The position numbers were made by a program, and so were the translations under genes. A stretch of DNA of 34,874 bases from a virus. The notes under the pieces were generated by a model, which searched no databases, was not told the origin of the DNA, and saw only the letters and a list, made by a program, of their open reading frames with translations. The stretch's first letter is position 1, and each line of letters begins with the position of its first letter. The stretch is from the IMG/VR virus record IMGVR_UViG_3300010354_000278, positions 1 to 34,874 of that record; one strand, written 5' to 3'. This document shows positions 1 through 34,874 of the stretch, piece by piece.

Positions 1-76
1 AAGTTGCCTGGTAAAAACCCTTGGTTGCATCGAAGTAAGGACCGTTGTCCTGGAAGGTGCGAATCGTTGTGATCAT
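1..76 (-). CDS. Partial gene, N-terminus only, unknown (probably structural)
   Basis: Minus-strand reading starts at an ATG at 74-76 and runs off the left edge. The 25 visible residues begin MITTIRTFQDNGPYFDATKG. The start overlaps the stop of the upstream 64-residue gene in an ATGA arrangement, so the two are probably translationally coupled and transcribed from the promoter at 296-324. The fragment is too short to name. Its place at the head of a leftward operon would fit a virion gene, but that is a guess. Confidence 0.55.
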   Translation of the reverse strand, partial: MITTIRTFQDNGPYFDATKGFYQAT

Positions 77-267
77 TTTTGGGGTTGCGAATACTTTTCT
101 GCCCAAGCGATAAGTGCCCGGTCACTGCAGCAGTTATAGGTTTGACGCCCGAGAATTCGAGGGCAAATGATGATCCAATCATAGTTGTAAGTCGGATCCT
201 TGTAAGCCCATCCGCCGATGCGGGCAATGGTTTTAACAGCTTGTTCGACAGGGGTTTGCTTGGCCAT
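73..267 (-). CDS. Small hypothetical protein, 64 aa
   Basis: I chose the ATG at 265-267 (MAKQTPVEQAVKTIARIGG) over an in-frame upstream start, because the upstream extension would run through the promoter at 296-324. The protein has aromatic clusters (YNYDWIIICP) and two adjacent Cys in the C-terminal half (YNCCSDRALIAWAEKY). I recognise no domain. It overlaps the next gene by 4 bp (ATGA) and is the first gene after the promoter. Confidence 0.6.
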   Translation of the reverse strand: MAKQTPVEQAVKTIARIGGWAYKDPTYNYDWIIICPRILGRQTYNCCSDRALIAWAEKYSQPQK

Positions 268-295
268 TGAGCAGTGTATCGGTTCCTGCTCTGCA

Positions 296-324
296 AATTT
301 AAAAAATAAGCCGCCATACGTCAA
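296..324 (-). promoter_or_regulatory. Sigma-70 type promoter reading leftward
   Basis: On the minus strand a TTGACG -35 box (319-324) and a TAAATT -10 box (296-301) are separated by exactly 17 bp, followed by an A/T-rich start region about 25-30 bp upstream of the gene starting at 267. This matches the group 1 sigma-70 consensus well, and it drives the leftward operon leaving the window. It could be used by the host sigma or by the phage sigma at 24776. Confidence 0.6.
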
Positions 325-457
325 GCAGTTTGTTGGGAAATCGTAACAAAACATCGCTCAAACCATGAATTGTTACAGTTTATTACAAAATTAGCTGGAC
401 TCGTTGGACTCGGATATGCGCTTATTTATGGTTTGTGCGTTGGTCATTCCAAAGCCA

Positions 458-790
458 ATGAAAAACATCCGAATCACACCTGCCCGCAAACGCTTCCTTG
501 AAGCTTTCGACCAATACACAAACCGGGGCACTAACCCACATACGCTGGACAATGCCTGGAAAGAATTGAAGGTCCAACCTAGGACTATTAATTTCTGTAA
601 ACGCAATGGTTTGTTATCCAAAGCCGGGTTACCGCAAACATACGTAGTAGCCCTTGAGGTTCGCCGAATGCTGAACTTGGCTCTACCGGTCAGATCACTG
701 CAAAAACAACATGTACAACCACAAACGGAAATTGTCAATGGTGTAATCCGTCGTCGAACTCGTAGACGTTCCAGTTCAGGGGCGCTATGA
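458..790 (+). CDS. Hypothetical basic protein, 110 aa
   Basis: First gene of a rightward block. The ATG at 458 (MKNIRITPARKRFLEAFDQY) is preferred over one at 404 because the preceding residues look unstructured. The N-terminal half (residues 5-55) is helical with a pattern like a small DNA-binding helix-turn-helix (DNAWKELKVQPRTINFCKRNG). The C-terminus is an Arg-rich tail (VIRRRTRRRSSSG), so nucleic-acid binding is plausible but not shown. It ends in an ATGA overlap with the next gene. An opposite-strand frame over 391-837 is open but less protein-like. Confidence 0.55.
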   Translation: MKNIRITPARKRFLEAFDQYTNRGTNPHTLDNAWKELKVQPRTINFCKRNGLLSKAGLPQTYVVALEVRRMLNLALPVRSLQKQHVQPQTEIVNGVIRRRTRRRSSSGAL

Positions 791-942
791 TGTGTGGGAA
801 TCGATTCCAGTGGATTGATCATCCACTGATCAGCCATGGACCTAGCAAGTCAATGGCAGCCCAATGTGCTGCTTGTTGCGCAACAGGCAACACATTGGTC
901 ACCTGTTCACCATCTTGGCAAAATCCGGCCGATTCAAGGTAA
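787..942 (+). CDS. Small Cys-rich protein, 51 aa
   Basis: This frame begins MMCGNRFQWIDHPLISHGPS and overlaps the previous stop codon by 4 bp (ATGA). The middle carries CAACCATGNTLVTC, a CxxCC...C cluster typical of a small metal-binding knuckle, and there is another Cys at position 3. No family is recognised. The coupled start and the Cys cluster are the reasons to believe it. The next gene is 74 bp downstream. Confidence 0.5.
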   Translation: MMCGNRFQWIDHPLISHGPSKSMAAQCAACCATGNTLVTCSPSWQNPADSR

Positions 943-1016
943 GCAGGAAGGAAGCGGCTCTCGTGGTGGATCACAACACCATGGGGGCCTTTGCTTTTTA
1001 TTAACAACAAAAAACC

Positions 1017-1235
1017 ATGGAACAGGAATTTGCTACAGCTCTCGCTGAGATTAACTTGGAGTACATTGAATCGCTAAAAGCAATGGCGGACATGCTTGAT
1101 GCTATGGCGAATCTATTGTCGTTACATCACAAGGATCCTACAACTGCATTATTTGTTGTGGATCGAATGCGTCAAACATCGGCAAAAACCAAACGGATTG
1201 TTGTTCAACACACCGCTGGTATTCCCATATCCTGA
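1017..1235 (+). CDS. Hypothetical helical protein, 72 aa
   Basis: Starts MEQEFATALAEINLEYIESL. Residues 1-38 form an amphipathic helix rich in Ala, Met and Glu (KAMADMLDAMANLLSLHH), suggesting a coiled coil or dimerising helix. The C-terminal third is basic (RMRQTSAKTKRIVVQH). No Shine-Dalgarno is visible; the leader is A-rich (AACAACAAAAAACC). Function unknown. Confidence 0.55.
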   Translation: MEQEFATALAEINLEYIESLKAMADMLDAMANLLSLHHKDPTTALFVVDRMRQTSAKTKRIVVQHTAGIPIS

Positions 1236-1249
1236 TCGGTATACTGCAT

Positions 1250-1263
1250 CGGCAAGCTTGCCG
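1250..1263. repeat. 14-bp perfect palindrome
   Basis: CGGCAAGCTTGCCG lies in the 61-bp gap between the genes at 1017 and 1297. It could be a small operator or hairpin. It is not followed by a T-run on either strand, so it is not a classical terminator. A similar CGGCAAGCTTGTCG occurs at 3061-3074 inside the small gene at 2987. Confidence 0.5.
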
Positions 1264-1296
1264 TTAGCCTAGGTTCGTGACTCCAACTGGCTTAAA

Positions 1297-1512
1297 ATGG
1301 AAACAGAGGTCACTCAATTTAACATTAGTGTTGATTGTCTTCCGGCTGATCGATTGGTTACGCAGTCGGAATGCCAGGCGATGATTGATGCAGCGATTCG
1401 CCGTCATAATCGCAATGCTGGCATTATCAGCATGTTGGTGGGATGGGTTGTCTTGGCAGTATTCGCCGATGGTTTATTGCGTTTAACAGGTCGACTGCCA
1501 GCCCTTTTTTAA
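1297..1512 (+). CDS. Small single-pass membrane protein, 71 aa
   Basis: Starts METEVTQFNISVDCLPADRL. A basic stretch (RRHNRNAG, about residues 35-42) is followed by one strong hydrophobic segment (IISMLVGWVVLAVFADGLL, about 43-61), so the protein probably has an N-in orientation with a short C-terminal tail. No family is recognised. It sits between a helical and a very basic small protein. Confidence 0.6.
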   Translation: METEVTQFNISVDCLPADRLVTQSECQAMIDAAIRRHNRNAGIISMLVGWVVLAVFADGLLRLTGRLPALF

Positions 1513-1586
1513 GTGCCTGAAGTTTATTGAAATAGTTTTTATATTTAAAACCTTAGTACGGGAAAACTAAAAAATATTATTCAATT

Positions 1587-1859
1587 ATGGCAATTAATTA
1601 TCGCGGTGAAAAGTTCCAGGGTTATAACAAGCCCAAGAGGACGCCCAGTCATCCAAAGAAAAGCCATGCAGTACTTGTTAAAGACGGTGATAAAACAAAG
1701 TTAATACGTTTTGGCCAGCAAGGCGTTCAACGTGCTGGCAAGAACCCAAGAAGTGCCGCCCAGAAGGCCCGCAGGGCATCGTTCAAAGCTCGTCACGCCA
1801 AGAACATTGCCAAGGGCAAAACATCGGCTGCTTTCTGGGCAGATCGCGTAAAGTGGTAA
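1587..1859 (+). CDS. Conserved basic phage protein, DUF6321-like, 90 aa
   Basis: Contains the phrases GYNKPKRTPSHPKKSHAVLV, KLIRFGQQGVQ, RRASFKARHAKNIAKGKTSA and a C-terminal AFWADRVKW. I know this pattern from a widespread small phage protein family of unknown function in marine and cyanobacterial phages (I believe Pfam DUF6321; the number is from memory). About a third of the residues are Lys or Arg. It is followed after 30 bp by a second small basic gene, and the pair probably works together. Function is not known. Confidence 0.75.
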   Translation: MAINYRGEKFQGYNKPKRTPSHPKKSHAVLVKDGDKTKLIRFGQQGVQRAGKNPRSAAQKARRASFKARHAKNIAKGKTSAAFWADRVKW

Positions 1860-1889
1860 CTAGGAAGAATAAAGCATTGCAAGAATAAA

Positions 1890-2042
1890 ATGGCTAAAAA
1901 GCGCGGCCTTTGGGCAAACATCCAAGCAAAACGCAAGCGGATTCAGGCTGGCAGCGGCGAAAAGATGCGCAAGCCCGGCACCAAAGGAGCTCCCACATCA
2001 AAAGCATTTAAGCAGTCTCAATCCAAGAAAAAAAAGCCTTAA
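1890..2042 (+). CDS. Small, very basic conserved phage protein, 50 aa
   Basis: Reads MAKKRGLWANIQAKRKRIQA, then GSGEKMRKPGTKGAPTSK, ending in a run of four Lys and a Pro. The motif GLWANIxAKRKRIxAGSGEKMRKPGxKGAPT is one I recognise from many small phage proteins, free-standing or fused to larger ones; the function is unknown. Its stop codon overlaps the stop of the convergent gene at 2039 by 4 bp (TTAA), leaving no room for a terminator. Confidence 0.7.
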   Translation: MAKKRGLWANIQAKRKRIQAGSGEKMRKPGTKGAPTSKAFKQSQSKKKKP

Positions 2043-2269
2043 TATAAGGATTCTTTTTCTGCATCACGATGCAAGGGATAGCCTTCCTTGTTATGGATCC
2101 ATGTTTTAAGTTCATGGCAGTAAAGCCTGAGCTGCTCGGCTTTATCCATGTGCCAGGGATCCCCGGAACGGAAATATTCTTGAGTATGATTATCAATTGC
2201 TTTTAGCAATTGGTGAATCACTGGGTTCCAGGGTTCCCTGACGGGGGTGTTCCATTCCCGACGGGACAT
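2039..2269 (-). CDS. Hypothetical protein, 76 aa
   Basis: I chose MSRREWNTPVREPWNPVIHQ; an in-frame start 9 bp further upstream is also possible. The body is helical and charged, with QLRLYCHELKTWIHNKEG near the C-terminus, a phrase typical of small cyanophage proteins of unknown role. It shares a 4-bp stop overlap with the convergent basic gene and follows the Cys-cluster protein at 2302 by 32 bp. Confidence 0.6.
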   Translation of the reverse strand: MSRREWNTPVREPWNPVIHQLLKAIDNHTQEYFRSGDPWHMDKAEQLRLYCHELKTWIHNKEGYPLHRDAEKESLY

Positions 2270-2301
2270 GACGACCACCAGGGGATAACCAAGTTTGCCG
2301 A

Positions 2302-2742
2302 TTAACGCTCAACGCATTCTTCAAATTCGTCAGTGCCGTATGCATGATAGCCACCGTTGACCTGGATGACCATTGGCATCCCAGTGCGTTGATGATATTG
2401 GAACAGCCAGTTCAAGGCTTCTGGAGTGATTGTTTTATCGGTCTCGCAGATATCCCAATAGTCATTTTCGGCGCCGTGCTTGTCGGTCCAATGCCGAAAG
2501 GTGATAACAGCATTGCTAATGGTGGGCTTCATCCAGCCTGGAATGCCGCCATTAATTAACCATTCGCAGTTATATTCCTGACATGGGAACTCAGGACGCT
2601 GCTCATAGATCGAGCAACCTTTACAGTCAAGAAAATGACAGGGCCGTCCAGGGAAAAATTGCTTGCCATATACTTGGCCAGGCAGCCAACCCTGACAGCA
2701 GGCCGTGCAATCGCCACACTGGCGGGTCATCTTCAGTTCCAT
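2302..2742 (-). CDS. YkgJ-like CxxCxxCC cysteine-cluster protein, 146 aa
   Basis: N-terminus CGDCTACCQGW followed by RPCHFLDCKGCSIYEQRPEFPC and YNCEWL: the Cys pattern of the YkgJ/FliB-type zinc- or iron-chelating family (PF03692). The biochemical role of that family is poorly known; a metal-binding or thiol function is inferred. Alternative starts are a GTG at 2760 and an ATG at 2730. The ATG at 2742 has the context CGATGGAACTGA, nearly the same as the start region of the gene at 6735. Residues 70-146 have no recognised motif. Confidence 0.75.
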   Translation of the reverse strand: MELKMTRQCGDCTACCQGWLPGQVYGKQFFPGRPCHFLDCKGCSIYEQRPEFPCQEYNCEWLINGGIPGWMKPTISNAVITFRHWTDKHGAENDYWDICETDKTITPEALNWLFQYHQRTGMPMVIQVNGGYHAYGTDEFEECVER

Positions 2743-2773
2743 CGCCGGAAGAGCAATCACTACAGATTAACGC

Positions 2774-2796
2774 TTGTACGTTAAATACTGGTACAA
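2774..2796. promoter_or_regulatory. Dyad TTGTAC-N11-GTACAA in a divergent intergenic region
   Basis: A perfect 6+6 bp inverted repeat lies 32 bp upstream of the minus gene start (2742) and well upstream of the plus gene at 2987. Its right arm continues into TACAATATA, which resembles a -10 box, so the dyad may be a regulator site overlapping a promoter. It resembles, but does not match, the NtcA consensus GTA-N8-TAC (spacing here is 7). Regulator unknown. Confidence 0.35.
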
Positions 2797-2839
2797 TATA
2801 GCGTGTCCGTCTTGTTAATCAATTCGGGCCATTGCCGGT

Positions 2840-2945
2840 TCTGAGGTCCACCGTTGGTTGTGGGGCGCCTTTCCCGGTTGGCGGTGGGTGCGCGTCAGGC
2901 TAATAGCCTGAAAGGCGGCCTTCCCCGCATAAATACTGGAAAACT
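2840..2945 (+). other. Possible structured 5' leader
   Basis: This GC-rich stretch lies upstream of the 36-residue gene at 2987. On the plus strand CCACCG pairs with a later CGGTGG around an internal GGGG...CCC stem, and this is followed by the perfect hairpin TCAGGCTA-A-TAGCCTGA (2895-2911). The motif CATAAATA follows at 2928-2935. The run of nested stems suggests a leader RNA or attenuator, but I cannot match it to a known class. Confidence 0.3.
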
Positions 2946-2986
2946 GATGAATATGCAATATTTCAATGAAGCGCAAAAAGAAGCCA

Positions 2987-3097
2987 ATGACAACGGCGCA
3001 AAAATATAATTCATTAAAGCGTCAGACGGAACGAGCAGGAATGACCGTCAAGGAACAGAGCGGCAAGCTTGTCGTTTCTAGGAAAAAGAAAAAATAA
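2987..3097 (+). CDS. Small basic protein, 36 aa
   Basis: Reads MTTAQKYNSLKRQTERAGMT then VKEQSGKLVVSRKKKK. The KYxxLKRQxERAGMTVxExxGKLVVxRKKK arrangement looks like a genuine tiny phage protein, although it is too short for firm assignment. It is another member of the Lys/Arg-rich small proteins in this window. A G+C-rich hairpin begins 4 bp after its stop codon. Confidence 0.5.
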   Translation: MTTAQKYNSLKRQTERAGMTVKEQSGKLVVSRKKKK

Positions 3098-3120
3098 AAA
3101 CGGCCCCGTTCCCGGAGCCG
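3090..3120 (-). terminator. Rho-independent terminator for leftward transcripts
   Basis: On the minus strand a G+C-rich stem (CGGCTCC / GGGGCCG with one mismatch, 3101-3120) is followed by TTTTTATTTTTTC. This is a classical intrinsic terminator, ending the short transcript that starts upstream of the riboswitch at 3553-3640. Read on the plus strand it could also weakly end the 36-residue gene. Confidence 0.7.
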
Positions 3121-3193
3121 CTTCATTTGGGCCTTGGTGGCCTTTTTGATTTGCCTTAGGCGTGCTGACGCCTGACGGCTCTTGTCGTTGCGT

Positions 3194-3334
3194 CTAGGCC
3201 CTTCTGATGGCCTCTCCCATCGCTTTAATAGTGGCATTGGTTTTTTCCTGTGCTAATTTCCAGCGCAAGTACGGAAATTTTCCGATCTTTTGCTGTTTTT
3301 TGAGTTGTTTTTGAATGAGGACGAGTGCGGACAT
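3194..3334 (-). CDS. Small helical basic protein, 46 aa
   Basis: Starts MSALVLIQKQLKKQQKIGKF and ends with a helix KTNATIKAMGEAIRRA. It lies between the riboswitch-controlled gene (stop at 3368) and the terminator at 3090-3120, so it would be the second gene of that unit. An overlapping frame (3237 leftward, MPLLKRWERPSEG...) is also open and basic but would read through the terminator. Which frame is used is uncertain. Confidence 0.4.
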   Translation of the reverse strand: MSALVLIQKQLKKQQKIGKFPYLRWKLAQEKTNATIKAMGEAIRRA

Positions 3335-3367
3335 GATGCTTTCGATGAATTGGAATTGTAGCAGATT

Positions 3368-3523
3368 TTAGGACTGCTGGCTGGTCTGTACCGGCCGATA
3401 GTCTAGTCCGCGATACTTGAGGTGCTTGGAAGCATCGTGGTGGATTTTGTTCCACCATTGCTCGTACTCTTTCTTTGGCACGTCGGTGTCATAGTTCACA
3501 CCGCGATATGTCGCAATCGACAT
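3368..3523 (-). CDS. Riboswitch-linked 51-aa protein with YRGVxY motif (DUF4278-like)
   Basis: Reads MSIATYRGVNYDTDVPKKEY, then a Trp/His-rich middle (EQWWNKIHHDASKHL) and a second copy of the motif (KYRGLDYRP). The repeated YRGxxY is characteristic of short cyanobacterial and cyanophage proteins (DUF4278-like). Small peptides are known downstream of glutamine riboswitches (the downstream-peptide class), and this gene has exactly that context: it begins 29 bp after the tandem leader, with a strong AAGGAGA Shine-Dalgarno. Function is unknown; a small regulator of host nitrogen or carbon metabolism is an inference. Confidence 0.7.
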   Translation of the reverse strand: MSIATYRGVNYDTDVPKKEYEQWWNKIHHDASKHLKYRGLDYRPVQTSQQS

Positions 3524-3552
3524 AATAGAATCTCCTTAACGAGGGTTAAAGA

Positions 3553-3640
3553 GCGTTCCTTCAGTCGGCGTTTGCGTCTCTGCTGAGATGAACGACTACG
3601 TTCCGCGTCGGCTTACTTCCGTCCCTGATGGGATGAACGT
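3553..3640 (-). ncRNA. Tandem glutamine riboswitch-like (glnA RNA) leader
   Basis: Two copies lie head to tail on the minus strand, 3598-3640 and then 3553-3594. Each has CGTTCATC at the 5' side and GGAACG closing the outer stem, an inner stem, a conserved GACG(G/C)AA segment and GCCGAC. The inner stem covaries between copies: CCC/GGG in the first, CTC/GAG in the second. Copy 1 carries GGACGGAAGTAAG, close to the glnA core GGACGGAAGTAGG; copy 2 is degenerate there (AGACGCAAACG). A small TTAAC-CCTC-GTTAA hairpin and the Shine-Dalgarno of the 51-residue gene follow. Tandem glnA RNAs are known from cyanobacteria. Confidence 0.75.
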
Positions 3641-3660
3641 ATCTTATTTTGCCGATAACT

Positions 3661-3678
3661 TTCAAGGATAATCTTGAA
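3661..3678. repeat. Inverted repeat TTCAAG-N6-CTTGAA
   Basis: A perfect 6-bp dyad with a 6-bp spacer lies between the stop of the gene at 3688 and the riboswitch. On the minus strand it is not followed by a T-run, so an operator upstream of the riboswitch transcript is as likely as a weak hairpin. TTGAAA within its 3' arm could serve as a -35 box. Confidence 0.4.
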
Positions 3679-3687
3679 TTTTAAATT

Positions 3688-4077
3688 CTAATTGCAACGA
3701 CTATACCCAAAAAGTTCGCCTGATTTGAAGTGTAATCTCATTCTGGGCCAATCTTCCCAGTCACCTTCCCACTTGACTGGATACACTTCCACATAATCGG
3801 TAATGTTGCAAGGTTGAACCTTCCCGTGGGTTCCGTTTGGAACACATCTATAGTTCATGAATTTCATATTCTCTCTATATTCCTCACGCTCTTTGCCTAT
3901 GATTTCAAGATCGTGCGTTCCACTGTAGTTCATTAAATACAACTGCCCCGCTGGCGATAGCCAATAATTCGACATTGTTCCACCAATCCCGCGCTCAAGA
4001 TCCTTTGTTTGACAGAGGATATTCGTAAACCCTTCCCCCAAGTTATAGCTTGAGTAAAGATAATCAAACATGCTCAT
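3688..4077 (-). CDS. Conserved hypothetical protein, 129 aa
   Basis: Start MSMFDYLYSSYNLGEGFTN is supported by an AGGGGAT Shine-Dalgarno 8 bp upstream; an upstream in-frame MQGIK start would place that signal inside the gene. The opening (MSMFDYxYxxYxLGEGFTxxxCQTKDL) and the later GGTMSNYWLSPAGQLYLMNYSGTH resemble a conserved small protein seen in T4-like and other cyanophages, rich in aromatics and beta structure. No function is known. It overlaps the upstream gene by 14 bp. Confidence 0.7.
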   Translation of the reverse strand: MSMFDYLYSSYNLGEGFTNILCQTKDLERGIGGTMSNYWLSPAGQLYLMNYSGTHDLEIIGKEREEYRENMKFMNYRCVPNGTHGKVQPCNITDYVEVYPVKWEGDWEDWPRMRLHFKSGELFGYSRCN

Positions 4078-4390
4078 TTTTATCCCCTGCAAAAATTTTG
4101 TTTAAAGTATTTGAGTTACTCGGGATTCCATTGGCCGCTTTTTGTTCGCTGCTTTCAATCTCTTTGATCATTTCATATAATTCCTCAAGAAATGCCTTGG
4201 GATAAACGTTATCTTCTCCTAGAGTCACCCAGAACCAGTCCCTGCATTCCTGGTAAGGATCGTCAGTTGGTCGCAATGCGTAGCCAGCATAGTCACTGGT
4301 CATCAAGTGTTTCCAAATTAAAAATGCGTTACGGATAGTTCGCAGACCAGTCGGAATGCAGTGATTAAAATAATAGTCAATCAAATTCAT
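4064..4390 (-). CDS. Hypothetical protein, 108 aa
   Basis: Starts MNLIDYYFNHCIPTGLRTIR. Aromatic-rich N-terminal half (FLIWKHL, YAGYALRPTDDPYQECRDWFW), acidic helical middle (FLEELYEMIKEIESSEQ), polar tail. No motif recognised. Its ATG overlaps the stop of the zinc-ribbon gene by 4 bp (ATGA), and its 3' end overlaps the gene at 3688, so it is embedded in a coupled chain. Confidence 0.65.
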   Translation of the reverse strand: MNLIDYYFNHCIPTGLRTIRNAFLIWKHLMTSDYAGYALRPTDDPYQECRDWFWVTLGEDNVYPKAFLEELYEMIKEIESSEQKAANGIPSNSNTLNKIFAGDKNEHV

Positions 4391-4629
4391 GGCTCATCAA
4401 TTTGTTTGTTGTATATTTCCTCAAGTTTCAAGCGGCGAATGCCGGTAATGAAATAAGCGAAATCCCTTGCTTCGGTAACAAATGTTTGATTGTCGCAGAC
4501 ATGACAAGTGCCATGCCACATAGACGAATGAGCAACACTGTAAATGCCATATTTGTCACCGCAGTCACGGCAAACCACATTAGCATGCTTTAGTTTTTTC
4601 AGTAATTCTTTGTTAAATTGATTAGTCAT
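4387..4629 (-). CDS. Small zinc-ribbon protein, 80 aa
   Basis: The start at 4629 (MTNQFNKELLKKLKHANVVC) is preferred over one at 4731, which would lie deep within the neighbouring gene. Two Cys pairs, CRDCG (about residue 20) and CHVCD (about residue 42), form a four-Cys zinc ribbon, followed by a basic helix (FITGIRRLKLEEIY). Such ribbons bind nucleic acid or partner proteins; the target is not known. It overlaps both neighbours. Confidence 0.7.
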   Translation of the reverse strand: MTNQFNKELLKKLKHANVVCRDCGDKYGIYSVAHSSMWHGTCHVCDNQTFVTEARDFAYFITGIRRLKLEEIYNKQIDEP

Positions 4630-4816
4630 GAAACTGCTCCAACTCGGCGGCAATGGCAAGGAGTTCATAACGCACTGCTTGGTGGATTCGCCAGCCTTCT
4701 GGCACCACTTGATCTGCAACGGCCCGAACAACAGCAGCGATCGTCAGTTCATCTTCTATTGGTGCAAACTGGTAAGCATCCAGTACTGCTTGAGCGGCAG
4801 GGGAAAGGTCAGTCAT
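4622..4816 (-). CDS. Conserved short protein, 64 aa
   Basis: Reads MTDLSPAAQAVLDAYQFAPI and then EDELTIAAVVRAVADQVVPE, an all-helical acidic protein. The opening SPAAQAVLDA is common to a set of short proteins in Synechococcus phages and cyanobacteria with no known function. It overlaps the zinc-ribbon gene by 8 bp and the upstream gene by 8 bp. Confidence 0.7.
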   Translation of the reverse strand: MTDLSPAAQAVLDAYQFAPIEDELTIAAVVRAVADQVVPEGWRIHQAVRYELLAIAAELEQFHD

Positions 4817-5150
4817 TCAATTGCTCCAGTGCTTGGCGAATCGTATCAATACTTAAGTGCTGCTCGCGAGCATTATTAGCACCAGTAGCAATTGCATCAA
4901 GTGCTGTTAGCGCCTGCTCTTTTAAGCTGGGTGGCTTGGAGCGGCGAGCGGCGCGGAGTAAGTCTCCACATTCCGCATAGTCTTGGACCCACTTACAGCA
5001 GCCCTCAAGTTCCTGGTCAGCGCCTGCCTGAAAAGCTTCTTTAATAAGCCAGATCTGAACCCCCCTAGTAATATCATCAGCGCCATGCAAAAAAGCTTTA
5101 TCACAGAGTTCCTGCACCAGCTTTTGGGGTGGGGTAATGAAATTAGTCAT
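4809..5150 (-). CDS. Hypothetical protein, 113 aa
   Basis: Starts MTNFITPPQKLVQELCDKAF. N-terminal helices with several Cys (GCCKWVQDYAECGDLLRAA), then RRSKPPSLKEQALTALDAI and a C-terminal IDTIRQALEQLND. The block (S/K)PPSLKEQAL...IxTIRxALExL recurs in small cyanophage proteins of unknown role. It overlaps genes on both sides by 8 bp. Confidence 0.7.
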   Translation of the reverse strand: MTNFITPPQKLVQELCDKAFLHGADDITRGVQIWLIKEAFQAGADQELEGCCKWVQDYAECGDLLRAARRSKPPSLKEQALTALDAIATGANNAREQHLSIDTIRQALEQLND

Positions 5151-5349
5151 TGTTGTCGGTTACAAGTGAATCGCTTACAGGCCAGGCTTCGTCTGCTACT
5201 TTGCGTAACTCGCAAATAAATTCATCTAGTTGTTCTCGTTTATAAAAGATCTGCATGTAGTAACCGTCTTCTTCGTTGGCAAGCCTGACAGTGCCATCCT
5301 CGACCCACGCTTCGTGCTTGGGGCAGTAGGGATATTGAAAGTCAGACAT
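5143..5349 (-). CDS. Hypothetical protein, 68 aa
   Basis: The start at 5349 (MSDFQYPYCPKHEAWVEDGT) is chosen because the longer frame would overlap the neighbour heavily and its extension is Cys/Trp-rich in a non-coding style. A mixed alpha/beta small protein with an acidic C-terminus. Residues 8-13 (YCPKHE) could be half of a metal site. Overlaps both neighbours by 8 bp. Confidence 0.6.
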   Translation of the reverse strand: MSDFQYPYCPKHEAWVEDGTVRLANEEDGYYMQIFYKREQLDEFICELRKVADEAWPVSDSLVTDNND

Positions 5350-5749
5350 TGTCGATCTCCTGCTCCAGCATCCATGCTGCACGAGTTCCACCAGCATGAT
5401 CGCGCAACCATGCTGCTATCTCTCGGATGACAGCACGGGCTTGCATGTGACCGCATTCGGGTTCGCCAACAATGCAACTATGCACTCTTTTTAATAGTTC
5501 ATGTTCATTGGAATTCGTCGAAGATTCCTCGCCTGGCATCAAGCTCGCAAAGAACTTTATCCGATCTGGCGCCATCGATGCGCAAGTGTTTGCCAATCGA
5601 AGATGATCGATACGCCATTGTTTGGTATTTGCCTCTAGGTCTTCGATTCTGTCGCGAAGTTCTAGGACGCATGCCTGGAAAGTAGCATTGAATACCTGGC
5701 TGTTTTCAACCTGCCTCCACTGCCTAGCACTCGCTTTTTGGTTAGCCAT
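5342..5749 (-). CDS. Hypothetical protein, 135 aa
   Basis: Starts MANQKASARQWRQVENSQVF. Residues 25-50 form a coiled-coil-like helix (ELRDRIEDLEANTKQWRIDH). The C-terminal 35 residues (HMQARAVIREIAAWLRDHAG ... AAWMLEQEIDNV) match a phrase, ARAAIREVAxWLR...AAxMLEQE, common in short Synechococcus phage proteins. Function unknown. Confidence 0.65.
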   Translation of the reverse strand: MANQKASARQWRQVENSQVFNATFQACVLELRDRIEDLEANTKQWRIDHLRLANTCASMAPDRIKFFASLMPGEESSTNSNEHELLKRVHSCIVGEPECGHMQARAVIREIAAWLRDHAGGTRAAWMLEQEIDNV

Positions 5750-5754
5750 AACTT

Positions 5755-5982
5755 TTATAAATTAAATGGTAAGATAGAATCTTTCAATAATTGATCGCAA
5801 ACCTCTTGCCTGCCTTCTAGATAATCATCCCATAGTCCTTCTGGGTCATAAACCGCAATCGGGCGCAGTTCGGCCGCTAAGTACTCAAATACTTTCCCCA
5901 TGGCCTCGTAGTCGTTGTAATCCGCATCACGAAATGCCTGAAATACGTCAACACAACGATCAACAAGCGGATCACGAGTCAC
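5755..5982 (-). CDS. Acidic hypothetical protein, 75 aa
   Basis: Starts with GTG in a GTGA overlap with the upstream stop, giving MTRDPLVDRCVDVFQAFRDA. Strongly acidic and helical (DADYNDYEAMGKVFEYLAAE; DPEGLWDDYLEGRQE). Small acidic proteins in lytic phages are often host-protein inhibitors or mimics of DNA, but nothing here shows that. No recognised motif. Confidence 0.6.
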   Translation of the reverse strand: MTRDPLVDRCVDVFQAFRDADYNDYEAMGKVFEYLAAELRPIAVYDPEGLWDDYLEGRQEVCDQLLKDSILPFNL

Positions 5983-6203
5983 TGGTTTTCCTCAATGATT
6001 TGCTCAAAGCTTTCCAAAATTGACTTAGCGCTGAAACCGGAAGCCAGCATAAAATGATAAAAGTTATAAACCACCTCGTTACATTGAGGCACAAAAGTTT
6101 TTGCAATGAATTCAGACCCTTCTGCTTTGCAAATGAAGGTGTAATGTTCGATTGGCTCAAAATGATTGCGCACAGCATTTTCAAAAGGATCCATCTTTTT
6201 CAT
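5979..6203 (-). CDS. Hypothetical protein, 74 aa
   Basis: Starts MKKMDPFENAVRNHFEPIEH; a start 9 bp later (MDPF) is also possible. A globular alpha/beta sequence with aromatic core (EVVYNFYHFMLASGFSAKSI) and acidic C-terminal helix. It overlaps the 53-residue gene upstream by 23 bp and the 75-residue gene downstream by 4 bp. Function unknown. Confidence 0.6.
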   Translation of the reverse strand: MKKMDPFENAVRNHFEPIEHYTFICKAEGSEFIAKTFVPQCNEVVYNFYHFMLASGFSAKSILESFEQIIEENQ

Positions 6204-6342
6204 TGAGATCTTTTTTGATTAAAGTTTGAACGAAAAGTTCGGTGAATCGTTCAAGCTTGTCCGGGTGAACAGACGGCAAATAATCCTTGATGGCTCGGCG
6301 GATTGAATCCATTTCATTCCACTCAGGATCAGTTAGCGTCAT
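6181..6342 (-). CDS. Small hypothetical protein, 53 aa
   Basis: Reads MTLTDPEWNEMDSIRRAIKD and then YLPSVHPDKLERFTELFVQT: a compact helical protein. It overlaps the gene at 6329 by 14 bp and the gene at 5979 by 23 bp. I include it because it fills what would otherwise be the only gap in a continuous coupled chain and its composition is protein-like. Confidence 0.55.
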   Translation of the reverse strand: MTLTDPEWNEMDSIRRAIKDYLPSVHPDKLERFTELFVQTLIKKDLNEKDGSF

Positions 6343-6538
6343 TTTCATCCAGCAATTTTTCTAGGCGAGCTTTGATGGCCTCTGAAAGCATGCCATCAAA
6401 TTGTTCATTACATGACTTGATTGCATGCTCAGCCATTTTATAAAATTCAAATGGAACGATTGGCATTGGCACAACCGGGCACCAGATCTTCCACATTTCC
6501 GTGGCGATCTCGGTTCTGAGTTGGCCATAAGATTTCAT
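6329..6538 (-). CDS. Hypothetical protein, 69 aa
   Basis: Starts MKSYGQLRTEIATEMWKIWC in an ATGA overlap with the gene upstream. The segment CPVVPMPIVPFEFYKMAEHA is followed by two amphipathic helices ending in EARLEKLLDEN-like sequence. No recognised domain. Confidence 0.6.
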   Translation of the reverse strand: MKSYGQLRTEIATEMWKIWCPVVPMPIVPFEFYKMAEHAIKSCNEQFDGMLSEAIKARLEKLLDENDAN

Positions 6539-6735
6539 TGTGCCTCCCTTAGAACTTGCAAGACGTGTTCAATAGATTTTCCAACAACTGCAGCTTCACG
6601 ATGCTGACCCTCGCGAGCAAGGGCGGCCATGGCAGGTTTTTTGTTCTTGAGCGTATAGATGAGCTGGCTTTCCAGGATGAAAAGATGTTCGCTCAGCTTT
6701 TGCTCGTTAGCGGCTTCTGTAATGTTGTTGGTCAT
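6535..6735 (-). CDS. Small helical protein, 66 aa
   Basis: The start at 6735 (MTNNITEAANEQKLSEHLFI) is preceded by ATGGAACTGACC, so an alternative start lies 12 bp upstream. All-helical with Ala- and Leu-rich repeats (ALAREGQHREAAVVGKSIEH), perhaps a small helical bundle. It overlaps the AbrB-like gene upstream by 29 bp and the gene downstream by 4 bp. Confidence 0.6.
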   Translation of the reverse strand: MTNNITEAANEQKLSEHLFILESQLIYTLKNKKPAMAALAREGQHREAAVVGKSIEHVLQVLREAQ

Positions 6736-6910
6736 GGTCAGTTCCATCGGTGGCAAGGGCTTTCAGGATCCATGACCCATCTCCCTTGTCGCTCCATTCT
6801 AGCAGTGTGTCAACGCTCCAGCCAGTCAATCGTAAGATTTCTTCAGGAATAGGCAACAGACATTCCCCTCCAATTTCCTCAATATGCACGACCCATGACT
6901 GCTTCAACAT
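6707..6910 (-). CDS. AbrB/SpoVT-like small protein, 67 aa
   Basis: Reads MLKQSWVVHIEEIGGECLLP then IPEEILRLTGWSVDTLLEWS. The pattern W.V.ieE...GE.LLPIPEEIL..tGW..gD.LeWsd...GSW.L is that of the swapped-hairpin AbrB/MazE fold in the form common in cyanophages. The family includes DNA-binding transition regulators and antitoxins; here the role is unproven. It overlaps the upstream PD-(D/E)XK-like gene by 32 bp, so the two are expressed together. Confidence 0.65.
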   Translation of the reverse strand: MLKQSWVVHIEEIGGECLLPIPEEILRLTGWSVDTLLEWSDKGDGSWILKALATDGTDHDQQHYRSR

Positions 6911-7394
6911 GCTTCCTCAGGCTTTCCGGTGAGTTTAGCAACAGTTTATCGACAGCATAAGCCGGTCGACCCTTGGCATATTCTTTAATTTGCCCCTTGG
7001 CCATCGCGTCTTTGCCACTGATCCATCCTTGAATTAAAATTACTTTACTTTGTATTGTCACAAGTACAAAGTTCTTGGTTGGATCATCATCAAGCTGAAC
7101 AAGCAAATCCCAGTCATGGTTTGGGCGACATTTTACGTCAATATCACAAGGTAGATCCCTAGAGTTTTTTACTGGCTCCTTGTCCAAAAAAAGATGATCT
7201 TCTAGGCCAAGGTAAATAGCTGCTGCAATTTCACCAGCAGCTCCATACAGGTGATGACTTAAGGCTTTGGCACCTGTTGAAGCTCCACGGTTCCTAGGCC
7301 TTCGACCCTGTAGCTGATTCTGAGTCTGACGGCGTTCTGCTTCATCCCAGGCCTGAACCTTATGGGCATCACTCAGCCTGACTTCGACCGCCAT
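6879..7394 (-). CDS. Putative PD-(D/E)XK-fold protein, 171 aa
   Basis: Start ATG at 7394 (MAVEVRLSDAHKVQAWDEAE). A middle region has GAAGEIAAAIYLGL, then DLPCDIDVKCR, then DLLVQLDDDPTKNFVLVTIQ. Glu in the first helix, Asp before a strand and D-V-K at its end is the layout of PD-(D/E)XK nucleases. The later GWISGKDAMAKG is typical of phage members of unknown substrate. The nuclease assignment rests on the motif only. The leader is occupied by the terminator at 7399-7432, so expression would need read-through. Confidence 0.55.
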   Translation of the reverse strand: MAVEVRLSDAHKVQAWDEAERRQTQNQLQGRRPRNRGASTGAKALSHHLYGAAGEIAAAIYLGLEDHLFLDKEPVKNSRDLPCDIDVKCRPNHDWDLLVQLDDDPTKNFVLVTIQSKVILIQGWISGKDAMAKGQIKEYAKGRPAYAVDKLLLNSPESLRKHVEAVMGRAY

Positions 7395-7398
7395 ATAC

Positions 7399-7432
7399 AA
7401 AAAATAGACCCCACAGTTTATCGGGGGTCTAT
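7399..7432 (-). terminator. Rho-independent terminator after the RlpA-like gene
   Basis: A perfect 9-bp stem ATAGACCCC/GGGGTCTAT (7404-7412 with 7424-7432) encloses an 11-nt loop and on the minus strand is followed by TTTTTTG. It ends the RlpA-like transcript. Its T-run stops 4 nt before the ATG of the next gene at 7394, so that gene has no separate leader. Confidence 0.8.
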
Positions 7433-7463
7433 AAATATGCCGGCTTTGATGTTTATTTAATTG

Positions 7464-7841
7464 TTACTTAACGACTGAGTAACAAACTTTTGCTACACCC
7501 TGTGAGGCCGGTGCCAATTTAATGAAGGCGCCATAGTTGAGATCTAGGCTCCGACCAGCGATATACGGCCCACGGTCGTTGACGCGAACAATCACCGATT
7601 GACCAGTGGCGGGATTGGTGACCCGCAATTTTGTACCAAATGGCAGTGATCGGTGAGCCGTCGTGGCCGAATGTTTTTTTAGCCGTTCCCCGCTTGCAGT
7701 TACGCCAGACTCAAAACCGTCTCCATGACCGTAATAGCTTGCGTAAGTACACTTAGGGAAAATGGCGTAGGCTGGCTGCGCGGCAAGCGTTCCAAGTGCA
7801 AAAGCACCTGCGGCACAGAACAGAGATTTTAAATTTTGCAA
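7464..7841 (-). CDS. Secreted RlpA-like double-psi beta-barrel protein, 125 aa
   Basis: Residues 1-26 form a Sec signal peptide (basic MQNLK, hydrophobic AAGAFALGTLAA, cleavage after AYA). The mature part is one RlpA-like domain: ASYYG...ESGVTASGE, TAHRSLPFGTKLRVTN, VIVRVNDRGPYIAGRSLDLN. H63 and D89 are 26 residues apart, the spacing reported for the catalytic pair of P. aeruginosa RlpA, a lytic transglycosylase acting on denuded glycan. The SPOR domain of cellular RlpA is absent and there is no lipobox. Probable role: cutting host peptidoglycan from the periplasm. It forms a single-gene unit ended by the terminator at 7399. Confidence 0.8.
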   Translation of the reverse strand: MQNLKSLFCAAGAFALGTLAAQPAYAIFPKCTYASYYGHGDGFESGVTASGERLKKHSATTAHRSLPFGTKLRVTNPATGQSVIVRVNDRGPYIAGRSLDLNYGAFIKLAPASQGVAKVCYSVVK

Positions 7842-7913
7842 TGGTTTTTACAGAATTCGACAACGCTAGAAGCCCCACGAGCGTTACGTCCAGAAATGAT
7901 TGGAGGAGAGGCT

Positions 7914-7928
7914 GTCAGAAAATCTGAC
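7914..7928. repeat. Palindrome GTCAGA-AAA-TCTGAC
   Basis: A perfect 6-bp stem with a 3-nt loop lies about 75 bp upstream of the RlpA-like gene. No T-run follows, so it is more likely an operator or leader hairpin than a terminator. A weak promoter-like pair (TTGCGT, 16 bp, TAGACT) lies just upstream on the minus strand. Confidence 0.35.
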
Positions 7929-7973
7929 TTGGAATAGTCTACCCTATAATTTCAATTACGCAAACGATAATGA

Positions 7974-8171
7974 TCAATTAAAGAATCTAATGAGTTTGGT
8001 AAGTTTTGCAAATTGATTCAGGACCGACCGCCTCCTTGAGCGTGGAAATCCCTCAGTTGCTGGTGGCCACTGGCATTCAGAGGTCCACCAGGGTTTCGGA
8101 GATTTATTATGTGCAGCAGCCTTCAGTTTAATTTCGTCAACCAAAGTTGAAATGATCTTTTTTAGAGTCAT
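7974..8171 (-). CDS. Doubtful small protein, 65 aa
   Basis: Starts MTLKKIISTLVDEIKLKAAA. The first 20 residues make a plausible amphipathic helix. The remainder (PWWTSECQWPPATEGFPRSR, then RRSVLNQFAKLTKLIRFFN) is basic and Trp/Pro-rich and may not be a real protein. No Shine-Dalgarno. It is listed because no better frame covers this interval; it could equally be the untranslated leader of the RlpA-like gene. Confidence 0.3.
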   Translation of the reverse strand: MTLKKIISTLVDEIKLKAAAHNKSPKPWWTSECQWPPATEGFPRSRRRSVLNQFAKLTKLIRFFN

Positions 8172-8192
8172 GATTTCAGGATAAACTTATAA

Positions 8193-8705
8193 TTAATGAG
8201 CAGAGGTTTCGTTGAATATATTGTTGGCCTCCATGTTGCTTGTTTCAATAATAAAAGTATCTGGACAAGGCTTTAGTAGCATAGTAGTGGCATAATCCCG
8301 TCCAACCAGTATTCGGTCGTCACCGCGACCAAGGTAATATTGATTCTCTTTCTTGTCCTTGAAAATACGAACACCCTCAGGCAACATCCACCAATTTGAT
8401 GACTCGTCCAGGATTCCATTCAAGCGCTCAATCGTAGTTTTCTTTGGATATCCATTTTCGTCAAATGTCTCACCCATCGATACACGAATTGACAAAACAG
8501 TAGAGTCAAGTATGATGACACTAAAGATTTCATCATTGTACAAATAAAGCTTGAAAGCACGCATCCTAGGGCCCACAATACATGACACACATGTATTGCC
8601 TTCTACCTTGTAGAACCCCTCAGAAGTTTTGTGTTTTAAACAACGCGCAAGTGAGTCGCACGCAAATTGCGTCAATGGACGATTGGACCTTGATTTTTGT
8701 TTCAC
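8193..8705 (-). CDS. Conserved hypothetical protein, 170 aa
   Basis: Starts MKQKSRSNRPLTQFACDSLA. The centre reads FDENGYPKKTTIERLNGILD, LPEGVRIFKDKKENQYYLGR and GDDRILVGRDYATTMLL. The combination GYPxxTTxERLNGLL...PxGVRxFxDxxxxxYLGRGD is a conserved phage/cyanobacterial sequence block of unknown function that I have seen without a description. Two Cys in CVSCIVG may matter. Intergenic space of 77 bp lies upstream. Confidence 0.65.
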   Translation of the reverse strand: MKQKSRSNRPLTQFACDSLARCLKHKTSEGFYKVEGNTCVSCIVGPRMRAFKLYLYNDEIFSVIILDSTVLSIRVSMGETFDENGYPKKTTIERLNGILDESSNWWMLPEGVRIFKDKKENQYYLGRGDDRILVGRDYATTMLLKPCPDTFIIETSNMEANNIFNETSAH

Positions 8706-8782
8706 GGGTGCTCCCGCGCTCGGCCCTTGAATCTTAGAGCATTTTTATTGATTTAGCAATAGTGTTGCAATTCTTAACACAG

Positions 8783-9115
8783 TCACCAAATCCTGTCTCC
8801 CAACCTCAGTACTGGAACATATTTGTCGCTGGAAATTCGCTCTTTAAGTTTCTCATCGAATTGAGCATAATATTCTTGCGCTTCAACATAGAGGTCAGCA
8901 ATTGTAATTAGTCGTGATTCATCTTTAAATCCAATATCATGCTGCCATCTCATCTCATGCCTAACACTCATTCTAAGTTGCACCAATAGGCTTCGCAACT
9001 GAGGAACTGATAGTTCATTAAGAGCCACTGGTAGTTCGCGAATTTTGACCGGCGAAAAATCCTCGGGATCAAATTCGCCAACAAACAAAGGGCTGATGAT
9101 TGGTTCCAATATCAT
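8783..9115 (-). CDS. Hypothetical protein, 110 aa
   Basis: Starts MILEPIISPLFVGEFDPEDF. A beta-like N-terminus is followed by helices (LSVPQLRSLLVQLRMSVRHE; LYVEAQEYYAQFDEKLKERI). Acidic overall. No family recognised. It begins 5 bp after the stop of the gene at 9121. Confidence 0.6.
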   Translation of the reverse strand: MILEPIISPLFVGEFDPEDFSPVKIRELPVALNELSVPQLRSLLVQLRMSVRHEMRWQHDIGFKDESRLITIADLYVEAQEYYAQFDEKLKERISSDKYVPVLRLGDRIW

Positions 9116-9120
9116 ATCCG

Positions 9121-9414
9121 TTAACCAACGTTAATGTTCCTAAGTTTATTTTTGATCAGCCCGAGTCGATTCATTTCTTTAATTGTCTCATGATATCCTG
9201 GACTCTCTAGGTTTTTAGCCGCAAGTATTTCCGTCCAAAAATTTTTCTTTAGATTGTTTCCGTTTTGCTTAATTCTGGAAATGGCTTTGTGCTCGGCTTC
9301 ACTGTGATCCACCATTGCTTTTCCGTAGAGCTCAATCGCTGATAGTACAACGTAAGGACTTGAGACCATTGATTGCCCCATTGGTCGATGCCGATCACAG
9401 AATAGCTTGGACAC
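9121..9414 (-). CDS. C-terminal part of an apparently frameshifted zinc-type protein
   Basis: As an independent gene it would start with GTG at 9414 (MSKLFCDRHRPMGQS). The same frame stays open and protein-like upstream to 9471, including SNWQKVCTRPCGITVSKLFC, which supplies a CxxxC...CxxH metal site. This suggests that its true N-terminus is the frame starting at 9608. The rest is helical (VVLSAIELYGKAMVDHSEAE; NLKKNFWTEILAAKNLESPG). Either a sequencing or natural 1-nt indel, or programmed -1 frameshifting, would join them. Confidence 0.55.
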   Translation of the reverse strand: MSKLFCDRHRPMGQSMVSSPYVVLSAIELYGKAMVDHSEAEHKAISRIKQNGNNLKKNFWTEILAAKNLESPGYHETIKEMNRLGLIKNKLRNINVG

Positions 9415-9608
9415 CGTGATGCCGCAAGGTCGGGTACAAACCTTTTGCCAATTCGATTCCAGGAGGGCTGCTTACCTTTCCATTGCATATTACAGGATGG
9501 CCAGGGCAGTTCTTCGCGGTCAAACAGGCGGCAACAGGGCCCGATAACCCGGTAAGCAAAGCTCTGCCCAGGAGAAGACAGCCATTTTCCGTGTTCAACA
9601 GGATGCAT
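9249..9608 (-). CDS. N-terminal part of the frameshifted gene, Cys-rich
   Basis: Begins MHPVEHGKWLSSPGQSFAYR with its ATG fused to the upstream stop (TGATG), a coupled start. Residues about 24-40 (GPCCRLFDREELPWPSCNMQ) carry three Cys. Up to about residue 48 this is the convincing frame; beyond it the -1 frame looks more protein-like. The nominal product, if no frameshift occurs, is 119 residues and overlaps the next gene by 166 bp, which is unusual here. Confidence 0.45.
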   Translation of the reverse strand: MHPVEHGKWLSSPGQSFAYRVIGPCCRLFDREELPWPSCNMQWKGKQPSWNRIGKRFVPDLAASRCPSYSVIGIDQWGNQWSQVLTLYYQRLSSTEKQWWITVKPSTKPFPELSKTETI

Positions 9609-9814
9609 CAAACGCCAGTCACAGAGCGCAGATCGATCACTTTGCCGTCAATAACTGCAGTGCAGTTTAGCAGTACATCCTCAAATTCCTGTGAAGCAAT
9701 GATTAAGGATGGAACGTCCTCAAAGGCAAGTTCAATAATTGTTTGGCCAAGTTCACCCTTTTCAATGAACTGGGCTGCATATTTGGGGTTGAATTCAAAA
9801 CGAGCAGTGATCAT
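9608..9814 (-). CDS. Hypothetical protein, 68 aa
   Basis: Reads MITARFEFNPKYAAQFIEKG then ELGQTIIELAFEDVPSLIIA: an alpha/beta pattern resembling a small structural or tail-completion protein, but no family is recognised. It ends in TGATG with the next gene and follows the portal gene by 63 bp, so it may belong to the head-tail unit. Confidence 0.6.
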   Translation of the reverse strand: MITARFEFNPKYAAQFIEKGELGQTIIELAFEDVPSLIIASQEFEDVLLNCTAVIDGKVIDLRSVTGV

Positions 9815-9877
9815 GGCTAACTCATGTCATCCCATTATAGTGGATACGATTTTATCAAATTTGCAGAAACAATTAAT

Positions 9878-11401
9878 TTATTGAGCCCTTTCAGCGGCGG
9901 CACGCACCTGCTCCGAACTGGCAGCATCAGTCTGCGGCAATGGCAACTCGGGCATGGGTGGCATCGCTGGCTGCGGCGGCGGTGGGGCTGAAGCCTCTTC
10001 TTCCGAGATTCTATCAAGTTCTTGCTGCACTCTGAGATCAGGATCAAGGATGCCTCCACGTTGCAGTTCATCCAGAACCGTCTGACGGCTCAGTAACCCG
10101 GTCGTGTAAAGATTCACGAGTTGTGCGATTCCACTTGGGTCAAGCGGGCGATTGATCAGTGAATCGTTAATGCTAATTCCAGATTCATTGGTAATAGAAT
10201 CAATCTCGCCAGCGTAGGCAGCCCAAAGCTTCATGATGTTATTGAAAGCGGAAACCTTATTGCGAATCAAGGTTCCGACTTGGGATGCAACCTGCGCAGC
10301 CCGCAAAGATGCTTCAGTAGCAGTTTTAATATTCGCACCATAAAGGAAATTGAGACCAGAGCGATCCATCAACATTTCCAGGTGCGATATTTCAGCCTGA
10401 TGACGCTCTAAAGATTTACCACTCGGTTCAGCAAAGTTGAAGTCGCCGCCTTCGCTAGGCAGGTCAACCGCTGTATTGGGACCAAGAATCAGCGCTGATG
10501 GTCGCCCGTCAGGGCCGACTGGGGCGCCTTTCCGCACAGGTACAGGCATCGCACATTTGTGCAGCAATTCCTGGAGGTCAGATCGCATTTGAAAATGTTG
10601 AATACTTAATTCGGCCAAACCATTCATTGGCAATTCGCCCTGTGCAAACCGGGTCGTGCTTGCCCCGTACCAGATCAAAGGCACAACAGGTAGGGTAGTC
10701 TCGATCCGATCAACCAGAACTTGCGACCAAGCGGAATCACGGCGCTCAAGCCTTAAAACTTCAACCAAGTTGGGACGCAAAACATAATAATACGGCTCAA
10801 GAGTCGTACCATATCCAGATTCATTCGGCACTGATCGCAATTGTCGAACTGTGGCGTGGCGGACAATCTCGCGACCATTCTGATATTCAATTGACCAATT
10901 GATAACATCCTTTCTTTCAACTAAAATTAAATATGGAGTCCTTCCGTCATTTTTTTCGTCAAAGAAATTATTGGCGCCATTTTCCGGCATCATGTCAACC
11001 ATGACATACACACCGCCATCGCGCAATGCTTTTTCGTCACATTGATTCCAAAAACTTTGGATGCTAGAACCCTGTAAATCAATATTTTTTTCGGCCGCCT
11101 CAAAGCTTGGCGGAACACCAATCAATTGAAAGCGATTCAGCAATCCCGCATAAGCGCGAATTGCATCCCGATAGATCGGCGTGTACGTCGAACGATGCAA
11201 TCGTTCTTGGTATGCGTTCTGAGGTTCAGCCGGTTCTCGGTGAAGGTATTTTGATTTAGCCTCCCCTCGGCCACCTGTATCCAGTAGATTCCAGCAATCA
11301 AGAGCCAATTCAAGGCCCGGCAAAGCTGCCACCAGTTCAGGGCGATGGTAAGAAACCAGCGCGGGATCAGTGGTGGGATGGGGAATTTGCATTGCTGGCA
11401 T
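9878..11401 (-). CDS. Phage portal protein, DUF4055-like, 507 aa
   Basis: N-terminal YLHREPAEPQNAYQERLHRS followed by DAIRAYAGLLNRFQLIGVPP is the diagnostic opening of DUF4055 portal proteins (a YLPRExxExxxxYxxRLxRA pattern). The middle holds a beta-rich clip/wing (TPYLILVERKDVINW; LPVVPLIWYG) and the crown helices (IQHFQMRSDLQELLHKCAMP; TATEASLRAAQVASQVGTLI). The C-terminus has a Pro-rich tail (APPPPQPAMPPMPELPLP). A dodecameric portal at the capsid vertex is the known role. The start is uncertain: GTG at 11431, ATG at 11401 or ATG at 11392. It is separated from the terminase by about 8.9 kb. Confidence 0.85.
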   Translation of the reverse strand: MPAMQIPHPTTDPALVSYHRPELVAALPGLELALDCWNLLDTGGRGEAKSKYLHREPAEPQNAYQERLHRSTYTPIYRDAIRAYAGLLNRFQLIGVPPSFEAAEKNIDLQGSSIQSFWNQCDEKALRDGGVYVMVDMMPENGANNFFDEKNDGRTPYLILVERKDVINWSIEYQNGREIVRHATVRQLRSVPNESGYGTTLEPYYYVLRPNLVEVLRLERRDSAWSQVLVDRIETTLPVVPLIWYGASTTRFAQGELPMNGLAELSIQHFQMRSDLQELLHKCAMPVPVRKGAPVGPDGRPSALILGPNTAVDLPSEGGDFNFAEPSGKSLERHQAEISHLEMLMDRSGLNFLYGANIKTATEASLRAAQVASQVGTLIRNKVSAFNNIMKLWAAYAGEIDSITNESGISINDSLINRPLDPSGIAQLVNLYTTGLLSRQTVLDELQRGGILDPDLRVQQELDRISEEEASAPPPPQPAMPPMPELPLPQTDAASSEQVRAAAERAQ

Positions 11402-11448
11402 CGCGCCCAAAGATTGAAGCCCTTGCCTCACGCATTTGTTGGGCTTTT

Positions 11449-12306
11449 TTAGTTTGCCGGAATGCTATTTAATGACTCCAATTCTAGGATTCGCTTCAAT
11501 GGTATCGCCGCAACTTGCGGAACGATTGAATTTCCTAGTTGCTTAAGTCGGTGAACCCTATTGGATAGCCCATCATCTCCTCTACGAAGGACGGGTTTAG
11601 AAATGTAGGAATGCCAGTCGGGATTGAGTCGCTCGATTCCTTGATAACTCCACAGAGTTCCCCACGGGCCGCCTGGTGCTTGCTGCTCGCTGAGCCCTTG
11701 GGCCCCACATCCTTGAAGATTGACGCCACTGGTGTCGGTAGCAAAGCCCCCAACAGCGGGGTGCCTCCCTGGGCATAAGGCGTGCGACGGTTTGTCGCGT
11801 CGTTGGCTACAGGTGTAGGCAATAATCCACACCCTGTTTCGTTTATGACAGGCTCCCACATCACTTGCTGGAATAACTGACCATTCAGCATCATACCCTG
11901 CTTTGGCAATTTGGAACAAGACTTCTTGGAATGTTTCCCCGTTTTTGTGAGATAATAAATTTGCAACGTTTTCAAGCAAGACATACCTAGGTCGAACTTC
12001 CCGAACCAACCGCATGACCTCATAAAACAAACTTGATCGCTCTCCGTCAAGACCAAGTTGTTTTCCTGCAATTGACAGATCTTGGCAAGGGAAGCCGGCG
12101 GTAATGACATCACAATCTTCTTTTTGTACGTACATTGTACGTACATCATTCCAGATCCGTGTATTTGGCCAGTGCTTTTTAAGTACCAATTGGCAACTTT
12201 CGTCAATCTCGCAAAAACCTATTGTTTTATAGCCTCCAACCAAATGTTCGGCGGCATAAGAAAAGCCACCGATACCAGAAAACAGATCAAGCAGCTTAAG
12301 ATCCAT
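11449..12306 (-). CDS. dcm: DNA (cytosine-5) methyltransferase, 285 aa
   Basis: Motif I DLFSGIGGFSYA (residues 6-17), motif IV GFPCQDLS with the catalytic Cys, motif VI RYVLLENVANL, motif VIII KRNRVWIIA and motif X LKQLGNSIVPQVA are all present in order, so this should be an active C5 methyltransferase transferring a methyl group from AdoMet to cytosine in DNA. Start ATG at 12306 places motif I near the N-terminus and overlaps the dCTP deaminase by 11 bp. No restriction enzyme gene is adjacent, so it is an orphan, probably protecting phage DNA from host nucleases. The recognition sequence cannot be read from the protein. Confidence 0.9.
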   Translation of the reverse strand: MDLKLLDLFSGIGGFSYAAEHLVGGYKTIGFCEIDESCQLVLKKHWPNTRIWNDVRTMYVQKEDCDVITAGFPCQDLSIAGKQLGLDGERSSLFYEVMRLVREVRPRYVLLENVANLLSHKNGETFQEVLFQIAKAGYDAEWSVIPASDVGACHKRNRVWIIAYTCSQRRDKPSHALCPGRHPAVGGFATDTSGVNLQGCGAQGLSEQQAPGGPWGTLWSYQGIERLNPDWHSYISKPVLRRGDDGLSNRVHRLKQLGNSIVPQVAAIPLKRILELESLNSIPAN

Positions 12307-12832
12307 AGATCGACACCTTAGAAGCGGTAACCTCTTCGTCACCCTGATAATGACCTGTTATTGCATAAGAACGCATTGGTCGAGCATCAATGCGCATAAA
12401 CCGGAGCTGACCAATCAACATGCCAGCACTCAACGGCAAAGAATGCATTCGGTTGATGTTTTGCAATTCAAGTGTGATTCGCCCACGGAACCCAGGATCG
12501 ATGAATCCAGCAAGTGCATGATTGTAGCCTTCGCGGCCGCGAGATGATTTCAACTGGAACACACATTCCATATCATTCGGAATGCGAACATATTCCATCG
12601 TTGCCGCCAGTACAAACTCTCCCGGCTCAAGCCAGTAAACATGTTCACTCACGTCAACAGCAAGCCAACGCTCGCGCATTTCCGCAGGGCCTACAGCCAT
12701 GCCTTCAGTAAGGATGGTCTGCCCCAATCGCACGTCATAGGAGCAGGGGTTTACCTGGGAAGGCTCATAGGGCTCTATAAGGCCCTTGGCGCGGGCGTAA
12801 AGCTGGATCTGGTGATCAACGATTGTGCTCAT
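12296..12832 (-). CDS. dcd: dCTP deaminase (dUTPase superfamily), 178 aa
   Basis: The trimeric dUTPase/Dcd fold is shown by NPCSYDVRLG, EFVLAATMEYVRIPND, KSSRGREGY, AGFIDPGFRGRITLELQN (containing the nucleophile-activating Glu) and a C-terminal YQGDEEVTASK that closes the active site. It converts dCTP to dUTP, feeding the ThyX route to dTMP. It lies directly upstream of the methyltransferase. The KSSRGR and LELxN motifs favour deaminase over plain dUTPase; bifunctional enzymes cannot be excluded. Confidence 0.9.
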   Translation of the reverse strand: MSTIVDHQIQLYARAKGLIEPYEPSQVNPCSYDVRLGQTILTEGMAVGPAEMRERWLAVDVSEHVYWLEPGEFVLAATMEYVRIPNDMECVFQLKSSRGREGYNHALAGFIDPGFRGRITLELQNINRMHSLPLSAGMLIGQLRFMRIDARPMRSYAITGHYQGDEEVTASKVSIYGS

Positions 12833-12986
12833 TCTTGAAATGCGTTACAGCCTGTTCGTAGCCCCACCTGGATGCCTGTTTGGCAATGTGATTATTCAGA
12901 TCAAGGAAGACCTCCTTGCCCTGATAGCGATACCAAGAGGCAACCCAATTTAACACTAATTTCCGCGAAGGCATTGGCGGCGTCAT
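12816..12986 (-). CDS. Small hypothetical protein, 56 aa
   Basis: Reads MTPPMPSRKLVLNWVASWYR, YQGKEVFLDLNNHIAKQASR and a short polar tail. A compact helical basic protein with several Trp. Its ATG overlaps the upstream stop by 4 bp (ATGA) and its 3' end overlaps dcd by 17 bp. Function unknown; it may be co-expressed with the nucleotide genes. Confidence 0.6.
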   Translation of the reverse strand: MTPPMPSRKLVLNWVASWYRYQGKEVFLDLNNHIAKQASRWGYEQAVTHFKNEHNR

Positions 12987-13219
12987 TTATCGACATGTGG
13001 TTCGATGTAAAAACCGCTTCCCGTCTCTTCCTTTCGCATCCGAGCAAAGTTGTCCCATGCTTCTTGGACCGCATCAAGACGGTGCGAGTTCTCTTTAAGA
13101 CGCCACCAGGGCATGTTCATATAAGATAGATACGTTTCACGAAAATGATTCAGGGCACGCTGCAGCGCAGGACTGTAATGACTAAAGTCCCGTTCGGATT
13201 TCTCGTGATAAACTCTCAT
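12983..13219 (-). CDS. Hypothetical protein, 78 aa
   Basis: Starts MRVYHEKSERDFSHYSPALQ. Helical and charged, with an aromatic-rich centre (TYLSYMNMPWWRLKENSHRL). Its start codon lies 1 nt after the T-run of the terminator at 13221-13241, leaving no room for a ribosome-binding site. Translation would have to be from read-through RNA. Function unknown. Confidence 0.6.
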   Translation of the reverse strand: MRVYHEKSERDFSHYSPALQRALNHFRETYLSYMNMPWWRLKENSHRLDAVQEAWDNFARMRKEETGSGFYIEPHVDK

Positions 13220-13220
13220 G

Positions 13221-13241
13221 AAAAAGGGGGCTCTTGCCCCC
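13221..13241 (-). terminator. Rho-independent terminator after nrdJ
   Basis: On the minus strand GGGGGC-AAGA-GCCCCC (13226-13241) is followed by TTTTT and a C, a textbook intrinsic terminator that ends the ribonucleotide reductase transcript 12 bp after its stop codon. The next gene's ATG follows immediately. Confidence 0.85.
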
Positions 13242-13252
13242 AGTGTATCGGT

Positions 13253-15607
13253 CTAAATTTGCTGGCCCGTTTGATCGGTGTCTTTTTCGGCGGTTGCTAG
13301 GCATTTGTCGGAATCGCAACCGGCGGCACCTTTTAATTCATACTTTTCATTGTCGTATTGAGCCAACAGCTCTAAAAGAGATGCGTCTTCATTTAAGGTG
13401 ACCCTAGAGGCTGCAACGCAACTCATCCATCGATCATAGGTCGCCTTGTCGACTGGCTCAAATGGCAAACGAGGAAATGTTTCGTTGGCATCAAACCGGG
13501 CGAGCAGTGCTGCGGAGATGTAACCGTTATCTTTTTGAATTGTATCATAGATCAATTGACTAAGAACGGGGATTTCTGCTTCCCTGTATTCAATTGTCGC
13601 GGAAGTATTGTGATCCGTATAGTAATTTTGCACTTGCATATACAAGCCAAACTGTGCTTCGACTGGTAACTTGCTTAAATCATACTCGTCGCAACCAGGA
13701 AGATCAGCCCAGGAAACAGCAGTGGGAATTTCAACTAAAACTTCTTGCACTCTTGGGTCGTTGAGGTCGTCGAGCAAGTTGCCTTGATCATCTTTGGCAC
13801 TTTGCGCTGGTATGACGGAATAACCATAATCGCGCAAAGCGCTAACCAAAGGATCATTAACCCCAAAAGTGATACGACGAATAAATCGCTGCGCTTTTGG
13901 CGGGTGCCAACCCGGCGAAGCCCCAGTAAGCAGGGACTTTGATCCTGCTGGTTGTACTGTTGTAAATCGGTTTGGTAACTTGAGACCATTTTGATTGCAA
14001 TAATCTTTAACGCCTTTGATTGCCGCAGAACGCCACCTTTGAAGGTATTTTTGTTCTGCCTGCGTGAACATTTTACCGGCTCGTCCCGCAGGGCGGCCTT
14101 TCATCATCCAGGCAAGCCACTCCGAACCAAAAGCATGTACAAAGAAATCAAATAAACCCGTGAAGCTGACACCAACAATCGGATCGTTTTCGCGACTATA
14201 TTGCAGCCTTTCCGGCACGAATTTATGCTGAAGTAATCCTGCTACCTGTAGGCCACCTGCATAAAAAGCTTTTCGTTGTTTTTCTTTATCAGTTGGGTCA
14301 ATTGTATTTAAATGAATCTCAGAAAGATTGCATAGATTATCCCGCATAAGTATCTCGCCGCAGGGATTAAGGCCATATCGATCCATGCGGTGATCAATAA
14401 TCCGATTATCGATTGGCTGCTTTGCCAGAGAAGCCAGTTCAATCAGATAATCCCTAGCCGCATCCCGACCGTTTTCAGCGTATACCCCTAGAAACTTAGC
14501 CTTTTTCTGCTTACTATCAAGCAGATCGGCATTGGCACGAGCAACCGCTTCTGGCACATACATAATCGCGCCTTCACCTGACCAAAATTGTTTGTTTACA
14601 GCATCCTGTACCTCCTGGAAGCTTGGCTTATGGTGGAAGCATCGCGTGTGATTTGCCATTCGGAGTGCTTCTTTTTGCGGATCAACGCTCCAATTGCCAG
14701 CATCATCTTGCTTGTACAATCCATCTTTTGCATTGGCCGCCTCAGTATCGTCAGAACTAAACTGACGCATGCCAGCGCTACGTCGAATGTTTCCGGCAAC
14801 CACGGCACTGGCGGCCTCGTCAATGATCAAACAAACTTCAACTGAAGTCAGCTTGCGACCCGCAGCCTGTGTCAGAGTGTCTGTCACACGCTCAAGCGTG
14901 GTCTGCAGCCTAATCGGGTTGGCGGTGCCCCCAAAGCCCTTGAGGGGCTCACCAGCCTGCCTGACCTGACTAAGATCCAGCACTAGCTCGGCGTCAATGC
15001 AAAGTGTCTCGTCGGTCTCCGCTTCAGCAGGCATCCCGACAGCAAGTTCGATCAATGCCTGATAGGCGGAAGCCCATCCATGGCGTGAATCACCAACTGT
15101 TAAGTGAATAACAGGATTTTCATCATTCACACCAACCATTCGCACGGTGGTGTCAGGGGCGCCCCCTACAGTCCCTTTATTTTGGACCACATGAGTGACA
15201 TGAAGTCCACGGCGAATCTTTGGCAGTCTTTCGATAACCTCGCTTTCCAGCACAGCTCCAGTGCCAGTGCCCATCATTGCCAGTTCCATCAGAAGGCCAA
15301 ACATTGGCACTTCATCAAGATGCATAGAGCAGCAATTGTAAAAACCGGGAAAGTTTTCAGCCTTTTTCGACCATTCCGTACCGGCCACCCACAGAGAACG
15401 CCCGCTGGGAAAACAGTGCTGCTGTTGTGCCATTTCCATGGCCAATTCACGCTGCTCTGCGGTGAACTTGCCAATATCAGCAATCGCATTAATTGTTCGC
15501 GTAATTGCCTCTTCATAATTCTCCCTGACGCCATCGGGTTTCCGGCGCGAATAAGAGCGATAAAAAACCGCAGGCGCAGAAGGTGCTGAAGATCGAAATT
15601 CGGACAT
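13253..15607 (-). CDS. nrdJ: Adenosylcobalamin-dependent (class II) ribonucleotide reductase, 784 aa
   Basis: A monomeric enzyme of the Lactobacillus RTPR type: length 784, NCCSMHLDE near residue 91 (redox-active Cys), MMGTGTGAVLE, the active-site loop NPCGEILMRDNLCNLSEIHL (radical Cys416, catalytic Glu418, Cys426) and a C-terminal C764-xxxx-C769 pair that reduces the active site. It reduces ribonucleoside triphosphates using B12. Class II enzymes are common in cyanophages, whose hosts make pseudocobalamin. It probably receives electrons from the glutaredoxin at 16321 or host thioredoxin. It forms the last gene of a unit closed by the terminator at 13221. No intein or frameshift is seen. Confidence 0.93.
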   Translation of the reverse strand: MSEFRSSAPSAPAVFYRSYSRRKPDGVRENYEEAITRTINAIADIGKFTAEQRELAMEMAQQQHCFPSGRSLWVAGTEWSKKAENFPGFYNCCSMHLDEVPMFGLLMELAMMGTGTGAVLESEVIERLPKIRRGLHVTHVVQNKGTVGGAPDTTVRMVGVNDENPVIHLTVGDSRHGWASAYQALIELAVGMPAEAETDETLCIDAELVLDLSQVRQAGEPLKGFGGTANPIRLQTTLERVTDTLTQAAGRKLTSVEVCLIIDEAASAVVAGNIRRSAGMRQFSSDDTEAANAKDGLYKQDDAGNWSVDPQKEALRMANHTRCFHHKPSFQEVQDAVNKQFWSGEGAIMYVPEAVARANADLLDSKQKKAKFLGVYAENGRDAARDYLIELASLAKQPIDNRIIDHRMDRYGLNPCGEILMRDNLCNLSEIHLNTIDPTDKEKQRKAFYAGGLQVAGLLQHKFVPERLQYSRENDPIVGVSFTGLFDFFVHAFGSEWLAWMMKGRPAGRAGKMFTQAEQKYLQRWRSAAIKGVKDYCNQNGLKLPNRFTTVQPAGSKSLLTGASPGWHPPKAQRFIRRITFGVNDPLVSALRDYGYSVIPAQSAKDDQGNLLDDLNDPRVQEVLVEIPTAVSWADLPGCDEYDLSKLPVEAQFGLYMQVQNYYTDHNTSATIEYREAEIPVLSQLIYDTIQKDNGYISAALLARFDANETFPRLPFEPVDKATYDRWMSCVAASRVTLNEDASLLELLAQYDNEKYELKGAAGCDSDKCLATAEKDTDQTGQQI

Positions 15608-15639
15608 GGAATTTTTGAGTGCGAGTTTAGACTTCCTAG

Positions 15640-15957
15640 TTAATCAAGCAATTCTCTGCAGTCTTGGCTCTCAAGCAGATCAGAAAGTCCTGGAAATAAA
15701 TAAGAACTTTCGCCAAGTGTTTGACGCCTTGAAGCTTCAAAAAGATCTGCAACAATGCTAAATTCACGATGGCTAACAGCATTGGATAGCATTTTGCTTT
15801 GAATTGCTACCCACTCATCAATGTGTTGCTTGTGAACATAAAACAAAAAAGCTACGGCCTGTGCGTAGCAATTTTGCTCTAATAGTTTATTGGTACAATC
15901 AACACATCGGTTGATCAGTGATTGATCAACGCTGCTATCAGCCACGCCCCTGTCCAC
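15640..15957 (-). CDS. Hypothetical helical protein, 105 aa
   Basis: Starts with GTG (MDRGVADSSVDQSLINRCVD), overlapping the preceding small basic gene by 20 bp. Helical, with several Cys in the first 30 residues (RCVDCTNKLLEQNCYAQAVA) that might be redox or structural, and SYLFPGLSDLLESQDCRELL at the end. No family recognised. It lies 32 bp upstream of nrdJ and is probably cotranscribed with it. Confidence 0.6.
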   Translation of the reverse strand: MDRGVADSSVDQSLINRCVDCTNKLLEQNCYAQAVAFLFYVHKQHIDEWVAIQSKMLSNAVSHREFSIVADLFEASRRQTLGESSYLFPGLSDLLESQDCRELLD

Positions 15958-16072
15958 GATAGCGTTTCTTGCCTCTGCGAGGCTTAGAACGCAGGCCGCT
16001 ACCTTGAGCAGTTTTCTTGCCGATGCGCTCCATCGGCTTATTGTTTCCAGAGATGGTTCTTTTGGTCGCCAT
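15938..16072 (-). CDS. Small basic phage protein, 44 aa
   Basis: Reads MATKRTISGNNKPMERIGKK, then TAQGSGLRSKPRRGKKRYRG and QGRG. The ending SKPxxGxKRYRGQGR is one I recognise from short conserved proteins of T4-like and other cyanophages; the function is unknown. Highly basic (pI inferred above 11), so RNA or DNA binding is plausible. A GCCTC-TGC-GAGGC hairpin lies within the gene. Confidence 0.65.
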   Translation of the reverse strand: MATKRTISGNNKPMERIGKKTAQGSGLRSKPRRGKKRYRGQGRG

Positions 16073-16074
16073 AA

Positions 16075-16308
16075 TCAATCACGCTCCCAAAGCGGGGTAA
16101 AACGGAACGGCGGTAGCGCCAACCCCATTGTAGCGAGATCTTTGCTGAGAGCCCTATACAGCAAATAAGCTTTTACAAACATAACTGCATTCAGGATCAC
16201 AAGTCTAGTCTTAACGAAGACAAGTGAACTGAAAACAGCAGCATCTTGCGGAAACAAAACCACCAAGCAAACCAGGAAGCTCCAGGTCAGTAGCGCTGTG
16301 GTCGGCAT
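16075..16308 (-). CDS. Small membrane protein, 77 aa
   Basis: Starts MPTTALLTWSFLVCLVVLFP. Two hydrophobic segments, about residues 5-29 and 35-52 (LVILNAVMFVKAYLLYRAL), joined by a short basic turn, with a polar C-terminus. It lies between glutaredoxin and the 44-residue basic gene, 2 bp from the latter. Function unknown. Confidence 0.65.
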   Translation of the reverse strand: MPTTALLTWSFLVCLVVLFPQDAAVFSSLVFVKTRLVILNAVMFVKAYLLYRALSKDLATMGLALPPFRFTPLWERD

Positions 16309-16320
16309 GAATTAGTTTGC

Positions 16321-16533
16321 CTAGATTCCCTGGTCCTGTACAAGCTTTCTGAGTTCAGTAAAACCGCCAACAAGTTCCATGTTATCACCGATCACACGAT
16401 AAATAGCTGGATAAGTGGGCCATTCATCGCATTCAAAAAAGCGATACTCGACCTTGCAGTTGAAAAAGTCGAAAAGGGCCTGGGCTCTCGCGCACCATGG
16501 ACACTCAGTCTTTGTGTACATGACAAAATCCAT
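16321..16533 (-). CDS. Glutaredoxin-like protein, 70 aa
   Basis: The start at 16533 (MDFVMYTKTECPWCARAQAL) is set by an AAGGAG Shine-Dalgarno 7 bp upstream, so the longer in-frame start at 16566 is rejected. The redox motif CPWC lies at residues 11-14, after a beta strand, and a later YPAIYRV probably holds the cis-Pro. LVGGFTELRKL is the usual C-terminal strand-helix. A thioredoxin-fold disulfide reductase of the NrdH/Grx class; the likely partner is the ribonucleotide reductase of the same leftward unit. Confidence 0.85.
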   Translation of the reverse strand: MDFVMYTKTECPWCARAQALFDFFNCKVEYRFFECDEWPTYPAIYRVIGDNMELVGGFTELRKLVQDQGI

Positions 16534-16552
16534 TTGGTCAACTCCTTGGGTT

Positions 16553-18136
16553 TCAGCTTTCTTCATTGATCGCCCATGTTTGTAAACACATTATATCTTC
16601 AATATGCCGCAAAACGCCGGGCGATTTATCGATTTTGATTGTTGGCATTACGATTGAACGCAATTGATTAATGTAATGTGGCTCAGAGACACTTAAAATT
16701 GCCATAATGGATAAAGGGGAAATGTTCATTCCAAATTCTTCTGCTTCATTGATCCTTGTGTAAAGCCACCTCAGTGATGGAGTATCTATCTTTTTCATTA
16801 ATGGTTTACAGTATTCGCGTAACTCAGGGGCATGAATATATAAACGTATAAGGCGCTTTTCCGTAGTTGACCTTGTTTGATAAGGAGAGGGCTTTTTCCA
16901 CTCACGGTTTAAGGTAACCTTGGAAAGATTGCTCATCCATTCGCTAGCAAGCCTAGCGGCGCCTTGGGTTTCAGGCATTAGCGCTTGCGTTGCTTTATCC
17001 ACGTAATACTGCCTTAAAGCTGGCGATTGAATGCTTTCTATGAGCTTCAAAATCGCCTGTTCTGCTTTTGTTAGGTATGCAGTATTAGACCTGTCTAAAT
17101 TTGCAAGCCAATTATCAATTTGCCAATCGAGCCATGGAATGGCATTGTTTATAATTTCATAAAAGTCGTGTTCAGTTGACCTGATGCATTCATCGGGATC
17201 CATTCCATTTGGCAAATTTGCAACACTGATTGTAATTCTGCCCTGACAAGCCAATGGGCCCGCAACTTTTATGAATTGTTCAATTGCCTTGTTGCCACCT
17301 TCGTCATTGTCATAGCATAGAACAAATCTGGATGTCCTTCTGGCCAGTCGACTGATGACTTCAATGCTTGGAGCTGCTGTGCCCTGCATTGCCACAACAT
17401 TTTTGATACCATGTTGCCACAAAGATATTACATCAAAGTGTCCCTCTACAAAAATAACACTATCAGATTCACGAATTGCCTCAAGTGCATTGTATTCGTT
17501 GAAAACAATTTTCGATTTATCAAAAAGATCTGATGTTGCTGAATTTTTATATTTTGGCGTTTGGTCAGCTTTTGTGGCGCGACCAGTAAAGCCAACAAGT
17601 TCACCCTTATGATTAAGGATTGGTATGGTTATACGCGACGCAAAAAAACCGTCTACTGAATAACCAATTCCAAATTCTTTGGCTGTAGCTGGCTCTAGGT
17701 TTCTGTCAAGTAAAATCTGTCGGATGCGTTCAGCTCGCTGATCTTTTAAAGCCTTTCTAAAATCATCTTGTTGTGATCGCAATTGTTTTATAGCCGAAAC
17801 ATATCTCGCACGTAATTTGGCAACAAGTTGTGGATCTTCGTCTTCTCGCTCGACTTCAATGTTGAATCCATTAGCAATTCGTTCAATTGCTTCTGCAAAG
17901 TTAAGTCCGAACTTTTGCTGGACAAAGGCAACCGAATCACTTCCCCCTTTGCAAACAAAACAAAAGCATAAATTTTTGTCATCATTGATAGTAAGCGATG
18001 GGTTAGTATCGTTGTGCCAAGGACATTTGGCAATAAATTCTCTACCAACACGCTTTAATTTAATGCCCTGGTTCTCTAAGACATTAGAAATTGGTAACTC
18101 GCGAACAAGTTCAATCGTCTTGTTTTTGATTTTCAT
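16553..18136 (-). CDS. DnaG-type DNA primase, 527 aa
   Basis: Start at 18136 (MKIKNKTIELVRELPISNVL). The CHC2 zinc finger is CPWHNDTNPSLTI...CFVC (ligands C38, H41, C59, C62). The catalytic TOPRIM core shows GYSVDGFFASRITIPILNHK, VIFVEGHFDVISLWQHGI and VLCYDNDEGG with the metal-binding Glu and Asp-x-Asp. The C-terminal third is helical and probably contacts the helicase at 28018. It makes RNA primers for phage DNA replication. The 5' end overlaps the small membrane-protein gene by 26 bp. Confidence 0.92.
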   Translation of the reverse strand: MKIKNKTIELVRELPISNVLENQGIKLKRVGREFIAKCPWHNDTNPSLTINDDKNLCFCFVCKGGSDSVAFVQQKFGLNFAEAIERIANGFNIEVEREDEDPQLVAKLRARYVSAIKQLRSQQDDFRKALKDQRAERIRQILLDRNLEPATAKEFGIGYSVDGFFASRITIPILNHKGELVGFTGRATKADQTPKYKNSATSDLFDKSKIVFNEYNALEAIRESDSVIFVEGHFDVISLWQHGIKNVVAMQGTAAPSIEVISRLARRTSRFVLCYDNDEGGNKAIEQFIKVAGPLACQGRITISVANLPNGMDPDECIRSTEHDFYEIINNAIPWLDWQIDNWLANLDRSNTAYLTKAEQAILKLIESIQSPALRQYYVDKATQALMPETQGAARLASEWMSNLSKVTLNREWKKPSPYQTRSTTEKRLIRLYIHAPELREYCKPLMKKIDTPSLRWLYTRINEAEEFGMNISPLSIMAILSVSEPHYINQLRSIVMPTIKIDKSPGVLRHIEDIMCLQTWAINEES

Positions 18137-18263
18137 TGTTTGATTTCTGTTCCGACGGTGCGCTTGCAGCAAAATACAGTATTGCCAGTGAAGCAACCAA
18201 AGGCGTTATGGCAACAGTGTAAATAGCCATGCGGCCCGCTAGGGGGCCAATCCAACTTGGCAT
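18111..18263 (-). CDS. Small membrane protein, 50 aa
   Basis: Reads MPSWIGPLAGRMAIYTVAIT then PLVASLAILYFAASAPSEQK and a polar Asn/Gln-rich tail. One transmembrane segment, about residues 13-34. It overlaps the primase start by 26 bp, so translation is probably coupled. No family recognised. Confidence 0.6.
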   Translation of the reverse strand: MPSWIGPLAGRMAIYTVAITPLVASLAILYFAASAPSEQKSNNENQKQDD

Positions 18264-18292
18264 AGCTCCATCAGTGGGACAATTCAGGCTAG

Positions 18293-18964
18293 CTAAAAAA
18301 GACTTCCCTGTCCAGGTTCATCCCGAATTTCTTCAGTTTCTACAATTGAGCAGCCTGCATTAACCAATAATTTATTAATGTGTTTAGATGGAATTCTGTT
18401 TGTTGTTCCTTCCAGGTATAAGAGTATTGCATTTTTTTCATTCTCTTCAAGCCGGCAAATAAGCTCTGCAGCCTGTTCTTTGTACGCTATTGCAAAATCA
18501 ATTTCATCAGGCTCAAGCGGCTCACTTGGCATGGCTTGATCTTTTAATTCAAGCGGCGGTCCAGAACATGCGCTTCTTGTTTCTTTCCATTCATCTAGCG
18601 TTATCCCCAACTTGCGTGCTACTTCGATATCGGAATCACCTTGATATAAAAATTTTCGGCCCTTTACCCACCTTTCGCGCATTTTGTGAGAAAGGCGCAT
18701 AGCGTAAGTTCTGTCCCGCACCCAGTGCAGCAATTCACCTCGGATTGTTGGCGTGGCCAAACTTGAAAATTTAAACCCGGATTCGGGATCGTACCTGTAA
18801 CTAGCCTTGCACAATCCCTCAAAAGCTACGCCTTCCAGGATTCCATATTCAATCCCCGTAGTCCTTTGTATTCTCCAAGCTTCTCGCCTTGCTAGATTCA
18901 GGTTATTAGCTGCAAGCTTTTGTTGCTCTGGAGATAATTGATACTTAGGAGATATTCTTGCCAT
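18293..18964 (-). CDS. Phage sigma-70 family factor (terminase-linked), 223 aa
   Basis: Start ATG at 18964 (MARISPKYQLSPEQQKLAAN). Region 2 is clear: NLNLARREAWRI, GVAFEGLCKASYRYDPESGF, KFSSLATPTIRGELLHWVRD, the RNA-polymerase clamp and -10 recognition helices. After KLGITLDEWK the sequence diverges. A weak region 4-like segment (LEENEKNAILLYLEGTTNRI) lacks an obvious helix-turn-helix. It would redirect host polymerase to phage promoters. It lies 15 bp downstream of terL, which fits a late-gene sigma such as T4 gp55 in role, though not clearly in descent. Confidence 0.8.
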   Translation of the reverse strand: MARISPKYQLSPEQQKLAANNLNLARREAWRIQRTTGIEYGILEGVAFEGLCKASYRYDPESGFKFSSLATPTIRGELLHWVRDRTYAMRLSHKMRERWVKGRKFLYQGDSDIEVARKLGITLDEWKETRSACSGPPLELKDQAMPSEPLEPDEIDFAIAYKEQAAELICRLEENEKNAILLYLEGTTNRIPSKHINKLLVNAGCSIVETEEIRDEPGQGSLF

Positions 18965-18979
18965 TTTTATACACAATTA

Positions 18980-20488
18980 CTACAGTTTATCGTTTAACAT
19001 CCTAGTTCCGCGCCCCCATGAAACTTCGGTCATTTGTGGTGCTGTTCTTTGATTCATATAATTAATTGCCATAGTCAAAGCGTCAACTTGGTCATCATTT
19101 TTACTACCTGGAAATAGGCTGAATTCATTGATAAATGCGTCCAGCCATGTTGCGCTTGCTGGTAAAAAGACATTACCCGCCTCTACGACTGGAACGATTG
19201 CGGCTGCCCTAGATTCTTTTGATTTTTCAGGTTTGTAACCGATCAAACCGGGAACCTTCTGGGTCAACATTTGGTAAACCGCATGTCCTGATGCCGCAAG
19301 TTCAATCACGGTGCCATTTAAACCATGTCTTTTATACATTCTTGAAATCATTGCCATTGTTCCAACAACATCTAATTTATCGCGTACCATATCCAATACA
19401 TAAAACCGGTTGCCAGCCTGGGCTACAACCATGCCCACAACATAGTCAGAATTCTTGTTATTGGTAAACGTACAATCAACCGAAAGCATTACACGTTGAA
19501 ACTCTGGCATCGGAGTATCATGACCATAGTATTGCCACCAGTCAGGATTGAAAAGGTTGCCGCCTTCTGGCGCCGGTCTTTGCTGGTACAAAGAGGCAAA
19601 GTCTCTTGTCCCGATAGCTTCACGGATCCTTTCTAAGTCATCGATATCATATCGCTGAGGGCATAAAGCAAGCCCAATTTCCTCACGCCAATCAGGTATG
19701 ATTTCGCAATGATCAGGGAGCAAAGGACGATCACCTGGATCTTCAGAAATTGCAGGTAGGTCTAAAATTGTCCAATTTTCGCGTCCCTTTTCAGAAACAT
19801 TAAGTTCCGATTCGATAAGCTGTCCCACGAGATCATTTTCACTCCATCTTGTTTGAACAACAATAATTCCACCCACTACGGGTTCTAGGCGAGTATATAG
19901 GGTTGATGTATACCAGTCCCTAAGTTTTTCCATCAGTCTTGCCGATTCCGCATCCTCTCGGTTCTTGACGGGATCGTCAACGATTAGCAAGTGGCCTGAG
20001 CGACCGGTGATCGCGCCGCCGACACCAGCGGCCCACATGCCCCCACCACCCTGGGTACCCCAGTCGTTGACGGCTTGCTTGTATTGATCAAGGGCGCCAC
20101 CGGCTTGGCGGTACATTTCACGAGCATTTCGGGAGAACCCTTCTGCGAGTTCCGCGCTGTAAGAAGTAATTCCAACAAACCTGTCAGGATGTGCCATCAG
20201 ATATGCGGCAGGCAGTAACCTAGAGACCAATAGACTCTTGCCTGTCCGGGGCGGAACTTGAACAATTAACCTTTTGCAGTCGCCATCAATAATACGCTGC
20301 AACTGTTTGGTTAATTCTGCATGGACTTTATAGAATTTATAATTCGGATATACTTGTTTGATGAACTTATGAAAGATAATTTTTTGGCCGCCATCTCTTT
20401 GCTGCGTTTTGAGATCACGCAGTTGCTTTACCATCTCCTGATTGGAGGCGGCTTTCCTTAAATAGTCACGGCCGAACTTAGAAGCCAT
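18980..20488 (-). CDS. terL: Terminase large subunit, 502 aa
   Basis: The start at 20488 overlaps the upstream stop (TAATG). ATPase: Walker A VPPRTGKS (residues 78-85), Walker B LLIVDDP (167-173), and RLEPVVGGIIVVQTRWSEND with the coupling motif. Nuclease: a beta-strand Asp (MLSVDCTFTNNKNSDYVVGM), a later IELAASG and the C-terminal DDQVDALTMAINY. This motor packages DNA through the portal and cuts concatemers. The length fits the family. The packaging mode (cos or pac) cannot be judged. Confidence 0.93.
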   Translation of the reverse strand: MASKFGRDYLRKAASNQEMVKQLRDLKTQQRDGGQKIIFHKFIKQVYPNYKFYKVHAELTKQLQRIIDGDCKRLIVQVPPRTGKSLLVSRLLPAAYLMAHPDRFVGITSYSAELAEGFSRNAREMYRQAGGALDQYKQAVNDWGTQGGGGMWAAGVGGAITGRSGHLLIVDDPVKNREDAESARLMEKLRDWYTSTLYTRLEPVVGGIIVVQTRWSENDLVGQLIESELNVSEKGRENWTILDLPAISEDPGDRPLLPDHCEIIPDWREEIGLALCPQRYDIDDLERIREAIGTRDFASLYQQRPAPEGGNLFNPDWWQYYGHDTPMPEFQRVMLSVDCTFTNNKNSDYVVGMVVAQAGNRFYVLDMVRDKLDVVGTMAMISRMYKRHGLNGTVIELAASGHAVYQMLTQKVPGLIGYKPEKSKESRAAAIVPVVEAGNVFLPASATWLDAFINEFSLFPGSKNDDQVDALTMAINYMNQRTAPQMTEVSWGRGTRMLNDKL

Positions 20489-20646
20489 TATACAAATTTT
20501 TGGCTCCAATTTTTAATGGCTTCCTTGAAATCATCTTGAGTCCAGTCGTTAAAAACGCGAGCGACAGGATCATTGGGATCCCATTCAAACGTAAACGAAC
20601 CGTCTTCGTTTTCGGTAACTTTCAAAATTTGATTGTGTTCAGTCAT
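20488..20646 (-). CDS. Small acidic protein between terminase genes, 52 aa
   Basis: Reads MTEHNQILKVTENEDGSFTF then EWDPNDPVARVFNDWTQDDF and a short basic end. Its ATG overlaps the stop of the putative small terminase by 4 bp (ATGA) and its stop overlaps the terL start (TAATG), so the three are translated as a coupled unit. Function unknown; similar short EWDPxDPxxxxFNxWTxEDF sequences are familiar from cyanophages next to terminase genes. Confidence 0.7.
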   Translation of the reverse strand: MTEHNQILKVTENEDGSFTFEWDPNDPVARVFNDWTQDDFKEAIKNWSQKFV

Positions 20647-21278
20647 TCGTCAAGGGGGATCTCGTAAGCATCAACATCGGTCACATCTTGAACTTCAATT
20701 TTTTCCATCTCGGCTTCAACCAATTCCATCATCTCATTGACGCCAAGAGCAGTCGCCCAAGATTGTCTTGATTGCTCGTTAATATTAGCTGCTGCCCTAA
20801 GCAGTCCAGAAACAAGCGCAAGTGGAACTTCTTCATCATTGCGTTCTGCATCAACAATCCGTTTTTGTAAAACGCGCAACAAGTCTTCAGAGACTTGCAT
20901 CATCATTTTAGCTTGTGTTTCGGAAGCTTCACGGAATTCAACAATAGCTTCTTTATGTTTATTTTTCTGTAACTTATCCGCTTGACGCCATACTATGGCC
21001 ATTTGCTCTTTGTCGTATGCCGCTGCTCGTTTATGCCAATTGAATTGTTCGGCCCACTTGGAAATGGTCGACACCGAATGACCGGTTAATTCGCTGACAT
21101 TTGTATATGTTCTTTCACCTTGCAATCGCATGAAAGCCTGAAAACATGCATATTGATCTGCGGTTTCGTGAATACCAACATCGCGAACCTTATATCCACG
21201 TCGAAAACCATGAATAGGTCCAGGCTCACCTTTTGGCTTTTGAGCCTCTGACCATGATTTTGAGTTTGTTTCTTCCAT
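20643..21278 (-). CDS. terS: Putative terminase small subunit, 211 aa
   Basis: The start at 21278 (MEETNSKSWSEAQKPKGEPG) is preferred over one at 21308 that overlaps thyX. Residues about 45-90 carry a helix-turn-helix (ERTYTNVSELTGHSVSTISK, WAEQFNWHKRAAAYDKE) of the phage terminase small-subunit style. A long helical region (FREASETQAKMMMQVSEDLL) for oligomerisation follows, then an acidic tail (EKIEVQDVTDVDAYE). The assignment rests on this plan and the position upstream of terL. A different DNA-binding protein is possible. Confidence 0.7.
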   Translation of the reverse strand: MEETNSKSWSEAQKPKGEPGPIHGFRRGYKVRDVGIHETADQYACFQAFMRLQGERTYTNVSELTGHSVSTISKWAEQFNWHKRAAAYDKEQMAIVWRQADKLQKNKHKEAIVEFREASETQAKMMMQVSEDLLRVLQKRIVDAERNDEEVPLALVSGLLRAAANINEQSRQSWATALGVNEMMELVEAEMEKIEVQDVTDVDAYEIPLDE

Positions 21279-21295
21279 CGCGACTATTGTTCCAA

Positions 21296-21958
21296 TTAAA
21301 GATTCCATTCAACTTCTCGTCCGCCAAGGGCTTCCGCAATACTGGGACATTCGTTAGATAAAATTTCCTTACATGAAAGAGCAATTTTCTGGTGTTCAAA
21401 TTGAGTGCCATTTTTTTCACGCAATGCAATGTACGTAATCCAGCTCCGCAGTGTCCCGGCCATATACAAGCGACTTTGCACACCCATTGGCAAGACCTCG
21501 CGAGCACATTCTTTAGCCACACCTTTGCTCAGCAAGTTTTCGTAAACCAACTGAGAGTGCTGGTAAAGAGATTCAATATCCAAAGTAAGACTTTGTACAA
21601 TTCCGTAGGGTAGATCATCATGACTAGACTGTCGGTTTTTGTCATCCTGTCGCCGCAAATGTGGTGTAGAAATCTTTTCGCTTAAAAGGCTCGATTCAGC
21701 GTATCTTAAAGAGAATTCCTGAAAAGAAAAAGAACGATGCCGCAAGATTTGAGGGCTCACAGCTCTTGTAGTATTGATTTCTACGGTCATGCTCGCCATC
21801 TCAAAAGGCGATAGATGCTTATGCTTAAGCAGGTATCGAATCAACTTAGGAGCAGTATCATAATTATCCTGATTTGCGGGATTGCTTACACGCGCACAAT
21901 ATGATACAAGTTGTTCTGCTTCCGGCGTGATGGCGATCAGTTTTGCGCTGTGCAGCAT
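21296..21958 (-). CDS. thyX: Flavin-dependent thymidylate synthase ThyX, 220 aa
   Basis: The signature RHRX7S is present exactly (RHR at residues 73-75, Ser83, in RHRSFSFQEFSLRYAE). Other ThyX features are YCARVSNPANQDNYDTAPKL, HLSPFEMASMTVEINTTRAV and LPMGVQSRLYMAGTLRSWIT. It methylates dUMP to dTMP with methylenetetrahydrofolate, FAD and NADPH. It complements dcd (12296) and nrdJ (13253) in supplying nucleotides. Length is typical. Confidence 0.93.
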   Translation of the reverse strand: MLHSAKLIAITPEAEQLVSYCARVSNPANQDNYDTAPKLIRYLLKHKHLSPFEMASMTVEINTTRAVSPQILRHRSFSFQEFSLRYAESSLLSEKISTPHLRRQDDKNRQSSHDDLPYGIVQSLTLDIESLYQHSQLVYENLLSKGVAKECAREVLPMGVQSRLYMAGTLRSWITYIALREKNGTQFEHQKIALSCKEILSNECPSIAEALGGREVEWNL

Positions 21959-21992
21959 GCCTCTTATTGGATCTATCCTATTCTAGTGGATC

Positions 21993-22844
21993 CTAGAACA
22001 GTGGCACGAAAGAATCCTGCTTGATTTCCACTGGCGAATTGTACCAGTTGGGGAACATCAAGACATTATTCTGCACTTCAGGCCCTGGCCATTGTTTGGT
22101 CTTAAGGCATTGCTTCAATAATTTACGAGCCTGAGAAATTTGAGCATTACCCTCTTCCATCATTTCTTCCGAGACTTCAAAGATTCCAACCGACCAGGGT
22201 TGGGCGCGTTCAATGGCTACAAAGATAAATCGTGCAGGTTTTTTATATGCAAGACGAGCTGCTTCTGCGTACCAGGCCGCTTGAAATACATAATTCATTC
22301 CACCAACAACCTTTTTGGTAAAAGAATCAACTTCAATGCTGTCAGTGGTCTTAAGATCGAGGACTAAGACTTCATCGCCAATATCAACAAGTCGATCCAA
22401 CCTAGCCTTGCAGTCAATTCCATCGGCGTTCCAATAGATGCTGAGTTCGTTAAATTTTCTGTAGTCCTCCTGGGAACCGTCAAACCATTCAAGCTTGCGC
22501 AATGATTCCGTCATCCCCAAAACACTGTCCCATGCCATATCCTTGTCACTGTTACTTAAAATCGTCTTGTCCTTATTGGCAGCCTTCCATTCCCGACCCT
22601 CTTTTGTGGTCAGGGAGATATCGTTTGGCTTAAGAATATACCTACTGGAAAATTCCTCGTCTCCCTCCAGCACTTTACAGTGAAGGGCGGAACCCATCTC
22701 CATAAAAACGGAGGTTGCAAATCTACGGCTTTTGGCTGCTTTGTAATGAGCTGGACTTTTCAGGATATGTTTTAGATAACTTTGGTTTTCACCCGGCTCC
22801 TTGCGATACGCAGGATCGGGCTGCATGTAGCTGATTGCTACCAT
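21993..22844 (-). CDS. PD-(D/E)XK exonuclease, RecE/DUF3799-like, 283 aa
   Basis: Begins MVAISYMQPDPAYRKEPGEN. GSALHCKVLEGDE (the first helix His), DCKARLDRLVDIGDEVLVLD and LKTTDSIEVDSF (metal-binding D-x-K), and QAAWYAEAARL (final helix) give the order of the RecE/Cas4-like exonuclease fold. It likely degrades one strand of double-stranded DNA ends to give single-stranded tails for the annealing protein at 25768. RusA lies 16 bp upstream. Confidence 0.85.
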   Translation of the reverse strand: MVAISYMQPDPAYRKEPGENQSYLKHILKSPAHYKAAKSRRFATSVFMEMGSALHCKVLEGDEEFSSRYILKPNDISLTTKEGREWKAANKDKTILSNSDKDMAWDSVLGMTESLRKLEWFDGSQEDYRKFNELSIYWNADGIDCKARLDRLVDIGDEVLVLDLKTTDSIEVDSFTKKVVGGMNYVFQAAWYAEAARLAYKKPARFIFVAIERAQPWSVGIFEVSEEMMEEGNAQISQARKLLKQCLKTKQWPGPEVQNNVLMFPNWYNSPVEIKQDSFVPLF

Positions 22845-22859
22845 GTTTCACTTGCGATC

Positions 22860-23273
22860 CTACATTGTATCGTCTATTAGGCAGATATGAACAATCCAAT
22901 GCGAATCCGTCTTTTTGGAACGGTGCCATTCAATCGATAAACTCGGGATGACATTTACCCTATCATCCGCCCAGAGAATACCTTGGGCGCTATCCATTAA
23001 AGCTCCAGCAATATTGTCCGCGTCACCTCGACCCTCCCCAAATACAATTAGATGAAGGTGAAGAGGTCCAACTAGGGGCTCTCGCGTCCACTGCTGGCTG
23101 AGCTGCTTTTTGACTGCATGCTGTGCTTCTTTGTAGGCTGCGGGCATGTAAGTATGCCCAGCCCTAGTCATGCGTGGCCGTGCTTTTGAAAATAATGGAT
23201 GATCAATCTTCAGAGTGTAATCACTCTGGCGGCCTGTGACCCAAGACCTGTAAGGACAACCATTTTTTGTCAA
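22860..23273 (-). CDS. rusA: RusA-like Holliday junction resolvase, 137 aa
   Basis: Core YTLKIDHPLFSKARPRMTRA, the C-terminal GRGDADNIAGALMDSAQGIL and WADDRVNVI contain the three catalytic Asp of RusA (D-x-D in GDADN, and the later DDR). It cleaves four-way junctions in replicating or recombining DNA before packaging. The start is unclear: TTG at 23273 (MTKNGCPYRSW) overlaps the upstream gene by 53 bp; no ATG precedes the core. Confidence 0.88.
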   Translation of the reverse strand: MTKNGCPYRSWVTGRQSDYTLKIDHPLFSKARPRMTRAGHTYMPAAYKEAQHAVKKQLSQQWTREPLVGPLHLHLIVFGEGRGDADNIAGALMDSAQGILWADDRVNVIPSLSIEWHRSKKTDSHWIVHICLIDDTM

Positions 23274-23652
23274 TTGACGTTGCCGGTTTTTTGTATGCTT
23301 CTACATTGTTCCGATAAACCGGCCCTAGGTCTTCACCTTGCCAGTCTTCATTTGCAAGCACTTCATCGTAAATCGTGGAATTAATTGCTTGTCGCTTGCT
23401 TTGTGCAATCTTAAGCAGCACTAGATACCCGATTAAATCATTAATGACATCTTCGTCCGCAGCAAGCAGGCCGGCTCCTTTTTGGATGCGGTTTAGCTTG
23501 TCATCAATGCGCACAAGTAATTGCTCAACAGTTGAAGCCTGACTGAATATCCGACATGGGTTCAGGGCGCTGTCACCATATTTCTCGTTTTTTGATAATA
23601 GTAAATCTTTGATTTCATCGCAAACTTTTGCGATTTCTAATTGGCTGTTCAT
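23221..23652 (-). CDS. DUF1599 / nucleotide modification associated domain 1 protein, 143 aa
   Basis: Residues 10-85 carry LLLSKNEKYGDSALNPCRIF, VRIDDKLNRIQKGAG and EDVINDLIGYLVLLKIA: the all-helical NMAD1 (DUF1599) pattern of KNxxYGxSA...RxDDKLxRI...DxxxDLxGYLxL, related to MazG-type nucleotide pyrophosphatases. The family was proposed to accompany base modification or nucleotide handling; substrate unknown. Its ATG overlaps the upstream stop (TAATG). Confidence 0.8.
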   Translation of the reverse strand: MNSQLEIAKVCDEIKDLLLSKNEKYGDSALNPCRIFSQASTVEQLLVRIDDKLNRIQKGAGLLAADEDVINDLIGYLVLLKIAQSKRQAINSTIYDEVLANEDWQGEDLGPVYRNNVEAYKKPATSIDKKWLSLQVLGHRPPE

Positions 23653-23903
23653 TATTTTTCTGCCATTCTAATGGATCGTGCATCACGCACAGTAATAACG
23701 CGATTGCCCATTGATAGGCTGACGATGCATTCGTTTTGCGAACTCTCTACTACGTTCCCAGAGCTCCATCCTGCGCCCATATATACCTGGACGCGAGTTC
23801 CCTTGGCGAAACGAGGCAAAGGGAAAGATGGCTTGCTCAATCTTTCGTATTCTTTGTAAGCACTGGGCTTGTACTTGACAGTACCGTCTTTAAGAGTTCT
23901 CAT
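23652..23903 (-). CDS. Small SH3-like protein, 83 aa
   Basis: Start MRTLKDGTVKYKPSAYKEYE is chosen over one two codons upstream because it makes an ATGA overlap with the upstream gene. Residues 30-83 (RFAKGTRVQVYMGAGWSSGN, VVESSQNECIVSLSMGNRVI) alternate as a beta-barrel of SH3/KOW type. Such domains bind nucleic acids or partners; role unknown. Confidence 0.6.
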   Translation of the reverse strand: MRTLKDGTVKYKPSAYKEYERLSKPSFPLPRFAKGTRVQVYMGAGWSSGNVVESSQNECIVSLSMGNRVITVRDARSIRMAEK

Positions 23904-24355
23904 AGACAAGATTCTGGAAGTCTTAATTTTTGTTGTTTGCTAAGTTCTGCCAGCAAATGTTGAGGCATCTTGGCACCAAGTGAGGCTACCCAAGAAATAA
24001 TCATTGGCAAATTATTTGCTGTCAAAACCCAGAGTTCTGCCTCTTCATTGTAACGAAGAGTTTTATCGCAAACCATCTCTCCAAGAACTTCATCGATCAA
24101 TTTCTCAAGACGTGTACCCTCGCACCACTCTTCCTCAATTGGATCCCAGCCTCCAACTTTGAGGTCCAGCATCGAGCAGTGAGGGCTAATGCTTGCAACA
24201 ACTTCTTCATAACGCACTGCCCCACGATGCAACAGTGTGGCAATTACGTATGGTTTAACTTGAGCAATTGTCAAAAGAGGCTTTTCATCAATTAATTTGC
24301 CCAGCATGCTATAGGCCCAATCAGATTCACGCTGCGGCAGATCAGAATGCGACAT
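23900..24355 (-). CDS. Conserved winged-helix-like phage protein, 151 aa
   Basis: Starts MSHSDLPQRESDWAYSMLGK. The middle reads VKPYVIATLLHRGAVRYEEV, CSMLDLKVGGWDPIEEEWCE and LIDEVLGEMVCDKTLRYNEE. The layout of helix-strand elements and LLHRGAVRYEEV is like a conserved cyanophage protein with a winged-helix plan. No function is established. It is preceded by the terminator at 24373. Confidence 0.6.
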   Translation of the reverse strand: MSHSDLPQRESDWAYSMLGKLIDEKPLLTIAQVKPYVIATLLHRGAVRYEEVVASISPHCSMLDLKVGGWDPIEEEWCEGTRLEKLIDEVLGEMVCDKTLRYNEEAELWVLTANNLPMIISWVASLGAKMPQHLLAELSKQQKLRLPESCL

Positions 24356-24366
24356 AGCACTTTTTT

Positions 24367-24397
24367 AAAATAGGCGGCAATACAAAAGTATGCCGCC
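24367..24397 (-). terminator. Rho-independent terminator after ssb
   Basis: On the minus strand a stem of GGCGGC and ATAC pairs around an AAAA/TTTT loop (24373-24397, with one bulge) and is followed by TATTTT. It lies 10 bp after the ssb stop codon and 17 bp before the next ATG at 24355, the third case in this window of a terminator filling the next gene's leader. Confidence 0.65.
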
Positions 24398-24407
24398 CAT
24401 GGAAACA

Positions 24408-24758
24408 TCAGAAAGGCATTTCTGATTTGTCGTCAGCCGGACGATATTCAAGATAAGTCGGGCTAGCATTGCGAATATCAAGATAGACTTTACCTTGGTA
24501 TTCACGTTGCACAAGCTGGCCAGTTACGGCAATCTTGTCGCCACGCTTAACTCGTTCAGCAGCAATTTCGGCCTGCTTGCCACGCAGTTGACAGTTATAA
24601 AACTGACCGGTTTTATCATCGCCGGGCTTCACGTACACATAAGCACGATCCATCACGGTGAATGTGGCGACCTGATCCCCGCTGTCAAACGTTTTTACGC
24701 TGACAGGAGCAGTGCCTTCTTTGCACACAACGGTGCCTGCGATGCTAATGGTAGCCAT
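24408..24758 (-). CDS. ssb: Single-stranded DNA-binding protein, 116 aa
   Basis: An OB-fold: MATISIAGTVV, VATFTVMDRAYVYVKPGDDK, FYNCQLRGKQAEIAAERVKR, GDKIAVTGQLVQREYQGKVY, LDIRNASPTYLEY. The end DDKSEMPF is the acidic aromatic-Pro-Phe tip used by SSBs to dock partners such as RecE-type exonucleases, primase and helicase. It coats single strands during replication. Shorter than E. coli SSB because the flexible linker is nearly absent. Confidence 0.9.
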   Translation of the reverse strand: MATISIAGTVVCKEGTAPVSVKTFDSGDQVATFTVMDRAYVYVKPGDDKTGQFYNCQLRGKQAEIAAERVKRGDKIAVTGQLVQREYQGKVYLDIRNASPTYLEYRPADDKSEMPF

Positions 24759-24775
24759 CGGTTCCCAATTAGGGT

Positions 24776-25585
24776 TTACAGGGCCAGCTTATCGGGATTA
24801 GCGACCTTCCGCAGCTTTCGTATTCCATGATCACACCTAGAGCGGATAACTGAAACACTAAGGCCGGTTACTGCGCTTATTTGCTTATATTCCATGCTTT
24901 CTACAAAGCGCATGCGAAGCAAGTTGGCAATAGACTCGGGCAAGCTCGCTTCTTTGAAAAGAGATTCTATTTCGTTGGAAAATTTCCCCTGCTGGCGATA
25001 CGAATCATCTACAAAAGAATTACGGACCGTATCCGCAACATCTATATCGTCACCAATCAGGCGGTCCAGAGAGTCAAGATTAAGAGCCATCAAGACTCTG
25101 TCGGTCATTTGACGGGCCATGCTTTCGGGAAAGTTTCTCCCACCAGTTGCTTTTGAATCCCTGTAATTAAAAGCAGCCCGTACTGAATCTTCTGGAACGT
25201 AGATTTGACTCATTTCAAGGTAATTATGTCTGCCAATATAGCAACGAATCCAATGCGTAGCGTATGTCGAAAATTGATAGCCACGCTTAGGGTCAAACTT
25301 TTCAGCGGCTTTCATTAAGCCTAGCACGCCAACCTGTAAATAATCCACCGTGGATTCATGGCCCCATCGACGATACGCTTGTGACCGTAAATAACGTCCG
25401 ACAAGATTCGCAACTAACAAAAGGTTGTGCTCAACCAGTTTATTAATTAATTTAACTTTTTTGGGATCGCCGTCTGGCAGTTCCTGGATCTCGTTTCCAA
25501 TTTTACAAATCTGACTTTTCGGCAGTCTTGGCTTTCGACCTGCTTCGTTGAGCCAGGTTGTGATCGGATCGGTCGTTTGATGCAT
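24776..25585 (-). CDS. Sigma-70 (RpoD-like) transcription factor, 269 aa
   Basis: The start at 25585 (MHQTTDPITTWLNEAGRKPR) gives region 1.2. Region 2: LVEHNLLLVANLVGRYLRSQ, DYLQVGVLGLMKAAEKFDPK, RGYQFSTYATHWIRCYIGRH (-10 binding). Region 3 is short and diverged. Region 4 helix-turn-helix: PESIANLLRMRFVESMEYKQ, ISAVTGLSVSVIRSRCDHGI, RKLRK (-35 binding). A complete sigma close to cyanobacterial group 2 factors, probably reprogramming host RNA polymerase. Located between ssb and the annealing protein, it is likely early or middle. It differs from the second sigma at 18293. Confidence 0.88.
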   Translation of the reverse strand: MHQTTDPITTWLNEAGRKPRLPKSQICKIGNEIQELPDGDPKKVKLINKLVEHNLLLVANLVGRYLRSQAYRRWGHESTVDYLQVGVLGLMKAAEKFDPKRGYQFSTYATHWIRCYIGRHNYLEMSQIYVPEDSVRAAFNYRDSKATGGRNFPESMARQMTDRVLMALNLDSLDRLIGDDIDVADTVRNSFVDDSYRQQGKFSNEIESLFKEASLPESIANLLRMRFVESMEYKQISAVTGLSVSVIRSRCDHGIRKLRKVANPDKLAL

Positions 25586-25700
25586 TGTCGCCAGACAACG
25601 GGCTGAACTCGTCAATGATGCCGCAAACAGGCTGGTGGCGCAAGAGGTGGAGCCTAAAATTCTCTAAAGAAGTTCGCGCAGATCAGAAAGGCTTCCAAAG

Positions 25701-25726
25701 AAAAAAGCCGCCAACGAAATGGCGGC
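25701..25726 (-). terminator. Rho-independent terminator after the annealing protein gene
   Basis: Minus strand: GCCGCCA-TTTCGT-TGGCGGC (25707-25726, perfect 7-bp stem) then TTTTTTC. It ends the two-gene transcript leaving the divergent region (26788 to 25768) and separates it from the sigma/ssb unit, which therefore needs its own promoter in 25586-25700. I see no clear -35/-10 pair there. Confidence 0.85.
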
Positions 25727-25767
25727 CTCGTCAATCGACTCCTCACACGATTGCAGTTTAACGGGCT

Positions 25768-26445
25768 CTACCAGGCTTCCGTGTTTGCGGCCTTCAGAAA
25801 AGGGGCGTTTTGCTCCTTGACCCATGAATCATCTTTCGACTCAAGCGTCTTGATGCCTTTTTCGTAGTTGCCCTTAATGACTCCAATCAGTTTGGTGACC
25901 GCGTCTTTGCACAGACCTTTATCAGTGGCTGCGTTGACGAAATCTTCTTCAGTGGGCCCAGGAGCCGCTTTTGAGATCTTTGAGGTGATTGGCTTTGGCG
26001 TATCCTGTTGAAGCGGCACAGAGGGCTGTGCGTCCCCGTATCCGCTTTCGATTGGCATCTTTGCCCACAGCTCAAAAGCAAGGCCAAAGAAGAAGCAAGC
26101 AGCGAGACAGGTTCCACGACGCTGCGTGTCCGTAATGTCTCGGGCCGTAATTTTTTCAAATGGAATAGCGGAATTTCGCGTATCCATAATCGACTGAGGA
26201 ACCGCAGGGGTCTCAGTTCCGTCAGCATGGACAAAGCGAATCATCAAATAACCGCCAACCGGTGCCCGATGAACAAGCGAGCCATCTTGCGCGGTTAAGG
26301 TTTCCGGCATCCAGCCGGGAGCATGTTGTCGCAACAAATTCAGTGTACGCGACCAGTTAACGTAACTTGCCTTGAAGTTGCCGGAACCAATGGTATCAAC
26401 AAGATCCTTGGTTACAACACCAGCCAAATTTGGAATTTCAGCCAT
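25768..26445 (-). CDS. Single-strand annealing protein, DUF1071/Sak3-like, 225 aa
   Basis: Residues 20-130 show KASYVNWSRTLNLLRQHAPG, GGYLMIRFVHADGTETPAVP, MDTRNSAIPFEKITARDITD and TQRRGTCLAACFFFGLAFEL followed by WAK. This is the DUF1071 pattern (YxxWxxxxxxL...P, D..N...i...Di....RRc..AaA...GLafelWak), the Sak3 group of phage recombinases. The C-terminal part is a Ser/Pro linker and a helical domain. It anneals complementary single strands made by an exonuclease (22844). An alternative is a Rad52/RecT-like relative. Confidence 0.75.
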   Translation of the reverse strand: MAEIPNLAGVVTKDLVDTIGSGNFKASYVNWSRTLNLLRQHAPGWMPETLTAQDGSLVHRAPVGGYLMIRFVHADGTETPAVPQSIMDTRNSAIPFEKITARDITDTQRRGTCLAACFFFGLAFELWAKMPIESGYGDAQPSVPLQQDTPKPITSKISKAAPGPTEEDFVNAATDKGLCKDAVTKLIGVIKGNYEKGIKTLESKDDSWVKEQNAPFLKAANTEAW

Positions 26446-26788
26446 TAGTTGATTTACGTAATGCTTTCAATAGCTTACGGGGTTTAGCGTCTTCAATTTC
26501 TTGTTGAAGCCGATCTTTACGTTGTTTTAGTTTTTCCTGTGCTTCCAACGCAGAGCGGCAATTTTGCCGGTGCATTTGAAGCCACAAGTCCAACTCCCAA
26601 CGCTCGTAAATCCCGAGGTCGCCAATTAGTTGCCATGCCCAATCCTCAGATTGGCGGCCTTCCAGGACAGCGCGGGCGACAGATTGCCCGATCTCCTGGA
26701 ACGACCGGCGAGCTTGGGCCCGCTGCTCACGAGTGTACCGGGTTTTCGTCTTCGGCTTACCGGTTGTGCCGGTTTTGTTTTCGTCCAT
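26438..26788 (-). CDS. Basic coiled-coil protein next to the divergent repeats, 116 aa
   Basis: The start at 26788 (MDENKTGTTGKPKTKTRYTR) is chosen because the upstream extension crosses the repeat array. N-terminus basic and flexible, residues 20-60 helical (REQRAQARRSFQEIGQSVAR), residues 75-115 a coiled coil (EAQEKLKQRKDRLQQEIEDA). No family recognised. Being the first gene leftward of the repeat array, it could be a regulator acting there, but this is only position-based. Overlaps the next gene by 8 bp. Confidence 0.6.
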   Translation of the reverse strand: MDENKTGTTGKPKTKTRYTREQRAQARRSFQEIGQSVARAVLEGRQSEDWAWQLIGDLGIYERWELDLWLQMHRQNCRSALEAQEKLKQRKDRLQQEIEDAKPRKLLKALRKSTNG

Positions 26789-26864
26789 TTTCCGACTGCC
26801 GCGTAGCGCGTGCGCGTGGGTATGGTTCCAGTCTGGTGTGGATATGAGGGTTAATCTGACTAAG

Positions 26865-26975
26865 TGTCGTATTTTGCGACATTTTTTGTCGTTTTTTACG
26901 ACGGCCACGTCGCGTCATGCAACGTCGATGTCGCGTCATGCAACGTCGCATTTTGCAACGTTGCAAAAAACGACA
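26865..26975. repeat. Direct-repeat and palindrome array (candidate origin or operator)
   Basis: Within the divergent intergenic region 26789-27011: hairpin TGTCG-N7-CGACA (26865-26881); hairpin GTCGT-TTTTT-ACGAC (26888-26902); two perfect 19-bp direct repeats GTCGCGTCATGCAACGTCG (26909-26927 and 26930-26948, period 21 bp); and an 18-bp perfect palindrome TTTTGCAACGTTGCAAAA (26951-26968). The octamer TGCAACGT occurs in both repeats and in the palindrome; TGTCG/CGACA occurs at least five times. Such arrays are typical of iteron origins or operators. The adjacent gene at 27012 is a replication initiator-type protein. Confidence 0.75.
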
Positions 26976-27011
26976 TCCTCGATACGCTGTCTGGGCAGCT
27001 CCCACAACCAC

Positions 27012-28013
27012 ATGACCGCAATCAGCGTCTCGTCTGAGAAAGGCTGGATTGTCAATTCTAATTTCGTGAAGGTGCCGGTCGAAGTCTTGACCAGTGCGGA
27101 ACTGAGCACTTCCGCAAAACTGCTCTGGATGATTCTTGCCAACCAATCCGACTTCCGCCCAATTCACAAAAGCCAAATTGATCTAGCCCTAAGTGTTCAT
27201 CGCGGCACACGTTTACGTTTATTTAAAGAATTGCGTGATCTGGGGCTGATTCACGGCCAGGAGCACCATGTCCTGCTGTCCGATCCCCGGCCAATTCTGC
27301 GCAAGCTTGCGAAGGAACGTCGTCAAGCGCATGAGTTAATGGATGAGACGGTATGTCGAGACACTTCTGAGCCAGTCCAGCTCCCAGACACCAAGGAGAC
27401 GAAGGAGAAGCCTGATTATTTCACCCTTGCTACAGAGGCCTGGAATCTTTACAGGCCAGCCGATTACGCAAAAGTGCGCAAGCTTAGTTCCGGTTTGTTG
27501 CAGGCCCTTGACGCCCACCTGAAGGCCCTTAAGCTAAATGCTCATGATTACCATTTGTTTTTCTCAGTGATAAAAGCGGGCGTAGAGCGATCAAGGTTTT
27601 GGTCGCACGAAAACAGTTCAAAAACTTTGCAATCAATTATTGGTTTTGGCGCGCCAACGGCGAAAAAATTTAGTAATGTTTATACTTTGTACAATGACGG
27701 ATTAGATGAACCAAAATCGCAGCCGATCGAAGAACACCAACGCATAGAAAAAATTGTACTGCCTAAACATTGCCGTAAAATTATCGACGATTATGATGAA
27801 GCTCAATATCATTACTACGAATGCTACTTTAAGCCAGATTGTGACACCGAATATGCCGCCAAGTTTCTCATAGAAAAAGAAGAGAAGTTAAAAGCCGAAG
27901 GCCTTGATCCTGCTAGTTTTAGGCTGATGCACCACAGCGTTGACCTTGTTGCCTGGCCGACAGATACGCCAGCCCCCACAAAGCCTAGAGAACAGTTCTG
28001 GTCTTATCGTTAG
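27012..28013 (+). CDS. Replication initiator / helicase-loader-like protein, 333 aa
   Basis: The start at 27012 (MTAISVSSEKGWIVNSNFVK) is the first ATG after the repeat array and no Shine-Dalgarno is visible. Residues 20-85 (FVKVPVEVLTSAELSTSAKL, LWMILANQSDFRPIHKSQID, LALSVHRGTRLRLFKELRDL) form a winged helix of the phage replication-protein (replisome organiser/lambda O-like) type. The rest (FFSVIKAGVERSRFWSHENS; VLPKHCRKIIDDYDEAQYHY) is unknown. Directly before the DnaB-like helicase (5-bp gap) it probably binds the array and loads the helicase. Confidence 0.7.
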   Translation: MTAISVSSEKGWIVNSNFVKVPVEVLTSAELSTSAKLLWMILANQSDFRPIHKSQIDLALSVHRGTRLRLFKELRDLGLIHGQEHHVLLSDPRPILRKLAKERRQAHELMDETVCRDTSEPVQLPDTKETKEKPDYFTLATEAWNLYRPADYAKVRKLSSGLLQALDAHLKALKLNAHDYHLFFSVIKAGVERSRFWSHENSSKTLQSIIGFGAPTAKKFSNVYTLYNDGLDEPKSQPIEEHQRIEKIVLPKHCRKIIDDYDEAQYHYYECYFKPDCDTEYAAKFLIEKEEKLKAEGLDPASFRLMHHSVDLVAWPTDTPAPTKPREQFWSYR

Positions 28014-28017
28014 AAAA

Positions 28018-29799
28018 ATGACACAATTTCCTTTTTACATTCAAAAAGCAGTTGAACTCGGTCTGCTCATTACTGACGGTATAAAAATTACAGGTTGCAA
28101 CGAAAAAGCAGCCGAAAAAACAATTAGCGTTGCTCGTATAGTTGACAAGCTGCAACCAACTAGCGTCCAGCAACGCGAAGATACGCTTTCCCAGGAAGCC
28201 ATTGTCTTGTCGAGGGTTCTTGCAGCTCCAAGCGGTGTTGCTAGGGAATTGTGGGCAGAACTTCGCACAGCATTTGGCATGGGTCATGGTCAGTATGTGC
28301 CATCAACACTTTGGAGCGATGATTGCCTGAGGGCAGTCGCCCGTGAGATCGATTTAACTTTTATTGGCGAAAGAACAAACCAAACAATAAGTAAAGAGTC
28401 TATTATTTCAAGTTACAGAAACCTAAGCGATTCGTCAAGAACCGTCTCCATTCTTGAATTCACTAAATCGATTGCCGAACTCTCGGATCCACAAACAATT
28501 GAATCTTATGGCGATGCAGAATCAGAGTGGGTTACTGCTCTTGATATCTTAAAGCAAGTCAGAGTCAGGGCGCTATATCTAGAAACTTTGCATATTGCCA
28601 AACAAAATATTAAAGCTGATACCAAACTTGAAGAAGCTTTGGAGTTTTTGCAGCAACGCGCAATGGAAGGCGTTGGAATGATGAGGGGTTCAATTGGCAA
28701 CCAGGGGCAAGCCGTCAACTTATTGGATTCAATTATTGGAAACGTTGGAGGCAGCCGTCAAAACTGGATCGATAAACTTGCCGGCATTGGGCAGCAAAGA
28801 AGACCTGCCTCAACTGGGGTCTATGCATTTGATCTTGATATTGAAGGTGGCGTCAGCCATGTACAAGCCCACCAATCCGCAGGCGGGAGGTTGCTTACCA
28901 TCGCTGCCAGAACCAGTGTTGGTAAAAGTTCTTTCGGTTGTCAAGTTGCAGCAAATTTGGCGGCAAATGGTGTAACCGTAGGATTTATTTCCGCAGAACT
29001 GAATGCCTCTAGCATAGAAGCCAGAATCATTGCTTCATTAAGTCGCAAGTTATTACGCACCGGAAATTATCACTGGAAAGCAACGGGAGAGCGCATCGGA
29101 CACGTAACAGTTGGCGAACTTGAAAGTCCAAGCAATATTGACAAGAATCAACTTATTAATATCCTAGGAAAAGTGGCTCAAGCTCTTGATGAAACTGGTG
29201 GTAAGTTCTTGATTGAATGCCCATGGGGTGCATGTGTCGACTCAGCCGTCAATTCAATGCGAGCAATGAAAGCAAAAAATCCAGATCTAAGAGCAGTAGT
29301 CCTAGATCATTTTCATGCACTAGCAAGACACAAAGGTTCATCCAGCAATCAGTCGACAATGCTGGAGGAACGTGCTTACAAATTGATGACTGCCGCCAAG
29401 GAGCTGGACATCGACCTTTTTGTATTAGCACAAATGAACCAAGTAGGCCTTAAAATCGCCCAGAACGACTTTAAAAAAGAACGCAATACTCAACCACCGG
29501 AATTGGACCAAATACGTGGTACAGACGCTCTTAGCCATGTCTCACACGCCGTTTGGCTTATACGTAAACACCAGGCCAATGACGGTGAACCGTCCGACAG
29601 AAAACTGGAAATTTGGCATTCTAAGGTGCGAGGTAGACAAGCATTCTGGGAAGGAGAACCACCGAACGAAGAAATTACAACCGTTCAGGGGTTTGTTGAT
29701 ATGTCACTCGTGCAATTAGACTACGCCACATCTAGCATCAAAAGCGATGACACCATGCAGCATCGCGATATTGTAAAATCAAGGAGGGGCCGAGCTTGA
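28018..29799 (+). CDS. DnaB-like replicative helicase, 593 aa
   Basis: Starts MTQFPFYIQKAVELGLLITD. The C-terminal RecA-like core begins near residue 280: SAGGRLLTIAARTSVGKSSF (Walker A), VTVGFISAELNASSIEARII, RAVVLDHFHALAR (Walker B), IDLFVLAQMNQVGLKIAQND, and RGTDALSHVSHAVWLIRKHQ with the arginine region. The N-terminal 260 residues are helical (probable primase and self-association domain) without a clear DnaB N-domain signature. It unwinds the fork and should interact with the primase at 16553. The 5' end is 4 bp after the initiator stop. Confidence 0.85.
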   Translation: MTQFPFYIQKAVELGLLITDGIKITGCNEKAAEKTISVARIVDKLQPTSVQQREDTLSQEAIVLSRVLAAPSGVARELWAELRTAFGMGHGQYVPSTLWSDDCLRAVAREIDLTFIGERTNQTISKESIISSYRNLSDSSRTVSILEFTKSIAELSDPQTIESYGDAESEWVTALDILKQVRVRALYLETLHIAKQNIKADTKLEEALEFLQQRAMEGVGMMRGSIGNQGQAVNLLDSIIGNVGGSRQNWIDKLAGIGQQRRPASTGVYAFDLDIEGGVSHVQAHQSAGGRLLTIAARTSVGKSSFGCQVAANLAANGVTVGFISAELNASSIEARIIASLSRKLLRTGNYHWKATGERIGHVTVGELESPSNIDKNQLINILGKVAQALDETGGKFLIECPWGACVDSAVNSMRAMKAKNPDLRAVVLDHFHALARHKGSSSNQSTMLEERAYKLMTAAKELDIDLFVLAQMNQVGLKIAQNDFKKERNTQPPELDQIRGTDALSHVSHAVWLIRKHQANDGEPSDRKLEIWHSKVRGRQAFWEGEPPNEEITTVQGFVDMSLVQLDYATSSIKSDDTMQHRDIVKSRRGRA

Positions 29800-30254
29800 G
29801 GAACTTTCTGTTCGATCTTACCGCCCGGTCTGGCGCATTTGCGATTTGGTTATTGCAAGGTGCAGGCAAATGTATTGCCTACGTATTTGGAGCGATTTGC
29901 GGCGTGATGGTATGGCTGACCGCTAACATCACAAGGACATTATTGGTCATTATTGATAAACGTAAATACGAGCACTCCTTGCAGGTAACAGATCAATATG
30001 CTTTAACAAGAGAACTTGAAATCCTGCAAGCAGTTACTCGCGTCAAGGAAGACGCAATGAATCGTGCGCTATGGACAAATAATCATTCGATTGAATTGAA
30101 CATGCTTGGCTCGCGTTTATATAATGAATGCGAGTGGAGCGAAGCAAGTATTCACAAGTATATGCGAACAGTTGTCGAAAGCATTCCTGGACTTAGTTAC
30201 ATGGTCCCCGACAACGAAAGTGATGACGACGAAGACGGAATACCCATCAATTAA
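29796..30254 (+). CDS. Membrane-anchored acidic protein in the replication operon, 152 aa
   Basis: A TTG start at 29796 overlaps the helicase stop (TTGA) and is supported by a strong AGGAGGGG Shine-Dalgarno about 7 bp upstream. Residues 14-55 hold two hydrophobic segments (GAFAIWLLQGAGKCIAYVF; AICGVMVWLTANITRTLLVI), then KRKYEHSLQV and a helical cytoplasmic part ending in an Asp/Glu tail (NESDDDEDG). No family recognised. Possibly a membrane tether or regulator for replication; this is inference only. It ends convergent with the gene at 30257, 2 bp apart. Confidence 0.65.
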   Translation: MRNFLFDLTARSGAFAIWLLQGAGKCIAYVFGAICGVMVWLTANITRTLLVIIDKRKYEHSLQVTDQYALTRELEILQAVTRVKEDAMNRALWTNNHSIELNMLGSRLYNECEWSEASIHKYMRTVVESIPGLSYMVPDNESDDDEDGIPIN

Positions 30255-30256
30255 TT

Positions 30257-30478
30257 TTATGACTTATTGTAAAATTTATTGACCCAATCCAATACGCCTT
30301 CGTGTCTTATAAACATTCCGATATTTGCACCCATATAAAATAATGGCCTTACATAATATATAATCTCACCATTATCTGGTTTGATGTGCTGTGTTGGCGG
30401 AATAGCAATCCCAGTGCTGACAAGTCTAACACCGTCAAACATATACCCAGGAAGCCACGGCAATACTACTTGCTTCAT
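30257..30478 (-). CDS. Hypothetical protein downstream of endolysin, 73 aa
   Basis: Starts MKQVVLPWLPGYMFDGVRLV in an ATGA overlap with the endolysin stop. Beta-rich with hydrophobic and aromatic residues (IIYYVRPLFYMGANIGMFIR). No family recognised. Its coupling to the endolysin suggests a lysis-associated or accessory role. Confidence 0.6.
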   Translation of the reverse strand: MKQVVLPWLPGYMFDGVRLVSTGIAIPPTQHIKPDNGEIIYYVRPLFYMGANIGMFIRHEGVLDWVNKFYNKS

Positions 30479-31611
30479 GGCTTCCTGAAAGCGTTGCCCT
30501 CAAATGACCAGTACCAACCGTCATGATCATTATTGATTAGCCAACGTTTTTCTAGGTTGGCACGGGAATATCTTTGGTTTTTGCCATCAGTCGGTCCATT
30601 TTTTGGATAGCCACCATTAATAAGATCAAGCTCTCCGAAAGGATCGTGGACATAATAATACTTTGAATCATAGCCAATTAAAGCAACGTAATGACCGCCC
30701 CCTGTTGGACTCCCTAGGCTGCCGCGATGCAAGATACCAATAGGTACGGGGATTCCTAAATCCAGTAGTCGGATTACATCACTACTGCGCCCATCCATTT
30801 TAAATGAATTTTTTACTCCAAGATGTCCAAGTGCTTTTTTATGCGCCGACTGAGAAACTGTATCCCCATATCTAAACACTAATCCCAAGTAATCATCATC
30901 GCCATTGATCAAATCGGGATTCAAGTATTCCAGTACCATCGCGATTGCACTTGATTGGCAGGATCTCTCGCCATGGCCCGTCTTGCTGTCGCGCTGATAA
31001 TAATATGGAACTTTTAATGGAAACTTGTCAGCACTTGACTCTTTTTTTGCTCGATATAATTCTGCAAATTTATTTAACTGAGTCTCTGTTAAACACGATT
31101 GAAGAAAGTCCCACGCTTTGTTCTGATGAGCATCAGATACATAATACGCCGCAGCTTGTTTCAAGTTAATTGGCGACTTAACTGGCACCTTCGGCAATTC
31201 AATGGGCGCTGCATTGTGCGACATAAGTTGAATTAACTTATCTGCATAATTGGGATCGGTCGCATATTTTTCCGTCACCAACATCCTTGCTGCCTCGTTT
31301 CGATTTGCGGCATTATTTACACCCTTGTAACTTTTATAGTCTTTATACCACTTGTCTACTAAATATTGTATGCAATCAATCGGAGAATCAAAGTCTTGAA
31401 ATTCTGCTACAATTGTTACTTCTTTGCCGTTGACAAATTCCTTGGTTTCCTTTTTTGTGCCTTGACCTTTAATACCAAAAAAGTTGTTCTTACCAGACTG
31501 GAAATAACCCCAGCCGCTTTCAAGTGCATATTGTGCAGCTACAAGCTCTGGATACTTGGCGCCAGCTTTAACTGCCAGCGAGCAAACCTCGGCCCAGGTC
31601 AATACTGTCAT
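30475..31611 (-). CDS. Two-domain endolysin: glucosaminidase + C39-like peptidase, 378 aa
   Basis: Residues 1-135: FlgJ-type glucosaminidase (ALESGWGYFQSGKNNFFGIK, catalytic Glu31; LVDKWYKDYKSYKGVNNAAN; MLVTEKYATDPNYADKLIQL). Residues 195-350: C39-like papain-fold peptidase (VPYYYQRDSKTGHGERSCQS with Cys218, GGGHYVALIGYDSKYYYVHD with His307 and Asp323). The linker, residues 136-195, is Pro/Ala-rich. One domain cuts the glycan strand, the other a peptide bond in host peptidoglycan. There is no signal peptide, so release needs a holin (31643 or 32215). Confidence 0.85.
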   Translation of the reverse strand: MTVLTWAEVCSLAVKAGAKYPELVAAQYALESGWGYFQSGKNNFFGIKGQGTKKETKEFVNGKEVTIVAEFQDFDSPIDCIQYLVDKWYKDYKSYKGVNNAANRNEAARMLVTEKYATDPNYADKLIQLMSHNAAPIELPKVPVKSPINLKQAAAYYVSDAHQNKAWDFLQSCLTETQLNKFAELYRAKKESSADKFPLKVPYYYQRDSKTGHGERSCQSSAIAMVLEYLNPDLINGDDDYLGLVFRYGDTVSQSAHKKALGHLGVKNSFKMDGRSSDVIRLLDLGIPVPIGILHRGSLGSPTGGGHYVALIGYDSKYYYVHDPFGELDLINGGYPKNGPTDGKNQRYSRANLEKRWLINNDHDGWYWSFEGNAFRKP

Positions 31612-31642
31612 CTCGCTGACTTACTTGCCAGCTAGGATACCA

Positions 31643-31915
31643 TTACTTTTGAGATTCAACGCCAGTAGAAGGCACAATTCGCATATCAAAATTAGCGCCG
31701 AGAACAGCAATAGCCAATGGTAAAACTAGACTCATCGCCGCTACAGCGCCGAGGGCCCAGGAAGTCCTTGTCTCCAGTTCGCGCAAACGTGTGAAAACAT
31801 TCGCCAAATCAGCCGAGTATTCTGTAACGCGAATTACTACTGCGTCCATCTTGGCTTCAAGCGCACCAAGCTTATGATAAATATCGACGTGAGATATTTG
31901 GTCGTCAGGAGCCAT
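31643..31915 (-). CDS. XhlA-like putative holin or haemolysin-type membrane protein, 90 aa
   Basis: Starts MAPDDQISHVDIYHKLGALE. Residues 10-50 form a coiled coil (ALEAKMDAVVIRVTEYSADL; FTRLRELETRTSWA), then one transmembrane segment (LGAVAAMSLVLPLAIAVLGA, about 55-74) and a short tail. This architecture is that of XhlA/haemolysin-associated small phage proteins. Between holin and endolysin genes it is likely part of the lysis cassette; the exact role is unproven. Confidence 0.6.
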   Translation of the reverse strand: MAPDDQISHVDIYHKLGALEAKMDAVVIRVTEYSADLANVFTRLRELETRTSWALGAVAAMSLVLPLAIAVLGANFDMRIVPSTGVESQK

Positions 31916-31936
31916 CTCAGTCGATATTCCTATGTA

Positions 31937-32203
31937 TCAGTCTTCCATTTTTTCCGCCCATGCGCTTTTAAGGCGCATCTCACCACCAAGCAACCTAGAT
32001 TCGCCTGTTTGCAAATCTTCATTAATTGGCTTTTCTTCGTAAAGTGGTTGAACTTCTTTTTTCAGTGCATCTAATTCGGCTTGCGCCATCATCACCTGAT
32101 GATTCAAGCGAATATTTAAATCGTGATAAAACTTTGTTTTATTTATCAGACGATTCAATTCATCGCGCTGGTTTCGCGTGGAAAATCTCCACACCCAACG
32201 CAC
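31937..32203 (-). CDS. Coiled-coil protein in the lysis region, 88 aa
   Basis: A GTG start at 32203 gives MRWVWRFSTRNQRDELNRLI; other starts are possible. The body is a long charged helix (NHQVMMAQAELDALKKEVQP) with an acidic tail (GEMRLKSAWAEKMED). No signal peptide or membrane segment is clear. Could be a spanin-like or cytoplasmic lysis regulator, but nothing proves this. Confidence 0.5.
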   Translation of the reverse strand: MRWVWRFSTRNQRDELNRLINKTKFYHDLNIRLNHQVMMAQAELDALKKEVQPLYEEKPINEDLQTGESRLLGGEMRLKSAWAEKMED

Positions 32204-32214
32204 GTCCGATGGAC

Positions 32215-32403
32215 TTAGATCTTTGACAATTTTGTGATAATACCTGCAGCAATCTCAATCACACGATAGATTTTGGCTACTGCGTCGTTGTCCTTTGGCG
32301 TCGGAGTCAAGTTTACAATGGCGACGGCCGCTGCATGCACTGCTAAAAGTGCGGCAATAATCTCTGGACCGTGCGCCAAGATGTAACCAAACAATGCCAA
32401 CAT
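32215..32403 (-). CDS. Putative holin, 62 aa
   Basis: Starts MLALFGYILAHGPEIIAALL. One or two hydrophobic segments (residues 1-30, AALLAVHAAAVAIVNL) followed by the basic/polar TPTPKDNDAVAKIYRVIEIA and AGIITKLSKI. The phrase IVNLTPTPKDD...YRxIExxAGIxTKxSK is typical of small phage membrane proteins listed as holins. The Shine-Dalgarno AGGA is buried in a hairpin at 32407-32427. Confidence 0.6.
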   Translation of the reverse strand: MLALFGYILAHGPEIIAALLAVHAAAVAIVNLTPTPKDNDAVAKIYRVIEIAAGIITKLSKI

Positions 32404-32406
32404 GAT

Positions 32407-32427
32407 TCCTAGGCATGTGACCTAGGA
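32407..32427 (-). promoter_or_regulatory. Hairpin that covers the Shine-Dalgarno of the putative holin
   Basis: On the minus strand TCCTAGG-TCACATG-CCTAGGA forms a perfect 7-bp stem, and the AGGA of its 3' arm is the only Shine-Dalgarno for the ATG at 32403, 3 nt away. When folded it would block ribosome entry. The gene would be read well only when the hairpin is open or absent, a simple way to delay holin synthesis. Confidence 0.5.
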
Positions 32428-32433
32428 TGCCGA

Positions 32434-32619
32434 TTATTTCTTTCTATTGATTTTTGCTAATGTTTGGGCAAGACGGGCGCGACGGCCCATTTGACCTTTT
32501 TTCTTGGCCGCAGTCTCTAATTTGCCTTTGGGAATATTTTTACTTTTTTGAGTTTTCATGGCCCGACGAAGTGCGCCGGGCTTTTTGATGGCCTCTTGAA
32601 TCCATTTCTTTTCGGCCAT
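32434..32619 (-). CDS. Small basic conserved phage protein, 61 aa
   Basis: Reads MAEKKWIQEAIKKPGALRRA, then MKTQKSKNIPKGKLETAAKK and KGQMGRRARLAQTLAKINRK. The pattern KKWIQxAIKxPGALR...IPxxKLxxAAKKxGxxGRRARLAxTLxK is a small phage protein of unknown function known to me from many tailed phages, free or next to tail or lysis genes. Strongly basic (about a third Lys/Arg). Confidence 0.7.
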   Translation of the reverse strand: MAEKKWIQEAIKKPGALRRAMKTQKSKNIPKGKLETAAKKKGQMGRRARLAQTLAKINRKK

Positions 32620-32637
32620 AAATCAGTCGTTCTCTAG

Positions 32638-32991
32638 TCAGATTACCGAAGGGGTTGCCCACGGCACACCCGCAGCCTTGGTGGGATTGCGCTGCTCATC
32701 CAGTTGAGCCAGCAGGGCTTGGCCAATTTCTAGCACCTTTTCGGAGCCGAGGGTCTCTTTGACCCAGCCGATCACGGTTTCTTCAGTTAGGTCGGCAAAT
32801 GGGACCAAGGTCTCGGGGCGCTCAAAGCCAATAGATCCATAAGCACCAGCGCGATACACCTGATCGTCAGAAACGGCATCAATAGCATAGTGAGCGATGT
32901 AAACATAACCATCGGCAGTTTCTCGCTGTAGGTTGGTAATCTTCCAAGTGACAGAGACAGCAGGTTTTTGGTTGGCAGAAGATGTAGACAT
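32638..32991 (-). CDS. Conserved beta-rich protein near the tail fibre, 117 aa
   Basis: Starts MSTSSANQKPAVSVTWKITN. VSVTWKITNLQRETADGYVY, IAHYAIDAVSDDQVYRAGAY and PFADLTEETVIGWVKETLGS, then LDEQRNPTKAAGVPW. This is a recognisable cyanophage block (found near tail or lysis genes), possibly a tail or host-recognition accessory. No enzymatic motif. A GAAAC-rich leader contains no strong Shine-Dalgarno. Confidence 0.65.
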   Translation of the reverse strand: MSTSSANQKPAVSVTWKITNLQRETADGYVYIAHYAIDAVSDDQVYRAGAYGSIGFERPETLVPFADLTEETVIGWVKETLGSEKVLEIGQALLAQLDEQRNPTKAAGVPWATPSVI

Positions 32992-33069
32992 AAAAGGAGT
33001 GTTTCTATTTGAAGTTTAACGAGTTTACAAAATGTTGGGAATGGCCGGTTGCCCGCCTTTAGAAGGTGA

Positions 33070-33225
33070 CTACTTGGTCAATTCGGTAAAGATCTTGGCG
33101 CGAATAGCACTGCAGATCTCCTCTTGACGGCTTTCGGATAAGCCGCAGGCGATCTCAGAGTCGTAAGGCGAGAAGCTATGAAGAGCTAGCCAGACAACCC
33201 TGATCTCGTCCTTGGTGAGTTCCAC
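33070..33225 (-). CDS. Small hypothetical protein with GTG start, 51 aa
   Basis: A GTG at 33223-33225 begins MELTKDEIRVVWLALHSFSP, followed by YDSEIACGLSESRQEEICSA and IRAKIFTELTK. The protein-like composition (helical, charged) supports it; no ATG exists in frame. It is preceded by the hairpin pair at 33245-33316. Function unknown. Confidence 0.5.
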   Translation of the reverse strand: MELTKDEIRVVWLALHSFSPYDSEIACGLSESRQEEICSAIRAKIFTELTK

Positions 33226-33244
33226 GGGATTAGGGAAGGTGTCT

Positions 33245-33316
33245 ACTGGGTAGAATTAAGACTCACCCAGTGGCGCTACGGTGTCGGCTGTTGCCCCAGG
33301 CTTAATTGTCTGGGGC
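33245..33316. other. Two perfect hairpins with complementary loops
   Basis: Hairpin A: ACTGGGT / ACCCAGT (33245-33251 with 33265-33271), 13-nt loop. Hairpin B: GCCCCAG / CTGGGGC (33293-33299 with 33310-33316), 10-nt loop. Plus-strand loop A contains AATTAAG (33254-33260) and loop B contains CTTAATT (33301-33307), exact reverse complements, so the loops could pair as a 7-bp kissing complex. No T-run follows on the minus strand, so they are not ordinary terminators. Confidence 0.55.
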
Positions 33317-33352
33317 TATTTAATGCCGAGCTAGACCTCGATGTGAGTAGGA

Positions 33353-34873
33353 CTACGACGCCTCAAGGGCTGCAACTTTGGCTTCAAGTTGTTCGATGCG
33401 CTCAATTGCTTCCTGCAGCGCCTTGACTGCCTTCATATAAAGGACCGAAGTATGTACACCTTTGGTAACAGTGCCTAGGTCATTGCCTTTTTCATCCCGG
33501 TCTCGAGTTTCATAGACCAACCCTGGCGAGACCTTTTCAACTTCTTGGGCAACCACACCAATTTGGCGGTGTGTTTCGTGTCCAGTCTCTTCTTTAAGAT
33601 TAAAGTTTCTAATTCGGATGTTTTTGATGTCTGACCACTGACTGCTAGCGTCAACAATATTTTCCTTGACTTTTGCGTCGGAAATTATTCCGTAGCTATT
33701 ATTGGTATTTTGAACGTTTCCGTTAGTAAAAACTTGAAAGCAAAGGGTGCCAGTATTAATTCCAGTAGCACTATGCCGACCTTGCAGTATTCTGTCTGTT
33801 GTGCCTGAACCTCGTTGACTCGAGACTGTAAGTCCTGGATCTTGGTTTGTATAGGTAAACAAACCTCTTTGGTTGTCCATCCTCATCCCTTCCGTCGGGC
33901 TTGCTGCACCATCGGCGGTCGTAAGGAAAACAAGCCTGCCCGGCATATCACCGGAGCCTGGTGTTGCATCAATTGCAGACTGAATACTAGCAGTGTTCCG
34001 ATAGTTGGTGCCGTCGTAACCACTGAAATGGATTGCACCCGTACCATCATTTAATGCAGGGTTATTTCCACTGCTGCCGGTGGCTAGATGAAGTCGCCCC
34101 ATCCCGCTGGTACTTGAGCTAAATAAAGCAAGCGTTGAGGTGGAATTGGTTGAGCCCTGAACTTGAACTCTGGGAGTATTGGCAGTGTTTCCAATGTAAA
34201 AGTTGGTTAAAGCACTAGATAAACCAGACAACAGGTGTCCCGAACTGCTAATCGTCAGCCGATCCGTCGGGCTGCTCGCCCCTGAGGCGGTGGTGCTGAA
34301 CACTAATTTTGACGGAAGGTTATTCGCTCCAGGCGACCCATCAACAACCGCCTCAATAGTCGCGCCGGCTACTAACTCAGTTCCATCTGCCCCTTGAAAA
34401 CTAATACGCCCCAGGTTGTCGCCACTGCTAACAACAGTGACGCCGCCAACGCTTGTAGCCCTTGATTTCCCAAGAATGATTTGGGATCCGTTGTCATCGT
34501 TGCTGTTATTGGTTACAGAGATTCCAGAGCTAAAGACAGACGTGCCTTCAACTTGAAGTGTTGGGTTGCCCCATGTTCCACTATTGAACCACCCGCTACG
34601 GCTAGAAGACGTGCCCACCAACAGGCGGCCCGAGCTATCAAGCCTGAACCGCTCCACGCCTGCCGTGTTAATAAAAAGATAATCACCCGAATGGTCGTAT
34701 GTAATTTGGCCTACACTTCGCGTTGAATCAGAAAAGCCAATGCTTGATACGCCGTTTGTAGCGGCAACAAGCTGCAATGCAGTTCCTTGTGCGGATGTTC
34801 CGTTTTCTACAACAAGCGCGTCATAAGTTGTATTTGCCGTAAAACTTGCATCTCCGCCATTCAGGATGTGCAA
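33353..34873 (-). CDS. Tail fibre with S74 intramolecular chaperone (partial)
   Basis: The reading frame is open to the right edge, so the N-terminus lies outside. The 506 visible residues contain two approximate 95-residue repeats (GRLLVGTSSSRSGWFNS / GHLLSGLSSALTNFYIG; PSKLVFSTTASGASSPTDRL / PGRLVFLTTADGAASPTEGM), a beta-helix-like fibre shaft. The last 109 residues are an S74 peptidase domain: SDAKVKENIVDA (self-cleavage site before the Ser-Asp), NFNLKEETGHETHRQIGVVA, VSPGLVYETRDRDEKGNDLG and a final coiled coil (EAIERIEQLEAKVAALEAS). It trimerises, folds the fibre and is then released. The fibre recognises the host surface. Confidence 0.85.
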   Translation of the reverse strand: MHILNGGDASFTANTTYDALVVENGTSAQGTALQLVAATNGVSSIGFSDSTRSVGQITYDHSGDYLFINTAGVERFRLDSSGRLLVGTSSSRSGWFNSGTWGNPTLQVEGTSVFSSGISVTNNSNDDNGSQIILGKSRATSVGGVTVVSSGDNLGRISFQGADGTELVAGATIEAVVDGSPGANNLPSKLVFSTTASGASSPTDRLTISSSGHLLSGLSSALTNFYIGNTANTPRVQVQGSTNSTSTLALFSSSTSGMGRLHLATGSSGNNPALNDGTGAIHFSGYDGTNYRNTASIQSAIDATPGSGDMPGRLVFLTTADGAASPTEGMRMDNQRGLFTYTNQDPGLTVSSQRGSGTTDRILQGRHSATGINTGTLCFQVFTNGNVQNTNNSYGIISDAKVKENIVDASSQWSDIKNIRIRNFNLKEETGHETHRQIGVVAQEVEKVSPGLVYETRDRDEKGNDLGTVTKGVHTSVLYMKAVKALQEAIERIEQLEAKVAALEAS

Positions 34874-34874
34874 C

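Follow-up and report, generated by a model that had tools for sequence, protein, structure and literature searches.

The window, the whole 34,874-nt stretch of viral DNA analyzed here, encodes a portal protein (phrog_145), a terminase (phrog_38), a primase, a sigma factor, and a ribonucleotide reductase with a class II insertion domain; no tRNA genes were found in it. On its minus strand, at 3639-3553, a preliminary description of the sequence had placed two glnA-type aptamer copies head to tail before a small protein, and both copies were located there. With cmscan at a permissive threshold (311 nt), copy 2 matched the Rfam glnA model RF01739 at 3596-3550 (31.9 bits, E 2.7e-5) and copy 1 matched it at 3641-3597 (25.9 bits, E 0.0013). 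Both scores fall short of the gathering score of 35 bits, and no Rfam family passed the gathering threshold across the whole window. The preliminary description had proposed running Infernal with RF01739 and with RF01704 (Downstream-peptide, glutamine-II); the former model matched both copies, although below its cut-off, whereas the latter reached just 14.0 bits on copy 2 and missed its gathering cut-off of 33. The small hairpin and Shine-Dalgarno sequence described after the leader are present (CTCTTTAAC/GTTAAGGAG, 3553-3532), as is the 51-residue YRG protein, which matched phrog_5049 and scored 24.5 bits (E 3.6e-5) against DUF4278 (PF14105), below the Pfam gathering cut-off of 25.3. A 46-amino-acid basic ORF (MSALVLIQKQLKKQQ...) follows this DUF4278-like ORF at 3194-3334 on the minus strand; by eye, it resembles the peptide encoded directly after the element in three relatives, L146, L173, and L177 (MALILIKQKMLK...). 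The parts of the window element are listed in Table 1.

Table 1. Parts of the glutamine-riboswitch-like element in the window and of its downstream region.
Feature	Position	Strand	Remark or basis
Whole leader: CGTTCATC-CCATCAGG-GACGGAAGTA-AGCCGACG-C-GGAACG-TAGT-CGTTCATC-TCAGCAGA-GACGCAAA-CGCCGACT-GAAGGAACG-C		-	
Outer P1 5' strand CGTTC, copy 1	3635..3639	-	invariant in 46/46 aligned elements
P2 of copy 1, TCCC-ATCA-GGGA	3622..3633	-	same loop houses ORF A in many relatives
Core 1 GACGGAAGTA	3614..3623	-	third-strand G, long-range base G3619, AGTA (presumed half of loop-E motif)
P3 5' strand AGCCGACG, copy 1	3606..3613	-	partner is 3563-3570 in copy 2; two A.C-type mismatches in the window
Inner P1 strand GAACG, copy 1	3599..3603	-	pairing analysis of aligned elements
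Linker TAGT, closes inner P1 hairpin	3595..3598	-	T3598 where most relatives carry G
Inner P1 strand CGTTC, copy 2	3590..3594	-	pairing analysis of aligned elements
P2' of copy 2, TCTC-AGCA-GAGA	3577..3588	-	same loop houses ORF B in many relatives
Core 2 GACGCAA	3572..3578	-	usual inner-type core
P3 3' strand CGCCGACT, copy 2	3563..3570	-	inter-copy covariation test
GAAG and outer P1 3' strand GAACG, copy 2	3554..3562	-	alignment
C3553, partner of G3619	3553	-	doubles as first base of the Shine-Dalgarno hairpin
Shine-Dalgarno hairpin CTCTTTAAC-CCTC-GTTAAGGAG	3532..3553	-	expression platform of the window type
51-amino-acid DUF4278-like ORF (YRG motif), downstream gene	3368..3523	-	Pfam match below cut-off, phrog_5049

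The element is not a chance sequence, because blastn (E<=1e-3) matched it in 220 of 50,697 phage records, with names in Synechococcus (172), Cyanophage (27), Prochlorococcus (14), and Marine (7). These matches, together with the covariation between copies given below, bear out the earlier view of a structured glnA-type RNA in a phage. A covariance model, R1, was built from 46 elements, the window's own among them, and it scored the window once, as a single 87-nt unit (83.6 bits). The RF01739 P1 (CGUUC/GAACG) and conserved core letters are present in the window and invariant in 46/46 aligned elements, several of these letters being set by the search patterns. Core 1 contains AGTA, which we take to be half of the loop-E motif. 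The glutamine-I riboswitch contains a loop E (PMC6698751), and in the window neither copy alone has the full three-way junction with P3 and loop E, which is complete only on combining AGTA of copy 1 with GAA of copy 2.

Relatives were collected by pattern scans of viral contigs and of the regions of nine named phages and by a relaxed search, which yielded at least 267 unique composite elements, the window's included. Anchors with a 3' half were retained (297), and 35 without a recognized 3' half were dropped before counting; among 30 of the latter, four had the variant core GACGCAC, three (L137, L155, and L203) look like true tandems, and some end at contig edges. The search patterns asked for AAGTA, inner P1, and AAGGAACG, so these are not independent evidence, and placed no constraint on the long-range bases or on the letters of P3 and P2. 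The relatives share ancestry, and the shuffle counts given here are therefore not probabilities. Classed by loop length (outer/inner), the set comprised 87 compact/compact, 73 long/long, 51 compact/long, 46 long/compact, and 10 unclassed elements; these frequencies are not abundances, as two of the scans favor certain forms. The 80 elements from the scan whose pattern avoids P2 were compact/long (35), compact/compact (21), long/long (11), long/compact (10), and unclassed/long (3). Seven of the nine named phage regions are in the set: P-SSM4, MED4-213, and S-CAM3 are long/long, P-RSM6 is compact/long, and S-PM2, S-CAM7, and S-CREM1 are compact. P-SSM2, whose variant core escaped the pattern, is compact/long by eye, and ACG-2014f is compact as judged from its R1 match. 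These last two are the only named regions that pass RF01739 gathering (ACG-2014f with 41.1 bits, and P-SSM2 with 35.1 bits on copy 1).

Comparison of the relatives supports a pairing scheme in which the halves of the two copies are swapped. The canonical glutamine-I aptamer would combine the 5' half of copy 1 (CGTTC, P2, GACGGAAGTA) with the 3' half of copy 2 (GAAGGAACGC), so that the P3 of this outer aptamer would take one strand from each copy. The remaining halves, GGAACG from the 3' part of copy 1 and CGTTC, P2', and GACGCAA from the 5' part of copy 2, would make up a second, circularly permuted aptamer-like module nested inside P3. In the glutamine-II crystal, the long-range pair C19:G41 is described as the end of the binding helix, and glutamine-I has an equivalent (PMC6698751). 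By our own mapping, this pair corresponds to the fifth base of GACGN and the base after GAACG. The outer long-range pair, between a copy 1 base and a copy 2 base, is C-G in 205 elements and G-C in 62 (n = 267) and thus always Watson-Crick, as is its column, formed in the window by G3619 and C3553, in the 46/46 aligned and 267/267 collected elements. The inner long-range pair is Watson-Crick in 257/267.

In P3, the bases that follow AAGTA in copy 1 complement those that precede GAAGG in copy 2, and the strand pairs observed include AGTCG/CGACT, AGTCA/TGACT, AATCG/CGATT, CGCCGACT/AGCCGACG, AGCCGACA/TGCCGACT, GGACGG/CCGCCC, and AAACGAC/GTTGTTT. Among the 46 nonredundant compact elements, six of the eight P3 pairs between copies change on both sides. 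With the two long-range pairs included, 8/10 pairs were double-changed, giving 48 double-change cells against 16.1 after shuffling, a count reached by 0/500 shuffles, and sliding the P3 and long-range alignment by 1 to 3 columns destroyed the signal. P1 yielded no covariation, because it never varies (inner P1 is as invariant as outer P1, although the pattern demanded the inner one). Two P3 positions are usually A.C or C.A and were nonstandard in 31/46 and 22/30 elements. The A.C-type mismatches at every third position of the window's P3 recur in relatives and are replaced by standard pairs in some of them; protonated A.C pairs would make P3 pH-sensitive.

The Rfam glnA model itself reads ACG-2014f as one 92-nt match (41.1 bits) where R1 sees the whole double element, and the S-CREM1 record annotates a single 99-nt feature, "riboswitch, glnA"; both are of a length consistent with an outer aptamer that carries an insert in P3. 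Altogether, we consider it highly probable, for both the fold and the riboswitch role, that the compact element of the window is a variant glutamine riboswitch whose halves are strand-swapped. A similarly high probability is given to a single interlocked RNA in which the swapped halves form two glutamine-pocket-like sites. Our confidence in the number of ligands and in the direction of switching is lower.

Predicted secondary structures were less favorable to this fold. P3 was formed in just 14/85 minimum free energy (MFE) folds of compact elements. When sequences were cut exactly at P1, outer P1 appeared in 83/85 with a lower nested energy in 85/85, and in 73/73 of a further set. We withdraw this as support for outer P1, because cutting at P1 makes it at least partly an end effect. 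With 60 nt downstream (n = 250), the free MFE contained outer P1 in 4 elements, own-copy-1 P1 in 33, own-copy-2 P1 in 1, and inner P1 in 172, so that, by secondary-structure energy in the absence of ligand, the outer aptamer is not the predicted ground state.

Glutamine binding at the outer site is inferred from its conserved letters, which are kept. Binding perhaps also occurs at the inner site, where the window's long-range pair is a C.T mismatch because T3598 replaces the usual G; the loop closing inner P1 has 3 nt in most relatives and 4 in the window. The preliminary description regarded the core of copy 2 as lost. This does not hold, since C occupies the fifth GACGN position of copy 2 in 260/267 elements, a count to which one scan that demanded this C contributed, so that the window carries the usual form. 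A serious, although less probable, alternative is that the swapped fold is right and only the outer site takes up glutamine, the inner module being a scaffold or a control of ORF B translation that binds nothing. Such a module would be consistent with the missing loop-E letters and with the C.T pair of the window. It would also fit the GGAG in the inner P1 loop, which tracks the long inner loop (73/131 elements with a long inner loop versus 2/136 without). Lineage explains part of this association, as the split is 70/75 versus 2/55 in the group with short P3 and 3/56 versus 0/81 in the group with long P3. Two observations speak against this alternative: inner P1 is as invariant as outer P1, with the reservation that the search pattern demanded it, and in 3/267 elements a G-C inner long-range pair stands in place of C-G.

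The most surprising result concerns the P2 loops of the relatives. One or both of them enclose an ORF in 169/257 classed elements; the window element is of the compact form and encloses none. The preliminary description had the leader adjust a peptide: a small YRG/DUF4278-like protein does follow, but relatives hold one or two further ORFs inside the aptamer loops. The gap from the 5' CGTTCA to core 1 was bimodal in 131 elements (15-29 nt or 180-230 nt). ORFs were present in 118/119 long outer loops (ORF A) and 130/131 long inner loops (ORF B), none being found in the long loops of L467 and L494. ORF A has 59-70 amino acids, save two doubtful ones of 30, and ORF B has 49-67. Their start codons lie 9-12 nt past the C of CGTTC in 114/118 and 126/130 cases, respectively, and their stops usually fall in the opposite P2 strand or in the core. 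The ORF A stop begins 4 nt before ACGNAAGTA in 74/118 and lies within the core (GGA CGC AAG TAA) in 23/118. ORF B runs in frame through core 2 and stops beyond its start (GAC GCA AAC GAC TGA) in 121/130, its C-terminal residues being DAND in 66/130 and AKAD in 37/130. Because the last codons of most ORF B copies are aptamer core, the coding sequence and the ligand-binding fold share letters. Changes at codon positions 1/2/3 between same-length ORFs numbered 4782/2900/10151 for ORF A and 1858/726/3116 for ORF B (the pairs are not independent), thereby indicating that both behave as coding sequence. Four of five enclosed ORFs tested matched families of unknown function, namely, phrog_6471 (two), phrog_13397, and phrog_504, and Pfam gave no match for any of the five. 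A tblastn search of phages with one ORF A returned 2 records, and in P-SSM4 the two enclosed ORFs are the annotated genes PSSM4_169.2 and 169.3. The compact P2 loop of L062 (CCTATGACTAAAGTACTATAGG) contains what appear to be the first ORF A codons (ATGACTAAAG), as if an enclosed ORF had been deleted.

The strands flanking the long loops remain able to pair across the ORFs. Mean P2 duplex energies for own strands were -10.03 (outer, 102 unique) and -10.24 (inner, 125 unique), compared with -6.57 and -6.39 after shuffling, and 0/2000 shuffles reached the own-strand value in either case. In the 73 double-long elements, own P2 pairing (-9.71/-9.82) exceeded cross pairing (-5.99/-5.17). Only three contiguous pairs next to the core were found in 46/119 outer long loops, versus 3/131 inner ones. 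When the outer long-loop stem was permuted with its register fixed and ungapped, the signal was weak (126/5000 shuffles reached it) because the strands are alike between relatives and the register varies; the duplex-energy test replaced this one. An ORF-sized gap occurred in 1/76 single canonical aptamers of the same loci (those cut by contig ends being left out), so the nesting of ORFs goes with the composite element. It is improbable that the enclosed ORFs are small genes with a CGTTCATC leader that merely lie between the pieces, with no fold spanning them. Although this would agree with the free MFE of 70 double-long RNAs with downstream sequence, where outer P1 appeared in 0/70 (shuffling the P2 strands changed inner P1 from 47 to 26, own-copy-1 P1 from 18 to 3, and outer P1 from 0 to 1), it conflicts with the flanking-strand matches, far beyond shuffles and cross pairing, with the scarcity of such gaps in single aptamers, and with P3 and the outer long-range pair, which remain complementary across the long inner loop.

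Still less probable are two independent tandem aptamers, as the preliminary description had supposed, an arrangement that is noted for some glnA RNAs and would give more digital control. Rfam does detect each window copy separately and, in P-SSM2, recognizes copy 1 by itself (35.1 bits, cut-off 35); two complete aptamers with their own P3 also occur in the viral loci L204 and L215 (by eye also in L137, L155, and L203). Nevertheless, the own-copy long-range pairs are unpaired in 20/46 and 21/46 aligned elements (56.5% and 54.3% paired, or 26/46 and 25/46), against 46/46 and 43/46 formed in the swapped assignment. The own-copy model showed no excess of double changes (2/12 pairs versus 1.6 shuffled; 3 cells versus 2.3), and P3 joins the two copies. 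Furthermore, GAAGGAACG is absent from copy 1 and AAGTA from copy 2 in all 46; the pattern, which demanded that copy 1 have AAGTA and copy 2 have AAGGAACG, did not impose these absences. Among the 267, GAAGGAACG in copy 1 was seen in L339 alone, probably a misassigned true tandem. In the least probable reading, copy 1 alone is an aptamer, of the glutamine-II (pseudoknot) class, and copy 2 has degenerated into a remnant: copy 1 of P-RSM6 barely passes RF01704 (33.1 bits, cut-off 33), which also counts against the swapped fold, and by inspection a 4-bp CGAC/GTCG stem could enclose GGAACG in the window, but the window's 14.0 bits fall on copy 2, the stem is not seen by inspection in the other common S1/linker types, and the conservation of copy 2 and the inter-copy covariation would be left unexplained.

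For the strand-swapped element, two kinds of expression platform go with the two forms of the outer long-range pair. In the C-G type, the free MFE paired the Shine-Dalgarno region to the outer 3' strand in 147/175 elements with a recognized site (40/49, 30/38, 24/27, 53/61). A CTTNNNGAG site is present in 111/205 C-G-type elements, and the three bases before AAGG follow the site: CTA occurs with TAG (30) and ACA (1), CTG with TAG (40), CAG (36), ACA (2), and AAG (1), and CCA with ACA (1). CTA therefore goes with TAG in 30/31 and CTG with CAG or TAG in 76/79; the remaining 94/205 elements have another spelling, such as CCG with TTTGGAG, and lie outside these site counts. Because the outer 3' strand is predicted to pair with the Shine-Dalgarno sequence in most elements of this type, a glutamine-built outer aptamer is predicted to release the site. 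Host glutamine riboswitches are reported as ON switches (PMC6316151, PMC6698751), and the predicted folds suggest that most C-G-type relatives are glutamine ON switches as well.

The G-C type, to which the window belongs, has its own CTCTT...AAGGAG hairpin directly after P1 in 48/62 elements, the window's included. Its free MFE paired the Shine-Dalgarno sequence with the outer 3' strand in 0/58 and elsewhere downstream in 55/58, and in the window this sequence stayed paired in every folded state, whether or not the aptamer was forced. Over all types, the duplex of the outer 3' strand with the Shine-Dalgarno sequence showed a small gain (-5.75 versus -5.27, 0/2000). Forcing the aptamer changed the accessibility of the site little compared with the free fold (more open in 10 and less in 3 of the C-G type, n = 49; 3 and 3 of the G-C type, n = 34). 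Without glutamine, the outer 3' strand of most C-G-type relatives would leave the aptamer and pair with the Shine-Dalgarno sequence of the downstream gene. With glutamine, it would be drawn into the outer aptamer and the downstream gene would be freed (ON), while the enclosed ORFs would have their start regions covered by P2 and inner P1 (OFF). That the same ON/OFF logic applies to the window is a guess, but its Shine-Dalgarno hairpin is predicted closed throughout.

ORF A has GGAG, AGGA, or GAGG in the preceding 22 nt in 0/119 cases, and a TATAAT-like box stands 7-8 nt before CGTTC in 154/253 elements with enough upstream sequence. Taken together, these two features indicate that the transcript may begin at the edge of the aptamer. 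In the 22 nt before the 5' CGTTC (for example, in L004, L030, and L573), the box often lies inside an inverted repeat (GGGTATAATACCC, GGTCTATAATGACC), whose longest arm was at least 5 in 178/255 elements, compared with 31 when each was shuffled once. In the relatives, a regulator may have a site over the -10 box; no such palindrome was seen by eye before the 5' CGTTC of the window.

The usual picture of a riboswitch aptamer is a compact noncoding leader, and group I introns house protein genes in their peripheral loops. The comparative evidence points to an aptamer built from the halves of two repeats and wrapped around whole genes in many marine phages. On balance, we lean slightly toward reading it as a cyanophage gene-in-aptamer operon: a polycistronic mRNA with two strand-swapped glutamine pockets, whose P2 loops are complete genes, and in which one glutamine-dependent fold would shut the enclosed starts and open the ribosome site of the DUF4278-like gene. 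The window would be the ORF-free form in a different phage lineage. If true, glutamine would drive a toggle between viral proteins, a new tie of viral gene expression to the nitrogen state of the host. The likeness to group I introns would lie in genes held by loops of a folded RNA, whereas here the host RNA is a ligand aptamer with no ribozyme or splicing, and the ORF ends belong to its helix and core. DUF4278 is described as a domain of the host glutamine synthetase inactivating factor IF17, and DUF4278 genes are reported downstream of glutamine riboswitches in cyanobacteria (PMC6316151). The element shares this gene order, and through DUF4278-related proteins the nitrogen state of the host would bear on which phage proteins are made.

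With glutamine-I (RF01739), the element also shares the CGUUC/GAACG P1, P2, the GACGG-AAGUA core, P3, the GAAGG strand, and the long-range pair. It differs in that P3 and the long-range pair join two copies, a permuted second module lies within P3, many relatives hold ORFs in P2, and the window scores below the Rfam cut-off. A C:G long-range pair as in glutamine-II (RF01704) is found in the C-G-type relatives and in the inner module, but the window has no clear pseudoknot stem. The glutamine-II crystal is reported to show pairwise strand reassociation, and this aptamer to function as two separate RNA pieces (PMC6698751); with these as precedents, the present element would be a natural strand-exchanged aptamer, the exchange taking place within one RNA. 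glnA RNAs are noted to occur in tandem (PMC2864571), likewise with two copies before one gene, but here each unit would need the other. A swapped element would also explain the apparently degenerate tandem glnA motifs in cyanophage genomes. Earlier reports place glnA RNAs in cyanophages (PMC9964418, PMC9602691) and glutamine riboswitches in further marine phages (PMC9004378). Predicted RNA structures that contain short upstream ORFs have been described elsewhere (PMC8632094). Neither an inter-copy fold nor aptamer-enclosed ORFs were found in the parts of the glutamine-riboswitch and cyanophage literature searched.

A loose YRG test of the ORF after the element, which asked for [YF][RK]G within the visible part of its start, was positive in 251/267 elements, with 9 cut short and 7 other. 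Of the nine named relatives, MED4-213 is listed in Eurybiavirus and the other eight in Kyanoviridae. The window terminase is 73.6-75.1% identical to those of S-CBS2 and S-CRES1-3 and 40.9% identical to that of PSS2, and the whole genomes of S-CBS2 and S-CRES1 gave no R1 match better than E 0.83. As these two phages lie outside Kyanoviridae and no element was found in them, gain by transfer is suggested. A pattern scan of genome contigs returned at least 118 stretches that look like chance, nearly all noncyanobacterial among the titles listed, and these (L343-L460) were left out of all counts. A Cyanobium locus among them (L418), considered as a host copy, was rejected as a chance match. Across 299 genomes of the order of Cyanobium, the anchor pattern occurred in 2, namely, at this chance match and in G198, and 6 others matched the reversed-pattern control only. 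No clear host copy was found in these genomes with this anchor, which needs exact inner P1 and so misses diverged copies. One genome, G198, carries a full element (1460-1546, minus strand, R1 73.2 bits) adjoining an upstream ORF A and further ORFs that are phage-like by eye, and this locus is probably a phage contig or prophage (L580). RF01739 was found in 17/61 of the genomes of this order at E<=0.001, with 6 over the cut-off. Finally, manA RNAs (RF01745) lie within a few hundred nucleotides of the glutamine element in P-RSM6 (L571, 2959-3144, 188.0 bits) and P-SSM4 (L574, 1019-1204, 184.1 bits).

Follow-up and report, generated by a model that had tools for sequence, protein, structure and literature searches.

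Introduction

In the Bacillus phage SPP1, the initiator gp38 (G38P) stands beside a DnaB-type helicase and binds two distant regions (PMC6316719, PMC3485210). These regions, oriL and oriR, combine repeats with an AT-rich unwinding element; one is located at the initiator gene and the other in noncoding DNA (PMC6316719, PMC3485210), and a fork barrier has been proposed for oriR (PMC3485210). In phage lambda, inverted-repeat iterons bind dimers of the O initiator, with an AT-rich region adjoining (PMC5043065, PMC7466680). In the RepA initiators of PLE satellites, the winged-helix N-terminal domain and the iterons co-vary and the C-terminal domain is conserved; an A/T tract forms the centre of each semi-palindromic iteron (PMC7145576, PMC8263062).

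Here we analyze a dyad array in a single virus record of 34,874 bases (the window), which, judging from the sequence, covers part of the genome of a cyanosiphovirus similar to S-CBS2 and the S-CRES phages. The helicase operon, a small basic protein, a Sak-like protein, a sigma factor and SSB occur in the same order in the Synechococcus siphoviruses S-CBS2 and S-CRES1-3. The records of S-CBS2 and the S-CRES phages that we viewed carry no origin annotation, and our literature search found no paper describing one. The array very probably consists of six iterons read by the phage initiator and forms one of two modules (A and B), as in SPP1 oriL/oriR.

Genes flanking the array

The genes around the array are as follows.

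24776-25615, minus strand: sigma-70 family factor, phage-encoded (Sigma70_r2, 1.9e-11)
25768-26445, minus strand: Sak-like single-strand annealing protein (PHROG 8492 Sak-like, weak, 1e-4; phrog_21418, 4.6e-63)
26438-26788, minus strand: small basic helical protein, the conserved leftward neighbour, with its family at every locus examined
27012-28013, plus strand: predicted replication initiator, 333 aa (from an AlphaFold2 model, fold comparison, PHROGs matches of relatives and covariation with dyad type)
27940-29799, plus strand: DnaB-like replicative helicase (Pfam DnaB_C, 1.5e-15; PHROG DnaB-like, 6.5e-20)
29796-30254, plus strand: third gene of the helicase operon (no family matches in our searches)

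The first-pass annotation had placed the repeats between divergent genes, and the array is indeed flanked by the leftward gene at 26438-26788 and the rightward initiator and helicase genes. The conserved part of the helicase starts near 28018. The basic protein is helical in its model, and a fold search gave no confident match. The Sak-like protein heads the leftward recombination genes, and its S-CRES homologues are annotated as Rad52 recombinase. In the S-CRES phages, the gene in the place of 29796-30254 is annotated as an RNase III endonuclease, which our family searches do not confirm. Since the phage has its own sigma-70 factor, its promoters may deviate from the host consensus.

A tandem array of six dyads

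Positions 26866-26974 consist of six tandem 15-bp dyads of the form GTYGY-N5-RCRAC, with start-to-start spacings of 22, 21, 21, 15, and 15 bp. They are listed without strand, together with their counterparts in the closest relative found, IMGVR_UViG_3300020183_000237 (L012, also G001), whose initiator is 85% identical to that of the window.

26866-26880: iteron 1, GTCGTATTTTGCGAC; L012 counterpart GTCGCAAAATGCGAC
26888-26902: iteron 2, GTCGTTTTTTACGAC; L012 counterpart GTTGTCTTTCACGAC
26909-26923: iteron 3, GTCGCGTCATGCAAC; L012 counterpart GTCGCATGGTGCAAC, with the spacer altered and the half-sites intact
26930-26944: iteron 4, GTCGCGTCATGCAAC; L012 counterpart GTCGCATGATGCAAC
26945-26959: iteron 5, GTCGCATTTTGCAAC; same sequence in L012
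26960-26974: iteron 6, GTTGCAAAAAACGAC; same sequence in L012

Matches to this pattern number six in the 34,874-bp window, all within 109 bp, and no second GTYGY array turned up when the whole window was scanned, the best other cluster being weak. A looser dyad pattern is expected about twice per whole simulated window. Among 5,000 simulated 130-bp sequences with the region's own composition, the maximum was four dyads, against the six observed. Four of the six sites read GTYGC-ATTTT/AAAAA-GCRAC, a semi-palindrome that converges on an A/T tract, as is characteristic of the iterons of RepA_N systems; the other two have the mixed spacer GTCAT.

The repeat units reported in the first-pass annotation are all present: two identical 19-bp repeats, GTCGCGTCATGCAACGTCG, with a period of 21 (26909-26927 and 26930-26948), an 18-bp palindrome, TTTTGCAACGTTGCAAAA (26951-26968), and five TGTCG/CGACA elements (TGTCG at 26865, 26887, and 26929; CGACA at 26877 and 26971). 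They had nevertheless been mis-parsed, since neighbouring dyads generate both the 19-bp repeats and the palindrome, which is only the junction of iterons 5 and 6. Likewise, the proposed placement of the sites on one face of the DNA holds for sites 1-4, which are 21-22 bp or two turns apart, but fails for sites 4-5-6, which are 15 bp or about 1.4 turns apart.

Conservation of the array in related phages

A search of the phage database with the initiator protein returned no matches, and relatives were reached via the helicase instead, with whose profile 47 loci were fetched; several of these contigs are incomplete. For an unbiased repeat search, the 480 bp upstream of each initiator's core were scored against all 480-bp windows of the locus. 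The top-scoring repeat of the locus fell at the array spot in 29 of 49 loci, and a top-ranking array was absent from the spot upstream of the initiator in the other ~20. In L013 and L014, relatives of the window's initiator are present and the dyads are degraded. Dyads were also recovered de novo in relatives. Conservation in related phages, by which the first-pass annotation proposed to judge the repeats, thus applies to the array and its spacing (29/49 loci), while dyad sequence varies widely.

Over 32 arrays, 99 of 118 inter-dyad intervals are either 21-24 bp (73) or 14-18 bp (26), and the same two classes take in 57 of 60 intervals in the 21 arrays whose type differs from that of the window. 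Clustered repeats at helical spacing, a mark of iteron origins, are therefore present both in the window, as six dyads, and in its relatives. As these intervals correspond to about 2 and 1.5 helical turns, neighbouring sites do not all lie on the same face.

All six dyads are retained in L012 with their spacing unchanged. Between the two, only 2 of 60 half-site positions have changed, each by a transition, as against 10 of 30 spacer positions (Fisher p = 2e-4). What is conserved is, on this comparison, the half-sites and not the repeat as a whole. Across the group the dyads belong to different types, of which the following list is incomplete, further types existing.

GTYGC...GCRAC: the window's group and L045
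TGTCGCATTTTGCGC (related repeats): L079
GCTGC...GCAGC: L022
TGGAC...GTCCA: S-CRES1, L050, and L072
ACCCA...TGGGT: S-CRES3
GCCCA...TGGGC: S-CBS2
GACGAATCATC: L057
ACCGTCAAACGGT: L070
GATACCTGAGGTATC: L080

The L045 array contains seven perfect copies of GTTGCAAAATGCAAC, and its initiator is ~40% identical to that of the window, with the recognition helix HRSTRIRC.

The predicted initiator and its pairing with the dyads

The AlphaFold2 model of the 27012-28013 protein (mean pLDDT 75, pTM 0.39) has a winged-helix N-terminal domain (~residues 15-97), the proposed reader of the iterons. Structural neighbours include the N-terminal domains of the RepA_N plasmid initiators 4pql, 5kbj, and 4pta (Z 7.7-8.2), as well as those of PLE RepA (4ro3) and of DnaD (2vn2 and 2v79) (whole set Z 6.9-8.2), a level that ordinary winged helices reach alike and that reflects the common winged-helix arrangement. 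At the sequence level, the initiators of 7 of 18 relatives match the PHROGs family "DnaD-like helicase loader" (1.9e-8), relatives also match "replication initiation protein" (3.6e-5), and some match "O-like" weakly. The window protein and 18 relatives gave no match to PF06970 (RepA_N) at E up to 1, no NCBIfam membership was found for the initiator, and a PDB sequence search with initiator profiles gave weak winged-helix matches only. Because the PF06970 profile is unmatched, we do not assign the protein to RepA_N on its sequence.

The initiators of all these phages have a common C-terminal part, which is conserved across relatives, and their N-terminal winged-helix regions differ strongly between dyad types. 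We compared dyad similarity with protein similarity over 33 loci, using dyad lists compiled partly by hand and including some arrays (e.g., L075 and L077) of two sites each; the relatives are non-independent samples, and the Mantel test corrects for kinship roughly. Dyad similarity was associated with both the N-terminal domain of the initiator (partial Mantel r = 0.26, p = 0.004) and its C-terminal domain (r = 0.29, p = 0.002), and was not associated with the basic protein (r = -0.06, p = 0.79) or the helicase (r = -0.07, p = 0.85).

The Mantel test alone does not separate the two initiator domains, but natural swap pairs do. S-CBS2 and L062 are similar in the basic protein (0.80), the helicase (0.89), and the initiator C-terminal domain (0.76), whereas their initiator N-terminal domains (0.08) and their dyads are unrelated. 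The same pattern is seen in a second natural swap, L067 versus L077/L080. Nearly identical basic proteins adjoin unrelated arrays in both sets (S-CBS2/L062/L070 and L077/L080/L067). Since dyad type tracks the N-terminal domain of the initiator and not the basic protein, this domain is the best candidate reader.

The first-pass suggestion of one sequence-specific protein with several sites thus gains support from the comparison with relatives. It had named both neighbours as candidate binders; the evidence favours the initiator and counts against the basic protein, which the dyads do not track. In the recognition helix, the residue after HR is a small one, G, A, or S, in the window's group (IHR[SAG]TR) and N in L022 (IHRNTR). 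The L022 array (3780-3913) has the half-site GCTGC in place of GTYGC alongside this N, which may be taken as a single further hint that the N-terminal domain does the reading.

A second array and unstable DNA

A second array of the same dyad type, B, was found in four relatives.

S-CRES3, 29697-29780: four dyads of its own type, then TTATATATTATAATATATATATA, in noncoding DNA
S-CRES1, 31518-31662: seven dyads, then DNA similar to that of S-CRES3
G022 (the contig of L080), 36656-36751: five dyads
G001, 618-690, plus one at ~340: three plus one dyads, beside a 76% AT stretch

B lies 26-29 kb from the first array (A), on the basic-protein side. The DNA around it is noncoding, and no initiator gene is close by. 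Within one genome, A and B are 76-93% alike over 30-127 bp. As this likeness extends beyond the half-sites, the arrays look like copies or gene-conversion products. A search with position weight matrices found no second array in S-CBS2, G003-G010, and G024, a negative result that takes in several contigs of the window's own group; as far as sequence can tell, B is either not universal or diverged. Iterons 5 and 6 of the window recur in the G001 B array (93% over 30 bp). Position 1 of the window aligns with G001 at ~1424, so that the window ends ~730 bp short of the B region, and we infer that its phage also carries B, a short way outside the left edge of the window.

The DNA adjoining B is among the least stable 0.001-0.038% of each sequence searched. 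At array A, 29 of 33 cases have their most AT-rich 40 bp immediately next to the dyads, toward the basic-protein gene, with instability ranks of 0.003% in S-CBS2, 0.002% in G005, and 0.018% in S-CRES3. The S-CRES3 genome has its two least stable 40-bp stretches exactly beside A and B. An adjacent AT-rich unwinding element, as expected of an iteron origin, is thus present in most relatives and at B of the closest relative (0.025%), but it is absent at the first array of that relative (top 19%) and at the array of the window, where instability reaches only the top 9.5% of the window. Without unstable DNA, the first array is probably not the main melting site in this subgroup, although it probably retains initiator binding.

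GC skew of the window alone gave no clear turning point usable at the array locus. In the three complete or near-complete relatives that have both arrays, the skew check proposed in the first-pass annotation turns against this locus, with the minimum at B and not at A (100 bp from B in S-CRES3, 1410 bp in S-CRES1, and 751 bp in G022). As for the suggestion that the array is a replication origin, the tie to replication stands, whereas opening at this copy is less well supported, the AT-rich unstable DNA of most relatives being missing and the closest relative having such DNA at its second array, ~29 kb away. For want of that element we do not class the window copy as a complete origin.

Although noncoding, the stretch between the array and the basic-protein gene (26788-26865) has hardly changed in the 85%-identical relative; it probably carries a leftward promoter or leader. 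The AT-rich DNA left of the array could possibly be merely the -10 box of a leftward promoter; a motif in it recurs beside B arrays in noncoding DNA, which counts against that reading.

Other blocks recur in the group. AAAGAAAGTGGACAAAGAAA(G) followed by TATA-rich DNA is conserved in five relatives, G001, G006, G003, G024, and G008, with iterons next to it in G001 alone (sites: L084, from G001, 575-605; L092 ~9984; L114 ~18049; L142 ~4744; L162 ~6335). The block AAAGTGGACAAAGAAAG, which occurs near B in five relatives, was considered as an origin part, a candidacy weakened by iterons adjoining it only in G001 and by the frequency of the short pattern in unrelated contigs as well. The motif ACATCTATATATA follows both arrays of G022 (A, L138 8586-8690; B, L139 16656-16790), is also found beside the arrays of L057, L067, L068, and L072, and is a candidate for a separate unwinding or promoter motif.

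Proposed mechanism and alternative explanations

Comparison of relatives yielded the dyads, their conserved spacing, their tracking of the initiator N-terminal domain and not of the basic protein, and B in four relatives; from these we infer binding, dimerisation, helicase delivery, and an origin role. Each 15-bp inverted repeat would be read by the N-terminal winged-helix domain of the 27012-28013 protein, probably as a dimer, and replication would then be started by the C-terminal part of the initiator together with the operon's DnaB-like helicase. Module A would lie at the initiator promoter, and module B, with the same iterons, beside the very unstable DNA 26-29 kb off. On balance, the strands of the window's phage would open at B. 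As A has no unwinding element here, it would, again on balance, work in another capacity. The candidate roles, which may be combined and which we do not rank firmly, are autoregulation by the initiator at the divergent promoters, service as a secondary origin, and a barrier to forks of the kind proposed for SPP1 oriR (PMC3485210).

The chief competing explanation makes the array an operator only, at which the initiator or another regulator silences both divergent promoters, that of the initiator and the leftward one, and has replication start elsewhere. It fits the position between divergent genes, with the last iteron near the initiator start at 27012, the single cluster and missing unwinding element of the window copy, and the separate array with unstable DNA in the closest relative. 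We regard it as rather unlikely, given that most relatives do have very unstable DNA beside the iterons at the same place, that the array and its AT-rich layout recur at B in noncoding DNA without an initiator gene nearby, and that a sigma-70 scan found no convincing consensus promoter clearly overlapping the array. A "master operator" over many genes, as the first-pass annotation had alternatively suggested, is unlikely with no dyad copies elsewhere in the window, but the array may act as a local operator.

Binding of the array by the basic helical protein is considerably less credible still. This protein is the other neighbour, is basic, and has its family at every locus, and its model very weakly resembles small DNA-binding domains such as those of DeoR, KorA, and StbA (E > 2); but near-identical copies of it adjoin unrelated arrays, and its similarity fails to predict the dyad. 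Tandem dyads of similar size also occur in partition and packaging sites. A centromere-like partition site or a DNA-packaging site has even less in its favour here, however, with no partition genes among the scanned neighbours, the terminase genes ~7 kb off in S-CRES3, and a dyad type that tracks the initiator. Chance or a compositional artefact, for which nothing speaks but the short repeat length, has a negligible probability against six matches in 109 bp and none elsewhere, the simulations, and half-sites conserved across relatives.

Within the preferred reading of initiator-read iterons in two modules, we tentatively put forward a further step, which we rate at somewhat under an even chance. 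The DNA-reading domain of the initiator and the iterons may have moved together, as a single cassette, into a replication backbone that is itself conserved, on repeated occasions and with many specificities; B, where present, has the matching new type, and the two loci would be kept in step by gene conversion or joint transfer. Phages like that of the window would then divide the tasks, with iterons but no unwinding element at the initiator gene and the DNA opened at the distant copy.

The comparison yields testable predictions of the origin and of the initiator's sites, and it presents this phage group as a natural collection of winged-helix domains, each matched to its own DNA word. That cassettes are swapped so often suggests that origin specificity is under strong selection, as has been reported of PLE satellites, which thereby evade an origin-cutting nuclease (PMC8263062), and the concerted change of two distant arrays raises an evolutionary question.

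Comparison with known replication systems

By analogy, the array would work like the iteron origin systems of lambda O, SPP1, and PLE. The likeness to Bacillus phage SPP1 lies in the same two-region layout in four relatives. Unlike SPP1, where oriL is inside gene 38 and ~12-13 kb from oriR, here the array is upstream of the initiator and the two regions are 26-29 kb apart; in addition, a separate helicase loader is not recognised, and the window's own A copy has no AT-rich element. With ori-lambda the array shares inverted-repeat iterons, but those of lambda form one cluster inside the O gene, whereas these precede the initiator gene and in some genomes recur at a second locus. PLE RepA (RepA_N) provides a parallel for the co-variation of N-terminal domain and iterons, and its structure (4ro3) is among the structural neighbours; it differs in the PF06970 family, which is unmatched here, and in having two replicon types and one origin, against many dyad types in one phage group and two arrays in some genomes. 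The iteron array thus appears to be a known kind of element whose word has been exchanged unusually often in this virus group. It departs from the known systems in lying upstream of the initiator, in the 26-29 kb between the two regions, in how many specificities a single phage group holds, and in lacking an unwinding element at the window's copy.
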